From the NCBI GenBank assembly GCA_902578815.1, contig CACHEI010000006.1:1-64000 (forward strand): 64,000 bases of DNA, written 5' to 3'. The DNA comes from an uncultured SAR116 cluster alpha proteobacterium (GTDB taxonomy: Bacteria; Pseudomonadota; Alphaproteobacteria; Puniceispirillales; Puniceispirillaceae). Shown in pieces: positions 1 to 64,000 of the stretch. The notes beneath the pieces were generated by a model that did not search any database, was not told the DNA's origin, and saw only the letters and a list, made by a program, of their open reading frames with translations. The position numbers and the translations under genes are program-made. Numbering within the stretch: position 1 is the stretch's first letter; each line of letters starts with the position of its first letter.

Positions 1-702
1 TTTATTGGAATTTTACCTGCTGCTGGTGCCACCCCGGCTTCCCTTATGGGTTATGGGATAACCAAAATGGCTTCCAGAACTCCTGAACAATTTGGAAAAG
101 GAGCACTCGATGGAGTGGCTGCCCCAGAAGCTGCAAACAATTCTGCGTCAACAGGTGCGATGCTTCCAATGATGACACTCGGGATACCAGGCTCTCCCAC
201 CACCGCGGTGTTACTCGCGGGAATGGTGATTTGGGGGCTCGATCCAGGGCCGTTGTTGTTTTCAGAGCAGCCAGATTTTGTCTGGCCGTTGATTGGTTCT
301 TTCTACATATCCAATCTAGTCGCGTTATTGGTTAATCTTGCTTTCATTCCAATATTTCTTTGGATGCTGAGAATGCCATTCACAATTTTATCACCTATCA
401 TTTTCGTTTTGTCTCTCGTCGGAACATACGCAGCGTACATGAATATGTTTGACGTTTGGTTAATGGTGCTGGTGGGCTTTGGTGGGTTCTTTATGAGAAT
501 GTTGGATTACCCTGTGGCGCCCGCAGTTTTGGCGATTGTACTTGGACCCATAGCAGAGCCAGCTCTTCGCCAAACCCTGATGCAATACGAGACTTTTACA
601 ATATTTTTTACTCGGCCAATTGCTGCGCCAATCACAATAATAGCCATAATCCTTATTTTGCTTCCGGGTCTAAAATTGATCCTCAAAAAAATTACTAAAT
701 GA
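1..702 (+). CDS. TctA-family tripartite tricarboxylate transporter permease, C-terminal part
   Basis: The frame is open from the first base, so the gene starts outside the window and only about 233 C-terminal residues are seen. It opens inside a G-I-L-P-A-A-G-A-T loop and continues through MTLGIPGSPTTAVLLAGM, a glycine/proline-rich pattern typical of the large TctA membrane subunit. Several hydrophobic helices follow, and the protein ends in a helix with a short lysine-rich tail. By family knowledge TctA works with a small TctB subunit and a periplasmic TctC binding protein to import carboxylates such as citrate; neither partner is visible, and they would lie to the left. The substrate cannot be predicted. 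The family call is fairly certain. Confidence 0.85.
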   Translation, partial: FIGILPAAGATPASLMGYGITKMASRTPEQFGKGALDGVAAPEAANNSASTGAMLPMMTLGIPGSPTTAVLLAGMVIWGLDPGPLLFSEQPDFVWPLIGSFYISNLVALLVNLAFIPIFLWMLRMPFTILSPIIFVLSLVGTYAAYMNMFDVWLMVLVGFGGFFMRMLDYPVAPAVLAIVLGPIAEPALRQTLMQYETFTIFFTRPIAAPITIIAIILILLPGLKLILKKITK

Positions 703-816
703 ATAAATGGCATATGTATACATGAACTATGATTTTTTCACCTGCTCGGCGGAAAATTTGCACAAAGTCAGCATCACATTCTTTGATAAAATCTCCTAAT
801 TGATTATCTACCACTC

Positions 817-1506
817 ATGCCCACTCAACCTAAAACTATGCCCTGCAAAGCTATCATCTTTGACATGGACGGTCTGCTGCTCGACAGCGAAACCCTGTCC
901 TTTGAAACCTATGTTGAAACTGCAGATCGATATGGGATTACCGCCGGCTTCGATAGCTACAGCCGGATTCTTGGGCTGAACATGATTGATGGAGTTGACA
1001 TGTTGCGGAGCATTCTGCCCGCGCACATTGATGCCACAGTCTTCAAGGCTGAATGGGTTACTCAATATAATGAAAGGCTAGCAGCTTCAGTACCAGTGAA
1101 GACAGGTGTTGCCGATGTCATCAACCGGCTTGCCACGTGTAACATACCGATGGCCGTGGCGACGTCGTCACAGGGTGAAAAGGCGCGCGACGTTCTGGAC
1201 CGAGCCGGTCTGGCGGCACATATGCTGGCTATCACAGGCAGCGATGAGGTTGTGCGCGGCAAACCAGCGCCTGATGTCTATCTCGCCAGCATCGAAAAGC
1301 TAGTGACATTGTGCGGCATCACGGGCGCTGATGATTGTGTCGCATTCGAGGATTCGGAAGTGGGCGTAAGGGCTGCCCTTGCTGCGGGCCTGCGCGTCAT
1401 TCAGATACCCGATCTGTTGCCAGCTGCAAAACCACCATCACCTCCCTTCCATCTGGTCGCAGATACGCTGACAACCGGGATTGGATGGCTAAAAATTAAC
1501 GCATGA
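817..1506 (+). CDS. HAD-superfamily phosphatase/phosphoglucomutase-like hydrolase
   Basis: A 229-residue haloacid dehalogenase-fold protein. Motif I is IIFDMDGLLLDSE (about residues 13-25) with both catalytic aspartates, motif II is the S/T of VATSSQ, the motif III lysine is in GKPAPDVY, and motif IV is FEDSEVG. The helical cap between motifs I and II fits the beta-phosphoglucomutase/CbbY-like subfamily (Pfam HAD_2). Such enzymes remove phosphate from small sugar phosphates or related metabolites; the substrate is not readable from sequence. An alternative ATG lies at 838, just before the conserved core. It stands alone between the TctA end and the glyoxalase pair. Confidence 0.85.
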   Translation: MPTQPKTMPCKAIIFDMDGLLLDSETLSFETYVETADRYGITAGFDSYSRILGLNMIDGVDMLRSILPAHIDATVFKAEWVTQYNERLAASVPVKTGVADVINRLATCNIPMAVATSSQGEKARDVLDRAGLAAHMLAITGSDEVVRGKPAPDVYLASIEKLVTLCGITGADDCVAFEDSEVGVRAALAAGLRVIQIPDLLPAAKPPSPPFHLVADTLTTGIGWLKINA

Positions 1507-1596
1507 TTGGCTGACTACTGAGCATGATTTAGTGGACGCGCTAAGCTGAAATGCCTACCCTTTACAACAGATAAGACGTCAATTCGGAGGCTGAAC

Positions 1597-2037
1597 ATGC
1601 GATATCTCCACACCATGGTCAGGGTGCAAAGCCTTGAGGACTCGCTTGATTTCTACTGCAATAAGCTCGGGCTTGTTGAAACACGGCGCAAGGAGGTGGC
1701 ATCAGGCAGGTTCACTTTGGTTTTTTTGGCAGCAAACAAGGATGCCGACAGCGCGCGGGCAAGCGGATCACCTGAACTGGAACTGACCTATAACTGGGAT
1801 ACGGAAGATTATGACTATGGCCGCAATTTTGGTCACCTTGCCTACAAGGTCGACAATATCTACGAGATATGCCAACGCCTGATGGATGCTGGGGTGGCGA
1901 TCAACCGGCCACCACGCGATGGCCACATGGCCTTCGTCAAATCACCAGATAACATATCGATCGAGTTGCTGCAGGATGGCGATGCGCTGCCGCCCGCCGA
2001 ACCATGGGCGTCAATGGAAAATTCCGGTAGCTGGTAA
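1597..2037 (+). CDS. gloA: Lactoylglutathione lyase (glyoxalase I)
   Basis: A 146-residue vicinal-oxygen-chelate protein of usual glyoxalase I length. The expected metal ligands are H5, E62 (in LELTYNW), H80 (in FGHLAY) and E123 (in SIELLQ), arranged in two beta-alpha-beta-beta-beta halves. It isomerises the methylglyoxal-glutathione hemithioacetal to S-lactoylglutathione. The start is supported by a GGAGG sequence about 8 bases upstream. The next gene, 39 bases downstream on the same strand, encodes glyoxalase II, so the two probably form a methylglyoxal-detoxification operon. Confidence 0.92.
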   Translation: MRYLHTMVRVQSLEDSLDFYCNKLGLVETRRKEVASGRFTLVFLAANKDADSARASGSPELELTYNWDTEDYDYGRNFGHLAYKVDNIYEICQRLMDAGVAINRPPRDGHMAFVKSPDNISIELLQDGDALPPAEPWASMENSGSW

Positions 2038-2076
2038 CAGTAATGGCAGAAACCATAATGGAAGGGGAGCGCGCAG

Positions 2077-2841
2077 ATGCTGGAAATCCATCAATTTCCC
2101 TATGGTGACGATAATTACGGCGTGCTGCTGCATTGCCATAACAGCGGTGAGACGGCCATGGTCGATGCGGGCGACGCCGATGCCGGCGAACAGGCGCTTG
2201 CCAGAACCGGCTGGCCCCTGAGCCAGATTTGGATTACCCATCATCACGGTGATCACACTATGGGACTGGCTGCGCTGAAAGCGGCACACAATGCGCATGT
2301 GATTGGTCCGGCGACAGGGGGAAAGCCGGTGGCCGGTGTTGATCAACAGGTGGATGAAAGTGCGCATTTCGCCTTTGCCTCACGTGAAGTACGGGTGCTG
2401 ACAACGCCCGGGCATACGCTTGATATGACCAATTTTTACCTACCGAGCGAGAAGCTGGTGTTTACCGGCGACACGTTGTTTGCTATGGGCTGTGGCCGTC
2501 TTTTCGAGGGGGATGCACCAATGATGTGGGCCAGCCTGAACAAGCTGATGGCATTGCCCGATGACACGACCATCTATTGCAGCCATGAATATACAGTCGG
2601 AAACGCGACCTTCGCGCTATCAGTTGACCCGAACAATCAGACGTTGATTGATCGAGCGCAGCAAGTGACCGACCTGCGTATTGCCGGTGAGTCGACGGTG
2701 CCGACGATCATGTCTCTGGAAAAGGCAACGAACCCCTTTCTGCGGGCGGGGGATCCCGGCATAAGGTCAATTTTGGAAATGCCGAATGACAGCGATGCCG
2801 AAGTTTTTGCCGAGATCAGGCGCCGCAAGGATAATTTCTAG
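2077..2841 (+). CDS. gloB: Hydroxyacylglutathione hydrolase (glyoxalase II)
   Basis: A 254-residue metallo-beta-lactamase-fold protein with the binuclear metal motif THHHGDH at residues 54-60, a TTPGHT motif, GDTLF and a CSHEYT segment near residue 170, all diagnostic of glyoxalase II. The C-terminal region with NPFLR is the substrate-binding helical domain of true GloB. It hydrolyses S-lactoylglutathione to D-lactate and glutathione. An AAGGGGAG ribosome-binding site precedes the ATG. It pairs with gloA upstream and overlaps the end of the convergent fni gene by 4 bases. Confidence 0.93.
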   Translation: MLEIHQFPYGDDNYGVLLHCHNSGETAMVDAGDADAGEQALARTGWPLSQIWITHHHGDHTMGLAALKAAHNAHVIGPATGGKPVAGVDQQVDESAHFAFASREVRVLTTPGHTLDMTNFYLPSEKLVFTGDTLFAMGCGRLFEGDAPMMWASLNKLMALPDDTTIYCSHEYTVGNATFALSVDPNNQTLIDRAQQVTDLRIAGESTVPTIMSLEKATNPFLRAGDPGIRSILEMPNDSDAEVFAEIRRRKDNF

Positions 2842-3878
2842 CCACCTTCGGCAATCCTGCCACCAACCTCGCGAAAGTGCGGGATATCCGGTGCACCTGT
2901 AAGAAACAACGCCAACGCCATCTGTGCCTTGAGATCAGCAAGTGTTCGGCTCGCCGCCACCCTATCAGGTGGGCCATTCTCCAGCCCGACAAGCGCCTTC
3001 AGCACCGGTCTGGCGAGCGACACAGCCGTCGCGCCAAGCCAGATTGCCTTGGCCGCATCGAGGCCGTTTCGCACCCCACCAGAAGCCAGGAGCGTTTTCT
3101 CCGGCATTACTGTGCTGATCTCGTGCAGGCAAGTCACCGTTGGCGTTCCCCAATCAAGAAACGGCACAAAAAGACTTGGGTCTTCGCGGCGCGCCGCCTC
3201 AATCCGTGTCCAGTTGGTACCCCCGAGACCCGCCACATCGACTGCCCAGACACCCACATCGAAAAGGCGGCGCGCAACCGCCACACCAATACCAGCACCA
3301 ACCTCCTTGATGATTACCCTGCAGGGAAGAGCAACAACAGCCTGTTCAATGGCCGCCAGCACATGACGCCAGTCACGCTCGCCCTCGGGCTGGACAGCTT
3401 CCTGCAGGGGGTTGAGATGAATGGCAATAGCATCGGCCCGCAAATCATCAACGGCGCGTCTGGCGAGATCGAGACCACCAGCCTGTGCCAGCTGAATACC
3501 ACCCAGATTGCCGATCAGGGGAATTGACGGCGCGAGTGCGCGCAGATCAGCCTGCGAACTGCCAGCCTCAAGACTAGCGCGTTGTGAGCCGACAGCAAGG
3601 CCAATCCCGTGAGTCTCAGCAAGTTCTGCAAGTGCACGGTTGATGCTGGTCGCCCGTGCCGTGCCACCGGTCATTGCGCCAATGAAAAGTGGGGCCGAAA
3701 TATTATGATCCAACAATTCAATCCCAAGGTCTATATCCTCAAGCCTGCATTCAGGGATCGCACAATGATCGAGACGGACATTATCAAAGCCAGCGTCAAT
3801 TGCCGCCATGGCAAGCGGTTCAAGTGCCAACGCAATATGAGCATCCTTGCGATCAGAGCTGTTCGTCTGTTCAGACAT
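2838..3878 (-). CDS. fni: Type 2 isopentenyl-diphosphate delta-isomerase
   Basis: A 346-residue FMN-dependent TIM-barrel protein of the type 2 IPP isomerase family, shown by FIGAMTGGT near the N-terminal third, GSQRASLE, the NPLQEAVQPEGE segment, IKEVGAGI and a final phosphate-binding SGGVRNGLDAAKA. It interconverts isopentenyl and dimethylallyl diphosphate and so feeds CrtE. Its start overlaps the end of blh by 8 bases and has an AAGGA ribosome-binding site about 8 bases upstream. It is the last gene of the rhodopsin/retinal cluster, so it is probably a dedicated precursor-supply gene, as in other marine rhodopsin operons. Confidence 0.93.
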   Translation of the reverse strand: MSEQTNSSDRKDAHIALALEPLAMAAIDAGFDNVRLDHCAIPECRLEDIDLGIELLDHNISAPLFIGAMTGGTARATSINRALAELAETHGIGLAVGSQRASLEAGSSQADLRALAPSIPLIGNLGGIQLAQAGGLDLARRAVDDLRADAIAIHLNPLQEAVQPEGERDWRHVLAAIEQAVVALPCRVIIKEVGAGIGVAVARRLFDVGVWAVDVAGLGGTNWTRIEAARREDPSLFVPFLDWGTPTVTCLHEISTVMPEKTLLASGGVRNGLDAAKAIWLGATAVSLARPVLKALVGLENGPPDRVAASRTLADLKAQMALALFLTGAPDIPHFREVGGRIAEGG

Positions 3879-4728
3879 GATGATTTTCCTTGCTGGGAAT
3901 TGTCCGCTTTAGCGCAAAAAAGCCGTCAACCAATAACATATGCGGTACTGTAAGAGCAGCGAGCCCTATAAACACAACTCTCAGCAATGCCGATTCCACC
4001 ATCATGAAGCTGGCGCACCACCAGTACGCAGCTGCGCCAGCAACCCAGCTTGTGAGGGTAAAAGCCATGGCCCCAGTAAACAACAAGTGGCGCGGGAACT
4101 CCGCTTTCACGACTGTCCAAACAGACCAGAGATGCCGTGCAGAATGAACACAGCAGAAGTAAAAGGCAAAACCAACAAGAGGCGGTGCTATTATGAAGAA
4201 CAGGATCAGCAAGCCTGCTTCAAAAAACCCTTGGCGCCAGCGGGCCTCCCAAAAGGCCTGCCATGAGTAGATGGCAAGGGCCACCGCAATCATCACAGAT
4301 GCCAAGTCAATTGCCATCCAAACAGACGCGGCATCACCCCCAATGAGATAGCCAAAAATGACATTAACCTCCGGCCGGTGGCTTTGGCTTATGCCAGCGA
4401 CAACGACACCGCCATGGGCTACCACCTGAACGTACCGGAAAAATCCGGTCCCCGCGCGGGTATCACCAAGACCAAAATGGACAACGCTGATGCCTAGAAA
4501 CCCAATCAGCGCGGCCACAGGAAAGACCAGCCACAATCCAACAACAAGGCCAGCCAACACCACATATAGAATGATGAAACGAATCATTTTGACAGGTCGG
4601 TTAGCCTGTCCAAGACAGGCCGCAATAGCACCATCAAACGCCCCATGTGGCAGGCCAATAAGCACCACACCACCCAGCGCCAGCAGATTGACCAGGCCAA
4701 AGCTGGTAATCAGTGCTTCAATGGTCAT
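3871..4728 (-). CDS. blh: Brp/Blh-family beta-carotene 15,15'-dioxygenase
   Basis: A 285-residue integral membrane protein with at least seven hydrophobic helices. The motif GLPHGAFDGA near the N-terminus supplies a conserved histidine, and further likely iron-binding histidines sit in VVHFGLGD, CVHSARHLW and TVPHMLLVD, the pattern of Brp/Blh proteins. It cleaves beta-carotene symmetrically to two retinals, the proteorhodopsin chromophore. Its ATG overlaps the crtY stop (ATGA) and has a GAGAGGA site 5 bases upstream, indicating translational coupling. Confidence 0.93.
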   Translation of the reverse strand: MTIEALITSFGLVNLLALGGVVLIGLPHGAFDGAIAACLGQANRPVKMIRFIILYVVLAGLVVGLWLVFPVAALIGFLGISVVHFGLGDTRAGTGFFRYVQVVAHGGVVVAGISQSHRPEVNVIFGYLIGGDAASVWMAIDLASVMIAVALAIYSWQAFWEARWRQGFFEAGLLILFFIIAPPLVGFAFYFCCVHSARHLWSVWTVVKAEFPRHLLFTGAMAFTLTSWVAGAAAYWWCASFMMVESALLRVVFIGLAALTVPHMLLVDGFFALKRTIPSKENHHV

Positions 4729-5900
4729 AACGTCCTCTCACCCCCACGAGAAGGGGAAATCACCCCAGCTAGGTTCGGGTTAGAAGCCCCAAATATCAGG
4801 CAACAAACCGCCTTGATGAAAATCCATTTCGGCATTGCCATAATAACCTTGAGTCGGAGTACCCATCCCGCCTCACCACTCAAAAACAGTGCAAATTCGT
4901 CACCATCAAGCGCCCGTGCCATTCTCAGAAATAAAGCTGGAGCGCGCGCCGGCCAATGGCGCAGGACAGCAACAAAAACCTCATCCATCCACAAATCAAC
5001 TGGTTTGTGGGGGCTACGCACAACCAGCGGGCCACCTCTGTCAGTCGTCGCTGCGGCCTGGCCAGCTCTAGAAATAGTGTCGGCGATCTGCCTTTGAATG
5101 AAGGTAAAGGCATAACCGCTTGAGGGTCTGATGGCCCCACCATTGCTCCCAAGTCCTATCATGGCGGATGCGGACCGAGGCAGGCGTCCTAAGGGTATTG
5201 CGCCAGCCTCCGTTCTTTCGGTGGTAAATTTGGCAACGCCGCAATGCGCCGCAAGGTACTGGATGATTGCTGTCTCGAAAAAAGCATCAGGTTCGCGCTT
5301 GGGAGCAAACATGGTCGATTCAACAAGGGCTGTCCTATCATCAAAGGGAAGCAAATAAATGAAATGAATACCGCGCGACTGATCGCAGCGAAAATCCATT
5401 AGAATCGCCTGGGACGGATCAAAGCTGCCTTTTGCAGCCGCAACCTCCCACCCGATAAAATGCTGGATCATCTGGCCTGCTGGTACCGCAGGTGGACGAC
5501 TGTCAAGAATCTGTGCGGTGGGAACATCCTTCAATGTCTTTTGGCTGACAAACCTCACCCCATGGCCACGAGCCAGTTCAGTGCAATGAGATTCCCACCG
5601 GTTGCGATGTAGGGCGTGATAGGCATGTTTCTGTGATGCCAACAGAGCTTCACCTTCAGCCGTTGAAACGCGCCAACAAGTCCATCTATGACGGGCAAGT
5701 TCTGCCGCTTCCTCCAACCCAGGCATTTGCCAAAATCCCCAGATATGGTCCTGCCGTGGCGGCGCCCCGTCAGGATGCGCCAGCGTCAGCCGGTGATGCG
5801 GCACCTCATCAGCCTTCGCAGCAAGAGACAGGGCCGCGCATCCATCACCGATGACGTGGACAATTTGCCGAATAGGCTTGGATTGTGCGCTAGCTGACAT
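4725..5900 (-). CDS. crtY: Lycopene beta-cyclase
   Basis: A flavoprotein cyclase of the bacterial CrtY type: an N-terminal dinucleotide-binding segment (VHVIGDGCAALSLA), the DSRPP motif, the acidic FDPSQAILMDFRCDQ region, LPFDDRTALVESTMF and the G-x-x-G-G-x-x-x-P-S-S-G-Y-A-F segment. It makes both beta-ionone rings of beta-carotene. The open frame extends to 5945, but the ATG at 5900 is preferred: it has a GAGGT site about 8 bases upstream, overlaps crtB by only 11 bases and gives 391 residues, a normal length. The stop overlaps the blh start. Confidence 0.92.
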   Translation of the reverse strand: MSASAQSKPIRQIVHVIGDGCAALSLAAKADEVPHHRLTLAHPDGAPPRQDHIWGFWQMPGLEEAAELARHRWTCWRVSTAEGEALLASQKHAYHALHRNRWESHCTELARGHGVRFVSQKTLKDVPTAQILDSRPPAVPAGQMIQHFIGWEVAAAKGSFDPSQAILMDFRCDQSRGIHFIYLLPFDDRTALVESTMFAPKREPDAFFETAIIQYLAAHCGVAKFTTERTEAGAIPLGRLPRSASAMIGLGSNGGAIRPSSGYAFTFIQRQIADTISRAGQAAATTDRGGPLVVRSPHKPVDLWMDEVFVAVLRHWPARAPALFLRMARALDGDEFALFLSGEAGWVLRLKVIMAMPKWIFIKAVCCLIFGASNPNLAGVISPSRGGERTL

Positions 5901-6828
5901 GCGGTAGACCTCGCAGGGCTTGATGAAGCGACCTGTCATGACCAATGTGATGCGACGTTAATGCACGGTTACACATACTGCCAAATGCAAGCCCAGAACA
6001 CCATAATTTTGTTGGGCTGCTTGTTACCTGTCGGCCACGATGCCAGGCAAACCCTTTGGTGGCAAGCTGCACACCAATCTGTCGATAGACACGGGCCGCA
6101 ACAGCAATGCCAAGATGCGCACGCCAAGGTAGATAGAGATAGCCAATCGCACCACTTTGATAGAATTGATCTGCTAACAACAGGAGCCGCCCAACCGCCC
6201 TGGCAATCTTGTGGTTGTCGGCACCATTTGGGTTATCAGCCGCGGCACAGATCGCTACTGGTGACATGTCATCGACCCACGCCCCGGGCAGGTAGCGCCG
6301 GCCCATCCGGGCATCCTCTAGAACATCGCGGGCGATGTTGGTCAGCTGCATTCCGATACCAAGATCTATGGCATGGGCTTTAGCGTTGGCGTCCCGACAG
6401 TCTAAAACGTCACACATCAGCAATCCAACAGTTCCGGCAACACGATACGCGTAGCGCAGTAGCGCAACTTCATCGTCAAGACCGACCTCATCAGCCTGAT
6501 CCTGCAAAAGCCCATCGATCAGCGCGGTCAGGACAGCCGGTGAAAATTCCATCTCAATCATGAAAGGGCGAAAGGCGGCAAAAGCCGGATCATCACCCGT
6601 CCTGCCTGCTGCCAGATCTTCCTTGATGCAAGCTAGGCGAGCGGGTCCATCCGGAATATCGTCATCTGCCATATCATCAAGAAGCCGGCAAAACGCGTAG
6701 AGCCGGGTGGCATTTTTGCCCATTCTCGCACCCAGAAAACGAGTTGCCCAATGGAAACTGCGCCCATTAACGGCAAGCGAGTCCTGCGGTGTGAGAGTTT
6801 CGTTGCGGATCATTCCCCTGTCGGCCAC
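5890..6828 (-). CDS. crtB: Phytoene synthase
   Basis: A 312-residue squalene/phytoene synthase family protein with both aspartate-rich diphosphate motifs: FCRLLDDMADDD and NIARDVLEDARMGRRYLP. It condenses two geranylgeranyl diphosphates to phytoene. The listed start is a GTG preceded by GAGGTGA; an ATG five codons in (6813) is possible, but its AGGGGA sits too close to be an ideal ribosome-binding site. The gene is 32 bases after crtI and overlaps crtY. The C-terminal end (about 25 residues) looks unlike the family core and may be disordered. Confidence 0.92.
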   Translation of the reverse strand: MADRGMIRNETLTPQDSLAVNGRSFHWATRFLGARMGKNATRLYAFCRLLDDMADDDIPDGPARLACIKEDLAAGRTGDDPAFAAFRPFMIEMEFSPAVLTALIDGLLQDQADEVGLDDEVALLRYAYRVAGTVGLLMCDVLDCRDANAKAHAIDLGIGMQLTNIARDVLEDARMGRRYLPGAWVDDMSPVAICAAADNPNGADNHKIARAVGRLLLLADQFYQSGAIGYLYLPWRAHLGIAVAARVYRQIGVQLATKGFAWHRGRQVTSSPTKLWCSGLAFGSMCNRALTSHHIGHDRSLHQALRGLPHVS

Positions 6829-6860
6829 ACGTGGCCATCACCTCTCGTTATCCGGAGACA

Positions 6861-8405
6861 TCAGCCAGCTGTGCGCGCCTGATCCTCCTCATCTATCAAA
6901 GCTTCAACCACCTTAGCAGAACAAAGCACACCTGGCATCCCAGCACCCGGATGCGCGCCAGCAGCAGAAAAATAGAGGTTTGGAATATGTGGATCTCGGT
7001 TATGGTAGCGAAACCATGCTGACTGTGCAAATATCGGCGAGATTGAAAATCCAGCACCATGCATCGATCGGTAATCTGTCTTGAAATGTTCGGGCGTCAT
7101 CCAAAAATCCTCAGTGATAACAGCCTCAAGACCCGGCATAATGGTATCGCCCAGGGCCGCAACAATCCGATCGCGCAATATAGGACCAGTTTCCTGCCAA
7201 TCAATCTTGCCAAGCAGATTTGGCACTGGACACAGAACGTAAAAACTGTCACAGCCTTCAGGCGCAAAGCTGGGATCGGTTGCGGTGGGTCGATGCAGAT
7301 ACAATGAAAAATCATCGGCAAGGATCTTCTTGTCAAAGATGTCGGTAAGCAGTTCCTTGAAGCGGGGACCCATCCAAATCGTGTGATGGGCAACTTCCGC
7401 ATAGTTTTTTTGGGTGCCAAAGAACAGCACATAAAGACCCATCGAATATTGCGTAACCGCCTCCGGCAAGGCGCGTTTGCGTCGCCTGTCAGCGGTTGGT
7501 AGCATCTCCGCATAAACCGTTGGTGGATCGCCATTGCAAATCACCCGGCCAGCAGAAAACACCCGCCCATCGACGGCCTTCGCCCCGGTTGCGTAGCATC
7601 CTTTCATTGTTATTTCCTCGATATCAGTATTCAAAACCACCTGCACGCCCGCGCGTTCCAGCAGCTGGTGCAACTGTTCCACAAGTCGCCCCGTGCCACC
7701 CATGCAGAAAAACACGCCCCATCGGCGCTCTAAGTAATGGATCAGACTGTAAATCGAGGTTGTGGTAAAGGGATTCCCTCCAACTAGCAAAGGATGGATT
7801 GAGAATGCCTGACGTAGCAAAGGATGTCTTATGTGACTGTTAACAATTCCAGCGACCGTCTTGTAGCTGCGCAACCGCAGAAGTGATGGCACTTGTGCTA
7901 TCATTGTCCAGAACTGAGTAAAGGGCTGGTCAGCAAGCTTTTCAAAGCCAATCTCGAAAATCTGCTTTGAGGTTTTAAGCAAACCCGCGTAGCCTTCAAC
8001 ATCATGAATGTTAAATCGCCGTATTTCTTCATTGGTATCCTCAATTGATGGTCGATAGTCGAATTGCTGTCCATCGTGAAATTGAAAGCGGTACCAGGGA
8101 TCCAGAGGACGGAATTCGAGATGGTCCTCAAGGCGCTCGCCAAACAGCGCAAACAACTCGTCAAACAGAAACGGTGCCGTGATTACAGTCGGGCCCGCAT
8201 CATGGCGAAAGCCTCCCCGCTCAAACACCTGTGCGCGGCCACCGATAGCCTTTAACCTATCAACCAGCGTCACCGAATAGCCTTTAGCGCGCATTCTAAG
8301 GGCAGCTGCAATGCCGCCAAAGCCTGCGCCGATAACAAGAACATCACTGTCGTTAAACGCATCCACTCCGTCTTTGACGGTGTGTACGCGAGAAGGTTTC
8401 TTCAT
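6861..8405 (-). CDS. crtI: Phytoene desaturase (lycopene-forming type)
   Basis: A 514-residue CrtI-type FAD enzyme. It has an N-terminal FAD-binding VLVIGAGFGGIAAALRM, the GGRAQVFERGGFRHDAGP segment and the C-terminal signature AAGAHPGAGMPGVLCSAK. It converts phytoene to lycopene, the CrtY substrate. It starts 12 bases after the crtE stop without an obvious strong ribosome-binding site, so re-initiation from crtE is likely. Length and motifs are normal; the desaturase step number is inferred from the presence of crtY and blh. Confidence 0.94.
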   Translation of the reverse strand: MKKPSRVHTVKDGVDAFNDSDVLVIGAGFGGIAAALRMRAKGYSVTLVDRLKAIGGRAQVFERGGFRHDAGPTVITAPFLFDELFALFGERLEDHLEFRPLDPWYRFQFHDGQQFDYRPSIEDTNEEIRRFNIHDVEGYAGLLKTSKQIFEIGFEKLADQPFTQFWTMIAQVPSLLRLRSYKTVAGIVNSHIRHPLLRQAFSIHPLLVGGNPFTTTSIYSLIHYLERRWGVFFCMGGTGRLVEQLHQLLERAGVQVVLNTDIEEITMKGCYATGAKAVDGRVFSAGRVICNGDPPTVYAEMLPTADRRRKRALPEAVTQYSMGLYVLFFGTQKNYAEVAHHTIWMGPRFKELLTDIFDKKILADDFSLYLHRPTATDPSFAPEGCDSFYVLCPVPNLLGKIDWQETGPILRDRIVAALGDTIMPGLEAVITEDFWMTPEHFKTDYRSMHGAGFSISPIFAQSAWFRYHNRDPHIPNLYFSAAGAHPGAGMPGVLCSAKVVEALIDEEDQARTAG

Positions 8406-8417
8406 GGCAATCGATCT

Positions 8418-9455
8418 TTAGAAGACGCAGTTCTGCGGAGCCAAAGCTCGGACTGACTTCTGACAGACCTGTTCCAGCATCTGCTGTACAGGCATGATTA
8501 CCTCCATCAGCTCGTCAGGCAGAGATGCAGCTAGCCGCTCGCTTTCATCAAGCATACCTTGCATCCTGACAGTGGCAACTTTTATAGCTGCCGATCCCAT
8601 GATTGCGTCCCGCCATTTCGCCAGCTGTACAACGCTGCCTGAAGCATACCAGCCATCGAATATGATCCGCTTTTCGTCTGCTAGACTTTCCCTGAACAAT
8701 ACGACAACCGCGTTTGGCGCGCGTCTTCCAAGATCAGAGCCAATCGTCGCGGCGCCATCATCACCTTGGAAATTCAAAATGTCATTGGCGATTTGGTAGG
8801 CGTTGCCAAGGCAGCGAAAATAAGCACCAACATTCGCAGATGCTCCACCATGAAGCGCCATAGCGGCAACGCCTTCGAGTGGCGCAGTCAACAGCGGTGC
8901 TGTCTTGTCAGCTGCGATTTCAACATAGGTCTGCCAGTCGCAACTTCGCTTAATATCAAACTCGCGAGCCTCACCCATGGTTGTTGTCTTCATGTGATCG
9001 GCAAGAATTTTCACCAACATTGGCGTCTGAGAACGCTGTGCCGCCTCTGCAGCAAGTTCAAAAGACAGTGCAACTAGCCAGTCCCCAAATGTTAGCGCAA
9101 TATCACGGCCATATTTTGCCCAAATGGCAGGGCGCCCGCGACGGAGTCGGTCCCCGTCACAAATATCATCATGGATCAGCGAGGCATTATGCAAAACTTC
9201 GATTGCAACTGCCCAATGAAGAGCGGCAGCACGATCCACATTCAAAAGGTTAGAGGCACGGAGAGCCATTTTCGCCCGCAACATCTTGCCCGGCTTGGCA
9301 AAATGGTGGTTGGCTGCCTCGGCCAACGGCATCTCAGCCTTAGGCAGGCGAGCTTTGATAAAATTTGCTAAACGGTCTGTGGTTGATTGATGTCCTGCTA
9401 AGTTTACTGGATTATCCTCAACAAAAGAGTTCACCAACGGTGACAGTTCCATCAT
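8418..9455 (-). CDS. crtE: Geranylgeranyl diphosphate synthase (polyprenyl synthetase family)
   Basis: A 345-residue isoprenyl synthetase. The first aspartate-rich motif IHDDICDGDRLRRGRPAIW is intact. The second region reads NDILNFQGDD, so the usual DDxxD is degenerate. It should elongate isopentenyl diphosphate units to geranylgeranyl diphosphate for CrtB; the exact chain length is inferred from operon position. Two adjacent ATGs (9455 and 9452) are possible. It lies 128 bases downstream of proteorhodopsin, after a stem-loop, and is the first carotenoid gene of the cluster. Confidence 0.88.
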   Translation of the reverse strand: MMELSPLVNSFVEDNPVNLAGHQSTTDRLANFIKARLPKAEMPLAEAANHHFAKPGKMLRAKMALRASNLLNVDRAAALHWAVAIEVLHNASLIHDDICDGDRLRRGRPAIWAKYGRDIALTFGDWLVALSFELAAEAAQRSQTPMLVKILADHMKTTTMGEAREFDIKRSCDWQTYVEIAADKTAPLLTAPLEGVAAMALHGGASANVGAYFRCLGNAYQIANDILNFQGDDGAATIGSDLGRRAPNAVVVLFRESLADEKRIIFDGWYASGSVVQLAKWRDAIMGSAAIKVATVRMQGMLDESERLAASLPDELMEVIMPVQQMLEQVCQKSVRALAPQNCVF

Positions 9456-9550
9456 TACCTAAAACCTCTTCGATTAAGTTCACTCTAGAAATTCGTTTGG
9501 CTCGATCGTTACCTTGTAAAAATTAGTTCATTTCTTTTTCTAAAGAATGT

Positions 9551-9574
9551 GGGGCAGCCCACACAAGCTGCCCC
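9551..9574 (-). terminator. GC-rich stem-loop between proteorhodopsin and crtE
   Basis: Inverted repeat GGGGCAGC (9551-9558) / GCTGCCCC (9567-9574), 8-base loop, starting 10 bases after the proteorhodopsin stop. Read on the minus strand it is followed by a T-rich but not pure poly-T tract. It probably acts as a partial terminator or as a 3' stabiliser allowing far more rhodopsin than enzyme mRNA; read-through to crtE is inferred. Confidence 0.65.
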
Positions 9575-9583
9575 GACAATTTT

Positions 9584-10351
9584 TTAAGCAGTCTCTTTGT
9601 TTGCTGCTGCCCAGATAACCGCAACGAATGCAATTTTATTTATCACGTCAGCGACGTTATAAATCACGTTTAGCATTACTGGATCTGCAGCTCCACCAAG
9701 GTAACTGAAGAAATAGCCAAGCGGATAAATAGCCCACCCGACTGTTACGATGAGCCGCATTGTCCCAAACGCAGCTTTGACTGATTCAGGCGCACTTTCT
9801 GCAGACACCTTGCCAGCTTCACCAGCAAAAATTTCATACAGGATATAGGCCCATCCAGCCATTCCAATAACAAAACCAAGCCAGATGTTAATCATTCCAG
9901 CTTCACCTAGATATCCTCCAACTAGCATCACCAAAGACCCTATGAGAAGACGCCAGAATATACCTGCACTCACGGCAGCAACTGCTGCGAGAATGAAGTA
10001 GAATTCAACCATTTGTAGCGGTACTGTTATTAGCCAATCCACATATCTATAAACCGTAGGGGTTTCCCCTGTGGATACCCACACGTCTCTCATGTAGAAG
10101 TAGTGAACTGCGGCAATAATCGTCACTAGCGAACCTACTACCATTGAAGTCCGCCATTTTGTGGAAAATCTCCCGGCTTCCATCAAGAAAAAGATAGAAG
10201 CGGCTACCATTGCCATAGAGATGGTCCAGAAAGAAATGCCAACAAAGTCGTTTGGCGCCAACATAACTGTTTCTGCGCTCGCCACAGTCGGCGAGAGTAA
10301 CAGTGCTGAAGTTGCCAACGCCATGAGGGCCTTGCCAGAACTGATTTTCAT
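9584..10351 (-). CDS. Proteorhodopsin, light-driven proton pump (blue-tuned)
   Basis: A 255-residue type 1 rhodopsin with a cleavable-looking signal peptide (first about 26 residues, ending ASA) and seven helices. Key residues in local numbering: H83 (in AAVHYFYMR), Schiff-base counterion D105, T109, tuning residue Q113, cytoplasmic donor E116 (RYVDWLITVPLQMVEFY) and retinal lysine K239 in VADVINKIAF. The D-T-E set is that of an outward proton pump, and Gln at the tuning position predicts blue absorption by comparison with characterised proteorhodopsins. A strong GGAGGT site precedes the ATG. It heads the retinal biosynthesis cluster. Confidence 0.97.
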   Translation of the reverse strand: MKISSGKALMALATSALLLSPTVASAETVMLAPNDFVGISFWTISMAMVAASIFFLMEAGRFSTKWRTSMVVGSLVTIIAAVHYFYMRDVWVSTGETPTVYRYVDWLITVPLQMVEFYFILAAVAAVSAGIFWRLLIGSLVMLVGGYLGEAGMINIWLGFVIGMAGWAYILYEIFAGEAGKVSAESAPESVKAAFGTMRLIVTVGWAIYPLGYFFSYLGGAADPVMLNVIYNVADVINKIAFVAVIWAAANKETA

Positions 10352-11032
10352 AATTTACCTCCGTTAACGAAATCGCTGGAATGTGACACGCTTCGTCGCG
10401 CGACATTATGTCTCACACACAGCCACATTACTCTATAAAGGGTTTTTGGCGCGTGGCAAACAATAAGCGACAATTTTTAATTATTTACATACGATTTTTA
10501 TAATTTTATATTTTTTACAGTAACTTATAAAAATAAAAACAGTTTTGTTAAATGCGCAACATTTGAGGGTCGCACGATATGAAATCGTAAAATTTATTTG
10601 TTTTTTAATTACTTAGTCCGTTTTTTAGTAAAATTAAAATTGATTATTTTTTGTAATAATAAAGAATTTTTTTGAATTTTTCATCATTTCTGCGTTTTAA
10701 ACTTTCCAAAATCTTTTTTGAGCGGTTAGACATTTAGCTATGAACGCATCAACCATACACCCGTCGGAAAACAAGCCGGCGTTTACAAAAAAACTGGACA
10801 ACCCTACTTCTATAGGATCTCCAAATGATATCAAAAAATAGGCAAGACGCTGTCCATCATGAAACCCGACATGAGCCAAGAATAGCCATGTCCTTTCATC
10901 GAAATAGATTAAAATATTATGCCGGAGTCTACCTGTTAATTCTTTTCATTTTGTATAAAAATTTTGATGGCTAAAGAGAGTTATAATTAGGTATAGGCTC
11001 AAATTATTTCTTACTGCAAAAAGGGTATTTGA
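10352..11032. other. A+T-rich gene-less stretch upstream of proteorhodopsin
   Basis: About 680 bases without a convincing gene. It is strongly A+T-rich with many homopolymer T/A runs around 10490-10690, and it holds the divergent control region between the leftward rhodopsin cluster and the rightward small membrane-protein genes. The short minus-strand frame at 10697-10879 has no family features. Confidence 0.6.
10432..10459 (-). promoter_or_regulatory. Candidate sigma-70-type promoter for proteorhodopsin
   Basis: On the minus strand TTGCCA (10459-10454) and TATAGA (10437-10432) are separated by 16 bases and lie about 80 bases before the proteorhodopsin start. Spacing and sequence are close to a housekeeping consensus. 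This is pattern matching only, and the very A+T-rich DNA raises the chance of false matches. Confidence 0.35.
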
Positions 11033-11191
11033 ATGATTTCCCCCGCAATATACTCAGCAACTTTTGGTTTTTTTCTCTTCTATTTCTTTAGATGGGTTTT
11101 CGTGGAGAGATACACGGCTGATGTAGCCAGTAATTATGCTATCATAAGTGCTTTTATCTGTGGGCTCATAACGTTTGGAGCTCTGATTTGA
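11033..11191 (+). CDS. Small membrane protein with YTAD motif (1)
   Basis: A 52-residue open frame with an AAGGG ribosome-binding site 8 bases before the ATG. The protein has one hydrophobic helix (about residues 5-20), an ERYTADVASNYA linker and a second hydrophobic helix to the C-terminus. I do not recognise the family. The next gene, 52 bases downstream, encodes another small membrane protein with the related segment ENYTADFIA, which supports both being real and related. Position next to, but divergent from, the rhodopsin cluster suggests no specific function. Confidence 0.5.
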   Translation: MISPAIYSATFGFFLFYFFRWVFVERYTADVASNYAIISAFICGLITFGALI

Positions 11192-11243
11192 TCAATACGA
11201 ATTACGCAAAGGTTGTAATAGACAAAGTGAATGGACCTTTGAA

Positions 11244-11465
11244 ATGAATTTTCAAATGGTGTTATTTAGTGGGCTTGGCTTCCTAGTATTTACGGGTCTT
11301 TGCTTGTTCTTTCTTACGAAAGCCACCAATTCAAATCTTTCTGATAATTCAAAAAAAGCTCTAATGTTATTAACAGTACTGATAATTGCAGTGTTTTGTG
11401 TCGTTATTTTTGAGAATTATACCGCTGATTTTATTGCAAGAAGTTCAGTCTCTGTGATTAAGTAG
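11244..11465 (+). CDS. Small membrane protein with YTAD motif (2)
   Basis: A 73-residue protein with two hydrophobic helices (about residues 4-24 and 40-57) joined by a polar NSNLSDNSKK loop, followed by FENYTADFIARSS. The order helix-loop-helix-YTAD differs from the preceding 52-residue protein, where YTAD lies between the helices, so they may be diverged partners rather than simple copies. No function is recognised. The ribosome-binding site is weak. Confidence 0.5.
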   Translation: MNFQMVLFSGLGFLVFTGLCLFFLTKATNSNLSDNSKKALMLLTVLIIAVFCVVIFENYTADFIARSSVSVIK

Positions 11466-11806
11466 TATTTAGGTCGTCATTAACTCAACAAAGTGAAATA
11501 GCGAAAAGGAATTTTCGGGGAATCGTTACCCGGTTCCAAAAAAACAAAAAGTGAAAAACCGAGCGCCGTTCTTTTGATTAAGTCGCGCTTTATTGCTCCG
11601 TCGATAATTTGGATTAATCCAAAACGACGTGTGTGAGATGGAACAGCGTGTGTTTGTTTTCGTTGATAGTATGGTATGTATGGCAAGTTGTTTCAAACAT
11701 TAGACCTCCATTTTGCGGCCAAATGCTTTTTAGCTAAAAACTGCTGTCGCGTTTTCGTAACGTTTCTGAGATATTTCTCGGTCCGTATTTAACATAGAGA
11801 TTCGAC
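11466..11806. other. Intergenic stretch without recognised gene
   Basis: About 340 bases. Open frames on either strand are short and show no family features. It presumably carries the promoter of the acyltransferase gene that follows. No clear inverted repeat was found. Confidence 0.5.
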
Positions 11807-12649
11807 GTGAAGCAGGATACGCAGCCATCGCATCCCATTTTTTCGTTCGCTGATGCCGAGATGGGGCCAATTGCGAGCCACATAATCAGATCAGTCGAGA
11901 AAATTAGCGGCCAACCAAAAATCCGCAAACTATATTTTGACTATGTCGACGCTGACCTGCCCGCTGCAAATTTCTGGTCTGACGCACTCGACAGGCTCGG
12001 CATCACCATTGATTTGTCGAGAGAGGATGGGGCGTTCATTCCGGCACATGGTCCTGTGGTTGCTGTGGCCAATCACCCTTATGGCGTGATTGACGGTCTG
12101 GTTTTGTGCTCACTCATGTCACAAATTCGCTCTGACTACAAAATCATAACGCATCGCGTGCTATGTCAGGCACCGGCTACCAAAGACATGATCCTCCCCA
12201 TTGATTTTGATGAAACCGAAGTGGCACTCGCAACAAACCTTGAAACACGGATTGCCGCAACTCAGCATTTGAAAAATGACGGTGCAGTAATCATATTCCC
12301 AGCCGGTTCGATTTCATTGGCACCAAAATTGGTAGGCGATGCCTATGATATCGAATGGAAATCATTTGCAGCTAAATTGGCCACGCACAGGAACACTGTC
12401 ACCGTTCCGTTTCTGTTCGATGGTCGTAATTCCGTTCTGTTTCAAGCGGCGCGGCGGCTCAGCCAGACGCTGGGATATTCACTGATGTTCCGTGAGATTT
12501 GTAAATTGATGGGGACGACGATCTCGCTGACAATGCGAAAACCAGTCAACAGCAAGGAATTGCGGGAGATTGGCAATCGCAAGGAAGTGGCCCGCTATCT
12601 GCGAAATATCACTTATGATTTCCCGCGGAACAAGCACAAATGTACCTGA
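11807..12649 (+). CDS. Hemolysin-type lysophospholipid/ornithine-lipid acyltransferase
   Basis: A 280-residue PlsC-superfamily acyltransferase. The acyl-transfer motif is VANHPYGVIDG (about residues 85-95), which has the HPxGxxDG form of the hemolysin/OlsB-like branch rather than the classical HxxxxD of PlsC. A second motif, IIFPAGSIS, corresponds to the glycerophosphate-binding FPEG block. It probably transfers an acyl group to a lipid precursor at the inner membrane; the acceptor is unknown. The start is a GTG with only a weak upstream GAGA. No partner gene is next to it. Confidence 0.75.
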   Translation: MKQDTQPSHPIFSFADAEMGPIASHIIRSVEKISGQPKIRKLYFDYVDADLPAANFWSDALDRLGITIDLSREDGAFIPAHGPVVAVANHPYGVIDGLVLCSLMSQIRSDYKIITHRVLCQAPATKDMILPIDFDETEVALATNLETRIAATQHLKNDGAVIIFPAGSISLAPKLVGDAYDIEWKSFAAKLATHRNTVTVPFLFDGRNSVLFQAARRLSQTLGYSLMFREICKLMGTTISLTMRKPVNSKELREIGNRKEVARYLRNITYDFPRNKHKCT

Positions 12650-13095
12650 TCATTGATCTTTGGAATACCAAAAAAATGACGACAGGCATAGTTTAAAAAA
12701 ATGCCAAATTCACATAAGGATTCCATAATGACCCGCGCTTTCGACTGTTTACTATAAATCTTTAGGTGATGGCGGGTAATTCTCAGCTCCTCAAGTGCCG
12801 CATCGTCACTTACCACAACACCAGCATAGCTAAAATCAAGAATTTCTTGCCAATACCCATAGCGCTTCCTCAGGACAGTATCCTAGCACAACCCACCCTG
12901 CGTCCCCTTTAGTCGCCTGGTAGGCGGCAAGCAAATACTGTCCTGGCCAACTTTCAAAAAAAACTTAGTTTGCCATCTTCCGCGTCCATTTTTCATGTCT
13001 CCATCGTCGCTGCTGTCTTGCCCTGTCGTTTAGAAATGATGTCAACAAGCAGGTTGCTTTACCTTATTTTCTATGCAAAATCATTTGGTTAGATC
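12650..13095. other. Intergenic stretch with a possible gene remnant on the minus strand
   Basis: About 445 bases. On the minus strand a frame from about 12880 down to 12613 reads like protein (for example YGYWQEILDFSYAG and SLCEFGIFLNYACRHFFG) but has no normal start codon upstream of a GTG at 12816 and overlaps the end of the acyltransferase gene. I do not recognise it; it may be a remnant or a short gene with an unusual start. The right end holds the GMC oxidoreductase promoter region. Confidence 0.35.
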
Positions 13096-14766
13096 ATGTC
13101 AATTGAGGTAGTAATGGAATTCGAAAAAACCGTTGATTATGTCATAATTGGCGGAGGGTCGGCAGGATGTGTTCTCGCAGCACGCCTGTCCGAAGATCCA
13201 AAAACAAACGTTGTTCTACTTGAGGCCGGTGGTGAGGACAGCAATCCTCTGATCCATGTCCCCGCTGGCTATGTCAAAACCATGATAAACCCGGCCATCA
13301 ACTGGATGTTTGAAACCGAGCCCGAGGCTGGCACTGCCGACCGTGTGCTGACAATGCCCCGCGGTAAGGTGCTTGGAGGATCATCAGCAATCAATGCCAT
13401 GCTCTATGTGCGCGGACAGCCCGCAGATTATGACGGCTGGTCACAACGTGGCAATCACGGCTGGAGTTATAATGATGTACTACCGTTTTTTCGCAAGGCA
13501 GAGACCTGCGAGTTTGCATCGGCAGAGGCGACAACACGCGGCACCAACGGACCGCTGAATGTCGCCAATGTCCGCAATACCTATTTTGCTCTCGACAAGG
13601 TGATTGACGCTGCAAAAAACTTCGGCTACCCGCATAACGCTGATTACAACAACGGTGTTCAGGACGGTTTCGGCTACTATCAGGTAACACAGAAAAATGG
13701 CCTTCGTTTCTCAGCCAAAAAAGCCTATCTGCAACCTGTCCGCAACCGCAAGAATTTGCAGGTAATAACAAGAGCGCATGTTACCGGCCTGATCTTTGCC
13801 GATCACGACGTACATGACAAACACGTCATCGGCGTGCGTTTCAGCTACAAGTCAAATAGCCGTCAGATCCGGACTAACAGATCCGTCATCCTTAGCGCGG
13901 GCGCCTTCCAGTCACCACAGATACTTGAGCTTTCGGGTATTGGGAGAGCTGAGCATCTGCGCAATCATGGCATCCGGGTGATGACTGATTTAAAGGGTGT
14001 TGGCGAAAATCTTGCCGATCATTATATCTCGCGCCTTTCGTGGCGATTGGGCGAGGACATCTCAATCAATAAAAAAGCCCATGGAGTGCAATTGCTTCAG
14101 GAGATCATCCGCTTTGGCGTGACACGCCGTGGAAGCCTGTCATTGCCGGCAGGAATTCTCGCCTGCTTCGTGCGCAGCCGTAAGGGCCTAGTCGGGCCAG
14201 ATATCCAATATCACATCGCCAACGCGAGCTTTGCCAACCCGGCCATGCGCGTTTTTGACAATTTTCCTGGAATGACCTTCGGCCCTTGTCAACTGCGGCC
14301 GGAGAGCCGTGGGAGCGTTCACATCAAATCTGCCGATCCTTTTGCCGCGCCGGCGATCCGACCAAATTATCTGGCAACAGCCGAGGATGCACGGGTGCAT
14401 GTCGCTGGCATGCGAATTGCCCGTGAAATCATGCAAAGCGAGATCATGGCACCCTTCGTCAACCAGGAAATGAAGCCCGGAGCCGACCTTAACAGTGATA
14501 ATGAATTGCTGGCCTATGCGCGGGAGACGGGCGTCACACTCTATCATCCGGTATCAACGTGCCGAATGGGACCATCACCAGAACAGGGCGATGTGGTCGA
14601 CGCGCGCCTGCGCGTTCATGGCATTAACGGCCTGCGCGTTGTAGATGCCTCAATCATGCCAGAACTCGTTTCGGGCAACACCAACGCACCCACCATCATG
14701 ATTGCAGAAAAAGCCGCAGTCATGATCCGCGAGGATGCCGCCAACATAAGAAGGACAGCTTTATGA
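13096..14766 (+). CDS. GMC-family FAD oxidoreductase (choline dehydrogenase-like)
   Basis: A 556-residue glucose-methanol-choline oxidoreductase. The FAD-binding [19 protein letters not shown] is near the N-terminus, followed by [19 protein letters not shown] and the GMC signature [15 protein letters not shown]. The catalytic histidine lies in [12 protein letters not shown] and the partner asparagine in [11 protein letters not shown]. Such enzymes oxidise primary alcohols and pass electrons to the membrane or oxygen; the substrate (choline or another alcohol) is undetermined, and no betaine aldehyde dehydrogenase is nearby. An ATG at codon 7 is an alternative start. It overlaps the following M20 pseudogene by ATGA. 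Confidence 0.9.
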
Positions 14767-15930
14767 AACGTGACGCGCTAGAAGCAGATATGACCGCATG
14801 GCGACATGATTATCACCGCCATCCTGAACTTGGCTTTCAAGAAGAGAGAACATCAAGGATTTTTGCCGAGCTACTCACATCCTTTGGTCTCGAGGTATGT
14901 GAAAAAATTGGTGGCACCGGCGTCATTTGTGTTCTGCGCGCGGTAATGACACGTGCAGTGTTGCCTTTAGGGCTGATATGGATGCTCCGCCCCTCCACAA
15001 AACAGAAGATTGTGACCATAAATCCACGCATGATGAAGTGACGCACGCCTGTGGCCATGACGGGCATAAAAGCATGCTGCTTGGTGCAGCCAAATATCTT
15101 GCTGAGGCCGGTGATTCAACGGACGAGCAATCTTCATCTTTCAGCTCAATGCGGACAACGGCTTTGGCGCGAAGGCAATGATTAATGCAGGGCTGTTCAC
15201 CAGGTTCGGCGCCGACGCTTTATTCGCCATGCACAATATCCCCGGTATGGAGGCCGGTCATTTTGCCACCCGCATCGGCACAATGACGGCCACTGAGGCG
15301 CTATCCGAGATCACCATTACCGCGCGTGGTGGTCACGCAGCACTACCACATATGGGTGTTGATGCTATTCTTGTGGGCGCCGAATTAGTAACGGCGCTAC
15401 AGAGCATGGTTGCCCGCAAGCTGGACCCAGCCCAGCATGGCGTTGTCTCAGTCACAGAGTTCATAGCCAATGGAAGTCGCAATTTTCTGCCCGGCGCCGC
15501 CATTTTCAAAGGTAACGCCCGCGCCCTGACGCCCGCCACCAATGCCGCCATTGAGACCCACATTCAGCAGATTGCGAACGGCACCGCCAGAACGCATGAT
15601 TTTAGCGTCATCGTTGCATAAGAGACGGGGTTTGCTGTCATTCAAAACCATCAGTATGCCGTTGCCGCCGCAGCGCATGCCGCTCGGTCATCTGCTGGTG
15701 CCAGCAAGGTGAATGCGGATTGTGATCCCATGTTGTTTTCGAAGGATTTTGCTCATATGAGCAATGCTGCCCCCGGCTGTTTCATGCTAATCGGAAACGG
15801 TATTTCAAGAGCCAATGCGCGCCCACTGCACGCAATAGATTATGATTTCAATAACGAAATCCTCGTTCCCGGCGCAAGTTATATCGCGACGCTGATCAAG
15901 GAAACGCTGGCTTTTGACCACACTGAATAA
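14763..15930 (+). pseudogene. Decayed M20-family amidohydrolase (hippurate hydrolase-like)
   Basis: The pieces of one M20D amidohydrolase lie in order in different frames. The N-terminus (WRHDYHRHPELGFQEERTS) breaks near 14940-14950. The next frame has the metal-binding ACGHDGHKSML, and a shift near 15110-15122 returns to a frame with RGGHAALPHMGVD. An in-frame TAA at 15619-15621 interrupts it before the C-terminal block ending at 15930 (SKDFAHMSNAAPGCFMLIGN). The usual PAEE catalytic segment reads LNADN, which points to real decay rather than sequencing error. It was translationally coupled to the GMC gene. The family cleaves N-acyl amino acids. Confidence 0.88.
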
Positions 15931-15948
15931 CAATGAGGGCAGATAGCC

Positions 15949-17919
15949 CTAGTCTACCAGATCAATTGACAGGATCAAATCATCAACATTCAATTTATCA
16001 CCTTCAGCAACATGCACCTTGCTTACAGAGCCCTTCACTTCCGACTTCAGCACATTTTCCATCTTCATTGCTTCAATGATCACAACATCCTGTCCAGGCA
16101 GAATATCATCGCCTACTGCCACTAGTAATCTTGTCAACTGTCCAGGCATCGGAGCGCAAATTTCATCAGCGCCGGTGCCGTTGCTTGCCACCGGCATGTG
16201 ATCCAGCATAGCCGCAAATCGTTTTGGCAGAATTGACATTGACAAACGCGCCGCTCCGATTGACAGATTTACATGATGCCCGGAATGGCGCACCTGAATG
16301 GCAAGCGGCACTTCGTTGATGGTCCCGTCAAATAGACTGATAGGCGCCATCACCCTGCCAAAAATATTCTGTTTTCTACCATCAACTACAACCGATATCT
16401 GCCCATTTGCATCCTGCTGCCAACTTGTTTCAGCTCGATTGCCAGCTTGGTCGATGGCAACAAAGTCGCGGTCCGGACTAGCTTGGCTGCGCTCGGCCAT
16501 CTGGCCAGCGACAATCGCCGTACCAAGCGCTAACAGCTGTGCACGTGTTTTCCCTTCAGGCAGCGCGGCCACAAAACCACCATTGAATTCGGCGTCAATA
16601 AACCCGGTGGTGATAGTGCCTGCCTTAAAAGAGTCATTTTCCAGAACTGCCGATAGAAACTGCCGATTGCTAACAACGCCGTCAATTTCATAATGATCAA
16701 GCGCCAGATGTAGGCGTGTAATCGCCTCAGCCCTGCTCGGTGCAAAGGCAATGAGTTTGGAAATCATCGGGTCATAAAACATCGAAATGGCACCGCCCTC
16801 AGCGACACCCGTGTCAACGCGTACACCATCACCAACTGGCTCGCGATAGCGAGTCAACTGGCCGATCGATGGCAGGAACCCCCGTTCCGGGTCCTCAGCA
16901 TAAAGGCGGGCCTCAACAGCCCAGCCTCTTGGCAGTACATCGGCCTGTTTGATAGCAAGTGTCTCACCAACGGCAATTCGGATCATCCACTCGACCAGAT
17001 CCAGGCCATAAACCATTTCAGTTACCGGATGTTCAACCTGCAACCGCGTATTCATTTCAAGAAAATAAAAATCCTGATCTGCACCAACAATAAATTCGAC
17101 CGTTCCCGCTGACCGGTAATTAACAGCACGCGCCAACTCCACAGCCTGCGCCCCCATTGCGGCTCGTGTTTTTGGCGAAATAAAAGGGCTTGGTGCCTCC
17201 TCGATTACCTTCTGATGGCGGCGCTGGATCGAGCATTCGCGCTCACCAAGGAAAATGATATTGCCATGCTGGTCGGCAAGAACCTGAATTTCGATATGTC
17301 GTGGCTGAACGACAAATTTCTCAACAAACACCCGGTTGTCACCAAACGCATTCTGCGCCTCCGCCATCGCCGCACGCATGCCATCCACGAGTGCCTCAGG
17401 GGTTTCAACTACACGCATGCCCTTGCCACCGCCACCTGCTGACGCCTTAACAATGACAGGAAAGCCAATGGAATTGGCCGCCACCAAAGCCTCATCGGCA
17501 TCACTGACGGCGCCATCGGTTCCAGGCACGGTTGAAACGCCGACACTACTCGCAAGAGCTTTTGACTCGATCTTGTCTCCCATTACCTGAATGGCACGCA
17601 TTCCTGGACCGATAAACACTAGACCAGCAGCCTCAACCGCCTCAACAAAATCAGCATTTTCAGATAGAAACCCAAAGCCAGGATGAATTGCCTCGGCACC
17701 TGTATCCTGCGCCGCTTTGATAATTCGCTCAACACGCAAATAGGAGTCCGCCGACGCGGCGCCGCCAATATTAACCGCTTCATCAGCCATCATCATATGC
17801 GGCGTTCCTGCATCGACGTCCGAATAGACAGCGACGGTTGCAATGCCCATTGATTTTGCCGTGCGCATGATCCGACAGGCAATTTCACCACGATTGGCAA
17901 TGAGGATTTTTGAAAACAT
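15949..17919 (-). CDS. pccA: Propionyl/acyl-CoA carboxylase alpha subunit (biotin carboxylase + carrier)
   Basis: A 656-residue protein: biotin carboxylase N-domain (ILIANRGEIACRI), ATP-grasp domain with KASAGGGGKGMRV, the HIEIQVLADQHGN and ECSIQRRHQKV segments, MNTRLQVEHPVTEM, then a linker and a C-terminal biotinyl domain with EAMKMEN about 35 residues before the end. The open frame reaches a TTG at 17937, but the ATG at 17919 has a GAGGT site 7 bases upstream and begins MFSKILIANRG as in the family. It lies 42 bases after pccB and forms the propionyl-CoA to methylmalonyl-CoA carboxylase with it. A closely related acyl-CoA substrate cannot be excluded. Confidence 0.9.
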   Translation of the reverse strand: MFSKILIANRGEIACRIMRTAKSMGIATVAVYSDVDAGTPHMMMADEAVNIGGAASADSYLRVERIIKAAQDTGAEAIHPGFGFLSENADFVEAVEAAGLVFIGPGMRAIQVMGDKIESKALASSVGVSTVPGTDGAVSDADEALVAANSIGFPVIVKASAGGGGKGMRVVETPEALVDGMRAAMAEAQNAFGDNRVFVEKFVVQPRHIEIQVLADQHGNIIFLGERECSIQRRHQKVIEEAPSPFISPKTRAAMGAQAVELARAVNYRSAGTVEFIVGADQDFYFLEMNTRLQVEHPVTEMVYGLDLVEWMIRIAVGETLAIKQADVLPRGWAVEARLYAEDPERGFLPSIGQLTRYREPVGDGVRVDTGVAEGGAISMFYDPMISKLIAFAPSRAEAITRLHLALDHYEIDGVVSNRQFLSAVLENDSFKAGTITTGFIDAEFNGGFVAALPEGKTRAQLLALGTAIVAGQMAERSQASPDRDFVAIDQAGNRAETSWQQDANGQISVVVDGRKQNIFGRVMAPISLFDGTINEVPLAIQVRHSGHHVNLSIGAARLSMSILPKRFAAMLDHMPVASNGTGADEICAPMPGQLTRLLVAVGDDILPGQDVVIIEAMKMENVLKSEVKGSVSKVHVAEGDKLNVDDLILSIDLVD

Positions 17920-17961
17920 CAACAAGACCTCAGGCAATTTCCGCGAACAGACAACTGGTTA

Positions 17962-19494
17962 TTAAAGTGGCAGGTTATCATGCTTGCGCGGTGGATTTTC
18001 GAGCTTTTTATTCTTCAGCATGACAAGCGCCCGGGCAATCCGGCGCCTTGTATTGCGCGGCATGATAATGTCATCTAGATAGCCCCTGCTAGCAGCAACA
18101 AATGGATTGGCGAATTTTTCCCGATATTCATCAGTCTTGGCGGTTAACTGATCCGGATCAGCCGCCGCATCCCGGAAAATGATCCGCGCCGCGCCTTCCG
18201 GCCCCATCACCGCAATTTCAGCGCTTGGCCAGGCATAGTTTACGTCGCCACGCAGATGTTTCGAAGCCATTACATCATAGGCACCGCCATAGGCCTTGCG
18301 TGTGATAACCGTGACTTTTGGCACCGTCGCCTCGGCATAGGCATACAACAGCTTTGCGCCCTGTGAGATGATACCACCGGTTTCCTGAGCCAGACCCGGC
18401 ATGAAACCGGGAACATCGACCAGTGTCAGTATTGGGATGTTGAAGGCATCGCAGAAGCGGGCAAACCTCGCCGCCTTGCGCGACGCATTGATATCAAGGC
18501 AACCAGCTAGAACCATCGGTTGATTAGCTACAACACCGACGCTCTGGCCATCAATACGGCCAAAACCGACAATAATGTTGGTGGCAAAATCACGGTGAAT
18601 TTCAAAGAATTCGGCATTATCCACAATCTGTAGAATTACTTGACGCATATCATAGGGCGTATTTGGGTTGTCCGGGATGATCTGGTCAAGAACCGCCGAT
18701 GGCCTGTCGATCGGATCATGGCACGGCACGCTGGGCGCACCCTCGCGGTTGGACAATGGCAAATATGACATCAACGCCCTTGTCTGCATCAGCATTTCAA
18801 CATCATTTGCAAAGGCGCCATGTGCTACGCCCGAGGTACGGCTGTGCATTGTTGCCCCACCCAACTCCTCAGCCGTCAGATCTTCATGAGTGACTGTCTT
18901 TACCACATCCGGCCCTGTGACAAACATATAGCTCGACCCCTCGACCATGAAAATGAAATCGGTGATTGCCGGCGAGTAGACAGCACCGCCAGCACATGGC
19001 CCCATAACCAAAGAAATCTGCGGCACGACACCAGATGCCAGCACATTGCGTTGGAACACCTCGGCATAGCCACCGAGCGAGGCGACGCCCTCTTGAATGC
19101 GTGCGCCACCAGAGTCATTTAGGCCGATTAGCGGGATACCGGTCTTAATCGCCTGATCCATAATCTTGCATATTTTTGCGGCATGCGTCTCTGACAACGA
19201 ACCACCAAGAACAGTAAAATCCTGACTGTAGACAAAGGTCGGGCGGCCAGCGATTGTGCCATAGCCAGTAACAACACCATCGCCTGGCACTCTGGTCTCT
19301 TCCATACCGAAATCATAGCAACGATGTTCAACAAACATATCCCATTCCTCGAAGGAATTTTCATCAAGGAGCAGGTGAATGCGCTCACGAGCGGTCAACT
19401 TGCCTTTGCTGTGTTGGTTATCAATTCGTTTTTGACCACCACCCAGCCGGGCGAGATCCCGCTTGCCTTCAAGTTGCGCAAGAATATCAGTCAT
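17962..19494 (-). CDS. pccB: Propionyl-CoA carboxylase beta subunit (carboxyltransferase)
   Basis: A 510-residue carboxyltransferase of PccB type: the N-terminal [61 protein letters not shown], a C-terminal VDVPGFMPG and [10 protein letters not shown]. It carboxylates propionyl-CoA using carboxybiotin from PccA. The pair is encoded in the order B then A. No methylmalonyl-CoA mutase or epimerase is in the window, so the rest of the propionate route must be elsewhere. The start is conserved for the family. Confidence 0.93.
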
Positions 19495-19584
19495 AAGAGC
19501 CCGGCACTTGTTTAATGGAGTCGTGACTTTATCGGAAAGCAGGCTGCAACCGCAATGATTTTTGCAAAAGCGAGGGCCAGCCGC

Positions 19585-20022
19585 CTAAACACCACCTCTG
19601 CGCAGCGCCTGTTTTCGGGCCTTGTTCCAATAGCGGAAAAACCGGCCAAGGTCAGGTGAAGCCGCAAGCTGAACAAAAGGTCGATCGGACACCAACTCCA
19701 CCGTAATGCCTTCAAGCGCGGCCTTAACCTTCGATAGCTCTTGCCGGATCAAAGGGTTTGGCGTATCCGGAACACAAAGCCGCGTGGCCTGATGACGTTG
19801 CGCCAGCAGCGGTAGCACCTGAGAGGCGGAACCCCGAATGATCGTTACATCGAGGTCAAGCAGGGATTCATATATGAATATCTGTCGCCGCAAACCGATG
19901 TCAGCCGCTGCCATATAATCGATATCCCAGCAAAACAGGGCCTTTGTCCCTGGAATAGCAGCAAAAACTGGATGGTCAGCGCGCAGCGCCTCTTCATGCA
20001 GCCAGACCAACCCCGCCATCAC
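19585..20022 (-). CDS. Stand-alone photolyase/cryptochrome alpha/beta (antenna) domain
   Basis: A 145-residue protein resembling the N-terminal Rossmann-like domain of class I photolyases: it opens AGLVWLHEEALRADHPVFAA, matching the usual LVWFRRDLRLxDNPAL block, and continues with IYESLLDLDVTIIRGSA and VLPLLAQRHQATRLCV. In normal enzymes this domain precedes the FAD domain in one chain. Here it is a separate gene translated after the FAD-domain gene, overlapping it by ATGA. It probably binds an antenna chromophore or completes the fold in trans. The match is by pattern only and is weaker than for the FAD half. Confidence 0.68.
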   Translation of the reverse strand: MMAGLVWLHEEALRADHPVFAAIPGTKALFCWDIDYMAAADIGLRRQIFIYESLLDLDVTIIRGSASQVLPLLAQRHQATRLCVPDTPNPLIRQELSKVKAALEGITVELVSDRPFVQLAASPDLGRFFRYWNKARKQALRRGGV

Positions 20023-20852
20023 GATACCGCCGCGCTGGGAAGATTGGGAAAAAGCAATTCCGCGAGTCGCTCATAGGAATGTGCAAGCGGCAGATTGTCA
20101 GTTACAGACACATTAATGTTTGGTCCCGCATAACGCGCCACATTTTCCAGATTGAAGAAATAGGGTTTGTTGGCAAAGGTACTGGCAATCCATTGCCATG
20201 ACAGATTATTGCTTGCCGGATCGCCATCAATAAGGTTCTGCAGAAACCACTTGGCACCGGTCTGCCATTTGATCTGCCGCCAGTGCACGACATAAGCAGC
20301 AACATACATGCGCGCATGATTGTGCAGATATCCGGTTTCAAGCAACATATTGATAAAAGCGTCAATACAGGCAACACCGGTTTCACCCCTTGCAATGTCA
20401 GCTGGCAGATCATCTGCATAGTCACTAGCGACAAAGCCGGTTTTATAGGCCTCAATATCGACCCAGATGGCATCAGGGCTGGCGGTGTAAAGCCGTTGCC
20501 AGTAGTCACGCCAGGCCAGTTCCTGAATAAATTTTTCTGCCTGCTTCGGTGTTGTTACGGTGTCAAGCGCGTGATTGCGAACCTCATCCAACGTCAGCAC
20601 CCCATGCCGGATATAGGCAGACAGCCTTGTAACAGCACCGTCCAGATGGTTTCGGGTGGCAGAATATTGAACAGGGTTGATCGCTGCAAGCATAGACACC
20701 GCTGCCGCCCGGCCACCAATGATCGGACTTGGTTCAGCTGGCGGCGTTAGATTTGAGAGGTTGGCAACATGTGCTGCCAGCGCCGCACGGTCATCAAACC
20801 GCGTTTCTAGTGGAATCAAATCTAGCATCTCATCTGAAATGTCATTCTGCAT
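20019..20852 (-). CDS. Photolyase/cryptochrome FAD-binding domain protein
   Basis: A 277-residue protein equal to the C-terminal helical FAD domain of photolyases: ATRNHLDGAVTRLSAYIRHG near residue 65, KFIQELAWRDYW, GETGVACIDAFINMLLETGY, LHNHARMYVAAYVVHW, WFLQNLIDGDPASNNLSWQW and YFFNLENVARY. These are the flavin- and DNA-contacting elements of light-dependent repair of pyrimidine dimers. The antenna-domain half is encoded by the following overlapping gene, so the two probably form a heterodimer. UV repair fits a sunlit surface-water organism. Whether it is a repair enzyme or a light sensor cannot be told. Confidence 0.87.
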   Translation of the reverse strand: MQNDISDEMLDLIPLETRFDDRAALAAHVANLSNLTPPAEPSPIIGGRAAAVSMLAAINPVQYSATRNHLDGAVTRLSAYIRHGVLTLDEVRNHALDTVTTPKQAEKFIQELAWRDYWQRLYTASPDAIWVDIEAYKTGFVASDYADDLPADIARGETGVACIDAFINMLLETGYLHNHARMYVAAYVVHWRQIKWQTGAKWFLQNLIDGDPASNNLSWQWIASTFANKPYFFNLENVARYAGPNINVSVTDNLPLAHSYERLAELLFPNLPSAAVS

Positions 20853-22311
20853 GACGTGTGAAATAGGTGCTGCACTCCCGAATCACCAGATGCTGTTCGA
20901 TTTTTTTGATCGGGCGGCAAATCGTGCTTAGTTAATCGGTTGGTCCTTTTCCAACGTCCCAGCAACGGGCGGCACCGAATATTTCAGCACAGTTGCAAGA
21001 TTGAAAGGAATTGCATTCCCATCACCTGTGACCAGCGCCTGTTTTATTACCAACTGACCTGTCGCCGTACCCTCTGGGCAGAGCAGAACGCCATCCCCAC
21101 GGGCAATATCAGTACGGATCTGGATGATCTGATGGTCTTTGACGGCAAGGGCGAAGCCACACGCTTTAAAAGAGCCTGTCGCCAACATTCCCCAACCCTT
21201 GGCTTTAGCTTTGCCAGAGAAGCCGTCGAGCATGGTTGGACTTGAGGTCAGTGCTATCAGGGGTGTGATCACCTCACTAAAGCTGATGCGGCTTTGTCAC
21301 CTGCGGCATTGGCATATAGCGCTAGAAACAGTTGGTGGCCGAGGTGGCAATATTCTGCTTGCTGACCTCATTCCTCATCCCGTTAAGATTATAGCGGACA
21401 AGAAGGGGTCGGCTCGCTTTGGACAGGCTAGGGATCTGGGCGGTGGAATAGTGGTCACTTGAGACCGAACAATCAAGATGCGTTACATAATCGACATTCA
21501 GAATTTCTCGTAATTCATGCGCTTTGGCAAAAAGTATTGAAGATTCTCCAAGATGTCTTTGCGGTCAGTCACGACAGTGGACGTTCAGGTTCTGGCCGAT
21601 GACACGTCGGGCTGGCCCCCTTTACGTCTGTTATGGAGTGACCTGGCATGTTCCAACGCCCGCACCGCCATGACAGAAATCAGATACCACCCCGCAAATT
21701 GCTCGAGCAGATGTTCGGTCAGGGGAGCCTCTTCTTCATTGCTGTGCATTCGCCTTTATTTCACACCTTGCTTGATGTAATTTCCTGTTATTTGTGGAGT
21801 CCAAATTCAACCAGTCCAATAGCGACCAAAGTAATTAATAACATGCTGGTTAGAGTCTTGATGACAGTGTGCATGGGCTCTGTTCCTCGTTGACTAAACT
21901 TCACCACCAAAAGGGCTGACGCGCCTAATCTGTAATCTGAATGTTAATACCGATTATCCTGCAGGCCGCGCGCATTAGAGCCAAACAAAAAATAACAGAT
22001 GTTCACAAGTCAAAACGCAGTTTGCAACGATAACCTTGAAAGTCAATGGACCAGAAAGCTCCAACACAGTCGTTTCAAGAGGGCAGGCCTTGCCAAAATA
22101 AGCCCGCCCGACTAAACATTGCCAATCTACAAGTTCGTCTTGTGTTTATATGTAAATTGACCCAAGTTACGTATGTAATTTTTGCGCAGTATCGCTTTAG
22201 GCGAAACACTACATAAAACCCGGTGAACGCCAGCATTCAACCAAAGTGATGCGCTTTACCTCGTCAATTAGTTAACTTTCAAGTCAATAGGACAACCCCG
22301 AGCAAAGCTTT
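20853..22311. other. Long stretch without a convincing gene
   Basis: About 1.46 kb between the split photolyase and ppc. A minus-strand frame at 20928-21272 (114 codons from a GTG) contains LLCPEGTATGQLVIKQALV but matches no family I know. A 28-codon minus-strand frame at 21788-21874 would give a single-helix peptide and has a GAGG site about 9 bases upstream. Other frames look random. The density of short frames suggests decayed coding DNA, but I cannot name an ancestor. Confidence 0.4.
21788..21874 (-). CDS. Possible 28-residue single-helix membrane peptide
   Basis: A short frame beginning MHTVIKTLTSM and continuing with a leucine/isoleucine/valine-rich helix to a basic end (FGLHK). A GAGGAAC sequence lies about 9 bases before the ATG. 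Such tiny one-helix proteins often accompany membrane complexes, but no partner is nearby. It may be chance. Confidence 0.22.
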   Translation of the reverse strand: MHTVIKTLTSMLLITLVAIGLVEFGLHK

Positions 22312-25062
22312 ATGGCTCAACTGAGAAAAAACTGGCTTTCCCATCTGATTGATTTCCGCGAACAGGGAATGCGGATCAGCGACATAAACCCGGTGGCTGC
22401 ATTGGCAGACATTATCTGCGAGCAGCTTTATGCTGGCGAGATTAACCGAAATGATCTTAATACCACCCTGGAGCAGATAAGTTGCGATCTATGGGCCCGT
22501 CAACGCCAGCATCTGCGCCTTCAAACCGGCGTTGCCAACAAATCAACGCCACTGCCGGATTTGAGCAATCACGACATCACCCAGCCGGTCTACCGCGCGG
22601 TCTTTACCGCACATCCGGTGTTCGCCCTGCGCCATGATGTGTCAATGGCCTTATGCAGCGATGCTTCAGCCAACAAAGCGCGGATGCCGAACCAGCCCTA
22701 TGACCAGCGAAGAGAGGTTACACTAGATGATGAGCATGCAGAGGCGATGGGGGCAATCTGTAACGCAAGACGCGCAATTTGCGATTTGAACGCCACAATC
22801 CTTAAGCAGCGCCAGGAACACCAGCCAGATGATTGGCGCACTAGCCTGCCGCAAATGCTGGGAGTTTCGACTTGGGTTGGCTATGACCTTGATGGTCGAT
22901 CCGATATCAGCTGGGCGGACAGTTTTCGACTACGGCTGACAGAAAAAGCACAGGCGCTCAAGATCTATCTTGCTGCGCTAAGAACAACTGGAATTTCTGC
23001 TATCTTGCCAGTTAGCGAAAAACTTGATGCCGAACTATCAGCTACCAGAGACGATATCGCCCGTTTTGAAAGACTTGGAGCGGCTCAGATTAACTTTGCC
23101 ACAACTGTCAACGCACTAACGGAGCGCGAGAACAAACTGACCTCCAGCGTCGCGATTGCTGATGAAATCCATACTATTGCCAAAAGCCTTGACGATGATG
23201 CTGAAGCAAGGGAGTTGATGGTGATCGCCTCCGATGTCAGGACACATGGTTTTGGCATGGCCGAGGTGCATTTGCGAATCAACGCGGTGCAGTTGCGTAA
23301 TGCTATGCGGCCAGTCGATGGGCGTGGTATCTCCGTCAGCGACGGAATGGTATCGTCACGCAGCCTTATTGACCGCCTTTCATCGCGCATCGCAAGTGAG
23401 CCACCTTGGCAGATTAATTTCAAAAATCTAGATAATGAGAGCGCGACAGCTCGGCGGCAGCTGATGTTAGCAACGCAGTTCCTTAAACATATTGATTGCG
23501 ATCAGCCGATCCGCCTGCTGATTGCCGAATGTGAGAAACCACTGACGTTAATGTCAGCGCTCTATCTTGCACACAAGCTTGGAATTGCCGACAAGCTCGA
23601 TATTTCACCACTGTTTGAGACTAGCTATGGTTTGGAGCATGGTGAACAAGTGATTGACCAGCTTTTAACACATCAACCCTACGTCGACTACATACGGCGT
23701 CGCGGCAGACTTGCCATCCAGACAGGATTTTCTGACGCTGGACGCTTCATCGGACAGATCGCCGCCAATATGGCGATAGAGAGATTGCAGATTAAAATTG
23801 CTCAATGCCTGAAAAGCCGTCTTCGAGATGAGATTGCCCTGCTGTTTTTTAATACCCATGGTGAGTCGCTTGGCCGCGGTGGTGCCCAATCAACAATGGT
23901 GGATAGGCAGAATTTCATCATGACACCTTTCGTGCGGGCCAAGGTGGCAGAGATGGGTGTACCACTCTATCACCAGTCTAGCTTTCAGGGCGGTGATGGC
24001 TATCGCCTTTTTGGTACACCAGCACTGGCACAAGCAACGATCAGCGGTATCTTTGCCGCAGAAGTGGCACCTGCCTCGCCAGCGTGGCTAGCCGATCCAT
24101 TCTACCACCAAACTGACTTTTCATTGGATTTATTCCTCTCACTCAAGAGCTGGCATGAAACCCTTTTCGCTGATGCCTCCTATTCCAATCTATTGGATAT
24201 GTTTTCCAACAACTTGCTGCCAAAAGCCGGATCACGCCCAACAAAGCGCGTTGTCCAAGCCGGAAATGAGCGCAGAGATCCATCAAAAATGCGGGCAATC
24301 CCTCATAATGCGATTTTGCAACAGCTAGGATTTTTGGCGAATGTCATCTCGGGAATGGGTAGCGCAGCCTATATCAACAGCGAACATTTCCTTGAAATCT
24401 ATCAACGCTCACCCCGCTTGCAGCAATGTCTTGGCCATGTAAGGACAGCAAAATCACTCGGCTCGCTCAATACTGTGCTGGCCTATTGCCGGATGATTGA
24501 CGCCGGTTTCTGGGTCAATCGTGCCTATCACGGCAAGCAATATAAAAATCAACGTGCTTTCCGTAAGCTCGGACAGCATCTGCAAAATGATACGCAGGCG
24601 GCGGGGATCAGGCACACAGTCTGGCGGCTGCGAGATGACCTTGTTGATCTATACCGGCTGGTTGAAAGGATTGGGGATGGAAGCATCCGCATTACTGGCG
24701 ACGACCGCAGTACACTTGATTTGCTACATGCTATCCGTATCGCAGTGATTATCGACAGTCTGACCCTGATCTGTCAGACGCCCAATCTTGGTGAGAGTAA
24801 TCAATATAGTAATGCTGACATACTTGCGTTGGGGCTGCGCCTTGATTTCGAAACGGCTATAGAAATCATCCAGTCAGCATTTACCGTCGGTTATGCGGCT
24901 TCATCTAGGGACGAATTGGGCGAAACCGAGGATTATTCGCAGTCAAACGCCGGAAATTACAGTGTCATTGACGAGCAAATTTTGCAACCGCTTGACGCCA
25001 ACCAGCGAATCATCCTCACCATAACACAAATGATCTCGGCCCATTACGGGGCACATGGCTGA
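22312..25062 (+). CDS. ppc: Divergent phosphoenolpyruvate carboxylase
   Basis: A 916-residue protein collinear with PEP carboxylase, which adds bicarbonate to PEP to give oxaloacetate. Signature regions are recognisable but altered. The first reads VFTAHPVFALRH, keeping the catalytic His of TAHP but lacking the following TE. The YSDSxKDAG block reads GFSDAGRFIG. The FHGRGGxxGRGG loop reads FNTHGESLGRGG. The helical C-terminal half and overall length are normal. It may be a functional atypical clade or a paralog with changed kinetics. It stands alone, with a long upstream region. Anaplerotic carbon fixation would suit a rhodopsin-bearing heterotroph. Confidence 0.78.
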   Translation: MAQLRKNWLSHLIDFREQGMRISDINPVAALADIICEQLYAGEINRNDLNTTLEQISCDLWARQRQHLRLQTGVANKSTPLPDLSNHDITQPVYRAVFTAHPVFALRHDVSMALCSDASANKARMPNQPYDQRREVTLDDEHAEAMGAICNARRAICDLNATILKQRQEHQPDDWRTSLPQMLGVSTWVGYDLDGRSDISWADSFRLRLTEKAQALKIYLAALRTTGISAILPVSEKLDAELSATRDDIARFERLGAAQINFATTVNALTERENKLTSSVAIADEIHTIAKSLDDDAEARELMVIASDVRTHGFGMAEVHLRINAVQLRNAMRPVDGRGISVSDGMVSSRSLIDRLSSRIASEPPWQINFKNLDNESATARRQLMLATQFLKHIDCDQPIRLLIAECEKPLTLMSALYLAHKLGIADKLDISPLFETSYGLEHGEQVIDQLLTHQPYVDYIRRRGRLAIQTGFSDAGRFIGQIAANMAIERLQIKIAQCLKSRLRDEIALLFFNTHGESLGRGGAQSTMVDRQNFIMTPFVRAKVAEMGVPLYHQSSFQGGDGYRLFGTPALAQATISGIFAAEVAPASPAWLADPFYHQTDFSLDLFLSLKSWHETLFADASYSNLLDMFSNNLLPKAGSRPTKRVVQAGNERRDPSKMRAIPHNAILQQLGFLANVISGMGSAAYINSEHFLEIYQRSPRLQQCLGHVRTAKSLGSLNTVLAYCRMIDAGFWVNRAYHGKQYKNQRAFRKLGQHLQNDTQAAGIRHTVWRLRDDLVDLYRLVERIGDGSIRITGDDRSTLDLLHAIRIAVIIDSLTLICQTPNLGESNQYSNADILALGLRLDFETAIEIIQSAFTVGYAASSRDELGETEDYSQSNAGNYSVIDEQILQPLDANQRIILTITQMISAHYGAHG

Positions 25063-25211
25063 AGCTAAGGAAACCCTGGCACCGGAACATAAAAGTGTTA
25101 TGTCTCAGTTTTCGAGTTGGTTGACAGTGGTGATGCACTGGTATCATCCTCAGCGGTGCTATGAGCGTCCACGCTCGGCGCAGATTGATCACACAGTCGG
25201 AGTTTGCAGAG

Positions 25212-25787
25212 ATGTCAGCATGGATTTCCATGATTTCAGATGAGAGTGCCAGCCCTGATTTGCGGGCAGCATTGGAGGTGGCGCGCACACCACATGGCAC
25301 TGTTGATAATGTGATGCGCGTGCATTCACATAGGCCTAATACCATGCATGGTCATTGCGCTCTCTACCGTGCAGCGCTTCACGATCCTGCAAACACTCTG
25401 CCAAGCTGGCTACAAGAGGTAATCAGTTCCTACGTCTCTGTCTTGAATGCGTGTGATTATTCATATGCCAATCACTGGAAAAACGCGGCGCATTTGATTA
25501 AAGATGCCGAGCGCGCAAGTGAAATTGAGGCCGCTCTTGCCACGAGAAGGCTCGAAGCTGCGTTTAAGGGTGCAGAATTGGCGTTATTACGTTACGCGGA
25601 AAAGCTAACAGTCACACCAGGACTTATGGAAGAAAGTGACGTGTCCGCGCTGCGTGAAGAGGGGCTGGATGATGGTCAAATTCTCGAAGCCAATCAGATC
25701 ATATGTTATTTTAACTACGTGAACCGCAGCTTAAATGGTCTTGGTGTTACAACAGCAGGGGACATCGTTGGTTTTTACTCAGAATAA
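25212..25787 (+). CDS. Peroxidase-related protein of the AhpD/carboxymuconolactone decarboxylase superfamily
   Basis: A 191-residue all-helical protein matching the 'uncharacterised peroxidase-related' branch of the AhpD superfamily, with VMRVHSHRPNTMHGHCALYRA and the core VSVLNACDYSYANHW. The family active site is usually C-x-x-C with a histidine; here it is C-D-Y-S, so the second cysteine is missing. An ATG at 25161 would add 17 residues, but the ATG at 25212 has a GGAG site 8 bases upstream. The substrate is unknown; a redox or decarboxylase role is inferred from the superfamily only. Confidence 0.72.
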   Translation: MSAWISMISDESASPDLRAALEVARTPHGTVDNVMRVHSHRPNTMHGHCALYRAALHDPANTLPSWLQEVISSYVSVLNACDYSYANHWKNAAHLIKDAERASEIEAALATRRLEAAFKGAELALLRYAEKLTVTPGLMEESDVSALREEGLDDGQILEANQIICYFNYVNRSLNGLGVTTAGDIVGFYSE

Positions 25788-26363
25788 CCTCTTGATCGTT
25801 AAGACTGTTGCACCAAAACACCCCTCATGGCCTAACGATTCCAAAAATTGCAGGACAAGACTCAACCGCTGCAAAAGTTACTCTGAGATAAACTATAATT
25901 GGTGCCGTTATTCTACCCGCGATAGTGAGGAATTAACGCTCAACAATTCTCAAGTATCGCTCGCGATAAAAATCTGACTCTAATCGGTTAATCATTACTG
26001 GCCTTTTCTACCGGTATCAGGAAATTGTACCTGACATTTATGAACCTTTTCGCTTAAAAATTTTCACTTTTGAATATAAACAGGCTGTTGAAAACACTGC
26101 TAAACATGCCGCGCTGAAGCGTCAAAACAGCTATTGACAAACCATAACAGAAAGCACAAAATTTACCGTCTGTTCCTTACCTTTTGTTATAAATTTATTG
26201 TTCGTAGCAAAATTCGAAAGGATAATTAATTTATGAAGCCATAACGCCAAAAGCTGCAGCTTGGTCAACTTCGTTGGCATAAGTTAATACCAATTTGAAT
26301 AGCCAGTGAGCAGCGGCGATCAGAGACAGAGTCAAGTTTATTCTAAATAGGGGGAGAATAATC
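25788..26363. other. Intergenic stretch before the sarcosine oxidase region
   Basis: About 575 bases, A+T-rich, with only short random frames. It must contain the promoter for the rightward genes from 26364. No clear operator or stem-loop was seen. Confidence 0.5.
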
Positions 26364-27515
26364 ATGATCAAATCACTCGCGAAGACCTGGGAGCCTGCTG
26401 GAATAAACGGGTATGTAAACGATGATCTGCTAAAATTAGGAGCACTAAATCTTATTGAAGGCTGCCTTGGAGATGTGGTTGGCAAAGAGATTCTAATCGT
26501 AGCAGAAGACCCGAAGCTTGGCTGGTACGATGCCGCTGCTCCGGCAAGTGTTGCAAACTTACTTAGAGAGATGGGCGCAATAGTCAAAATATTGATGGTT
26601 GGCGCGCCAGAAAATGACGCTCTTCCTGTTGTGCAAGAAGCTATTGACAGGGTAGACGAAGCGCTATTCTTCGCGCGCATAGGAGATCAAGGCCGTTTCA
26701 AATCACAATATAGCTTTACGTCTCAGAGTGGTCGATTTTGCGCGGTTATGTGCTATACGAGAAATGCTTCCATGCTCTCAAGCGGATATGGTCTGCTGTC
26801 TCATCGTGCAATGGTTGCACTAAAAGACGCTATTGATAAAATTACGCTTGGCGCGCATCAAATCCAAATCACCTGCCCGCTTGGCACAAATGTTAAGGGA
26901 TCACCAGGGGAAAGCTTGACCGAGGGTAATGAGGTGGTTGTTAGTCGCTATCCAATGGGTGTGCCAAAGCCTGTGCTTGCGAATGGATTCACTGGTGTGG
27001 TCAAGCTCTCACGTTATTTGACCTCTGCAGGCTCAAAAGTATACGAGCCAGCCTATCTGGAGCTTCCTAAAATTGTGACTGTGCAGATTGACGGCACCAG
27101 CATGGTCGACATTAATGGTCCAGCCGATCTTGTTGCGGCCGTCAAAGGGCACCACCAGCAGGTTGCTGCACAATTCGGATTGGAAGCTTTCAACATTGAC
27201 TCATGGCATGCGGGAATTCACCCATTGATGGGGTATGATATGCCTGCATCTGCAGATCCTGAACGGTGGTCACAGACAGTGTTCTCTAATCCAAGGGTCC
27301 TTCATTTTCATACCTGCGGGTTGGGACCACCAGGCGAAATCTGCTGGATGATCATTGATCCAACCATTACCATAGATGATGTCGCCCTATGGGAAAACGG
27401 ACGATTGCATCCCGAACGCTTTGCCCAGACTATGGTAGTTCTGCGAGACTACCCCGAACTTGCCATTGCCTTTGCCGCACCGATTGGCGAGATTGGCCTC
27501 GGGGGTTCGTTCTAG
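26364..27515 (+). CDS. Uncharacterised protein, possibly M29 aminopeptidase/dioxygenase-like
   Basis: A 383-residue soluble protein with a GGGGGAG ribosome-binding site 8 bases upstream. Its N-terminal half has alternating beta strands and helices (GKEILIVAED, VKILMVGAP). The C-terminal half has NIDSWHAGIHPLMGYD, LHFHTCGLGPPGEICW and PIGEIGLGG, a spread of histidines and glutamates that recalls the metal-binding layout of the M29 aminopeptidase/2,5-dihydroxypyridine dioxygenase superfamily. That link is tentative. It lies 54 bases upstream of soxB on the same strand, so a role in methylated-amine or related catabolism is inferred. Confidence 0.6.
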   Translation: MIKSLAKTWEPAGINGYVNDDLLKLGALNLIEGCLGDVVGKEILIVAEDPKLGWYDAAAPASVANLLREMGAIVKILMVGAPENDALPVVQEAIDRVDEALFFARIGDQGRFKSQYSFTSQSGRFCAVMCYTRNASMLSSGYGLLSHRAMVALKDAIDKITLGAHQIQITCPLGTNVKGSPGESLTEGNEVVVSRYPMGVPKPVLANGFTGVVKLSRYLTSAGSKVYEPAYLELPKIVTVQIDGTSMVDINGPADLVAAVKGHHQQVAAQFGLEAFNIDSWHAGIHPLMGYDMPASADPERWSQTVFSNPRVLHFHTCGLGPPGEICWMIIDPTITIDDVALWENGRLHPERFAQTMVVLRDYPELAIAFAAPIGEIGLGGSF

Positions 27516-27569
27516 AACCATATTAAGCGAAGCGTTTTTAGTGTTTACGCATGTCAGAGGTAATGTTTA

Positions 27570-28820
27570 ATGGGTAGGTTTTCCGCGTTCAGCCTTGCCT
27601 GGAATGCCCTTAGCCATCACCAGAAATGGGCGCGCTATTGGCAAAACCCACCACTCGCCAAAAAATATGACGTCTTGATTATTGGCGCTGGCGGACATGG
27701 GCTTGCATGCGCCCATTATCTTGCCAAAAACCATGGCATTAACAATGTTGCTGTTCTGGAAAAAGGATGGCTTGGAGGCGGCAATATAGCCCGCAACACA
27801 GTAACCATCCGTTCCAATTACCTGCGCGATGAGAGCATTCCGTTTTTTGTTAAAAGCGTGTCCTTGTTTGAGAGGCTCGCAAAGGAGCTGAACTTCAATC
27901 TGATGTATTCCAAACGGAGTATGATTGATGTAGTTCAAACCTATTCTAAAATGCGGGAAATTCGCCGCCGCATGATGAATGGCTATCTTCACGGATCGAG
28001 CTATACACCGATTGATGTTGGCGAATTGCGCCGCCGGGTGCCAGCGCTGACCGGTGGTGGTCCAGACTCACGACTGCCAATCATTGGAGCGATGGTGCAT
28101 AAGGAAGCAGCTGTGTGTCGGCATGATGGTGTCGCGTGGGGCTATGCGCGCTCAGCTAGTGAACGCGGTGTTGAAATTCACCAGCAAACAGAGGTGAAAA
28201 ACTTACTCCGAGACAAGGATGGACAGATCAAGGGCGTTGAGACAAACCGCGGAACCGTTTTAGCGGATAAGGTAGCCGTAGTGGTTTCCGGGCATACAAC
28301 GACAATCACAGAGACTGCCGGCCTTTCCTTACCGGTCAAATCCTTCAATCTGGCGGCTTTTGTTTCTGAGCCGGTAAAGCCGTTAATTGATGTGATTGTG
28401 AACTGCCCTGATCTCGGCGTCTACCTCAATCAATCTGATAAGGGCGAGCTAGTCATTGGCGGTGCCCCCGATGCCGGTCAATCATTCCGCCGCGATATGA
28501 AACAGAGTGTCTTTGAAGATGCGGTCGTCACTATGCTGGAATTATTTCCGGCATTCAGGCGTTTGAAGCTGCTGCGGCAATGGGGAGGAGTTCTAGACAT
28601 TGCACATGACGCCTCGCCCATCATTTCTGCAACTGACATTTCCGGTTTGTTTGTGTCCTGCGGATGGTGGGGAGGGTTCAAGGCTGTGCCAGCTGGGGGC
28701 TATACGCTCGCCCATCTGATTGCCACTGGGCAACCGCATCAAGTCGCCGCCCCATTCACTCTTAATCGTTTTCGTCACCTTGATTTCATCGTGGAATCCG
28801 GAACGACAACCGCCAGATAG
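27570..28820 (+). CDS. soxB: Sarcosine oxidase beta subunit
   Basis: A 416-residue DAO-family flavoprotein with FAD-binding YDVLIIGAGGHGLACAHYL, GGGNIARNTVTIRSNYL and the C-terminal GLFVSCGWWGGFKAVPAGG of heterotetrameric sarcosine oxidase. The beta subunit holds FAD and the covalent FMN where sarcosine is demethylated to glycine, with hydrogen peroxide and a one-carbon unit as products. It is the first of four sox genes in the order B-D-A-G. The usual neighbours glyA and purU are not in the window. Confidence 0.93.
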   Translation: MGRFSAFSLAWNALSHHQKWARYWQNPPLAKKYDVLIIGAGGHGLACAHYLAKNHGINNVAVLEKGWLGGGNIARNTVTIRSNYLRDESIPFFVKSVSLFERLAKELNFNLMYSKRSMIDVVQTYSKMREIRRRMMNGYLHGSSYTPIDVGELRRRVPALTGGGPDSRLPIIGAMVHKEAAVCRHDGVAWGYARSASERGVEIHQQTEVKNLLRDKDGQIKGVETNRGTVLADKVAVVVSGHTTTITETAGLSLPVKSFNLAAFVSEPVKPLIDVIVNCPDLGVYLNQSDKGELVIGGAPDAGQSFRRDMKQSVFEDAVVTMLELFPAFRRLKLLRQWGGVLDIAHDASPIISATDISGLFVSCGWWGGFKAVPAGGYTLAHLIATGQPHQVAAPFTLNRFRHLDFIVESGTTTAR

Positions 28821-28833
28821 GAAAGGCCAGATC

Positions 28834-29088
28834 ATGCTAACTCTACCTTGCCCCTTTTGTGGACAGCGCGATGAGACAGAGTTCCTGAATGCTGGCCCCA
28901 CCAAGCCAGCACGACCCAGCTCCGATGTGACAGACAGTGAGTGGATCAATTGGTTGACCGTGCCGGAAAATCCGGTCGGCTATGTCGAGGAAAAATGGTG
29001 GCACGCAAAGGGGTGCGGCAAATTTTTCACGATCAAACGCCACACAGTCACCCACCAAATCATGATGCCAGAAGAGGACAGCGCATGA
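28834..29088 (+). CDS. soxD: Sarcosine oxidase delta subunit
   Basis: An 84-residue protein beginning MLTLPCPFCGQRDETEF, the typical short SoxD with an N-terminal zinc-binding CPFC, and with a later RHTVTH segment. The canonical fourth ligand region reads WWHAKGCGKFF, so the zinc site looks complete (two CxxC-like and His ligands). The ATG lies 13 bases after the soxB stop. Its stop overlaps the soxA start by ATGA. It is a structural subunit of the heterotetramer. Confidence 0.92.
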   Translation: MLTLPCPFCGQRDETEFLNAGPTKPARPSSDVTDSEWINWLTVPENPVGYVEEKWWHAKGCGKFFTIKRHTVTHQIMMPEEDSA

Positions 29089-32027
29089 CGCACAATCCCT
29101 TTCGGCAGAAAGCAGGCGGCCGGATCGACCGCAACAGCTGTGTTGAATTTGAATTCAACGGCAAGCGCTATTCCGGATATAAAGGAGATACGCTTGCCTC
29201 GGCCCTTTTGGCAAATGGCGTGTTCCTGAACGCTCGTTCATTCAAATATCATCGCCCACGCGGTATCATGGGCGCCGGTGTTGAGGAGCCTTCATGCCTT
29301 GTCGAACTGCTTGGCGCGGATGCAGGTGGAAACTATGCGGCGACGACGGTGCAACTGCGACCAGGCCTGAAGGCAAAATCAGTCAATTGCTGGCCTTCAC
29401 CCAGTTTTGACCTGATGAGTATCAACCAGCTTTTCGCACGACTTTTACCGGCCGGATTTTATTATAAGACCTTTATGTGGCCAAACTGGCATTTGTTTGA
29501 ACCGTCAATTCGGCGAGCGGCTGGTCTTGCGGCAGCACCCGACGACCAAATCCCGTATCAACATTTTGAGACACGTTATTGGCATGGTGATGTTCTTGTT
29601 GTAGGAGCCGGTTCATCAGGGTTGCTGGCGGCGCTGATTGCCAGCCGCAGCGGTGCACGTGTGATGATTGTCGATGACCACCCTCTTCCTGGAGGCTGCC
29701 TGCGGTCAAGCCAGACCAAAATTGACGAACGGCCAGCAATAGAATGGGCTGAGGCGGTTTGTGCCGAGCTTGACGCTAATCCGGAAGTTACCCGCCTGCA
29801 AGATGCAACCGCATGGGGCTATCGGGAGGATAATCTGCTGATGGTGACAGAGCGCAGCCCCGCCGAAACTCATGTGTTCCAAAGGGGTTGGAAGGCCCGC
29901 GCTGGACGGGTAATCCTTGCCACGGGCGCAATCGAACGCAATCTTGTTTTTGCTAATAATGACCTGCCAGGCGTCATGCTGGCATCAGCGGTGCAAACCT
30001 ATTACCATGAATTCGGCGTGATCCCCGGCCGCCATGCCATGATCTTTACAAATAATAGCAGTGCCTATTCGCTGGCCCATGATTTACAGGCCGGAGGCAC
30101 AATGATCGCCGGCATCGTTGACAGCCGCCCATCTAATGCCATTGGTGCAGAAAAGGACGGGCTGGATATTCCGCTCTATGCCGCAAATCAATTACAGGCG
30201 GCACATGGCGGCAAACATCTGCGCGCAGTCACCATCCGCGCCGCAGATGGCAGCACAAAGCGAGTTGATTGTGATCTTCTGGCGGTATCTGGCGGATGGA
30301 ATCCAGCTGTGCATCTATTCTCACAGGCACGCGGCACCCTTGCCTATGATGATGCGCTGGCGAGTTTTGTTCCTGATAAGGCGATGCAGAGGCTAGCATG
30401 TGTTGGTGCGGCGGCTGGCAAAATGAATTTGGTTTCGGCAATCGCAGACACACTCAGCACGGTTACCGCCTGCCTTAGTGAAGATAATTTTAAACCCTCA
30501 GCCTTTTCTTTGCCTTCATTCACCGCCTTACCCGATTACCATCTGCAACCTCTATGGCATGTTGATGGCATGAAGCCAGGCGACAAAGCGTTTGTCGATA
30601 TTCAGAATGATGTCACGCTTGATGATATTGGCCTTGCCATGCGTGAGGGCTTTGACACTGTTGAACATGTAAAGCGCTACACAACTGCTGGTATGGGCAT
30701 TGATCAGGGCAAGACTGGCAATGTAAATGTGATCGGCAATATCGCCAAGGCCAGCAACAAAAAGCCCGATGAAATTGGCACAACAACTTTTCGTTCGCCC
30801 TTCACCCCTGTTGATTTTGGATCAATTGCTGGGCAGCGAAATGGCGCGACAGTGCTGCCCTTTCGGCATACCCCAATAACCCAATGGAACAAGGACCGCG
30901 GCGCGGTTATGTATGAGGCTGGTGCACGCTGGCAACGCCCAGGCTATTTCCCAATTAATGGTGGCAACATGCAGGATGCGATCAATGCCGAAGCTGAGGC
31001 TGTGCGCTATGGTGTTGGCGTTTATGATGGCTCGCCGCTTGGCAAATTTGACATAAGCGGGCGCGACGCAGCGGCGTTTATTGATCTACTTTACACGAAT
31101 GACTTTGCCGATCTGGAAATCGGTATGGGCCGTTATGGCATCATGCTGAGTGACGATGGCATGATCCTTGATGATGGTGTTACCTTTAAGCTTGCCGAAA
31201 ATCATTATCTTATGTCGACATCGACTGGCTTTGCCGATGTTGTCTTTCGCCATATGGAATATTTGTTGCAGATCGAATGTGAGAGCTGGCAGGTCTGGAT
31301 CACGCCAGTCACCTCGCAATGGTGTAATGCCACCATTTGCGGACCAAAAGCACGTGATGTTCTGGAAGCGCTTGGCGTTTCAATCGACATAGGCAATGAC
31401 GCGTTCCCTTTCATGGCCATGCGCGAGGCAATTGTTGCCGGCACGCCAGCGCGCATCTGCCGCGTCAGCTTTACCGGCGAGGTCAGCTTTGAGATAAATG
31501 TTTGGCCGCGCCATGCCAAAGCGATGTGGCGACGTATCATGGAAATTGGTGCTCCTTTTGGAATTTTGCCAGTTGGCTCGGAAACCAGCCATGTCCTACG
31601 CGTTGAAAAAGGGTTCCTGTCGCTTGGGCATGAGGTTGATGAGACTGCAGACCCCTATGATTTGGGAATGGATTGGATAATGTCCCGAACCAAGACGCAT
31701 GCCATTGGCCGCCGTTCGGTCGATATTCGCAGATCTTCAGGCAAGCCGCGCCGTGAGCTCGTTGGTCTAATGCCCAAAACAGGCGGTGAGCTTGTCGCCG
31801 AAGGTGCACCCATCACTCCAAATGGTGATCGTGTGGCAAGCGAAGGATTTGTGTCCGCCTGCGTCTGGAGTGTGGTCAATAAACAGATCATCGCGCTTGG
31901 GCTTTTGACCGATGGCCGCGCGCGAATTGGGGAAACAATCATCATCCGTGACCGGGAGAGAGTGATAGATGCTGTTGTAACAAAACCTTGTTTCTATGAT
32001 CCAAAGGGTGAGAGGTTGCGGGGATAG
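29085..32027 (+). CDS. soxA: Sarcosine oxidase alpha subunit
   Basis: A 980-residue protein: an N-terminal ferredoxin-like domain (FEFNGKRYSGYKGDTLASAL), an NAD/FAD-binding domain with VLVVGAGSSGLLAALIASRSGA, a middle domain, and a C-terminal aminomethyltransferase (GcvT-like) domain that transfers the methyl group to tetrahydrofolate. The ATG at 29085 overlaps the soxD stop; the longer open frame upstream is an artefact because it runs through soxD in another frame. Length and order are normal for the heterotetrameric enzyme. Confidence 0.94.
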   Translation: MTHNPFRQKAGGRIDRNSCVEFEFNGKRYSGYKGDTLASALLANGVFLNARSFKYHRPRGIMGAGVEEPSCLVELLGADAGGNYAATTVQLRPGLKAKSVNCWPSPSFDLMSINQLFARLLPAGFYYKTFMWPNWHLFEPSIRRAAGLAAAPDDQIPYQHFETRYWHGDVLVVGAGSSGLLAALIASRSGARVMIVDDHPLPGGCLRSSQTKIDERPAIEWAEAVCAELDANPEVTRLQDATAWGYREDNLLMVTERSPAETHVFQRGWKARAGRVILATGAIERNLVFANNDLPGVMLASAVQTYYHEFGVIPGRHAMIFTNNSSAYSLAHDLQAGGTMIAGIVDSRPSNAIGAEKDGLDIPLYAANQLQAAHGGKHLRAVTIRAADGSTKRVDCDLLAVSGGWNPAVHLFSQARGTLAYDDALASFVPDKAMQRLACVGAAAGKMNLVSAIADTLSTVTACLSEDNFKPSAFSLPSFTALPDYHLQPLWHVDGMKPGDKAFVDIQNDVTLDDIGLAMREGFDTVEHVKRYTTAGMGIDQGKTGNVNVIGNIAKASNKKPDEIGTTTFRSPFTPVDFGSIAGQRNGATVLPFRHTPITQWNKDRGAVMYEAGARWQRPGYFPINGGNMQDAINAEAEAVRYGVGVYDGSPLGKFDISGRDAAAFIDLLYTNDFADLEIGMGRYGIMLSDDGMILDDGVTFKLAENHYLMSTSTGFADVVFRHMEYLLQIECESWQVWITPVTSQWCNATICGPKARDVLEALGVSIDIGNDAFPFMAMREAIVAGTPARICRVSFTGEVSFEINVWPRHAKAMWRRIMEIGAPFGILPVGSETSHVLRVEKGFLSLGHEVDETADPYDLGMDWIMSRTKTHAIGRRSVDIRRSSGKPRRELVGLMPKTGGELVAEGAPITPNGDRVASEGFVSACVWSVVNKQIIALGLLTDGRARIGETIIIRDRERVIDAVVTKPCFYDPKGERLRG

Positions 32028-32029
32028 AT

Positions 32030-32536
32030 ATGGGGTATCAAGCAACCATCAAGAAACAGGCTGTGTGGGCGATCTTCGACATCAAGGGCAACGCTAGCGT
32101 AGTGGCAAAACGTGTGGCTGATATTGGCCTATCTTTGCCTTCCAGCGCAAACACAGCATATGCAAAGAACGGTCAACATCTCTGTTGGATTGGCGAAGAC
32201 CATTGGCTTTTGCTAGCCCCTGTTGAGATGGAATTTCAGCTGCTGGAGAGGCTCGACCCGCAAAATTCATCGCTTGATTGTCGCATTGTTCATGTCAGCG
32301 ATGCCTACACATTATTTACGGTCACTGGAAACCATGCCGATGACATTCTAGCGATTGCAAGTCCGCTAAACACACGACAACAGAATTTCCCAATTGACGG
32401 GGCCACTTATACCGAATTTTTTGGCATTCGAGGGCTAGTGTTGCGCTGGCCTGACGGCTACCTTACCGCGGTTGAGCGAAGCTATGCCGACATGATCACC
32501 GCCTATTTCGACAAGATAACGACGGGCAGTCGCTAA
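32030..32536 (+). CDS. soxG: Sarcosine oxidase gamma subunit
   Basis: A 168-residue protein resembling SoxG: a single GcvT-like small domain with GQHLCWIGEDHWLLLAP and VSDAYTLFTVTGNHADDILA. It starts 2 bases after the soxA stop with GGGA nearby, so it is coupled to soxA. It completes the alpha-beta-gamma-delta oxidase. Its last bases overlap the convergent Rieske gene by 4. Confidence 0.88.
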   Translation: MGYQATIKKQAVWAIFDIKGNASVVAKRVADIGLSLPSSANTAYAKNGQHLCWIGEDHWLLLAPVEMEFQLLERLDPQNSSLDCRIVHVSDAYTLFTVTGNHADDILAIASPLNTRQQNFPIDGATYTEFFGIRGLVLRWPDGYLTAVERSYADMITAYFDKITTGSR

Positions 32537-33576
32537 ACCCCGTTTCTGGCGGTGGAGATTCGTTTCTCAATCAGCTTGCGAAAACGCATTGAGCCTGCGT
32601 CAATGCCAAGATTAATATTCCGGCTGCGCTTATATTTCATACCCTTGTGCACTTCGACAAGAATGTCACGGTCCTCAATGAAGGCAATTTTGGCAGCTTC
32701 AAACATCTGCTTCGAAAGTGCCTCGTTGTCTGGGTCTCCATTTCTATGCTGAAACCAAAAATAACGGGTGTTATCGGCATCTACCGGGGTCATGAAATTG
32801 TAGGAGATATTGACAAAGCTGTTGTCTGGCAGGGCTGCGTCATCACCACCTTTTCCAACAGGCGTAAAGATCGATTTATTAATAGCAATCGATGGTACAC
32901 GGCATTCATAATGCTGTTTGCGATCACAATTACCTTTAAATTTGAGCATTGGCGCATAATAAGGCGGTGGCTCGCGATTCTGCATCCAGCGCGACACCAC
33001 CACTCCACTTTCTAATTTGTCAACTTTCAAAGGAACATCTTCTGTCCCACCGCCAGCAAAAGAGGATACATGCACCCAAGCAACATGCGATGGATCAAGT
33101 AAATTATCGGTGACGTATAAATAGTGACAGGCGATATCCATACTGCCACTCGCAGTTTTTCCCCAATTCGGATTGTCGTAATTTTCAATATGAAAGATTT
33201 CATCTGGATCGGCGGCACTAACGTCTCCCATCCAGATCCATAATAGGCCATAACGATCAACGACTGGGTAGGACTTAACCCCGACATTTGGAACAGATTC
33301 CGGCTGTGTCGGCGAGTAAACACAACGTCCAGTTTTATCAAATGTCAATCCATGGTAACCACATTCAACAACGCCATCATCAAGACGGCCGCATGATAAA
33401 GGCAGCTTTCTGTGAGGGCATGCGTCTTCTAGCGCCACAGGTTCGCCACTCTTCGTTCTAAAAAACACAATCGACTCTTCCAGCAGTTTCAGAGACTTCA
33501 ATGATTGTTTAAAATCACTGCTCAATCCAGCTACATACCAACTGTCGAAGATATATTCTGCATCAACATCAATCAT
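32533..33576 (-). CDS. Rieske-type ring-hydroxylating/demethylating oxygenase, VanA-like
   Basis: A 347-residue oxygenase component with the Rieske [2Fe-2S] motif C-P-H-R ... C-G-Y-H (about residues 53-74) and a mononuclear iron site in DNLLDPSHVAWVH, the pattern of vanillate O-demethylase VanA and relatives. It is shorter than glycine betaine monooxygenase GbcA. No reductase gene is adjacent, so electrons must come from elsewhere. Convergence with the sox operon suggests an O- or N-demethylation, but the substrate is unknown. Its start has only a weak ribosome-binding site. Confidence 0.85.
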   Translation of the reverse strand: MIDVDAEYIFDSWYVAGLSSDFKQSLKSLKLLEESIVFFRTKSGEPVALEDACPHRKLPLSCGRLDDGVVECGYHGLTFDKTGRCVYSPTQPESVPNVGVKSYPVVDRYGLLWIWMGDVSAADPDEIFHIENYDNPNWGKTASGSMDIACHYLYVTDNLLDPSHVAWVHVSSFAGGGTEDVPLKVDKLESGVVVSRWMQNREPPPYYAPMLKFKGNCDRKQHYECRVPSIAINKSIFTPVGKGGDDAALPDNSFVNISYNFMTPVDADNTRYFWFQHRNGDPDNEALSKQMFEAAKIAFIEDRDILVEVHKGMKYKRSRNINLGIDAGSMRFRKLIEKRISTARNGV

Positions 33577-33921
33577 TTTTTATTTTGCTTGCCTATTATG
33601 GCCTTTTGACTAAAAAACCACTTCCTTTAAACCATAAACACCAATCTTGGGGTTCGTCAAAGCGTAACAACATCACCAAAACTTCATTGAAAGCAGAAAA
33701 ATCTGAATAAACCTAATTTTTTAGTACAAACTTAATGAGGAAATACAGGTAAAGTATTACTCTCTATAACGTTTCAAACGATGGTAGTGCTATTAGAATT
33801 ATTCTATGACGGCACCAGGGCGGAAATAATTACTCAAATAAGCTAAACAAATACAAAGAATTGTTTTCAGTAGTTAGGTGCTTCAAAATGGTAATCACCA
33901 AATGAAGTAAGTTTTAAAAAT
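33577..33921. other. A+T-rich divergent intergenic region
   Basis: About 345 bases between the leftward Rieske gene and the rightward ABC ATPase genes, so it holds both promoters. It marks the switch from GC-balanced to A+T-rich DNA. No gene or strong inverted repeat was recognised. Confidence 0.5.
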
Positions 33922-34779
33922 ATGTTTAATAGCACCTTAATCGACATACAGGATTTAAACGTTAGGTTTCCAAATAGAGGAAAGCCGATCGACGCGGTGA
34001 GAGGAATAAGCTTCAAAATATTTCGAGGTGAAACTCTTGGTGTAGTTGGAGAGTCTGGCTCCGGCAAATCCGTAACATCCATGTCAATTCTTGGATTAAA
34101 CCATATCGCAGGCGCATTTGTGTCAGCCGGTAACATAATTTTTAATAGCGATCGCCTCGGGTCAGTCGACATAACTAAACTCGAAAATCAAGAGATTAGA
34201 AAGATTAGAGGACGAGAAATCGGAATGATTTTTCAGGAACCCATGACATGTCTAAATCCGGTCCTAAATATTCAGCTTCAGTTATATGAAGCTCTGGAAA
34301 CACATCTTCATGATGAGAATTTAAATTTGAAAATGCGAATGTTAGAACTGCTTGAAAAATTGAGGATACCCGACCCAGTTGCTAAGTTATCACAATATCC
34401 ACACAATCTGTCTGGCGGTATGCGTCAGAGAATTATGATTGCAATCGCTCTTGGGTGTCAGCCATCTCTATTAATTGCTGATGAACCAACGACAGCGTTG
34501 GACGTGACTATACAAGCACAAATTTTGGATTTGATAAAAGAAATGCAAAGTGATTTTGGGACATCTGTGCTTTTTGTTACTCACGATATGGCGGTAATCG
34601 CTGAAATGGCGGATCGCGTTATTGTAATGTTAGATGGAAAAATCGTAGAGCAGGGCCCAGTTGGTCAGATATTCAATAATCCGCAGCACGATTATACTAA
34701 GAAGTTAATAAGTGCTGTCCCCAAAATTGGCTCGATGACAGGGAAAAAAAACCCAGAAAAATTCCCTGTGGAGTACTAA
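33922..34779 (+). CDS. Oligopeptide/opine-type ABC transporter ATPase (DppD-like)
   Basis: A 285-residue ATP-binding subunit with Walker A GESGSGKS, Q-loop MIFQEPMTCLNP, signature LSGGMRQR, Walker B LLIADEPTTALD and switch VTHD. The DEPTTALDVTIQAQILDL string and the extra C-terminal HDYTKKLISAVP segment mark the DppD/OppD branch. It energises a peptide, opine or nickel-type importer. The second ATPase follows 35 bases downstream, while the permeases and binding protein lie 2 kb further, on the other strand. Confidence 0.92.
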   Translation: MFNSTLIDIQDLNVRFPNRGKPIDAVRGISFKIFRGETLGVVGESGSGKSVTSMSILGLNHIAGAFVSAGNIIFNSDRLGSVDITKLENQEIRKIRGREIGMIFQEPMTCLNPVLNIQLQLYEALETHLHDENLNLKMRMLELLEKLRIPDPVAKLSQYPHNLSGGMRQRIMIAIALGCQPSLLIADEPTTALDVTIQAQILDLIKEMQSDFGTSVLFVTHDMAVIAEMADRVIVMLDGKIVEQGPVGQIFNNPQHDYTKKLISAVPKIGSMTGKKNPEKFPVEY

Positions 34780-34814
34780 GTCAATGTGTTGCTTAGTAAA
34801 GAAGGTCTCTCAAA

Positions 34815-35738
34815 ATGCAAAAATCGAATCCCCTTTTAAGGGTTAAAAACCTATCCACAGAATTTAGTCTTAAAAGAGGCTTACTTGGGAGGCCTTATGC
34901 TAAAATACATGCGGTCCAAGATGTTTCTTTTGACATAAATGTCGGAGAAACTCTAAGCCTTGTGGGTGAGAGTGGCTGCGGCAAAACGACGACTGGAAGG
35001 ACAATATTAGGACTAGAGGAACGTAGCTTTGGAGAGGTTTTTTTTGAGGGGGAATTGATTAACTACTCCAAAAGTTCTCAGAAAAGGAAACTTAGTCAGT
35101 CGATCCAAATGGTATTTCAAGACCCCTTCTCTTCTTTAAACCCAAGATTGACAATTATGGAAGCGATTTCCGAACCAATCCGTGTTCATAAACTGCGAGA
35201 GCCAGCAAAAATCAAAAAACACGTAATGGACCTTCTTGATCATGTGAATTTACCCTCAAATGTGGCCAATCGTTACCCCCATGAGTTCAGCGGTGGTCAA
35301 CGTCAACGGATTTCGATTGCCCGAGCCTTAGCGGTAGATCCAAAAATGATAATTTGCGACGAAGCTGTTTCAGCTCTTGATGTCACAGTGAAAGCGCAGG
35401 TCATCAATCTACTGATGGACTTGCAAATCAATTTTGGGCTTTCCTACCTTTTCATTAGTCACGACATGGCTGTTGTAGAAAGGATCAGCCACCGCGTAGC
35501 AGTAATGTATCTTGGTCAAATTGTTGAGATTGGCCCGAGAGAGTTAGTTTTTGAAAACCCAGGCCATAGCTATACAAAAAGATTGCTTTCTGCTGTTCCC
35601 ATCGCAGATCCTTGCAAGCGTAAGATCAAACGTGCAATTGCGGTTGAGGAGATACCTAGCGCAATTAGACCACTCGACGTTGAGCCCCAGAAGTCAACTT
35701 ATAAAGAGATTAACCCTGGGCACCTTATTGCTGTGTAG
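34815..35738 (+). CDS. Oligopeptide/opine-type ABC transporter ATPase (DppF-like)
   Basis: A 307-residue partner ATPase with Walker A GESGCGKTT, MVFQDPFSSLNPR, signature FSGGQRQR, Walker B MIICDEAVSALD and switch ISHD, plus the HSYTKRLLSAVP tail of the DppF branch. Walker B reads DEAVSALD, a common variant keeping the catalytic glutamate. With the preceding gene it forms the nucleotide-binding pair of one importer. A GAAGG ribosome-binding site lies about 9 bases upstream. Confidence 0.92.
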   Translation: MQKSNPLLRVKNLSTEFSLKRGLLGRPYAKIHAVQDVSFDINVGETLSLVGESGCGKTTTGRTILGLEERSFGEVFFEGELINYSKSSQKRKLSQSIQMVFQDPFSSLNPRLTIMEAISEPIRVHKLREPAKIKKHVMDLLDHVNLPSNVANRYPHEFSGGQRQRISIARALAVDPKMIICDEAVSALDVTVKAQVINLLMDLQINFGLSYLFISHDMAVVERISHRVAVMYLGQIVEIGPRELVFENPGHSYTKRLLSAVPIADPCKRKIKRAIAVEEIPSAIRPLDVEPQKSTYKEINPGHLIAV

Positions 35739-36048
35739 GTATGTGGTGCGAAAAGTTCACAGGTTACCAAAAAAATCATTCTAATTTTGAATAGACGATA
35801 TAACTTTCAGGACATTAGATACTCACTGTCCGTATTTTACCAATGCACCAAATAATCATTTCATATCTGCGCATCAAAAATTGTTAAAAAGGCAGGCCCT
35901 GACACTAACAGAAAAAATTTATTTCCAGCAAATCTCTTGATTAGAAAGGTATAACCAAAAAAGACGACTACTTTAAGAACTTATCGGAAAATTTTATCCA
36001 AAAAATCTCACTCACAAAAGATATACACTGCCGAGAGCAAACATTTAC
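35739..36048. other. A+T-rich intergenic stretch
   Basis: About 310 bases between the ATPase pair and the EamA gene. No gene, terminator-like hairpin or repeat was recognised. Confidence 0.5.
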
Positions 36049-36930
36049 ATGGACGAAACTCTCAAAAATCTAACAAAAGGTACGCTAATCGCGCTCACTG
36101 GAATACTTGTTGGCATAGCTATTTCTATCGTTATAAAAATGCTTACGACGAACGTTAATTTAGTCACCATTCTTTTTTATCGTTTTTTATTCTCTCTGCC
36201 CTTACTGATCGGATTTTCTTTGTTTGCTTGTGGTGCCCAATTCTACTTAATAAATGACAAATTGGTTATGTTTTTACGAGTTGTTTTTGGGATTTCTGGA
36301 CTAGTGTTTTGGATTTTGGCAATAAAGACATTGTCGTTAGGTCTTGCCACTGCACTCTTTCATTCATCAGTTCTTTTTGTGGCTTTCCTTGCTCCTATTT
36401 TCTTAAATGAGCGTACAACAATAATCAGGTTTCTGGCTTCATTGACTGGCTTGTTTGGAGTTTTTCTACTCACTAATCCCTTAGGTGAAAATTTTTCAAT
36501 AAATGTCATTTTTGGCGTCTGTTCAGCAATTTGTGGAGCGTGCCTATCAGTTTCACTTCGAAAGTTGGGCAAGACCGATCATCCTGCAACGGTGGCCCTG
36601 ATTTATAACTTATTTGGAGCTATCACTATCGGACTTGTAATTTTTGCAAAACCCACTTTGCTCGTTAGACCGTCTGTTGAGGAATTTTCACTTTTAATGA
36701 TTTTGGGTATCCTAGTCTCGATTACACAAATACTTTTAACAAATGCTTACTATTTTTTGGATGCCGTTGTCGTTTCATGTTTAGGGTACCTTCGGGTCCC
36801 TCTCGCTGCACTCACTGCTTTTATTTTATTTTCCGAAACACTCTCAAAATCAGAAATTTTAGGCGCAACAGTTATAGTTTCTAGCTCGTGCTTGATCCTA
36901 TTTCAAACCTCCAGACAAAAGAATATTTAA
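36049..36930 (+). CDS. EamA/DMT-superfamily transporter
   Basis: A 293-residue membrane protein with about ten hydrophobic helices in two EamA halves (roughly residues 10-145 and 155-290). The N-terminal helix has KGTLIALTGILVGIAISIV and the second half ends with glycine-rich LGATVIVSSSCLILF. Such proteins export or import metabolites such as amino acids or nucleotides; the substrate is unreadable. It lies inside the split peptide-transporter cluster, so it could export a product of the imported compound, but this is only positional. Confidence 0.82.
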   Translation: MDETLKNLTKGTLIALTGILVGIAISIVIKMLTTNVNLVTILFYRFLFSLPLLIGFSLFACGAQFYLINDKLVMFLRVVFGISGLVFWILAIKTLSLGLATALFHSSVLFVAFLAPIFLNERTTIIRFLASLTGLFGVFLLTNPLGENFSINVIFGVCSAICGACLSVSLRKLGKTDHPATVALIYNLFGAITIGLVIFAKPTLLVRPSVEEFSLLMILGILVSITQILLTNAYYFLDAVVVSCLGYLRVPLAALTAFILFSETLSKSEILGATVIVSSSCLILFQTSRQKNI

Positions 36931-36978
36931 AAAATTTTTTATGCTCCTTCTAAAATTCGACTAAGCTCTTAGAGCATT

Positions 36979-37977
36979 CTACAGGTATTCAGAAATGTCT
37001 ATTTCATTCGCAACGTTACAAATATAGTCACCCCGTTTTTTTAGAGTGCTAGTGCTACACATTGAAATAAGCCCCTCACAGTCGTAGCGGATATCTACGG
37101 GTGATCTCGTGAGGTCATCAATTGGGTAAATACGTCCAGCTAGTTGGCCTTCGTTAACTTTTTCTCCAAGAGTGTATTCGGGAACTAGCATGCCATCTAT
37201 CGGTGCCATTAAACTCTCTATCTTCTGAAACTGTAAAAAAGACGTACCGCTATCGTGGCTGCGTATCGGAATTTCCTCCAATACTCCCCTCAATTTTAAA
37301 ACGCGGTATAGACCAGCCAATGCTATATGGAAAGCTTCGGATACAAGCGTTGCGCCACCTCTGATTTCGGTAGAAATACTTGGTACATTGTGCTTCTCAC
37401 ACGCCGACAATAATGAACCCGCGGATCCACCTCCGGGTATAACCATTGAATAATCTGTTCCAAAACAACTTACGGCGTCGACCTTCTCCTGCATCAAATT
37501 ATTTTTGATACCATAAATAAAGGTGCAAGGGATCCAATCTGATTTAGATGCTCCTGTGTGAAAATCTAAAACAAAATCCACTCTCGGCAAAATCTGCGTG
37601 TCGATGAACGATGCGATTTGTTCAGTTGGAGAACCAACAGGATTTCCCGGAAAAATGCGATTCAAATTCAAGTTATCTAAAGGAGACACCCTAGAAACTG
37701 CACAGAATGCAGGGTAGTTAGTCATAGGCATGAATATCAGTTGGCCTTTAATTGTCTCTAATTTTTGGTGAAAAAGAAAATGCCTTATCGCAGCGATGCC
37801 AGCGTATTCATCTCCATGGACTCCGGCGCTCAAAAAAATGACTGGACCATCTCCATTTTTCATAGAGATTATAGGAACAGGGATGGTACTACAGCTATAG
37901 CGATCATCAGAATGTATAAGTTTTAAATAACCGGTTTGAGTTCCGCCTTTGTCCAAATCGATAGAACACTGTAACAT
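36979..37977 (-). CDS. Succinylglutamate desuccinylase/aspartoacylase-family deacylase (DoeB-like)
   Basis: A 332-residue zinc hydrolase. Zinc ligands are H54 and E57 in AGVHGDEYAG and H140 in LDFHTG; LDNLNLNRIFPG (about residues 100-111) is also typical. It resembles N-acyl-amino-acid deacylases of the AstE/AspA/DoeB group, DoeB being the deacetylase of the ectoine pathway. It is the fourth gene of the leftward transcript after binding protein and two permeases, so the imported compound may be an N-acylated amino acid or derivative. An AAGGAG site precedes the ATG. Confidence 0.82.
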   Translation of the reverse strand: MLQCSIDLDKGGTQTGYLKLIHSDDRYSCSTIPVPIISMKNGDGPVIFLSAGVHGDEYAGIAAIRHFLFHQKLETIKGQLIFMPMTNYPAFCAVSRVSPLDNLNLNRIFPGNPVGSPTEQIASFIDTQILPRVDFVLDFHTGASKSDWIPCTFIYGIKNNLMQEKVDAVSCFGTDYSMVIPGGGSAGSLLSACEKHNVPSISTEIRGGATLVSEAFHIALAGLYRVLKLRGVLEEIPIRSHDSGTSFLQFQKIESLMAPIDGMLVPEYTLGEKVNEGQLAGRIYPIDDLTRSPVDIRYDCEGLISMCSTSTLKKRGDYICNVANEIDISEYL

Positions 37978-37992
37978 CAGATGCTCCTTTTT

Positions 37993-39270
37993 CTATTTGT
38001 TAAATTTTTTTTGAAGCCGCGGATTAAGAATATCTCTTAGTTGATCACCAACCAAATTCACACTCACCACGGTGAGTAAAAGCGCTACTCCCGGTAAAAT
38101 GCTAATCCACGGCTGGCCGGAAAGCAAATATTCAAAACCGTTTGCAATTAAAGAGCCCAATGATGGTTCAGTGACTGGCAGGCCAAGTCCAAGGAAGCTT
38201 AATGTGGCCTCCAAACTTATCGCATTTGCAATCTGTAAAGTCGCCAGCACAATTAGTGGTGCCATACAATTTGGCATGATATGTCGAAACATTATTCGTA
38301 ATGGACTAAAGCCTAGACTTCGTGCAGCTTCAACATACTCTTTTGCACTTTCCGACAATGCAACACCGCGAACCAACCTCGCATATAAGGGCCATTGTGC
38401 AAGTACTATCGCCAGTACAACATTCCCGACCCCCTTACCCAAAAGCGCCAAAAGAATAAGTGCAATTAGTATGCTTGGAAAGCTAAGCTTTAAGTCAATA
38501 AGCCTCATTACCACTATACCAGTGAACCCTCCAAAGTAAGCTGCAGACAAACCCGCAAGTGAACCCAAAAAACACGCAATTAGGACGCTTGAGCCAGCTA
38601 CTAACAGACTAATACGAACACCGTACAGAATTGCGCTCAGCATATCTCGACCCTGATCATCGCTTCCTAGCCAAAATGTAAACAAGTGATTTTGCTTGCT
38701 CCCAACAAATAACATCTCAACTTTCTGTTTTTCTTTCATATTTCGACCAAATGAAATGACCAAATTTTCAAGGTCATCAAATTTTAAACTCCATTCTCTC
38801 TTAAATTTGTGTTTCTCTCCAACCTCGACTATGGCTCCCTTCGCAAGCCTTCTTATTTTAATCTCCTTGATAGCTGAAGCTTTCAAATCTGGATGGTTAG
38901 CGAACTCTAATTTGAATGCATTGGAAAAATCCATTCTTCGAATAGAAATATCTAAGTCATTTAAAAATGTTTCGTTCCGTCCACTTAAACTTTCTATCCT
39001 AGGTGTCTCTGTTAGTTCTTTGGGTAGATTGAGTTTTAATTTAAGTATTTGGGTTGGTGCGTCAGTAAATTTTTTACTGCCAGGCGGTAGCCTTCCGTCA
39101 GAAATACTTATACTCGTTAAATCATAAGGATTTTGTGGAGATAGGATTGGTGCTAACAAACCGCCCAGAATTATTAATACAAGCAATGCAAAGCCAAATG
39201 AGGCCAGATAGCTCCCAAAAAAAGAGGACAACAAATCGCTTTCATTCCAATTTTTCTTCCAAAAAATCAT
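37993..39270 (-). CDS. Peptide/opine-type ABC transporter permease (DppC-like) with periplasmic insert
   Basis: A 425-residue permease. The first helix (about residues 15-40) is followed by the usual LAPILSPQNPYDLT, then an additional about 120-residue polar segment rich in lysine and glutamate before LGSDDQGRDMLSAILYG, where the normal DppC core resumes with five helices and the EAA loop EAARSLGFSPLRIMFRHIMPN. Typical DppC proteins are near 300 residues, so the insert is unusual; it should lie in the periplasm, where it could touch the binding protein. It overlaps the DppB-like gene by ATGA. Confidence 0.88.
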   Translation of the reverse strand: MIFWKKNWNESDLLSSFFGSYLASFGFALLVLIILGGLLAPILSPQNPYDLTSISISDGRLPPGSKKFTDAPTQILKLKLNLPKELTETPRIESLSGRNETFLNDLDISIRRMDFSNAFKLEFANHPDLKASAIKEIKIRRLAKGAIVEVGEKHKFKREWSLKFDDLENLVISFGRNMKEKQKVEMLFVGSKQNHLFTFWLGSDDQGRDMLSAILYGVRISLLVAGSSVLIACFLGSLAGLSAAYFGGFTGIVVMRLIDLKLSFPSILIALILLALLGKGVGNVVLAIVLAQWPLYARLVRGVALSESAKEYVEAARSLGFSPLRIMFRHIMPNCMAPLIVLATLQIANAISLEATLSFLGLGLPVTEPSLGSLIANGFEYLLSGQPWISILPGVALLLTVVSVNLVGDQLRDILNPRLQKKFNK

Positions 39271-40241
39271 GATGCAGAACCAACCCTAATTCTTGGGTCT
39301 AGCAGGGAGTAAAGCAGATCAACCGTTAAATTTAGCAAAGAGAATAGAACAGCAACCACTATCAGATAACTTACTATTACTGGCCTATCGAGGAGAAATA
39401 TGCTGTCGATGATTAATTTACCCATGCCTGGCCAAGAGAAAATTGTTTCCGTTATTATTGAAAAAGCGATTAAAGATCCAAATTCCAGTCCAATGACGGT
39501 CACAAGAGGAATTGAGACATTTTTGAGGATGTGTACTAAGACTACTCTTTTGCCCGATAGTCCTTTCGCATAAGCTGTCTTTATATAGTCTAGTTGTGCA
39601 ACCTCCATAACATTTGCTCTGGTAAGCCTTAACAAAAGCGCCGCGTAAAAAAGTGCTAAATTGAAAGCAGGCAAAATCAGATGTTTAATGCCATCAATAG
39701 TGAAAACACTCGACTCTATGCCCAAGAAGTGCCCCACCTCTCCTCTACCCGTTGATGGCAGCCAGTTTAAACTAACTGAGAAAAGCAAGATCAACATAAC
39801 ACCTTGCCAAAAATTTGGGATGCTTACCCCAAATATTGAAATACCCATGATGGATTGAGACATTTTAGAACCCGGGTAAAGGCCGGCATAAATCCCCAAC
39901 GGCACACCAATTAAAATTGCCAAAATAATTGCAGTACCCGCCAGCTCCAAAGTTGCTGGCATCCTCTCAATTACTAAACCGAGCGCTGGTACTTCATGAA
40001 AGAACGAATAACCCAAATCGCCCTTTAAGATATTTTTTAAGAAAATAAGATATTGATCCCAAATCGGCTTATCCAAGCCAAGAGCTATCGAATACTTTAT
40101 GATGTCTTCTTCGTCAGCGTCTGGAGGCAGCAGCATATCCACAGGACTTCCCACTGCGTAAAGAGCTAGGAAAACCAATAAAGATACTGAAACCACAACA
40201 AAAATGCTTTGGGCTATTCTTTTAATTATGAAAGCTAGCAT
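39267..40241 (-). CDS. Peptide/opine-type ABC transporter permease (DppB-like)
   Basis: A 324-residue permease of the DppB branch: the N-terminal helix plus the PVDMLLPPDA and LGLDKPIWDQYL segments, six helices, and the cytoplasmic EAA-type loop KTAYAKGLSGKRVVLVHILKN. It pairs with the DppC-like protein to form the channel. It starts 67 bases after the binding-protein stop, beyond a strong hairpin. Confidence 0.92.
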   Translation of the reverse strand: MLAFIIKRIAQSIFVVVSVSLLVFLALYAVGSPVDMLLPPDADEEDIIKYSIALGLDKPIWDQYLIFLKNILKGDLGYSFFHEVPALGLVIERMPATLELAGTAIILAILIGVPLGIYAGLYPGSKMSQSIMGISIFGVSIPNFWQGVMLILLFSVSLNWLPSTGRGEVGHFLGIESSVFTIDGIKHLILPAFNLALFYAALLLRLTRANVMEVAQLDYIKTAYAKGLSGKRVVLVHILKNVSIPLVTVIGLEFGSLIAFSIITETIFSWPGMGKLIIDSIFLLDRPVIVSYLIVVAVLFSLLNLTVDLLYSLLDPRIRVGSAS

Positions 40242-40258
40242 TTACACCACCCTGGAAA

Positions 40259-40291
40259 AACGACTGATGTAGATTTTTTACATCAGTCGTT
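40259..40291 (-). terminator. 13-bp stem-loop between binding-protein and permease genes
   Basis: A perfect inverted repeat: left arm 40259-40271 (AACGACTGATGTA), 7-base loop, right arm 40279-40291. It sits between the substrate-binding-protein stop and the DppB-like start on the same transcript. Such hairpins commonly stabilise the upstream mRNA or cause partial termination so that binding protein is made in excess. Confidence 0.75.
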
Positions 40292-40308
40292 ATGACGCAT
40301 CAGATCAG

Positions 40309-41859
40309 TTAGTTTGATCCAATGATATACGTAGGCAATGTCAATTCATCAGTTCTAGGGATTACCTTGAAACCTTTTCTCGAGGCCCAAACATTGACTT
40401 GGAAATGTGTAGGTATTATTGCTACCTCCTCCATGGCGATTTGCATTGCCTCACCTAGAAGCTGGTTTCTCTTCTCATCATCTAATGTTTGCGAAGCCTC
40501 GGTGAAAATTTCATTGAATTTTTTATTTTCGTATCCACCGTAATTATTTATGCTTCCAGACGTTAAGGCAGGACGCATAACCTTTGATGCTTCTCCAGAA
40601 GTGCTTCCCCATCCAACCATAAACATCGACATTTCTTTTCCTCTCGCCTTGTTGTAATAGCCGGTCACAGGTTGGGTCTCTACAGTGACATCTATATTTA
40701 AGCGAGCAAGCATTTGACCAACAGCCTGTGCCAATTTTCCATCGTTAATGTAACGATTGTTGGTGCCATGAATCGTCATCTTAAACCCGTCGGCATATCC
40801 CGCTTCTGCCATTAATTTTCTGGCTTTATCAAGATTATAGTCAGGGATTTCAATATCTGGGTTATGACCACCAAGCTGCTCGGGAACCACCTGGTTAGCA
40901 GGAACAGCCCAACCTTGCATTACGTCATCGACAATACCATCACGGTCAATTGCAAGGGTAAATGCTTGGCGTACTCTAAGGTCACTCATTGGGTTTTTGA
41001 TTTTTGAGCCATCATTATCCCTAACATGAGGAGTGTCTTCTCGAGCAATATCTGGAACCCAAAAAATCACCCGGTTAGACTCCGTCTGCACCATATCAAT
41101 GTTAACGTCCTTAGATAAGCGTTCCATCTCCGTTGTAGGAACAGCATTTATAACATCCACGTCGCCAGATAGTAATGCTGACACGCGAGATGGATTGCTA
41201 GTTATTGGCAAAACCGTAACCTTACTCCACTCTGCTTTCTTTCCCCAGTAATCACTGAACGCTTCAAATTCGATTTTTTCACCTGGTTTGTAAGTGATAA
41301 ACTTATAGGGTCCTGTGCCAATAGTTGCTTTTCCACTATTAAAGTCAGCTGGCTCAACCTCACCGATGTCACTACTAACAATCATGATACCAGTCAAATA
41401 AGCTGGCAGAAGCGGGTCGAAGGCTTTCGTTTTGATGTGAATTGTATATGGGTCAACTACAGACACCGTATCAATGGATTTCATCGAACGCGCATATCTC
41501 GTCGGTTTTTCTTTTGTACCAGGAGCCCTTTTGAATGAATATGCAACATCGTCAGCGTCAAAGGTGCTACCATCATGAAATTTTACGCCTTTTCGGAGTT
41601 TAAACTCCCATACCAAAGGATCGTCAGTAACGCTCCAACTTTCAGCTAGCTCAGGTTCCAATCCTTGATATTGTCCAGAATGGATTAGGGCTTCGAATAT
41701 CGTCTTCTTAATTTGGACGTCTGACGCGATTTCCGTAAGATGAGGGTCAATGCTCGCTGCCTCGGTAAGCACGCCAATACGTAATTCTTTTGCATTTGCA
41801 GAAGACCAAACAAACGCCGCAGATAAAAAAACTAAGACCTTTAAAACAACTCCTTTCAT
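40309..41859 (-). CDS. Family 5 extracellular solute-binding protein (peptide/opine type)
   Basis: A 516-residue periplasmic protein with signal peptide (VLKVLVFLSAAFVWSSANA) and an SBP_bac_5 body: LRIGVLTEAASIDPHLTE, AESWSVTDDPLVWEFKLRKG and VKFHDGSTFDADDVAYSFKR. The frame runs open to 42039, but the ATG at 41859 is chosen because it has a GGAGG site and starts the signal peptide. It captures the substrate for the permeases downstream. The ligand could be a peptide, opine or glutathione-like compound. Confidence 0.93.
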   Translation of the reverse strand: MKGVVLKVLVFLSAAFVWSSANAKELRIGVLTEAASIDPHLTEIASDVQIKKTIFEALIHSGQYQGLEPELAESWSVTDDPLVWEFKLRKGVKFHDGSTFDADDVAYSFKRAPGTKEKPTRYARSMKSIDTVSVVDPYTIHIKTKAFDPLLPAYLTGIMIVSSDIGEVEPADFNSGKATIGTGPYKFITYKPGEKIEFEAFSDYWGKKAEWSKVTVLPITSNPSRVSALLSGDVDVINAVPTTEMERLSKDVNIDMVQTESNRVIFWVPDIAREDTPHVRDNDGSKIKNPMSDLRVRQAFTLAIDRDGIVDDVMQGWAVPANQVVPEQLGGHNPDIEIPDYNLDKARKLMAEAGYADGFKMTIHGTNNRYINDGKLAQAVGQMLARLNIDVTVETQPVTGYYNKARGKEMSMFMVGWGSTSGEASKVMRPALTSGSINNYGGYENKKFNEIFTEASQTLDDEKRNQLLGEAMQIAMEEVAIIPTHFQVNVWASRKGFKVIPRTDELTLPTYIIGSN

Positions 41860-42001
41860 TTTTACCTCCCAAGTTGTTAGATTGATTGAGGCCACAAAGG
41901 TACACCGCAAGTGAAAAAAATCAAATGGGTCGAGAGTGTAGTTCCAAGTCGAATGCACCTTCAGAGAAGAAAAAATCGCTTTCAGATAATCAGGTTTAAA
42001 G

Positions 42002-43126
42002 ATGAATACAAAACAAGATAATAAATTGCCGGTAGCCAAGGCGGGTATTCAAAAAATTAAGCCTCACATGGTGTCATCAAGCTTAATCACAAAAAAAGAC
42101 CAGAACATAGTCCTTGACTCTAATGAAAATTCATTTGGTCCGTCACAAAAAGCGATAGATGCAGCAAAAAATGCAGCAAATTCGCTTGAGCGCTATGTTG
42201 AGAATCCAGCAAGCATTCTTGTGCCCGAACTTTCAAAGACATACGATCTTGAATCTGAACGGATAGCCATTGGTTTTGGCTCAGATGATCTGCTAGCCCG
42301 AATTGCGCGTGCATATCTGCAACCCGGCACGGCGTTGTTGCGAAGCCAGAACAGCTATTTAAAGGTGCCAAATTACGCCTATGGTAATGATGCCGACGCG
42401 GTGGCCGCGCCAGATAGGAACTTTTGCACCGATGTTGATGCCATGCTGTCTTGCCTGACACCAGAAACACGGATTGTCTACTTAGCCAATCCAGACAATC
42501 CATCAGGCGCTATGTTGCCAGGCACGGAGTTGCGCCGTCTGCATGCAGGCCTTCCCCGCGATGTGCTTTTGGTGGTTGATGGTGCCTATTCAGAATATGT
42601 AACCAATCCTGCTTATGAGGATGGTGAGGCGCTTGTCAGGGCGCATGACAATGTGGTCGTGACGCGCAGTTTTTCAAAAATACATGGCCTTGCTGGAGCG
42701 CGTGTTGGCTGGGTCTATGGGCCACCACATGTAATCGACACAATCAACCGCATCGGCCTGACCTTTCCGCTTGCCACGCCCTCATTACATGCGGCGATTG
42801 CCGCATTGAAGGATCGGAAACATCGCGATTATGTGCGGAATGAAACAGCTTTGTTGCGTGATGAGGCAACGAAAAGACTGGCCAGTGCCGGCATTCATGT
42901 CTATCCCGCACACGGCAACTTCATACTGATGGAAATGGACGGCCCTACAAGACTAGCGCGCGATATGGACTCGGCTTTGCGGGCAGAGGGCATTTCACTG
43001 CGGCGTTTCGCATCTCCCGCATTTGACAGGTGTCTACGGATGACACTCGGCCAACATGATGAAACGCGCACCGCCACCGACGCAATCATCCGCCTCTACC
43101 AAGATATGCGGGAGGCAAGGCCATGA
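42002..43126 (+). CDS. HisC-like class I/II aminotransferase
   Basis: A 374-residue PLP enzyme of the histidinol-phosphate aminotransferase branch: LDSNENSFGPSQKA, YLANPDNPSGAMLP, the D-G-A-Y-S-E-Y block and PLP lysine in RSFSKIHGLAGARVGW. It is the first of three genes joined by ATGA overlaps with a two-subunit TPP decarboxylase, so its natural substrate is more likely a 2-amino acid whose keto form is decarboxylated (for example cysteate to sulfopyruvate, or an aminophosphonate) than histidinol phosphate. That is inference. The first part is A+T-rich and composition rises sharply afterwards. Confidence 0.85.
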   Translation: MNTKQDNKLPVAKAGIQKIKPHMVSSSLITKKDQNIVLDSNENSFGPSQKAIDAAKNAANSLERYVENPASILVPELSKTYDLESERIAIGFGSDDLLARIARAYLQPGTALLRSQNSYLKVPNYAYGNDADAVAAPDRNFCTDVDAMLSCLTPETRIVYLANPDNPSGAMLPGTELRRLHAGLPRDVLLVVDGAYSEYVTNPAYEDGEALVRAHDNVVVTRSFSKIHGLAGARVGWVYGPPHVIDTINRIGLTFPLATPSLHAAIAALKDRKHRDYVRNETALLRDEATKRLASAGIHVYPAHGNFILMEMDGPTRLARDMDSALRAEGISLRRFASPAFDRCLRMTLGQHDETRTATDAIIRLYQDMREARP

Positions 43127-43671
43127 GCGCATCGGTTGAACCCGACAATCCAGCGCCGCCCAATGGAACGGCCATCATCGCCCAACTGAAAGAGGCTGGT
43201 GTGGGGGTCATCGTTTCCGTGCCTGATATCGTGACAAGTGACGGGCTTTTATGGCCAATTAGCAAAGACCCAGATTTTCAACTGATCCGAGTATGTAAGG
43301 AAGATGAAGGCGTGTCCATTTGTGCCGCCCTCTCCTACAGTAATAAACGGGCTTTGCTGTTGATGCAGCAGACAGGATTAATGGATTCGCTAAACGCAAT
43401 TCGCGCCATCGCCATGGATTACCATCAACCGGTGTGCATGATGGTTGGCTTGCAGGGAAAAGCACCGGGCGAGACAGTTTTGGGATCGGCAAGCTATGGT
43501 GTGCGGATCATTCCACCAATTCTTGATGCCATGGCACTAACGCATGTTGGCATCGAAACCAACACCGACACACCCCGCATTGGACCCGCGATTAACAACG
43601 CGTATGAAACCAGTGATGCACTGTGTTTCCTGATCGGCCAGTCGCCCGTTTGGACCGGAGGGCGCGCATGA
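43123..43671 (+). CDS. Sulfopyruvate/phosphonopyruvate decarboxylase-type alpha subunit
   Basis: A 182-residue protein equal to the pyrimidine-binding TPP domain: VGVIVSVPDIVTSDGLLWPI and the conserved glutamate in CKEDEGVSICAALSY, then LLLMQQTGLMDSLNAIRAIA. This matches the ComD-type half of sulfopyruvate decarboxylase. It starts by ATGA overlap with the aminotransferase and ends by ATGA overlap with the beta subunit. The substrate must be a 3-substituted pyruvate or similar 2-keto acid; sulfopyruvate and phosphonopyruvate are both plausible. Confidence 0.8.
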   Translation: MSASVEPDNPAPPNGTAIIAQLKEAGVGVIVSVPDIVTSDGLLWPISKDPDFQLIRVCKEDEGVSICAALSYSNKRALLLMQQTGLMDSLNAIRAIAMDYHQPVCMMVGLQGKAPGETVLGSASYGVRIIPPILDAMALTHVGIETNTDTPRIGPAINNAYETSDALCFLIGQSPVWTGGRA

Positions 43672-44243
43672 TCCGGCGTGATTTTGCCCTGTGCGCATTG
43701 CAAGGCCTCATCAAACCGCGCGATCTTGTGGTGGCGGTGTATCAAAGTTGTTTTGACTGGCTGGCGCTCTGCCCACGTGACCTCAATTACGTGTCGACAG
43801 GTGCCATGGGACAGGCCTCATCGCATGCGCTGGGGTTAGCTATCGGAAGTCCTGACCGGCAAGTGATTGTGCTAGACGGTGATGGCAGTCTCTTGATGAA
43901 TCTTGGCAGCTTGGTCACCATTGCCACTGTGCGTCCACAGCATTTTCTTCATCTCGTGTTTGAAAACGGCGTTTATGAGGTAAATGGTGAGCATCCCACA
44001 CCGGGAGCAGGGCATGTGGATTTTGCCGCTATGGCAAGGGCTGCGGGCTATAAGAACGCGGCGTGCTTTTCCGAATTGGAGGCGTTTAAGGCAGCATTGC
44101 CCACGTTACTGACCGCGGACGGGCCGGTGATGGCAGTGCTGAAGATCATCCCCGGAGAGGCCTATCCGCGCGATTATGCCTATATCCATAGCGAGGCAAC
44201 ACGCGAAAAATTCCGCGCTGCGCTTAACCGCATTGACGGGTGA
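43668..44243 (+). CDS. Sulfopyruvate/phosphonopyruvate decarboxylase-type beta subunit
   Basis: A 191-residue TPP-binding half with MGQASSHALGLAIGSPDRQV and the diphosphate/Mg motif V-L-D-G-D-G-S-L-L-M-N followed about 25 residues later by FENGVYEVNGEHPTPGAG. The ATG at 43668 has a GGAGG site and overlaps the alpha-subunit stop; the open frame to 43623 is an overlap artefact. It supplies the catalytic cofactor site with the alpha subunit. The stop lies 5 bases before the end of the convergent LysR gene. Confidence 0.82.
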   Translation: MIRRDFALCALQGLIKPRDLVVAVYQSCFDWLALCPRDLNYVSTGAMGQASSHALGLAIGSPDRQVIVLDGDGSLLMNLGSLVTIATVRPQHFLHLVFENGVYEVNGEHPTPGAGHVDFAAMARAAGYKNAACFSELEAFKAALPTLLTADGPVMAVLKIIPGEAYPRDYAYIHSEATREKFRAALNRIDG

Positions 44244-44248
44244 GCGGC

Positions 44249-45145
44249 TTAGCTGTCGGCATTGGGATACTCATCCCTGACCATTTCCAAAAACTCGTTC
44301 TGAATGGCCGAAAGGCCGCGCTGCGTTGACCATAAAAGCTCAGCTGTATAAGGGATGGACGGGGTGAAGGGCACAGCTGCGCATCTTTGGTCAAACGATC
44401 CAGAGCCGAAGCCCGAATCAATGATGGAAACGCCGAGCCCGGCCCCGACCATACCGATAATAGCACCCGTTGTTTTGCCTTCGTAGCGGGTTAAGCGTTG
44501 GACCCTTGCCTTATTAAAGGCCTTGTCAATATCAGCCTTGAAAATTGATCCTTCTAAATAGGACACGAAATTTTCACCGGCAAGATCCTCTGGCGAAATG
44601 TTTTTTCTGTCAGCGAGATGGTGCGATGCAGGCAAAAGACACACGGCCTCAGTACTAATCAGATTATGCGTAGCAATGTTTCGGTTGCTTCCTGTCGAGA
44701 CAGCAAGGCCGAAACTCTGATTTTCTAGCACCATCCACTCAATCCGTTCATCATCCGATTGTACATCAAGGCAGACATTGACATTGGGATGTCGTTTGGA
44801 AAATTTTTTAATCAATAAGGGCGCCAGGGTGGGGGCAAAGGATGGAGTACTGACCAGACGAAGCTGCACATGATTGAAATCACGGATGTTTTGCGCCGCC
44901 TGTTCGATCCGCTGTAATCCGGACATGGATTTCGCTACTTCCTCAAAAAAAAGGCGTGCCTCAAAAGTTGGCTCAAGCTTTCGGCCAGACCTTTTGAAAA
45001 GCTTGAACCCTGCGGTTTTTTCAAGGTCTGAAAGCAACCGGCTGACCGCTGGTTGGGAGGTTCCAAGAATAGATGCTGTCTTGGTTACCGTTCCCGAGGC
45101 AATAAGCGTTTGAAAGGCATCGATCTGGCGGAGGGTGATTTTCAT
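44249..45145 (-). CDS. LysR-family transcriptional regulator
   Basis: A 298-residue regulator: helix-turn-helix at residues about 15-40 (GTVTKTASILGTSQPAVSRL), then a periplasmic-binding-like effector domain. The frame opens at 45184, but the ATG at 45145 starts the conserved KITLRQIDAF. It is divergent to the polar amino-acid ABC transporter, the usual place for a LysR target, and convergent with the decarboxylase trio. The coinducer is unknown; histidine or urocanate would fit the neighbourhood. Confidence 0.9.
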   Translation of the reverse strand: MKITLRQIDAFQTLIASGTVTKTASILGTSQPAVSRLLSDLEKTAGFKLFKRSGRKLEPTFEARLFFEEVAKSMSGLQRIEQAAQNIRDFNHVQLRLVSTPSFAPTLAPLLIKKFSKRHPNVNVCLDVQSDDERIEWMVLENQSFGLAVSTGSNRNIATHNLISTEAVCLLPASHHLADRKNISPEDLAGENFVSYLEGSIFKADIDKAFNKARVQRLTRYEGKTTGAIIGMVGAGLGVSIIDSGFGSGSFDQRCAAVPFTPSIPYTAELLWSTQRGLSAIQNEFLEMVRDEYPNADS

Positions 45146-45269
45146 TTTTATCCTTATTACCAAAGGGGCCGGGAGGGTCCACATAACAGAGGTATCCTGC
45201 CGAAATATCGCGATAACACTTCGCTCTTGTCAGATTGCTCGAGGCCAGCTTTAATTCATAGCGTGGATT

Positions 45270-45287
45270 AATAGATAGCCATCTATT
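45270..45287. promoter_or_regulatory. Candidate LysR operator
   Basis: A perfect dyad AATAGAT-AGCC-ATCTATT lies between the LysR gene and the divergent ABC transporter, 56 bases before its start. LysR regulators bind imperfect dyads of this size (T-N11-A type) in divergent promoters. Not proven. Confidence 0.4.
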
Positions 45288-45342
45288 GATTACAGATATT
45301 GTTTATGAAGGTGGCATTTACAAGATGGGGGGATCTAGATAA

Positions 45343-46206
45343 GTGACACAGATCCATAATAAAATGCCGTTTCTAGCAAAACTGCTCGGGGTCGAGGGTG
45401 TGCGGCATCCAAGGGACCCCGTATCGGCTCAAGTCGCACGCTCACTGTGGCAAATTGCGCAAGCGATCATTCTGTTTGCCGTCATTGCATGGCTGATACA
45501 TGCCGGTGCTGCCGCGATGGAGTATCGCTGGCAATGGTACCGCGTGGGTCCGTTCTTTTACCGGATCATTGATGGTGAATTTATACCCGGCCCATTGATT
45601 AAAGGCATCATCGTGACCTTGGAACTGGCGGCGATCAGCAGTGTTTTATCCATTTTAATTGGCGCACTCACGGCCATCGGCAGACTGTCAAGTTCGATAG
45701 CCGGGCGCGCCATTGCCACCACCTACCTCGAGATCATTCGCAATACTCCTTTGCTCGTTCAGCTTTTCATGTTCTATTTCGTATTAGCACCAATTTTCGG
45801 CATTGATCGGTTCTGGGCTGGTGTTTTGTGCCTTGCCGCCTTTGAGGGGTCTTTCGCCGCAGAAATCATCCGGGGAGGCATTCAGGCTGTCGAACGCGGT
45901 CAATATGAGGCTGGTGATGCAACTGGCCTCTCGAAATTTGACAAATATCGTTATGTAATTGTCCCGCAGGCGCTGCCACTCATTCTGCCACCATTAACTG
46001 GCCTTCTCATATCACTTATCAAACATTCTGCCATTGTTAGCGTCATCGCCGTCGCAGAATTAACGACCGAAGGGCTCAATCTGATATCTGACACCTACAT
46101 GGCATTTGAAATCTGGTTCATCGTTGCCGGAATGTATCTTGTCCTGACAACTAGCCTTTCAGTGCTGGTCAACATCCTTGAAGTAAAGATGAACAGGCCA
46201 CGATGA
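45343..46206 (+). CDS. Polar amino-acid ABC transporter permease (1)
   Basis: A 287-residue permease of the HisM/GlnP family. The channel domain starts about residue 80 (KGIIVTLELAAISSVLSILIG) and contains LEIIRNTPLLVQLFMFYF and the EAA loop GDATGLSKFDKYRYVIVPQALPLILPP. The start is a GTG preceded by GGGGGGA; an ATG at 45364 is an alternative. It is the first of four genes: permease, binding protein, permease, ATPase. The order with the binding protein second is unusual for this family. Confidence 0.92.
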   Translation: MTQIHNKMPFLAKLLGVEGVRHPRDPVSAQVARSLWQIAQAIILFAVIAWLIHAGAAAMEYRWQWYRVGPFFYRIIDGEFIPGPLIKGIIVTLELAAISSVLSILIGALTAIGRLSSSIAGRAIATTYLEIIRNTPLLVQLFMFYFVLAPIFGIDRFWAGVLCLAAFEGSFAAEIIRGGIQAVERGQYEAGDATGLSKFDKYRYVIVPQALPLILPPLTGLLISLIKHSAIVSVIAVAELTTEGLNLISDTYMAFEIWFIVAGMYLVLTTSLSVLVNILEVKMNRPR

Positions 46207-46247
46207 TCACACCACAATTAAAAACCACCTAGAAAAAGGAGATACAA

Positions 46248-47081
46248 ATGAAATTCACTAAAATCTTGAAAGCACGGAGCATCATGGCTCTTGTGGCGAT
46301 CTTCGGAGTTGCTGCAACGTCATTGCCAGCAGTAGCTGATGATCTGATTGCAGACATCCAAAAACGCGGAACCCTAAAGGTCGGTATGTCAACATTCGTT
46401 CCTTGGGCGATGCGTGACAAAAAGGGCGATCTGATTGGCTTTGAAATTGACGTTGCCACCAAGGTGGCAGAAGATATGGGCGTCGAAGTTGAATTTGTGC
46501 CAACTGCATGGAGCGGTATCATTCCCGCGCTTCTGGCGAAAAAATTTGACGTCATCATAGGAGGTATGTCGATCACGCCACAGCGTAACCTGACTGTGAA
46601 CTTCACCACACCATACGCGCATTCGGGCCAGATGATGGCTGCAAACACTAAACTCGCTGGCAATTATACAACAATGGACGACTTTAACCAAGCAAGCGTA
46701 ACCATTGCTTGCCGCCGTGGTGCGACGCCCTGTAAGGCCGCACAAAAGCTGTTTCCAAAGTCAACGCTGCGCCAGTTTGATGACGATGCACAGGCATTCC
46801 AGGAAGTTGTAAACGGCAATGCGCATGCTATGATTTCAAGCGCACCAAAGCCACGCTTTTGGTCCGAGGCTTATCCAGATGACGTGTTCGTTGCTTTTGA
46901 CGGTGAAAATCTGACTCGTGGAAATGAGGGCTTCGCCCTTCGCAAAGGTGACTCAGATGCAATGAATTTCTTTAGCAACTGGATTGTTGTAAACACCAGC
47001 AGCGGATGGCTGAAAGAGCGTCATGATTTCTGGTTCAAAAACCGTTCAGGCTGGAAAGACATGGTGAAGCTGGAGCAGTAG
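46248..47081 (+). CDS. Polar amino-acid ABC transporter substrate-binding protein
   Basis: A 277-residue family 3 binding protein with a signal peptide ending about residue 31 and mature ADDLIADIQKRGTLKVGMST, GFEIDVATKVAEDMGV and AWSGIIPALLAKKFDVIIGG. It has a strong AAGGAGA ribosome-binding site. Neighbouring histidine catabolism makes histidine or glutamine-like amino acids the likely ligand; this is positional inference. A strong palindrome follows its stop. Confidence 0.93.
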   Translation: MKFTKILKARSIMALVAIFGVAATSLPAVADDLIADIQKRGTLKVGMSTFVPWAMRDKKGDLIGFEIDVATKVAEDMGVEVEFVPTAWSGIIPALLAKKFDVIIGGMSITPQRNLTVNFTTPYAHSGQMMAANTKLAGNYTTMDDFNQASVTIACRRGATPCKAAQKLFPKSTLRQFDDDAQAFQEVVNGNAHAMISSAPKPRFWSEAYPDDVFVAFDGENLTRGNEGFALRKGDSDAMNFFSNWIVVNTSSGWLKERHDFWFKNRSGWKDMVKLEQ

Positions 47082-47114
47082 CTCAACATCAGACTCAAAA
47101 AAGTCACATGAGTA

Positions 47115-47146
47115 TGACCACCGGCAGGAATTCCTGCCGGTGGTCA
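47115..47146 (+). terminator. Perfect 32-base palindrome after the binding-protein gene
   Basis: Two 16-base perfectly complementary arms without spacer (47115-47130 and 47131-47146), GC-rich and centred on GGAATTCC. It lies between the binding protein and the second permease. It is not followed by a T tract, so it is probably an mRNA-stabilising or processing hairpin for high binding-protein output. The same layout occurs at 40259-40291. Confidence 0.75.
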
Positions 47147-47167
47147 CCCCGATAAAAGAGACACCGC

Positions 47168-48064
47168 ATGACTGAGCCACCTTTACAGACGCGACGTAGA
47201 CTAACGATCGTTGATTATATTTGTTTTGGTGTAGTGGGTGTCGTGATTGCCTATGCGGTTTACCGGGTAAGCGATGTCCTTGTTTATAACTGGAACTGGT
47301 CCCGAGTTTTTAATTTTGTCATTTATTACGATGAGGAAACGGCACGCTATGTGCCCAATCTTCTACTTGAAGGTATCGCAACGACACTGCGCCTAGCGTT
47401 CTGGGCCACAATCGTCGCCGCAACCATCGGTCTTGTTATGGGCTATATGCGAACTAGCAATAACCTCGCTATGCGAATGGTCAGTCGCTGTTATGTGGAG
47501 TTGGTGCGTAACATCCCGCCCGTAGTTTTTATTTTTATTTTTTATTTTTTTCTATCAGGTCAGTTGATGCCACTAATCGGCATTGACGATCTTGATAGGA
47601 ATGGCGATTTCGTGAATTCTAGCCTTTTTTACACGCTGTTTGGTGATCCAAGGTTATTTTCAAATTTTTTAGCGGGGGCCTTGTGTCTTGCACTTTTTGA
47701 AGGTGCCTACATCACCGAAATTGTGCGAGCAGGCATTCAATCCATCACCAAGGGCCAGTGGGAAGCGGCTCGTGCTGTCGGCCTGTCACCTCTGAATGTT
47801 CTGCGTGATATTATCTTCCCGCAGGCAATTCGCAAGATATTGCCGCCACTTGCCGGTCAATTCATAACCCTCATTAAGGACTCAGCGATTGTCTCGCTGA
47901 TCTCCATTCAAGAGCTGACCTTCCTTGCTACAGAGGTTGCATCAACAACGACGAAAGTTTTTGAAACATGGATTATTGTTGGGGCGATGTATTTTGTTCT
48001 TTGCTATTCCTTTGCCACGCTGTTTGGCCATCTTGAAAAACGCTCTATGCGCGCACGCCGTTAG
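47168..48064 (+). CDS. Polar amino-acid ABC transporter permease (2)
   Basis: A 298-residue second permease: a long N-terminal part with VYRVSDVLVYNWNWSRVFNF, channel domain with GYMRTSNNLAMRMVSRCYVE, and EAA loop EAARAVGLSPLNVLRDIIFPQ. The ATG is 22 bases after the palindrome. It forms the heterodimeric channel with the first permease. Confidence 0.92.
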   Translation: MTEPPLQTRRRLTIVDYICFGVVGVVIAYAVYRVSDVLVYNWNWSRVFNFVIYYDEETARYVPNLLLEGIATTLRLAFWATIVAATIGLVMGYMRTSNNLAMRMVSRCYVELVRNIPPVVFIFIFYFFLSGQLMPLIGIDDLDRNGDFVNSSLFYTLFGDPRLFSNFLAGALCLALFEGAYITEIVRAGIQSITKGQWEAARAVGLSPLNVLRDIIFPQAIRKILPPLAGQFITLIKDSAIVSLISIQELTFLATEVASTTTKVFETWIIVGAMYFVLCYSFATLFGHLEKRSMRARR

Positions 48065-48072
48065 GAGTCACA

Positions 48073-48846
48073 ATGTCACGCACGCCAACCATAGCCTCAA
48101 AAACAAATTCCGATATTCTGATTTCCTTCGATGGTGTAAGTAAATGGTTCGATAATTTTAAGGCACTAAAAGACATCAATCTTTCAGTCAAACAGGGAGA
48201 GCGCGTTGTTGTTTGCGGCCCCTCTGGATCTGGAAAATCGACCATGATCCGTTGTGTCAATCAACTGGAGACCCATCAGCAGGGATTAATCCATGTATGT
48301 GGGCGTGAGGTCTATGGCAACATGAAAGATCTGGAAAAAGTGCGTCGTGAGGTTGGCATGGTATTTCAGAGTTTCAACCTGTTCCCGCATATGTCCATCC
48401 TGGAAAATGTAACACTTGCACCAGTCAGAAACATCAAGCTATCACGCGACGAAGCAAATGAGATTGCACTGCATTATCTCGAAAGGGTGCAAATCGCGGA
48501 TCAGGCAGATAAATTTCCAAGTCAGCTGTCAGGTGGCCAACAACAGCGCGTTGCAATCGCGCGAGCGCTTGCAATGAAGCCACGGGTGATGCTTTTTGAC
48601 GAACCAACATCTGCTCTGGATCCAGAAATGATCAACGAAGTTCTCGATGTGATGACTGAGCTAGCCGATGAAGGTATGACCATGATGGTAGTGACGCATG
48701 AAATGGGTTTTGCCCGCGAAGTTGCTGACCGCGTTGTGTTCATGGATGAGGGGCGAGTAGAAGAGAATTGCAGCAAAGACGAATTTTTTACTGGTGGAAG
48801 GGGTGAACGTGCCCAAGTGTTTCTCTCAAAGATATTGCAACACTGA
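48073..48846 (+). CDS. Polar amino-acid ABC transporter ATPase
   Basis: A 257-residue ATP-binding subunit: Walker A GPSGSGKST, Q-loop MVFQSFNLFPHM, signature LSGGQQQR, Walker B VMLFDEPTSALD and switch VVTHEMGFA, the GlnQ/HisP pattern. It follows the second permease by 8 bases and completes the importer. It converges with hutU. Confidence 0.94.
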   Translation: MSRTPTIASKTNSDILISFDGVSKWFDNFKALKDINLSVKQGERVVVCGPSGSGKSTMIRCVNQLETHQQGLIHVCGREVYGNMKDLEKVRREVGMVFQSFNLFPHMSILENVTLAPVRNIKLSRDEANEIALHYLERVQIADQADKFPSQLSGGQQQRVAIARALAMKPRVMLFDEPTSALDPEMINEVLDVMTELADEGMTMMVVTHEMGFAREVADRVVFMDEGRVEENCSKDEFFTGGRGERAQVFLSKILQH

Positions 48847-48881
48847 TTACTCTATTAATTGCTAGGTCAAAAATACTCTGC

Positions 48882-50549
48882 TTAGCCAAGGATCCTTGGT
48901 AGTTTGAGGCCCTGCTCCCGGGCGCACGCCAGTGCCGCGTCATAGCCTGCGTCGGCATGGCGCATAACACCAGTCGCCGGATCATTCCACAATACGTTAG
49001 CAATTCGTCTATCTGCATCCTCAGTACCATCGCAGCATATCACCATCCCTGAATGCTGAGAAAAGCCCATACCAACACCGCCGCCATGATGCAGCGACAC
49101 CCAAGTTGCACCACTAGCCGTGTTCAATAAAGCATTAAGCAATGGCCAATCAGAAACTGCATCTGAGCCATCTTTCATAGCCTCAGTCTCACGGTTAGGC
49201 GAAGCGACAGAACCACTGTCAAGATGATCACGGCCAATCACCACTGGAGCTGATAATTCACCCGTGCGAACCATCTCATTGAATGCCAGTCCTAGCCGAT
49301 GGCGGACGCCGAGTCCAACCCAGCAAATTCGGGCCGGTAGACCCTGAAAAGCAATCCTTTCCCGAGCCAAATCCAGCCAGTTGTGAAGATGCGCATCATC
49401 GACGAGTCTCTTAACCTTAGCATCTGTCCTGTAAATGTCTTCGGGATCTCCTGAGAGAGCGCACCAGCGAAACGGTCCAATACCGCGACAAAACAAGGGG
49501 CGGATATAGGCCGGCACAAAACCGGGAAAGCTAAAAGCTGTTGTCAATCCTTCCTCGCTTGCCACCTGACGAATGTTATTTCCATAATCCAGCGTCGGCA
49601 CTCCATTGTTCCAGAAATCGACCATCGCGGCGACGTGAGTTTTCATAGAGGCTCGCGCGGCGCTCTCCACTTCCTTTGGGTGGCTTTCTTGTTTGGCCCG
49701 CCATTCACCAACCGACCAACCCTGCGGCAGATAACCATGAAGTGGATCATGTGCAGAAGTCTGGTCCGTAACCATATCCGGCTTCACTCCACGACGCACC
49801 AATTCCGGAAACACATCGGCAGCATTGCCTATCAACGCCACAGATTTTGCTGCACCAGTTTTAGTCCAAGCATCAATCATTGCCAGCGCCTCATCCAGCG
49901 AATGTGTCTTTTCATCGACATAGCGCGTGCGCAGACGGAAATCAGCGCGTGTTTCATCGCATTCGACAGCCAGACAGCTAGCACCGGCCATGACCGCTGC
50001 GAGTGGCTGAGCCCCACCCATACCTCCAAGGCCAGCTGTCAGTATCCAACGGCCAGTAAGATTTCCCCCATAATGCTGTCGTCCAGCCTCTACAAAAGTT
50101 TCATAAGTACCCTGAACAATCCCTTGTGTGCCAATATAAATCCATGACCCCGCTGTCATCTGGCCATACATGGCAAGACCACGCTTGTCTAATTCGTTGA
50201 AATGGTCCCAATTTGCCCAATGCGGCACAAGATTGGAATTAGCTATCAACACCCGCGGAGCATCGGTATGGGTGCGAAATACACCAACCGGTTTTCCCGA
50301 TTGCACAAGAAGCGTTTCATCAGACTCAAGATCACGCAGAGTGGCAACGATCATGTCAAAATCTTCCCATGTGCGCGCTGCCCTGCCGATACCACCATAA
50401 ACCACCAATGCATGGGGATTCTCCGCAACATCAGGATGCAGATTATTCATCAACATCCGCATTGGCGCCTCAGTCAGCCAACTTTTCGCAGTAATTTCGT
50501 TGCCAGTAGGCGAAAAAACATCGCGGATATTATGTCGGGAGTCCTGCAT
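48882..50549 (-). CDS. hutU: Urocanate hydratase
   Basis: A 555-residue urocanase. The NAD+-binding region is [20 protein letters not shown] with [18 protein letters not shown], and the C-terminal catalytic block includes [19 protein letters not shown] and the active-site cysteine in VICCDGTE. It converts urocanate to imidazolonepropionate. An AGGAG site precedes the ATG; it follows hutH by 26 bases, so hutI-hutH-hutU form a leftward operon. Confidence 0.96.
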
Positions 50550-50575
50550 CTATCTTATCTCCTGGTGTGATGTTA

Positions 50576-52129
50576 TTAGAGCGTCCTTCCATTTGGGCTT
50601 TGTCCCAAAATGTAGTCCGGCAAATCAAGGCCCATCAAAAGCCGACCATCCCGGATCAATTTGGCTGCCGCGCACAAATCTGGTGCTATGTAACGATCCT
50701 CATCCAGCGGTGCGATCACCTCTCTTGCGATGTTAATCACTGCCTGTAACATTGGGCTAGTAGATAGTGGCGCTCGAAACCTAATACCCTGCGCGGCGCA
50801 GATTAGCTCTACTCCCAAAATGACATTTAGATTGTTGTTCATTCGTACCAGTCTGCGGGCCGCGTGAGCAGCCATGCTGACATGATCTTCTTGATTGGCT
50901 GAGGTGGGCGTACTGTCGGTCGAGCAAGGATTGGCCAGATGCTTGTTCTCACTCATCAGCGCAGCGGTTGTCACCTCGGCAATCATCAACCCAGAATTGA
51001 GGCCTGGGTCGGGAGTGAGGAAGGGTGGTAAATCAAAGCTGAGTGCCGGATCAACCATTAACGCCACTCGCCGCTGGGCAATTGCTCCTATCTCGGCAAG
51101 GGCGAGCGCGATCTGGTCAGCGGCAAAGGCAACCGGCTCAGCGTGAAAATTGCCACCTGACACGATGCGGCCAGTAGCAGTCAGAACTAGCGGATTATCA
51201 GTCACGGCATTCGCCTCAATGGTCAGGGTACGGCCAGCAAAATGAAGCAGATCCATCGCCGCACCAGTCACCTGAGGCTGGCAGCGAATACAATAAGGGT
51301 CCTGCACACGGGAATCGTCATCACGGTGACTTTCACGAATTTCAGAGCCCTGCATTATGCTGCGCTGGGCGCGGGCAACGGCAATCTGCCCGGGATGACC
51401 ACGAAGAATATGGATTTCATCAACAAGCGGTGCGGTCGATCCCATAATGGCATCGGTGGACAACGCCGCAGTGACAACGCAGCCACTGGCATTGCGCCAC
51501 GCCCCGAAAAGCGCTGACAAAGCACAGGCAGTCGAAAATTGCGTGCCATTAATTAGGGCCAGCCCCTCCTTAGGACCGAGTGTCACTGGTGCCAGGCCAG
51601 CGGCGGCAAGTGCTGCACCTCCCGACATCACCTGTCCCTTATGGCTGGCCTCGCCTTCGCCAATCATCACCGCAGCCATATGCGCCAATGGAGCCAAATC
51701 ACCAGACGCGCCGACTGACCCCTGAACAGGCACAACCGGCAAAACATCCCTATTGATCATCGCCGTAATCAGCGTCACCGTTTTCCAGGAAACCCCCGAC
51801 GCGCCCCGGCCCAGTGACAGCAGTTTTAGCACCATCATTAACCGTGTTGTTGGCATGTCCAGAGCCTCACCAACACCACAACAATGTGAGAGTATGAGAT
51901 TACGCTGCAGGCTAGCGGTGGCGTCAGCAGCAATCGTAACATTTGCCAGCTTGCCAAAACCGGTATTCACACCATAGACAGCCTTATCACCATTTGCGGC
52001 CGCCCTCACGTGTGTGGCCGCTGCCTCAACCGGATCCCGCATATCGCCGTGCAGTGCTACGTCATATTCACCACGCCAGATGGACTCCAACTGGGGAAGG
52101 CTGGTCTCACCTGGAACCAAAATTATCAT
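50576..52129 (-). CDS. hutH: Histidine ammonia-lyase
   Basis: A 517-residue aromatic-amino-acid lyase. The autocatalytic MIO prosthetic group forms from A141-S142-G143 in [16 protein letters not shown], and Y52 in [13 protein letters not shown] is the expected catalytic tyrosine. It releases ammonia from histidine to give urocanate. The frame extends to 52255, but the ATG at 52129 overlaps the hutI stop by ATGA and gives the family length. Confidence 0.96.
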
Positions 52130-53358
52130 TGCGCAACCCCACCAAAAAATCGGCGTTTCAAAGGATTGAAACCAATACGGTAAGACAATTCCGCTGGGTG
52201 ACGGACATCCCACAATACCATATCGGCGCGCATACCAACGCGAAGCCTGCCACAATCAAACAGGCCCAATGCCTTTGCCGCATGTCTGGTCACACCTGCC
52301 AGCGCTTCTGCTGGTGTCATCCGGAACAATGTGCAGCCCATATTCATTGCTAGCAGCAGCGAAGTCAACGGTGATGAACCGGGATTGGCGTCGCTGGCCA
52401 GTGCCATCATTACATTGGCTCCACGAAACAGGTCAATCGGCGGCATCTTTGTCTCACGCAGCGTGTAGAATGCTCCGGGCAACAGCACCGCAACACTGCC
52501 AGCCGCCGACAACGCTCGGGCATCCGCGGCATCGGCATATTCGACGTGATCTACCGAGAGCGCACCATATTTCGCTGCCAGCTGACAGCCACCAGATTGG
52601 GACAATTGTTCAGCATGCAGCTTAACTGGCAGGCCAAGGTCCCTAGCGACAGCAAAAACACGCTCGATCTGTGCTGCGGTGAAGGCTATTGTCTCACAAA
52701 ACCCATCAACTGCGTCAACAAGCCCCTGCTCATGCGCCTGGTACAGAGCAGGAATACAGATATTGTCAATATAGTCATCGGGATCAGCCGCATATTCCGC
52801 AGGCAGCGCATGCGCGCCAAGAAAGCTAGTTATAATACGCACCGGCCGTTTATCAGAGAGCGCTCGGGCAGCGCGCAGCATCCGTAATTCGGTCTCAATA
52901 TCCAAACCATACCCAGATTTCACCTCAATCATACTCACACCCTCTGCCAGCAAGGCGTCGACACGGGGCAGAGCAGCAGTCACCAATTCAGCCTCAGACA
53001 TCACACGAGTGGCGGTGACTGTTGAGACAATGCCGCCACCAGCACGCGCTACCTCCTCATAACTAGCCCCATTCAGTCGCAGCTCAAACTCAGCGGCACG
53101 ATGGCTCCCATGAACAATATGCGTGTGGCAGTCGATTAATGCCGGTGTTAGCAGCCTGCCTCCAGCGTCAAAAACTGCAGCCCTACCAATGTTGGTGTGA
53201 CCAGCTGACAACTTTTCCATCGGACCAAGCGCAGCAATCTGGTTGCTTTTAATCAAAAGATAGCCTCTATCGATCAGGCCGTAAGGATCATCACCTCCCA
53301 AACTGTCCGGTCGGTCATCCAGCGTCGCGATTACCGCATTTGTTATCAGCGTCTGCAT
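52126..53358 (-). CDS. hutI: Imidazolonepropionase
   Basis: A 410-residue amidohydrolase with metal-binding [10 protein letters not shown], the [10 protein letters not shown] segment and [11 protein letters not shown], followed by SDANPGSSP. It opens the imidazolone ring to formiminoglutamate. It is the first gene of the leftward hut operon, and its start faces hutF across about 70 bases, which must hold both promoters. Confidence 0.95.
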
Positions 53359-53428
53359 AGGGTACGGTCACCCATCAGAAGGTTTCTTTCGTTATAGTTA
53401 CACAATACACAAACAACGGAAATTGGGA

Positions 53429-54799
53429 ATGTTCATCATCAGGGCTGAAACTGCGCTTCTACCAGATGGCTGGCAGAGTAATGTGTTTGTGCATATTAAC
53501 AGCCTCGGGAAGATTGATAAGGTCACGACAAGCACTGAGAGCGGCAAGCCCGACACTTATGTCAGACTTCTGTTGCCAGCGCCTGTCAACGCCCACAGCC
53601 ACGCCTTTCAACGGGCCATGGCCGGCCTGACAGAGTATCGAGGCAGCAACAGCGGTGACAGTTTTTGGACCTGGCGCGAGTTAATGTTCCGCTTTCTGGA
53701 CCAATTGGCGCCAGATGATATTGAGGCCATTGCCGCTTTTGTCCAGATGGAGATGCTCGAGGCCGGATATGCCACCAATGTTGAGTTTCACTATCTGCAT
53801 CATGGGCCGGATGGCAGACCATATAATAACCTTGGCGAAATGGCCAACCGGGTCATGGCAGCAGCCGAACGTACTGGCATCGGGTTGACCCTGCTGCCAG
53901 TACATTATCAATATGGTGGATGTGATTTCCAACCTCTAGCAAAGGGTCAGTGCCGCTTTCATAATGATTTGGACGGGTTTGCGGATTTGTGTGACGCCAT
54001 CCAGCCAGGACTTGCCACACTGCCGGCTGATACCAACTTTGGCGTTGCGCCACACAGCCTGCGCGCTGTTGCACCAGATAGTTTTGCCGCAACCCGTGCA
54101 CTAGCCAAAGGTGGCCCATATCATGTGCATCTGGCCGAACAGCTGGCGGAGGTTGAGGAGGTGAAACAGCATCTTGGCGCGCGCCCAGTTGAATGGGTTC
54201 TGAACAATATGGAGATTGATGATAGCTGCTGTTTCATTCACTGTACGCAAATGCAGCCGCATGAGATCCAGGGATTGGCAAAAAGTGGCGCTATTGCCGG
54301 CCTTTGTCCAATTACCGAGGCAAGCCTCGGCGATGGAATTTTTGAGGGTGTTAGATGGCTTGACTCCGGAGGAGCGATTGCCATCGGTTCAGATTCAAAT
54401 ATCCGTATTTCTCTGTCGGAGGAAATTCGGACACTCGAATATTCGCAGCGCCTTCGTGATCGTTCGCGCGCCGCGTTGGCCAGCGATGACAAATCAACCG
54501 GACGCAGGATTTTTGATGAAATAGTCGATGGGGGCGCTAATGCCGCCGGCCGAAAAACCGGCAAGATTTCGGTTGGCTTTTGGGCTGATTTTTTGGCACT
54601 GGATAGCAATGCCACTAATCTAGCCAGCTATGAGGATGACACAATTCTTGACATTTTTGTTTTCGCTGGTGATGATCTGTTAGTAAACGACGTATGGTCT
54701 GCAGGCAGGCATCTAGTAAAAAATGGAAGACACATTAACCATGATTCATTTACACACACTTACCTAAAAACATTGTGTTCTATTTCAAAAAATATTTGA
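53429..54799 (+). CDS. hutF: Formimidoylglutamate deiminase
   Basis: A 456-residue amidohydrolase with LPAPVNAHSHAFQRAMAGL, a hydrophilic GDSFWTWRELMFRFLDQ segment, VHLAEQLAEVEEV and SDSNIRIS. It deiminates formiminoglutamate to N-formylglutamate, showing that the organism uses the HutF/HutG route; hutG is not in the window. The open frame begins with a TTG at 53423, but the ATG at 53429 is preferred. It is divergent from hutI. Confidence 0.93.
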   Translation: MFIIRAETALLPDGWQSNVFVHINSLGKIDKVTTSTESGKPDTYVRLLLPAPVNAHSHAFQRAMAGLTEYRGSNSGDSFWTWRELMFRFLDQLAPDDIEAIAAFVQMEMLEAGYATNVEFHYLHHGPDGRPYNNLGEMANRVMAAAERTGIGLTLLPVHYQYGGCDFQPLAKGQCRFHNDLDGFADLCDAIQPGLATLPADTNFGVAPHSLRAVAPDSFAATRALAKGGPYHVHLAEQLAEVEEVKQHLGARPVEWVLNNMEIDDSCCFIHCTQMQPHEIQGLAKSGAIAGLCPITEASLGDGIFEGVRWLDSGGAIAIGSDSNIRISLSEEIRTLEYSQRLRDRSRAALASDDKSTGRRIFDEIVDGGANAAGRKTGKISVGFWADFLALDSNATNLASYEDDTILDIFVFAGDDLLVNDVWSAGRHLVKNGRHINHDSFTHTYLKTLCSISKNI

Positions 54800-55275
54800 T
54801 ATTTTTAGTTGTTGATTATCTAAAAATCTTTCTTTTGCCATCTTTTAATTGCCTTTATCAGGAAGCAGCCTCAGGACCCCTGGGCCATGAGTCGTGTTGC
54901 ACAGCTCGCTTTTCTTGAGTCCCGAGCCTCGGTTTAGAAATAGATGCGGAGGTGTTTTGGGAGTGATTGGATAACTAGTAAATCGTTAGCAGTGCAAAAA
55001 CTGCAGTGTCGTGGGTCAAACACGGCTCTAGTCCCTTGAGCGACAATTAGGTAGGACAAAGTTGCCAATTTTCATGTTTCCTCCGAGGCAAAGCTCTGGC
55101 CTCCTTCGGTTTCACCGCTGGGTGCCTTTTTTGTAATCATGTTAGTCAATAACGTGGTATTCTTTAACGCCTGCACCAAAAGGCGGTGATAACTCCACAC
55201 CAAACAACCAAGCTGAGCTCAAATTTAGGCGTAGGCATTTAGTTCTGAACTTCAAACATGTCTGGACCGTAACGT
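54800..55275. other. A+T-rich stretch after hutF
   Basis: About 475 bases without a gene. It begins the low-density right end of the window. No terminator-like hairpin with a T run was recognised after hutF, and no repeat of note was found. Confidence 0.5.
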
Positions 55276-56151
55276 TTGAAAGCTAACCTACTCTGTTTTT
55301 TGGCCGCCTTTTCATGGTCTCTAGGCTTTCCTGCTGGAGAAAGCCTTATGGGGTCATGGGACCTGCTTACGCTGGTAGTTTTACGATTGGTTCCTGGAAC
55401 TCTTGCTCTATTAGTTTTCTGGAGATTGGTCGAAGGCTGCATAAATGTCGACGCCAACTCATTGATAAAGGGTTTATCTGTTGGCGGTGTCGGATTTGGG
55501 CTGGGGACAACACTGTTGCTTTATGGTCAAGAAAAATCAAATCCAGTTACGCCAGCCGTTGCTGCTGCGATGATGCCCGTAGCTGGTGCGTTGCTTGAGG
55601 TATTTTTTGATAAAAAACAAATCTCACGCACTTTTATCTTAGGATTGCTCTGCGCTGTGATTGGTGGATTAATCGCTGCTGGAGTTGGGTTGAATGACTA
55701 CAAGTTGAATATCGGGTTTTTCTGGTGTCTGTCTGCTGTGTGTCTTTACGCTTGGGCTACTCGGGAGACAAACCGCCGTCTCTCTCAGTTTTCCTCTCTT
55801 GGTCAGACTGTTATAACGTTGATTGGCGCAGCTACGTTTGTAAGCATTATATTGAGTTTTGCAGCGTTCATTTTCCCTGAGCAGCGGCAATACGGTTCAT
55901 TTGATAGCGAGACATTAATCGTCATGTTCGCGTTTTCTGTGTTGTCTGTCTCGATATCTCAACCGTGCTGGATTGCAGGTGCTCGTGGTTTGGGGATCGC
56001 CATCGCGTCGTTTCACCTAAATGCTGTCCCATTTTACGTTATGGGGGTTATGGTTTTTGTGGGTGATGACATATTCGACCCATTTAAGCTACTTGGCATT
56101 ATCCTTATAGGGCTTGGAGTTTTTTTAGCTCAGAGACGACCCGGTGAGTAA
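55276..56151 (+). CDS. EamA/DMT-superfamily transporter (TTG start)
   Basis: A 291-residue ten-helix membrane protein with two EamA halves (AFSWSLGFPAGESL near the start; AWATRETNRRLSQF at the centre; FKLLGIILIGLGVFLAQ at the end). The start is a TTG, since a TAA lies two codons upstream in frame, and the next ATG, at 55348, would remove the first helix. Such proteins move small metabolites. It shares the family with genes at 36049 and the fragment near 58485. Confidence 0.82.
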   Translation: MKANLLCFLAAFSWSLGFPAGESLMGSWDLLTLVVLRLVPGTLALLVFWRLVEGCINVDANSLIKGLSVGGVGFGLGTTLLLYGQEKSNPVTPAVAAAMMPVAGALLEVFFDKKQISRTFILGLLCAVIGGLIAAGVGLNDYKLNIGFFWCLSAVCLYAWATRETNRRLSQFSSLGQTVITLIGAATFVSIILSFAAFIFPEQRQYGSFDSETLIVMFAFSVLSVSISQPCWIAGARGLGIAIASFHLNAVPFYVMGVMVFVGDDIFDPFKLLGIILIGLGVFLAQRRPGE

Positions 56152-56382
56152 AAAATCACGGCGTGTTAAAGTGTCTGTATGGAATATTTCCCAATTAATA
56201 GACAATCCGTGGTTTTATGCTACGGCAGTTGTTAGCAGAAAATAGCAGTAACAATCTATCAGTTGACTTTACTAATTAGATAGTAGAGCGCTTCATCTTA
56301 TAATTGAAGTTACAAATAGATCGACCAGTGCACCGTTTATAGTCGGCGGTATTTTCATCTAGAAGGTCGGATGAATAAAACA
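56152..56382. other. Spacer before the structured element
   Basis: About 230 bases after the EamA gene. It contains a short hairpin CTTCA...TGAAG near 56291-56310. A TTAAAGTGTC at 56166 is the reverse complement of GACACTTTAA near 56546, so the two could pair across the structured element. No gene. Confidence 0.4.
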
Positions 56383-56431
56383 AAAAACCTTTCAGGCTCC
56401 CCCGTACTTGAAGTACACCTGAAAGGTTTTT
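56383..56431. terminator. 14-bp hairpin ending in a T run
   Basis: Left arm 56383-56396 (AAAAACCTTTCAGG) and right arm 56418-56431 are perfectly complementary, with a 21-base loop holding CTCCCCC and a small inner hairpin GTACT-TGA-AGTAC. The A- and T-runs at the ends make it a plausible bidirectional rho-independent terminator, or the 5' hairpin of a small RNA. It is 230 bases after the EamA stop. Confidence 0.7.
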
Positions 56432-56621
56432 CTACGGTGCATGACGCCGTGCGTTCTTAACATGCGACAAAACGCCGTAGTGTTATTGGCTGTCGGACAG
56501 CAACTAAACTAGGGGGAGAGTAGCTCAGTCTTTCTACGGCTGTCCGACACTTTAACGGTGGACCTGACAAAAGCGATAAGCAATGCGGCAAAATAGCTGA
56601 CCCTCAAACGGGGTGGATTGC
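56383..56621 (+). ncRNA. Candidate structured RNA or leader with switching helices
   Basis: Several long complementarities overlap. TGTCGGACAGC (56491-56501) pairs with GCTGTCCGACA (56539-56549). GCCGTAG (56474-56480) can pair either with CTACGG (56432-56437) upstream or with CTACGGC (56534-56540) downstream, the latter overlapping the previous helix. CTCCCCC in the loop of the first hairpin is complementary to GGGGGAG (56512-56518) in the loop of the second. A last hairpin is enclosed by GCAAT/ATTGC (56580-56621). No known RNA family was recognised. It ends about 60 bases before the AT-hook gene, so it may be its leader or a separate RNA. Confidence 0.4.
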
Positions 56622-56684
56622 GTTGTTCTTTTGTTTAGATTAAGAACCAGAATCAATTTAGAGTAGTGAGTCAAGGAGAATTAA

Positions 56685-56918
56685 ATGGCAGAGAAATTAG
56701 CTAAAAAGGCGATCACAAAAGCGGCGGCAAAGAAAAAACGCGGCAGGCCGAAGAAAGTGCAGGGCCACCCTGTGCCATCGGCTCCAAGTCCAGAAACATT
56801 CACGCGTGAGAAAAACGCTTTTGAACGAAACTTTGGTGAGGGAACAGCTTTCGACTTAGACTATGGTAAGCTGCTGATAATCGCTCTTTGCATCTACATC
56901 GCGGTGCAGGTAAGCTGA
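56685..56918 (+). CDS. Small basic AT-hook-like protein with C-terminal membrane helix
   Basis: A 77-residue protein with an excellent AAGGAGA ribosome-binding site 6 bases upstream. Residues about 4-25 are lysine/alanine-rich and include KKKRGRPKK, the core of an AT-hook that binds A+T-rich DNA minor groove. A proline-rich linker follows, then KNAFERNFGEGTAFDLDYGK, and the last 15-16 residues (LLIIALCIYIAVQV) look like a membrane helix. A DNA-binding, membrane-attached peptide is an uncommon combination; function unknown. The structured element upstream may regulate it. Confidence 0.65.
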   Translation: MAEKLAKKAITKAAAKKKRGRPKKVQGHPVPSAPSPETFTREKNAFERNFGEGTAFDLDYGKLLIIALCIYIAVQVS

Positions 56919-57077
56919 GCTAGTAACTGCACACCAAAAATGTCATTGGGACAGACGCACCAGCGCTCCGTTTTCTTATGCCATACTTCGATTTACCTGA
57001 TTTATTTGGGCTTCAAAAATCGTCCGTAGTTCTTGTCCACTTGTGAGATGCCGCACTGTCAGCTGTATTCCTTTCTG

Positions 57078-57347
57078 TCAATTCTCAAGCTTACTTATCT
57101 GTATCGGAAACGCATCTACACAATCTCGGCAACTTAATTGATCGATCCTTTGATCTAATGTCAGCGTTGTTTGACTGCCATCACAATGCCCACAAACAGC
57201 ACAACTGGCACATGGCCAAACGGAGAAAATTGTTCCGTTAAGCTCGAAGTCACTGTCAGGTAGTTTTCCCCTCTCCATTCCATAGATCATAGATATCACA
57301 GGAATCACAAATGTTCGTGTTATTATGAACCACAATAGAGAAGGCAT
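57078..57347 (-). CDS. Possible small cysteine-rich protein
   Basis: An 89-codon frame whose C-terminal part has PCASCAVCGHCDG and SCRDC, a layout that could bind zinc or an iron-sulfur cluster. There is no clear ribosome-binding site; a start at 57290 would remove a hydrophobic N-terminus. I do not recognise it and it could be chance. Confidence 0.28.
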   Translation of the reverse strand: MPSLLWFIITRTFVIPVISMIYGMERGKLPDSDFELNGTIFSVWPCASCAVCGHCDGSQTTLTLDQRIDQLSCRDCVDAFPIQISKLEN

Positions 57348-57687
57348 GATATGGCGAGGAGTTAAGATTGAGCCGAAACATGTGGATACCAGTCGGGCTG
57401 ATGACTATTTCCTCGCTAGTAATGATCTATCGTGGTGAGAGTGGTATGCCAGTACCCGATCACGTCAAGTGCAAGGCAAGTTTGGTCATCCAGATGTTTG
57501 CTGGCACTTGCACTTAGCTTTCTTCAGTTGCTGGCAACACATCTGTGATGAATGGGGATACAAATTGAATTAGGAGGCAGAACAGTTAACTACAAATTAA
57601 CTCTCTCAACCTTCTTTAAAACTGGTCGCTTATAGAGGGGCATGGCGGTGTTTTTTGAGATGTAGGACGAAATGTCAACTTCTTTAT
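57348..57687. other. Intergenic stretch
   Basis: About 340 bases. Only short frames; nothing recognised. Confidence 0.45.
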
Positions 57688-57999
57688 TTAAACATCCAAC
57701 TCAGCATCAATCACGTAGCTTTCTAGCCTCTCAACTCTGTTTATCTCTCTATTCCAATCTGTTTCCTCAATTAAATTCATGCAATTTTTGAAGGCTTCTG
57801 TGTTCTTAAATTCCATTATCGCAATTAATCGGTGTTTGTCTTTCTGATTGAACAAAATGCCGTGCCTTGCGGAAGTCATACCTAATGCAATCAACTGGTC
57901 TGATAGTTTGTCAAAAGTCTCCAAGTCTCTCTTGTTCTGAGCCTCCAGCTCCCATTTGGTTGCAAAGTCCTGAGCGTAGGTTGCCATGATTGACGCCAT
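57688..57999 (-). CDS. Uncharacterised 103-residue protein
   Basis: A hydrophilic 103-residue protein with an AGGAG site 8 bases before the ATG. Predicted pattern is helix (TYAQDFATKWELEAQNKRDL), beta strand (ARHGILFNQ), strand (KHRLIAIMEF), helix (TEAFKNCMNLIEE), which resembles a ferredoxin-like or dimeric alpha/beta-barrel fold. No family is recognised. A 34-codon membrane peptide frame lies 19 bases upstream on the same strand. Confidence 0.6.
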   Translation of the reverse strand: MASIMATYAQDFATKWELEAQNKRDLETFDKLSDQLIALGMTSARHGILFNQKDKHRLIAIMEFKNTEAFKNCMNLIEETDWNREINRVERLESYVIDAELDV

Positions 58000-58018
58000 A
58001 ACTTTTCTCCTGCCTCTC

Positions 58019-58123
58019 TTACTTGTAGCTCATGAAGATCAATGCCAATGTAACTACGATAATCGTTACGATCAAAAAGGTACGCAGCCAAAGCGCACTA
58101 ATGTCGATTAATATTTCCATCAT
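58019..58123 (-). CDS. Possible 34-residue single-helix membrane peptide
   Basis: A short frame starting MMEILIDISALWLRTF with a strongly hydrophobic helix (LIVTIIVVTLALIF) and a basic end. It stops 19 bases before the 103-residue gene, which could be its partner. No good ribosome-binding site at usual distance (an AGGT lies about 14 bases upstream), hence low confidence. Confidence 0.35.
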   Translation of the reverse strand: MMEILIDISALWLRTFLIVTIIVVTLALIFMSYK

Positions 58124-58484
58124 GGTGAGTAATTTTACCTGATAATTCATCTTGGGCAAAAGGCCCTCTTTTCGGGAATACGTTTTCTGAGATAAGTGAA
58201 TTTTGATAGCATATCGTCATTACTGAGATTTTATATGACAGCAATTTCAGGCGTGATCAGCCCCATCTCAAAGAACCTACTAATAGCTTCGTGACGAAGG
58301 TGTTAAAACCTAAAGTTTCTCGACCCACACGTGCCGCTAGCTCGTCCCAAGCCAACCTGAACGCATTCTTGTCACAGGTAAGTACGGTAAGCTTTTTTGT
58401 TATTTTAGTGACAGGGCTTCAAATTAAATTCTCAAAAGAGGAATGTTTTTTGGTAGAGTTAGCTAACTCCCAATTAGTGCTACA
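58124..58484. other. Intergenic stretch upstream of the EamA remnant
   Basis: About 360 bases. A small GGGC-AAAAG-GCCC hairpin followed by TCTTTTC near 58164-58183 could be a weak terminator on the plus strand. No gene; the frame at 58291-58491 has no family features. Confidence 0.4.
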
Positions 58485-58823
58485 GGGATAGCCGCTCTTC
58501 GTACCACTTTGGCTGTATTGTTCTTTTCAGTTAAAGATGCGTCAGTCAAGTTCCTATCTGGCAATTATGCTTTGCATAAAATCGTTTTGGTTATGTCTTT
58601 GATCGGGTTATTAGTCCTTTTAACAATCTTCATCCCTTTTGATGGAACATTCCATGTTTTTAAAACACGGCGCCTTGGAATGCATTTTATAGATGGCTCG
58701 CTGTGCACTTGGCTGATACTGCTATGTGACAAGCTTTTAGGTTGGCTTGGGTTACACAAACTTTCAGTGCTCTGGAATTTAGTGATACTTCAGTTAGTTG
58801 CACTATCGTTAAGTACACCTTAA
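58485..58823 (+). pseudogene. N-terminal remnant of an EamA/DMT transporter
   Basis: The frame reads AALRTTLAVLFFSVKDASVK and GNYALHKIVLVMSLIGL, then KTRRLGMHFIDGS, matching the first about 80 residues of a DMT transporter of the 'VKDASVKFLSGxYALHQIV' type. After that the similarity fades and the frame stops at 58823, where a full gene would need about 200 more residues. The usual start and the C-terminal half are missing. nudC begins immediately after, so a deletion probably joined the two. Confidence 0.65.
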
Positions 58824-58855
58824 TTTTCTGCGCAAAGACAAAGGCGTTTTTGTTT

Positions 58856-59821
58856 ATGGCAATTTTTGATCCTTTTAAAATACACCCGGCCAAACCTTAT
58901 CATCTTGATTACAGTGGTTTGGACCGAGATGACGTCAGCCGGAAATCACCTAAATTACTAGGTCAATTATTATCCGATCCAAAAACTAAGTTTGTGCCAG
59001 TCTGGCGTTCCCAAAATTTTTTTTCTAAACACGGAAAGCCGCTATCGGCAATGCGCGTGATTAAATTAAAAAATGTTTCAAGATTCATCGAAATGGCAGA
59101 AATAATCTATTTAGGTCGTGATAGAAATCAAGATGCACACGTTTGCCTTGATTTATCAAAAGTCGAACCGAAAATGCTTGAACCGTTGAACAATTTTGGG
59201 GTCTTTGGTGATCTTCGGGAGGCTGACGTTTCAATAAGTGGTGACGATGGTTCCATAATGGGATACGCGAGAGCGATCTGCCATTGGCACCAACAAAATA
59301 AGCATTGCTCTTCTTGTGGCAGTGTTACCATCTCGGCTAATTCGGGCCACCATAGGAAATGTAAGAAAAATGATTGCGGCGCCACCCTTTTTCCTCGCAC
59401 TGACCCGGCTGTCATTATAGCTGTCACGTTCGAAAATCAAATTTTGCTTGGTAGACAAGCGGACTGGCCAAAAGGCATGTTGTCTGTTCTCGCTGGATTT
59501 GTAGAGCCTGGTGAAACACCTGAGCACGCTGCAGCTCGTGAGGTTTTTGAAGAGGCTGGTGTGTTAACTAAAAACATCGTATATAAATACTCACAACCTT
59601 GGCCATTCCCAGCTTCGTTAATGCTTGGGTTTACAAGTGAGGCAGAGTCTATTGAATTAGCTGTGAACACAGATGAGGTTGAAATGGCAGGCTGGTTCAC
59701 CCGTGAAGAAATAGGTCTGTTTGAAGGAGGTAATTTTCACCTTCCGCGAAAATTGTCAATTTCCAGACGTTTGATTGATGACTGGTTGCTAAAAAGCAAG
59801 AGTTATGACACTGCGAGATGA
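58856..59821 (+). CDS. nudC: NADH pyrophosphatase / NAD-decapping Nudix hydrolase
   Basis: A 321-residue NudC protein: N-terminal domain, zinc ribbon with C151, C154, C169 and C174, Nudix box GFVEPGETPEHAAAREVFEE (residues 214-233, continuing AGV) with the required glutamates, and the NudC-specific SQPWPFPAS at 246-254. It hydrolyses NADH (and removes NAD caps from RNA) to NMN(H) and AMP. The frame is open from 58742, but the ATG at 58856 begins the conserved region; the earlier part overlaps the EamA remnant. Confidence 0.93.
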   Translation: MAIFDPFKIHPAKPYHLDYSGLDRDDVSRKSPKLLGQLLSDPKTKFVPVWRSQNFFSKHGKPLSAMRVIKLKNVSRFIEMAEIIYLGRDRNQDAHVCLDLSKVEPKMLEPLNNFGVFGDLREADVSISGDDGSIMGYARAICHWHQQNKHCSSCGSVTISANSGHHRKCKKNDCGATLFPRTDPAVIIAVTFENQILLGRQADWPKGMLSVLAGFVEPGETPEHAAAREVFEEAGVLTKNIVYKYSQPWPFPASLMLGFTSEAESIELAVNTDEVEMAGWFTREEIGLFEGGNFHLPRKLSISRRLIDDWLLKSKSYDTAR

Positions 59822-59962
59822 GTGCCTGTGATAAGCCTTGACGGGCGGTGCATCGATTTGCGCTAGTCATCTGGCAAGAATTCTCTTCGTAAGATACATT
59901 TCAGTAATGTGGGACAAGATATTGCTCCCAATGATATATATGAAACTGAGCAACAATGAAAC

Positions 59963-61843
59963 TCAACTTTGCTCTATCATGAAGCCATCAAAAAATTTGC
60001 ACACGCCAGTCCAATCAGTTAACGGCATTATTGCCGCCACATATTGATCAGGACGCACGATTATGAGAGCGCCAGAGTTCCGGTCTATCCCTCTAACATC
60101 AAAAATATCTGGACCTGTTTTGTGGTCCGAACAGAAAATTTTTTCATAATCAACCAATCCAAAGCGGCCTTTTTTTGGAAGCAAATGCGATGCTAGTCTA
60201 CTGATGTCCAATTCATTATGACGCTGTTGAAACACAACCCTAAAATCTACCGTTGCATCACAATCATCGCCTTTTGCTGTATATTTTCGAATCGGGCTCA
60301 TTGGGTCATCATAAAGGAATTTAACAAGATCGCTTATGATGCCCGTATCCTGACCAAAATCATTTTTTTCTGCAAAAGCAAAAAGTCGCCAACGCCCATC
60401 AGCCTCTCAAATGTGACCAAGTTGTATTCGTTTTGCATCGGCAAGCCTCACTACGGGAGCCGAGTGAAAGCGCATACCGATCTTCCAACCCACTGCCAGT
60501 GACTGGTGTTCATCTGATAGAACAAGAATTGATTTGCCATAACATGTCTCAACCCCAGCAGTGTAACGACCAAATTTTTGGAAATAAGTCTGGAACCGAT
60601 TTTCCTTTCTGTGCCATGAGGTTTTTCTGCTGAATAATTTTGCAATTTCTCGGTCAAAATCGATTAGCTCTTTAGCAATCGTCTGCCGTTCTTCTGTATA
60701 GGTTTTTAGAATCCTTTTGGATGATTGTTTTTTCAATACAGCGGCCAGCTTCCAGCCAAGATTAAAGCTGTCAGCCATACTTACGTTCATGCCCTGTCCA
60801 GCCTTTGGACTATGTGTATGGCAAGCATCACCTGTAATAAAAATATTAGGAAAGCCGCAAGAAGATGAGGTGCCTTTACCGTTGTCAAAATGATCACAAA
60901 GCCTCTGACCCACCTCGTAAACGGAAAACCATGGAATTTGCAAACATTCAAAAGAGTATGGTGAAAGTATTTCCTTAACTTTCTTCTCAAGCATTTCCGC
61001 AGTAATATTTTTTTCTAAGGCACGTTCACCATATGACAATTCTCCGAGTTCTACATAAAGCCGAACCAAATAGCCACCTTCGCGGGGAATTATCAAAAGA
61101 CTTCCTACATCACCTGCTTGGATAGCACATTTCAATCGAATATCTGGAAAATCAGTAACCGCAAGCACGTCCATAACGCCCCAAAGTTGAAGGGTAGATT
61201 GTCCACTGAGTTTTTGACCAATCGAATGACGCACTTTACTCCGAGCACCATCACACCCAACAAGAAATCTTGTCTTAATTACCTCTTCCTTTTGGCCATC
61301 AAGTTTCAAAAAATGAGCGCTAATTGGATAGTCTTTTTCTCCAGTCATCTCAAAGTGTGAGAATTGGGAACCATATTCCGGTGATATTGATTTTGGACCA
61401 TAGCTCATTTTCTCAAGCAGCAGATCATGAACTCTTGCTTGGCTTAAAATTACGTGGGGAAATTCTGAGAGATCATCTTCAACATCCTGAATCCTGTCCA
61501 CCCGACATATACGGCCTGTTTTTTCACTGGTGTTCCAAAAACACGTTTCGTTAACCCAATAGGACTCACGCAAAATCTCATCGGCAATACCTATAGCCTC
61601 GAACATTTCAAGTGACCGACAGGCAATCCCATCGGCCTGGCCGATTTGAAGGGGACCCAATTTTTGCTCAAAAACTCTCGTTGTGATTTCTTTGTGGGCA
61701 GAGAGTTGGGTAGCCAAAATCAAGCCAGCAGGTCCGCTGCCAATGATAATGACATCACATCGGTTGTCGCGACTAAGCCGCTCTGCTGCAATTTTACACT
61801 TACGTGGGTCACCGCTTTGGAAGCCATTTAAATGAAATTGCAT
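59963..61843 (-). pseudogene. Phenol hydroxylase-type FAD monooxygenase interrupted by one TGA
   Basis: One continuous 626-codon frame encodes a complete flavin monooxygenase except for a single TGA at 60407-60409 (codon 479). Before it come CDVIIIGSGPAGLILATQL, FLVGCDGARSKVRHSIG and FITGDACHTHSPKAGQGMN. After it, in the same frame, EADGRWRLFAFAEKND and the thioredoxin-like C-terminal domain (IFDVRGIDRNSGALIIVRPD) continue without further damage. Relatives normally have a residue such as arginine there, so a CGA-to-TGA transition is likely. The family hydroxylates aromatic rings. Without readthrough the product lacks its C-terminal domain, and whether it works is unknown. Confidence 0.85.
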
Positions 61844-61955
61844 CGTTGAAACTCTTTATATTATCGAAGAAATAGAACACTCCAATGACACAAATGACAA
61901 GAATAACAGTCATTTTATTAACATCTGGCGATTGTCTTGATGGGGGACGTTGCAT
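61809..61955 (-). CDS. Possible 48-residue membrane peptide upstream of the monooxygenase
   Basis: A frame beginning MQRPPSRQSPDVNKMT with a single hydrophobic helix (VILVICVIGVFYFF). It overlaps the first 35 bases of the monooxygenase gene in another frame. A GAGA lies a few bases upstream. It may be a real short coupled peptide or chance. Confidence 0.25.
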   Translation of the reverse strand: MQRPPSRQSPDVNKMTVILVICVIGVFYFFDNIKSFNDAISFKWLPKR

Positions 61956-63020
61956 TTTCTCTGCCATTCCTGTGACTGATGAATCTTGAACGCACGCGTG
62001 ATGAATAAGACTCTGGACTTTGCATAGAATTAGGCATCTAGCTGGCACAAAAATAAGGATCAAATATTGCCATTGGGCACTACCTCTCATCAAATAATAG
62101 ATGTAACACGCCTTGATCCAAGCAGTTAATTAATCATTGCTGAATTCGAGTGATTTGAGGCATTAGAATAAATAATCAAAATTCGACTAGGATGTCGTTA
62201 TTAATTGACAACACAGTCAACGCAATTCTTAGGTTTTTCTTGCCTTCTGAAATTCCCATAAATACAGGAAAGTTATGAAAGGTTAATGCTTTAGTACTTG
62301 GATTATTACGCGCTAAAGCACTCATTTTTGATTATCATCCACTGCATATGTTTCTGTGTTTTCCATTTTTTTGATTTGAATTTATCTTGCGTGGTTGCGA
62401 ACCGCACCTCCAGCAAAGTGGGTTGATTTAGTTTTTCTGCTAATTGATGCCGATGGTGTTGCTAGGTACTTCTTAAAGATAGTACCTTAATTGTAGTAAA
62501 GGGTCTTCAATAACGCGGCTCCGAAATTACATCATCTTCATCCACTTAGCAGCACGGGCGTTTGATAGCCTTTGCCATAGGGTAAAACCACAAAAAATCA
62601 TGACCAAACTCCAATCTGATCAATGCTGTCTGATGGACCTTAAACAGCACGAAGCTCGTCTTGCATAAAATCATGGAGACTAGGCTCAACTGCATAATTA
62701 GTCAGTCTAATTCTAAACCATTTGCTAAGCACAGTACTAGCTGAGTTGGTATTGCAAGTCTGTCTAAAACAGTAGCGCAGGGTCTGGTGTGTGCTTAAGT
62801 TTGAGTGGAACACTGGATAACCCAATGGGTAGACCATAACAGGGCATTGACGATTACAATGACACGTGAGATCATATGCATGAGTTCGTTTAAGTGGTGG
62901 TCTGGTGCCTATACCAGGGAACACACTCAATAACCACGCACCACTTTTCCAATCACAGCATGTGTTAAGACATTGAAATGAGGTGTTCCTTTTCGTTTCG
63001 CTTTGATGTGAGCAGACCAT
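61956..63020. other. Long low-density stretch
   Basis: More than 1 kb without a recognised gene. A GCTTTAG...CTAAAGC inverted repeat lies near 62288-62319. A minus-strand frame at 62640-63020 is cysteine-rich but has no family features and looks random. No tRNA or repeat array was found. Confidence 0.45.
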
Positions 63021-63674
63021 ATGGTGGATGCATTATTATTTGGGTCAATTGGAGTATTGGCAGAGACATCCGAAATTCAACGTCGGGCGTTTAACCAATC
63101 CTTTGAAGATCATGGTTTGGATTGGTATTGGAGTGTAGCTAACTACTGTGAGTTATTAAAATCTCCTGGTGGAAAAAAACGTATCAAAGAATTTTCTAAT
63201 GTAACCATACCTGATAACATCATTGAAAGCATACATGAGAGAAAAGAGAAAATATTCTATGACCAACTCAAATTAGGCCTTAAGCCTAGAGATGGTGTCG
63301 TGGAGTGCATCGAAATATGCAAAAAAAAGAACATAAAAATTGGGTTTGTAACTACCACATCTCATAATAATATCAACGCATTGAAACACGCTCTTAAGAA
63401 ATCCATTGATTTTTCGCAGTTTGACTTGATCACAACTAAGTCAGATGTGATTAAAGAAAAACCAAGCGGTGAGATTTATAACTTTGCATTGTCAGAGTTA
63501 GTTATTTTACCTGAAAAGACAATAGCCATTGAGGATACAGAGGTCAATCAGCAAGCGGCATTGGAAAACGAAATCCTGTGTTATTTGTTTGCTGGAGAGT
63601 ATGCTTCTACGCAACGTAACTTTAATGCAATAAAAACACTTAAGGCAATCAGCTCCAAGCTTGAGATAATGTGA
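63021..63674 (+). CDS. CbbY-like HAD protein lacking the catalytic aspartates
   Basis: A 217-residue protein clearly of the CbbY branch (AFNQSFEDHGLDWYW, ELLKSPGGKKRIKEF, GLKPRDGVVECIEI, motif II VTTTSHNN, motif III KEKPSGEIYNFAL, motif IV AIEDTEVNQQAA). However, motif I, normally F-D-V-D-G-T-L, reads F-G-S-I-G-V-L, so both the nucleophile and the acid/base aspartate are gone. It should not have normal phosphatase activity, and may be a pseudoenzyme with a binding or regulatory role. The rest of the gene is intact, which argues against simple decay. Confidence 0.82.
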   Translation: MVDALLFGSIGVLAETSEIQRRAFNQSFEDHGLDWYWSVANYCELLKSPGGKKRIKEFSNVTIPDNIIESIHERKEKIFYDQLKLGLKPRDGVVECIEICKKKNIKIGFVTTTSHNNINALKHALKKSIDFSQFDLITTKSDVIKEKPSGEIYNFALSELVILPEKTIAIEDTEVNQQAALENEILCYLFAGEYASTQRNFNAIKTLKAISSKLEIM

Positions 63675-63705
63675 TAGTTCATCTCTCATGATAGAGACAG
63701 AAAAC

Positions 63706-63891
63706 ATGATCAGAAAAATTTTGGCTATTTGGGCTGGTGGCATCGTAACCTTGTTTTTTGTTTTTGGAGCCAATTTTCTTTTCCCAGAGTTACTCTCATC
63801 AACAGCTAACCTGTTGATCGGCGCTTTGCTTGGGGCACTAGTTTTTTGGCGTGTATTAAAATGGAATACACCTAGAGCTTTTGACGAGTAA
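63706..63891 (+). CDS. Small two-helix membrane protein
   Basis: A 61-residue protein (67 if an ATG at 63688 is used) with two hydrophobic helices, ILAIWAGGIVTLFFVFGANF and STANLLIGALLGALVFWRVL, and a polar C-terminus. It follows the HAD-like gene by about 30 bases on the same strand. No family is recognised; the ribosome-binding site is weak. Confidence 0.45.
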   Translation: MIRKILAIWAGGIVTLFFVFGANFLFPELLSSTANLLIGALLGALVFWRVLKWNTPRAFDE

Positions 63892-63915
63892 ACTGGTAGC
63901 TTGAGAGTAAATAAA

Positions 63916-64000
63916 ATGATCGGAACAATCATTCAATTTATGAAACAAGACGGGAGCGCTCAACAAACTGTTAGCATTGATCAACCACCACGCATTGTAA
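63916..64000 (+). CDS. Possible start of a gene running off the window
   Basis: An ATG begins a frame (MIGTIIQFMKQDGSAQQTVS) that stays open to the last base of the window. Too little is present to judge it; it is listed because the frame continues and spacing after the small membrane protein fits an operon. Confidence 0.3.
   Translation, partial: MIGTIIQFMKQDGSAQQTVSIDQPPRIV

Follow-up and report, generated by a model that had tools for sequence, protein, structure and literature searches.

A putative lineage-specific small RNA with an anti-Shine-Dalgarno-like loop in one genus of SAR116 alphaproteobacteria

The window, a 64,000-nucleotide stretch of DNA from an uncultured SAR116 cluster alphaproteobacterium, contains a structured element (positions 56377-56551) which is most likely the gene of an undescribed, lineage-specific regulatory RNA, ordinary in kind and new as a family. 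On balance, we favor a free-standing small RNA (sRNA) encoded on the minus strand, which would present an anti-Shine-Dalgarno loop and whose transcription, action in trans and targets we infer. The features of this putative gene and its neighbor are as follows.

56377-56548, minus strand: proposed sRNA gene of about 170 nt, putative, supported by a covariance model match and homologues
Near 56548, minus strand: sRNA 5' end, placed from the promoter geometry
T-run near 56377, minus strand: sRNA 3' end, placed from the terminator
56492-56548, minus strand: hairpin 1, with an outer stem (56539-56548/56492-56501) and an inner stem (56521-56530/56502-56511)
56512-56520, minus strand: loop of hairpin 1, CUCUCCCCC, anti-Shine-Dalgarno-like
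56462-56476, minus strand: conserved stretch between the hairpins, GGCGUUUUGUCGCAU
56439-56465, minus strand: possible short helix, GCAU (56462-56465) with AUGC (56439-56442), 95% of cells paired
56388-56426, minus strand: terminator hairpin 3, with an inner GUAC/GUAC stem, followed by UUUUUUGUUUU
56397-56403, minus strand: bulge GGGGGAG in hairpin 3, with complementarity to the hairpin 1 loop
56685-56918, plus strand: gene of a small AT-hook-like membrane protein, a divergent neighbor judged to lie outside the system

The sequences on which a first-pass annotation had based its description of a highly structured intergenic region are all present. In plus-strand letters, AAAAACCTTTCAGG (56383-56396) pairs with CCTGAAAGGTTTTT (56418-56431) over 14 bp and TGTCGGACAGC (56491-56501) with GCTGTCCGACA (56539-56549) over 11 bp, CTACGG occurs twice (56432-56437 and 56534-56539), GCCGTAG lies at 56474-56480, CTCCCCC at 56397-56403 and GGGGGAG at 56512-56518. 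The predicted fold surpassed 200 of 200 dinucleotide shuffles on either strand, with z-scores of -4.1 (plus) and -6.2 (minus), so that these sequence features are more than chance. Reading frames are broken within the element and are not kept from copy to copy. When the window was searched against Rfam 15, no match was obtained at gathering thresholds and, at E-values up to 10, only DLEU2_3 and mir-21 appeared, both at chance level, while three homologous loci gave none at E-values up to 1. The earlier statement that no known RNA family is recognizable thus holds for the window and these loci. As for the broader proposal of a regulatory RNA or riboswitch-like leader, it stands as far as a structured RNA outside the Rfam families is concerned and falls for a leader of the AT-hook gene, as discussed below.

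The element recurs. Hereafter, G000 designates the window's own genome, win the window copy and ownB a second copy in G000; the five sequences compared are win, ownB and the copies of genomes G001, G002 and G004. A covariance model match covers 56381-56551 on the minus strand with 190 bits, and of the five genomes representing one SAR116 genus, four contain the element (G000, G001, G002 and G004). Three homologous contigs belong to the SAR116-cluster single-cell genomes AG-916-C06, AG-901-J20 and AG-893-M18. The G004 copy occupies the same locus as in the window, and identity between the two is about 85-100% over positions ~56376-56640, against about 60-70% in the flanks. The G001 and G002 copies reside at other loci, while ownB lies on the window's contig beyond the window end (G000:C6:75361-75532); these three share a common neighborhood with another small membrane-protein gene, distinct from the AT-hook gene. 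In addition, G001 carries at the AT-hook locus (locus A) a decayed relic devoid of the terminator hairpin. The element was found neither in G003, although this genome is the most complete of the five, nor in the remainder of the 136 genomes of the order, nor, under stricter filters, among 385 genomes sampled from the class. In these searches, it thus occurred in a single genus of SAR116. One other match, L007, was discarded as a 32-bp chance match situated in an apparent coding region. At L034 838-855 in G001, about 650 bp away from the relic, lies AATGCGGCAAAACGAC, which is similar to the conserved AATGCGGCAAAATAGC found near positions 56582-56597 of the window. It was also observed that the motif CRTTTTGYCGCAT is scattered through the genomes of the genus, exceeding a reversed-pattern control in most of them, with no clear linkage.

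Comparison of the five copies supports the proposed helices. When the 44 proposed pairs are scored in each of the five sequences, 95.4% of the cells pair, compared with 33-43% when the partners are slid by 1-3 columns. Both sides have changed in four pairs, distributed over the outer and inner parts of helix 1 and the terminator stem. Collecting homologues for covarying pairs, as the first-pass annotation had advised, therefore backed two hairpins by two-sided substitutions, a covariation which is modest as it stems from five sequences. The short GCAU/AUGC helix is weak, since three of its four pairs are invariant. It had also been suggested that GCCGTAG switches between the two CTACGG copies. 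While the sequences exist, they are not conserved as a switch: one pairing is not conserved and the other is conserved in part. The helix joining columns 75-80 and 118-123 of alignment A2 pairs in 63% of cells with no two-sided change and was rejected; the alternative helix of columns 14-18 and 75-79 pairs in 80% of cells and could at most form a weak pseudoknot, which hairpin 1 would allow.

The RNA is most likely read from the minus strand, opposite to what had been assumed, as judged from the pattern of substitutions, the folding energy and the flanking signals. Read on this strand, 22 cells of the proposed helices are G-U and four are A-C (the latter being G-U on the plus strand), and the alifold energy is -47.1 kcal/mol compared with -39.7 kcal/mol on the plus strand. 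The shuffle z-scores given above (-6.2 versus -4.1) favor the minus strand as well. In four of the five copies, the T-rich tail that follows the hairpin is on the minus side. That of G004 is poor (4/8, versus 5/8 on the plus side), and the plus strand is the better fit for one pair of the relic and for one G001 pair in the short middle helix. Upstream, the following features were identified.

56578-56583, minus strand: -35-like box TTGCTT, replaced by TTGACC or TTGACG at equal spacing in copies of the other promoter type
56555-56560, minus strand: -10-like box CACCGT, all five copies conforming to NANNNT, separated by 17 nt from the -35 box and by 6 nt from the first base of helix 1
56552-56630, minus strand: conserved upstream region of the sRNA, of which 56576-56625 is identical in G004

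All five copies exhibit the arrangement TTG(C/A)NN-17-NANNNT-6-GTCGG upstream on the minus strand, the last spacing being counted to the first base of helix 1. The upstream regions fall into two types without mutual resemblance, which makes it unlikely that the shared promoter geometry merely reflects common descent between the types. A general promoter scan did not flag the site, and the -10 boxes are weak. At the level of sequence, the minus strand thus displays a putative promoter of its own and a predicted Rho-independent terminator, as is characteristic of trans-acting Hfq-dependent sRNAs.

The earlier observation that CTCCCCC in one loop is complementary to GGGGGAG in the other extends to all five copies, with 7 bp in four of them and 6 bp in one. 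The predicted duplex amounts to 7 bp and -14 kcal/mol in win, G001 and G002, to 7 bp including one G-U and -11.0 kcal/mol in ownB, and to 6 bp and -11.4 kcal/mol in G004; with a loop of 9 nt and a bulge of 7 nt drawn at random, the chance of attaining 6 bp is about 2% and that of 7 bp 0.3%. Across the five copies, the loop reads CUCUCCCCC, CCCUCCCCC or UUCUCCUCC. In ownB, the pairing is kept through a C to U change, which is compatible with pairing on the minus strand only. Covariation support for this interaction consists of that single wobble change, as four of the six counted pairs are invariant.

In the proposed mechanism, the 5' hairpin would present the loop CUCUCCCCC, the middle region would carry GGCGUUUUGUCGCAU and the 3' end would form a Rho-independent terminator bearing the GGGGGAG bulge. 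The C-rich loop would base-pair with Shine-Dalgarno sequences of target mRNAs and block their translation, probably with the participation of Hfq, while pairing with the terminator bulge would either keep the loop masked until displaced by a competing target or partner or lock a compact fold. By analogy with known sRNAs, the loop would block ribosome-binding sites and the bulge would mask the loop within one molecule. A doubtful possibility is a self-masking sRNA in which kissing with its own terminator bulge holds the C-rich loop, the terminator acting as a built-in sponge, and opening by a target or a protein releases activity.

Potential sites for such pairing are available. Genomes with the RNA contain 14-17 GGGGGAG-spacer-ATG sites each, and 26 are present in G003, which is larger and more complete and in which the RNA was not found; the sites are thus no rarer there. 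The gene hfq is encoded in three of the five genomes of the genus (G002, G003 and G004) and was not found in G000 and G001, both genomes being only 65-70% complete. In G002 and G003 (L104 and L106), the hfq ribosome-binding site is itself GGGGGAG, in the form AAATAGGGGGAG in G003, and is complementary to the sRNA loop; the match of the hfq leader is reduced in G004, which possesses the RNA, and is poorer than in G003. Within the window, the start of gene 26364 (26348-26366) reads AAATAGGGGGAGAATAATCATG, of which 10 nt can pair with the sRNA loop; its 383-aa product has no Pfam match. Among the GGGGGAG-spacer-ATG sites, the hfq leaders and this gene, no conserved target was found and none stands out.

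The result of the target search fits a structured minus-strand RNA devoid of anti-Shine-Dalgarno action, in which the loop-bulge pseudoknot would serve folding only and the function would be protein binding or sponging of another RNA. The mutual complementarity of loop and bulge in every copy is equally in line with this explanation, as is GGCGUUUUGUCGCAU, which ranks among the longest conserved unpaired stretches and lies outside the hairpin 1 loop. Nevertheless, we deem it unlikely: neither a protein partner nor a sponge target is known, and alphaproteobacterial sRNAs are established to bind their targets through C-rich loops of this type (PMC3712013; PMC12559287).

Far less probable is a 5' leader read from the plus strand that would control the AT-hook gene like a riboswitch, as put forward in the first-pass annotation, or like an attenuator. 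The element does lie 5' of this gene in G000 and G004, conservation extends toward the gene up to ~56640 and, as noted, the plus-strand fold also beats shuffles. However, the G001, G002 and ownB copies are not beside the AT-hook gene, those of G001 and G002 being on other contigs although both genomes encode it, and no such element precedes the AT-hook genes of other genera. Besides, conservation is lacking for the second of the alternative helices, and the copies do not share the constant place and strand upstream of a regulated gene that a cis-acting leader would have. The leader is thus rejected on account of the copies at other loci and the opposite strand, which fits better. The AT-hook-like protein itself has 77 aa, matches the AT-hook weakly (RGRPKK) and contains a hydrophobic segment in its C-terminal part; of 101 related genomes searched, 16 encode relatives, at times two per genome, with the C-terminal half conserved.

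The least probable explanation is a DNA-level element with the hairpins as palindromes, for example the terminus of a small mobile element or a site bound by a protein: the occurrence of the element once or twice per genome, at differing loci, and a decayed copy do evoke duplication and loss, but copies are few, no match was found among viral contigs and phage and plasmid records, leading us to discard a mobile or viral element, and G-U-tolerant, strand-asymmetric substitutions are unexpected for DNA palindromes.

SAR116 bacteria are abundant, mostly uncultured marine alphaproteobacteria whose regulatory RNAs are little known, and a literature search retrieved no work on SAR116 sRNAs. If confirmed, the trans-acting sRNA favored here would be genus-specific and, with its duplicated and decaying copies, would offer a view of the birth and loss of sRNA genes; it would possibly be an sRNA bearing its own sponge.

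Among known systems, this sRNA is reminiscent of two alphaproteobacterial families. In Rhizobiales, AbcR1 and AbcR2 (alpha-r15) expose the anti-Shine-Dalgarno motif UCCUCCC in a 5' hairpin loop (PMC3712013). They share with the element several hairpins, an anti-Shine-Dalgarno 5' loop, a 3' Rho-independent terminator and paralogues within a genome (PMC3712013). In contrast, there is no sequence or covariance-model match between them, AbcR has an A/U-rich stretch before its terminator, and the loop CUCUCCCCC is complementary to the element's own terminator bulge. UCCUCCC was not found in the element's 5' loop, whose C-rich sequence is related but not identical.

The alpha-R8 family (SisA-D in Caulobacter) is sponged by the G/A-rich loop of CrfA (PMC12559287). 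It resembles the element by a C-rich anti-Shine-Dalgarno core, a terminator, paralogues with unrelated promoters and a G-rich partner sequence (PMC12559287). Its 10-nt single-stranded core, UUUCCUCCCU, is absent from the loops of the five copies, and the window and three homologous loci have no Rfam match. As to genomic context, alpha-R8 usually sits beside an N-formylglutamate amidohydrolase gene. Judging from open reading frames, about 1.6 kb, including an EamA-type gene, separates the window copy from the end of a hut-like cluster. This cluster of histidine-utilization-like reading frames, named from translations, spans 48882-54799, upstream of the element. Finally, while the single-stranded core of alpha-R8 lies below a weak hairpin and a separate RNA, CrfA, supplies the masking G/A-rich loop, the C-rich loop of the element tops a strong hairpin and its G-rich partner belongs to the same molecule.
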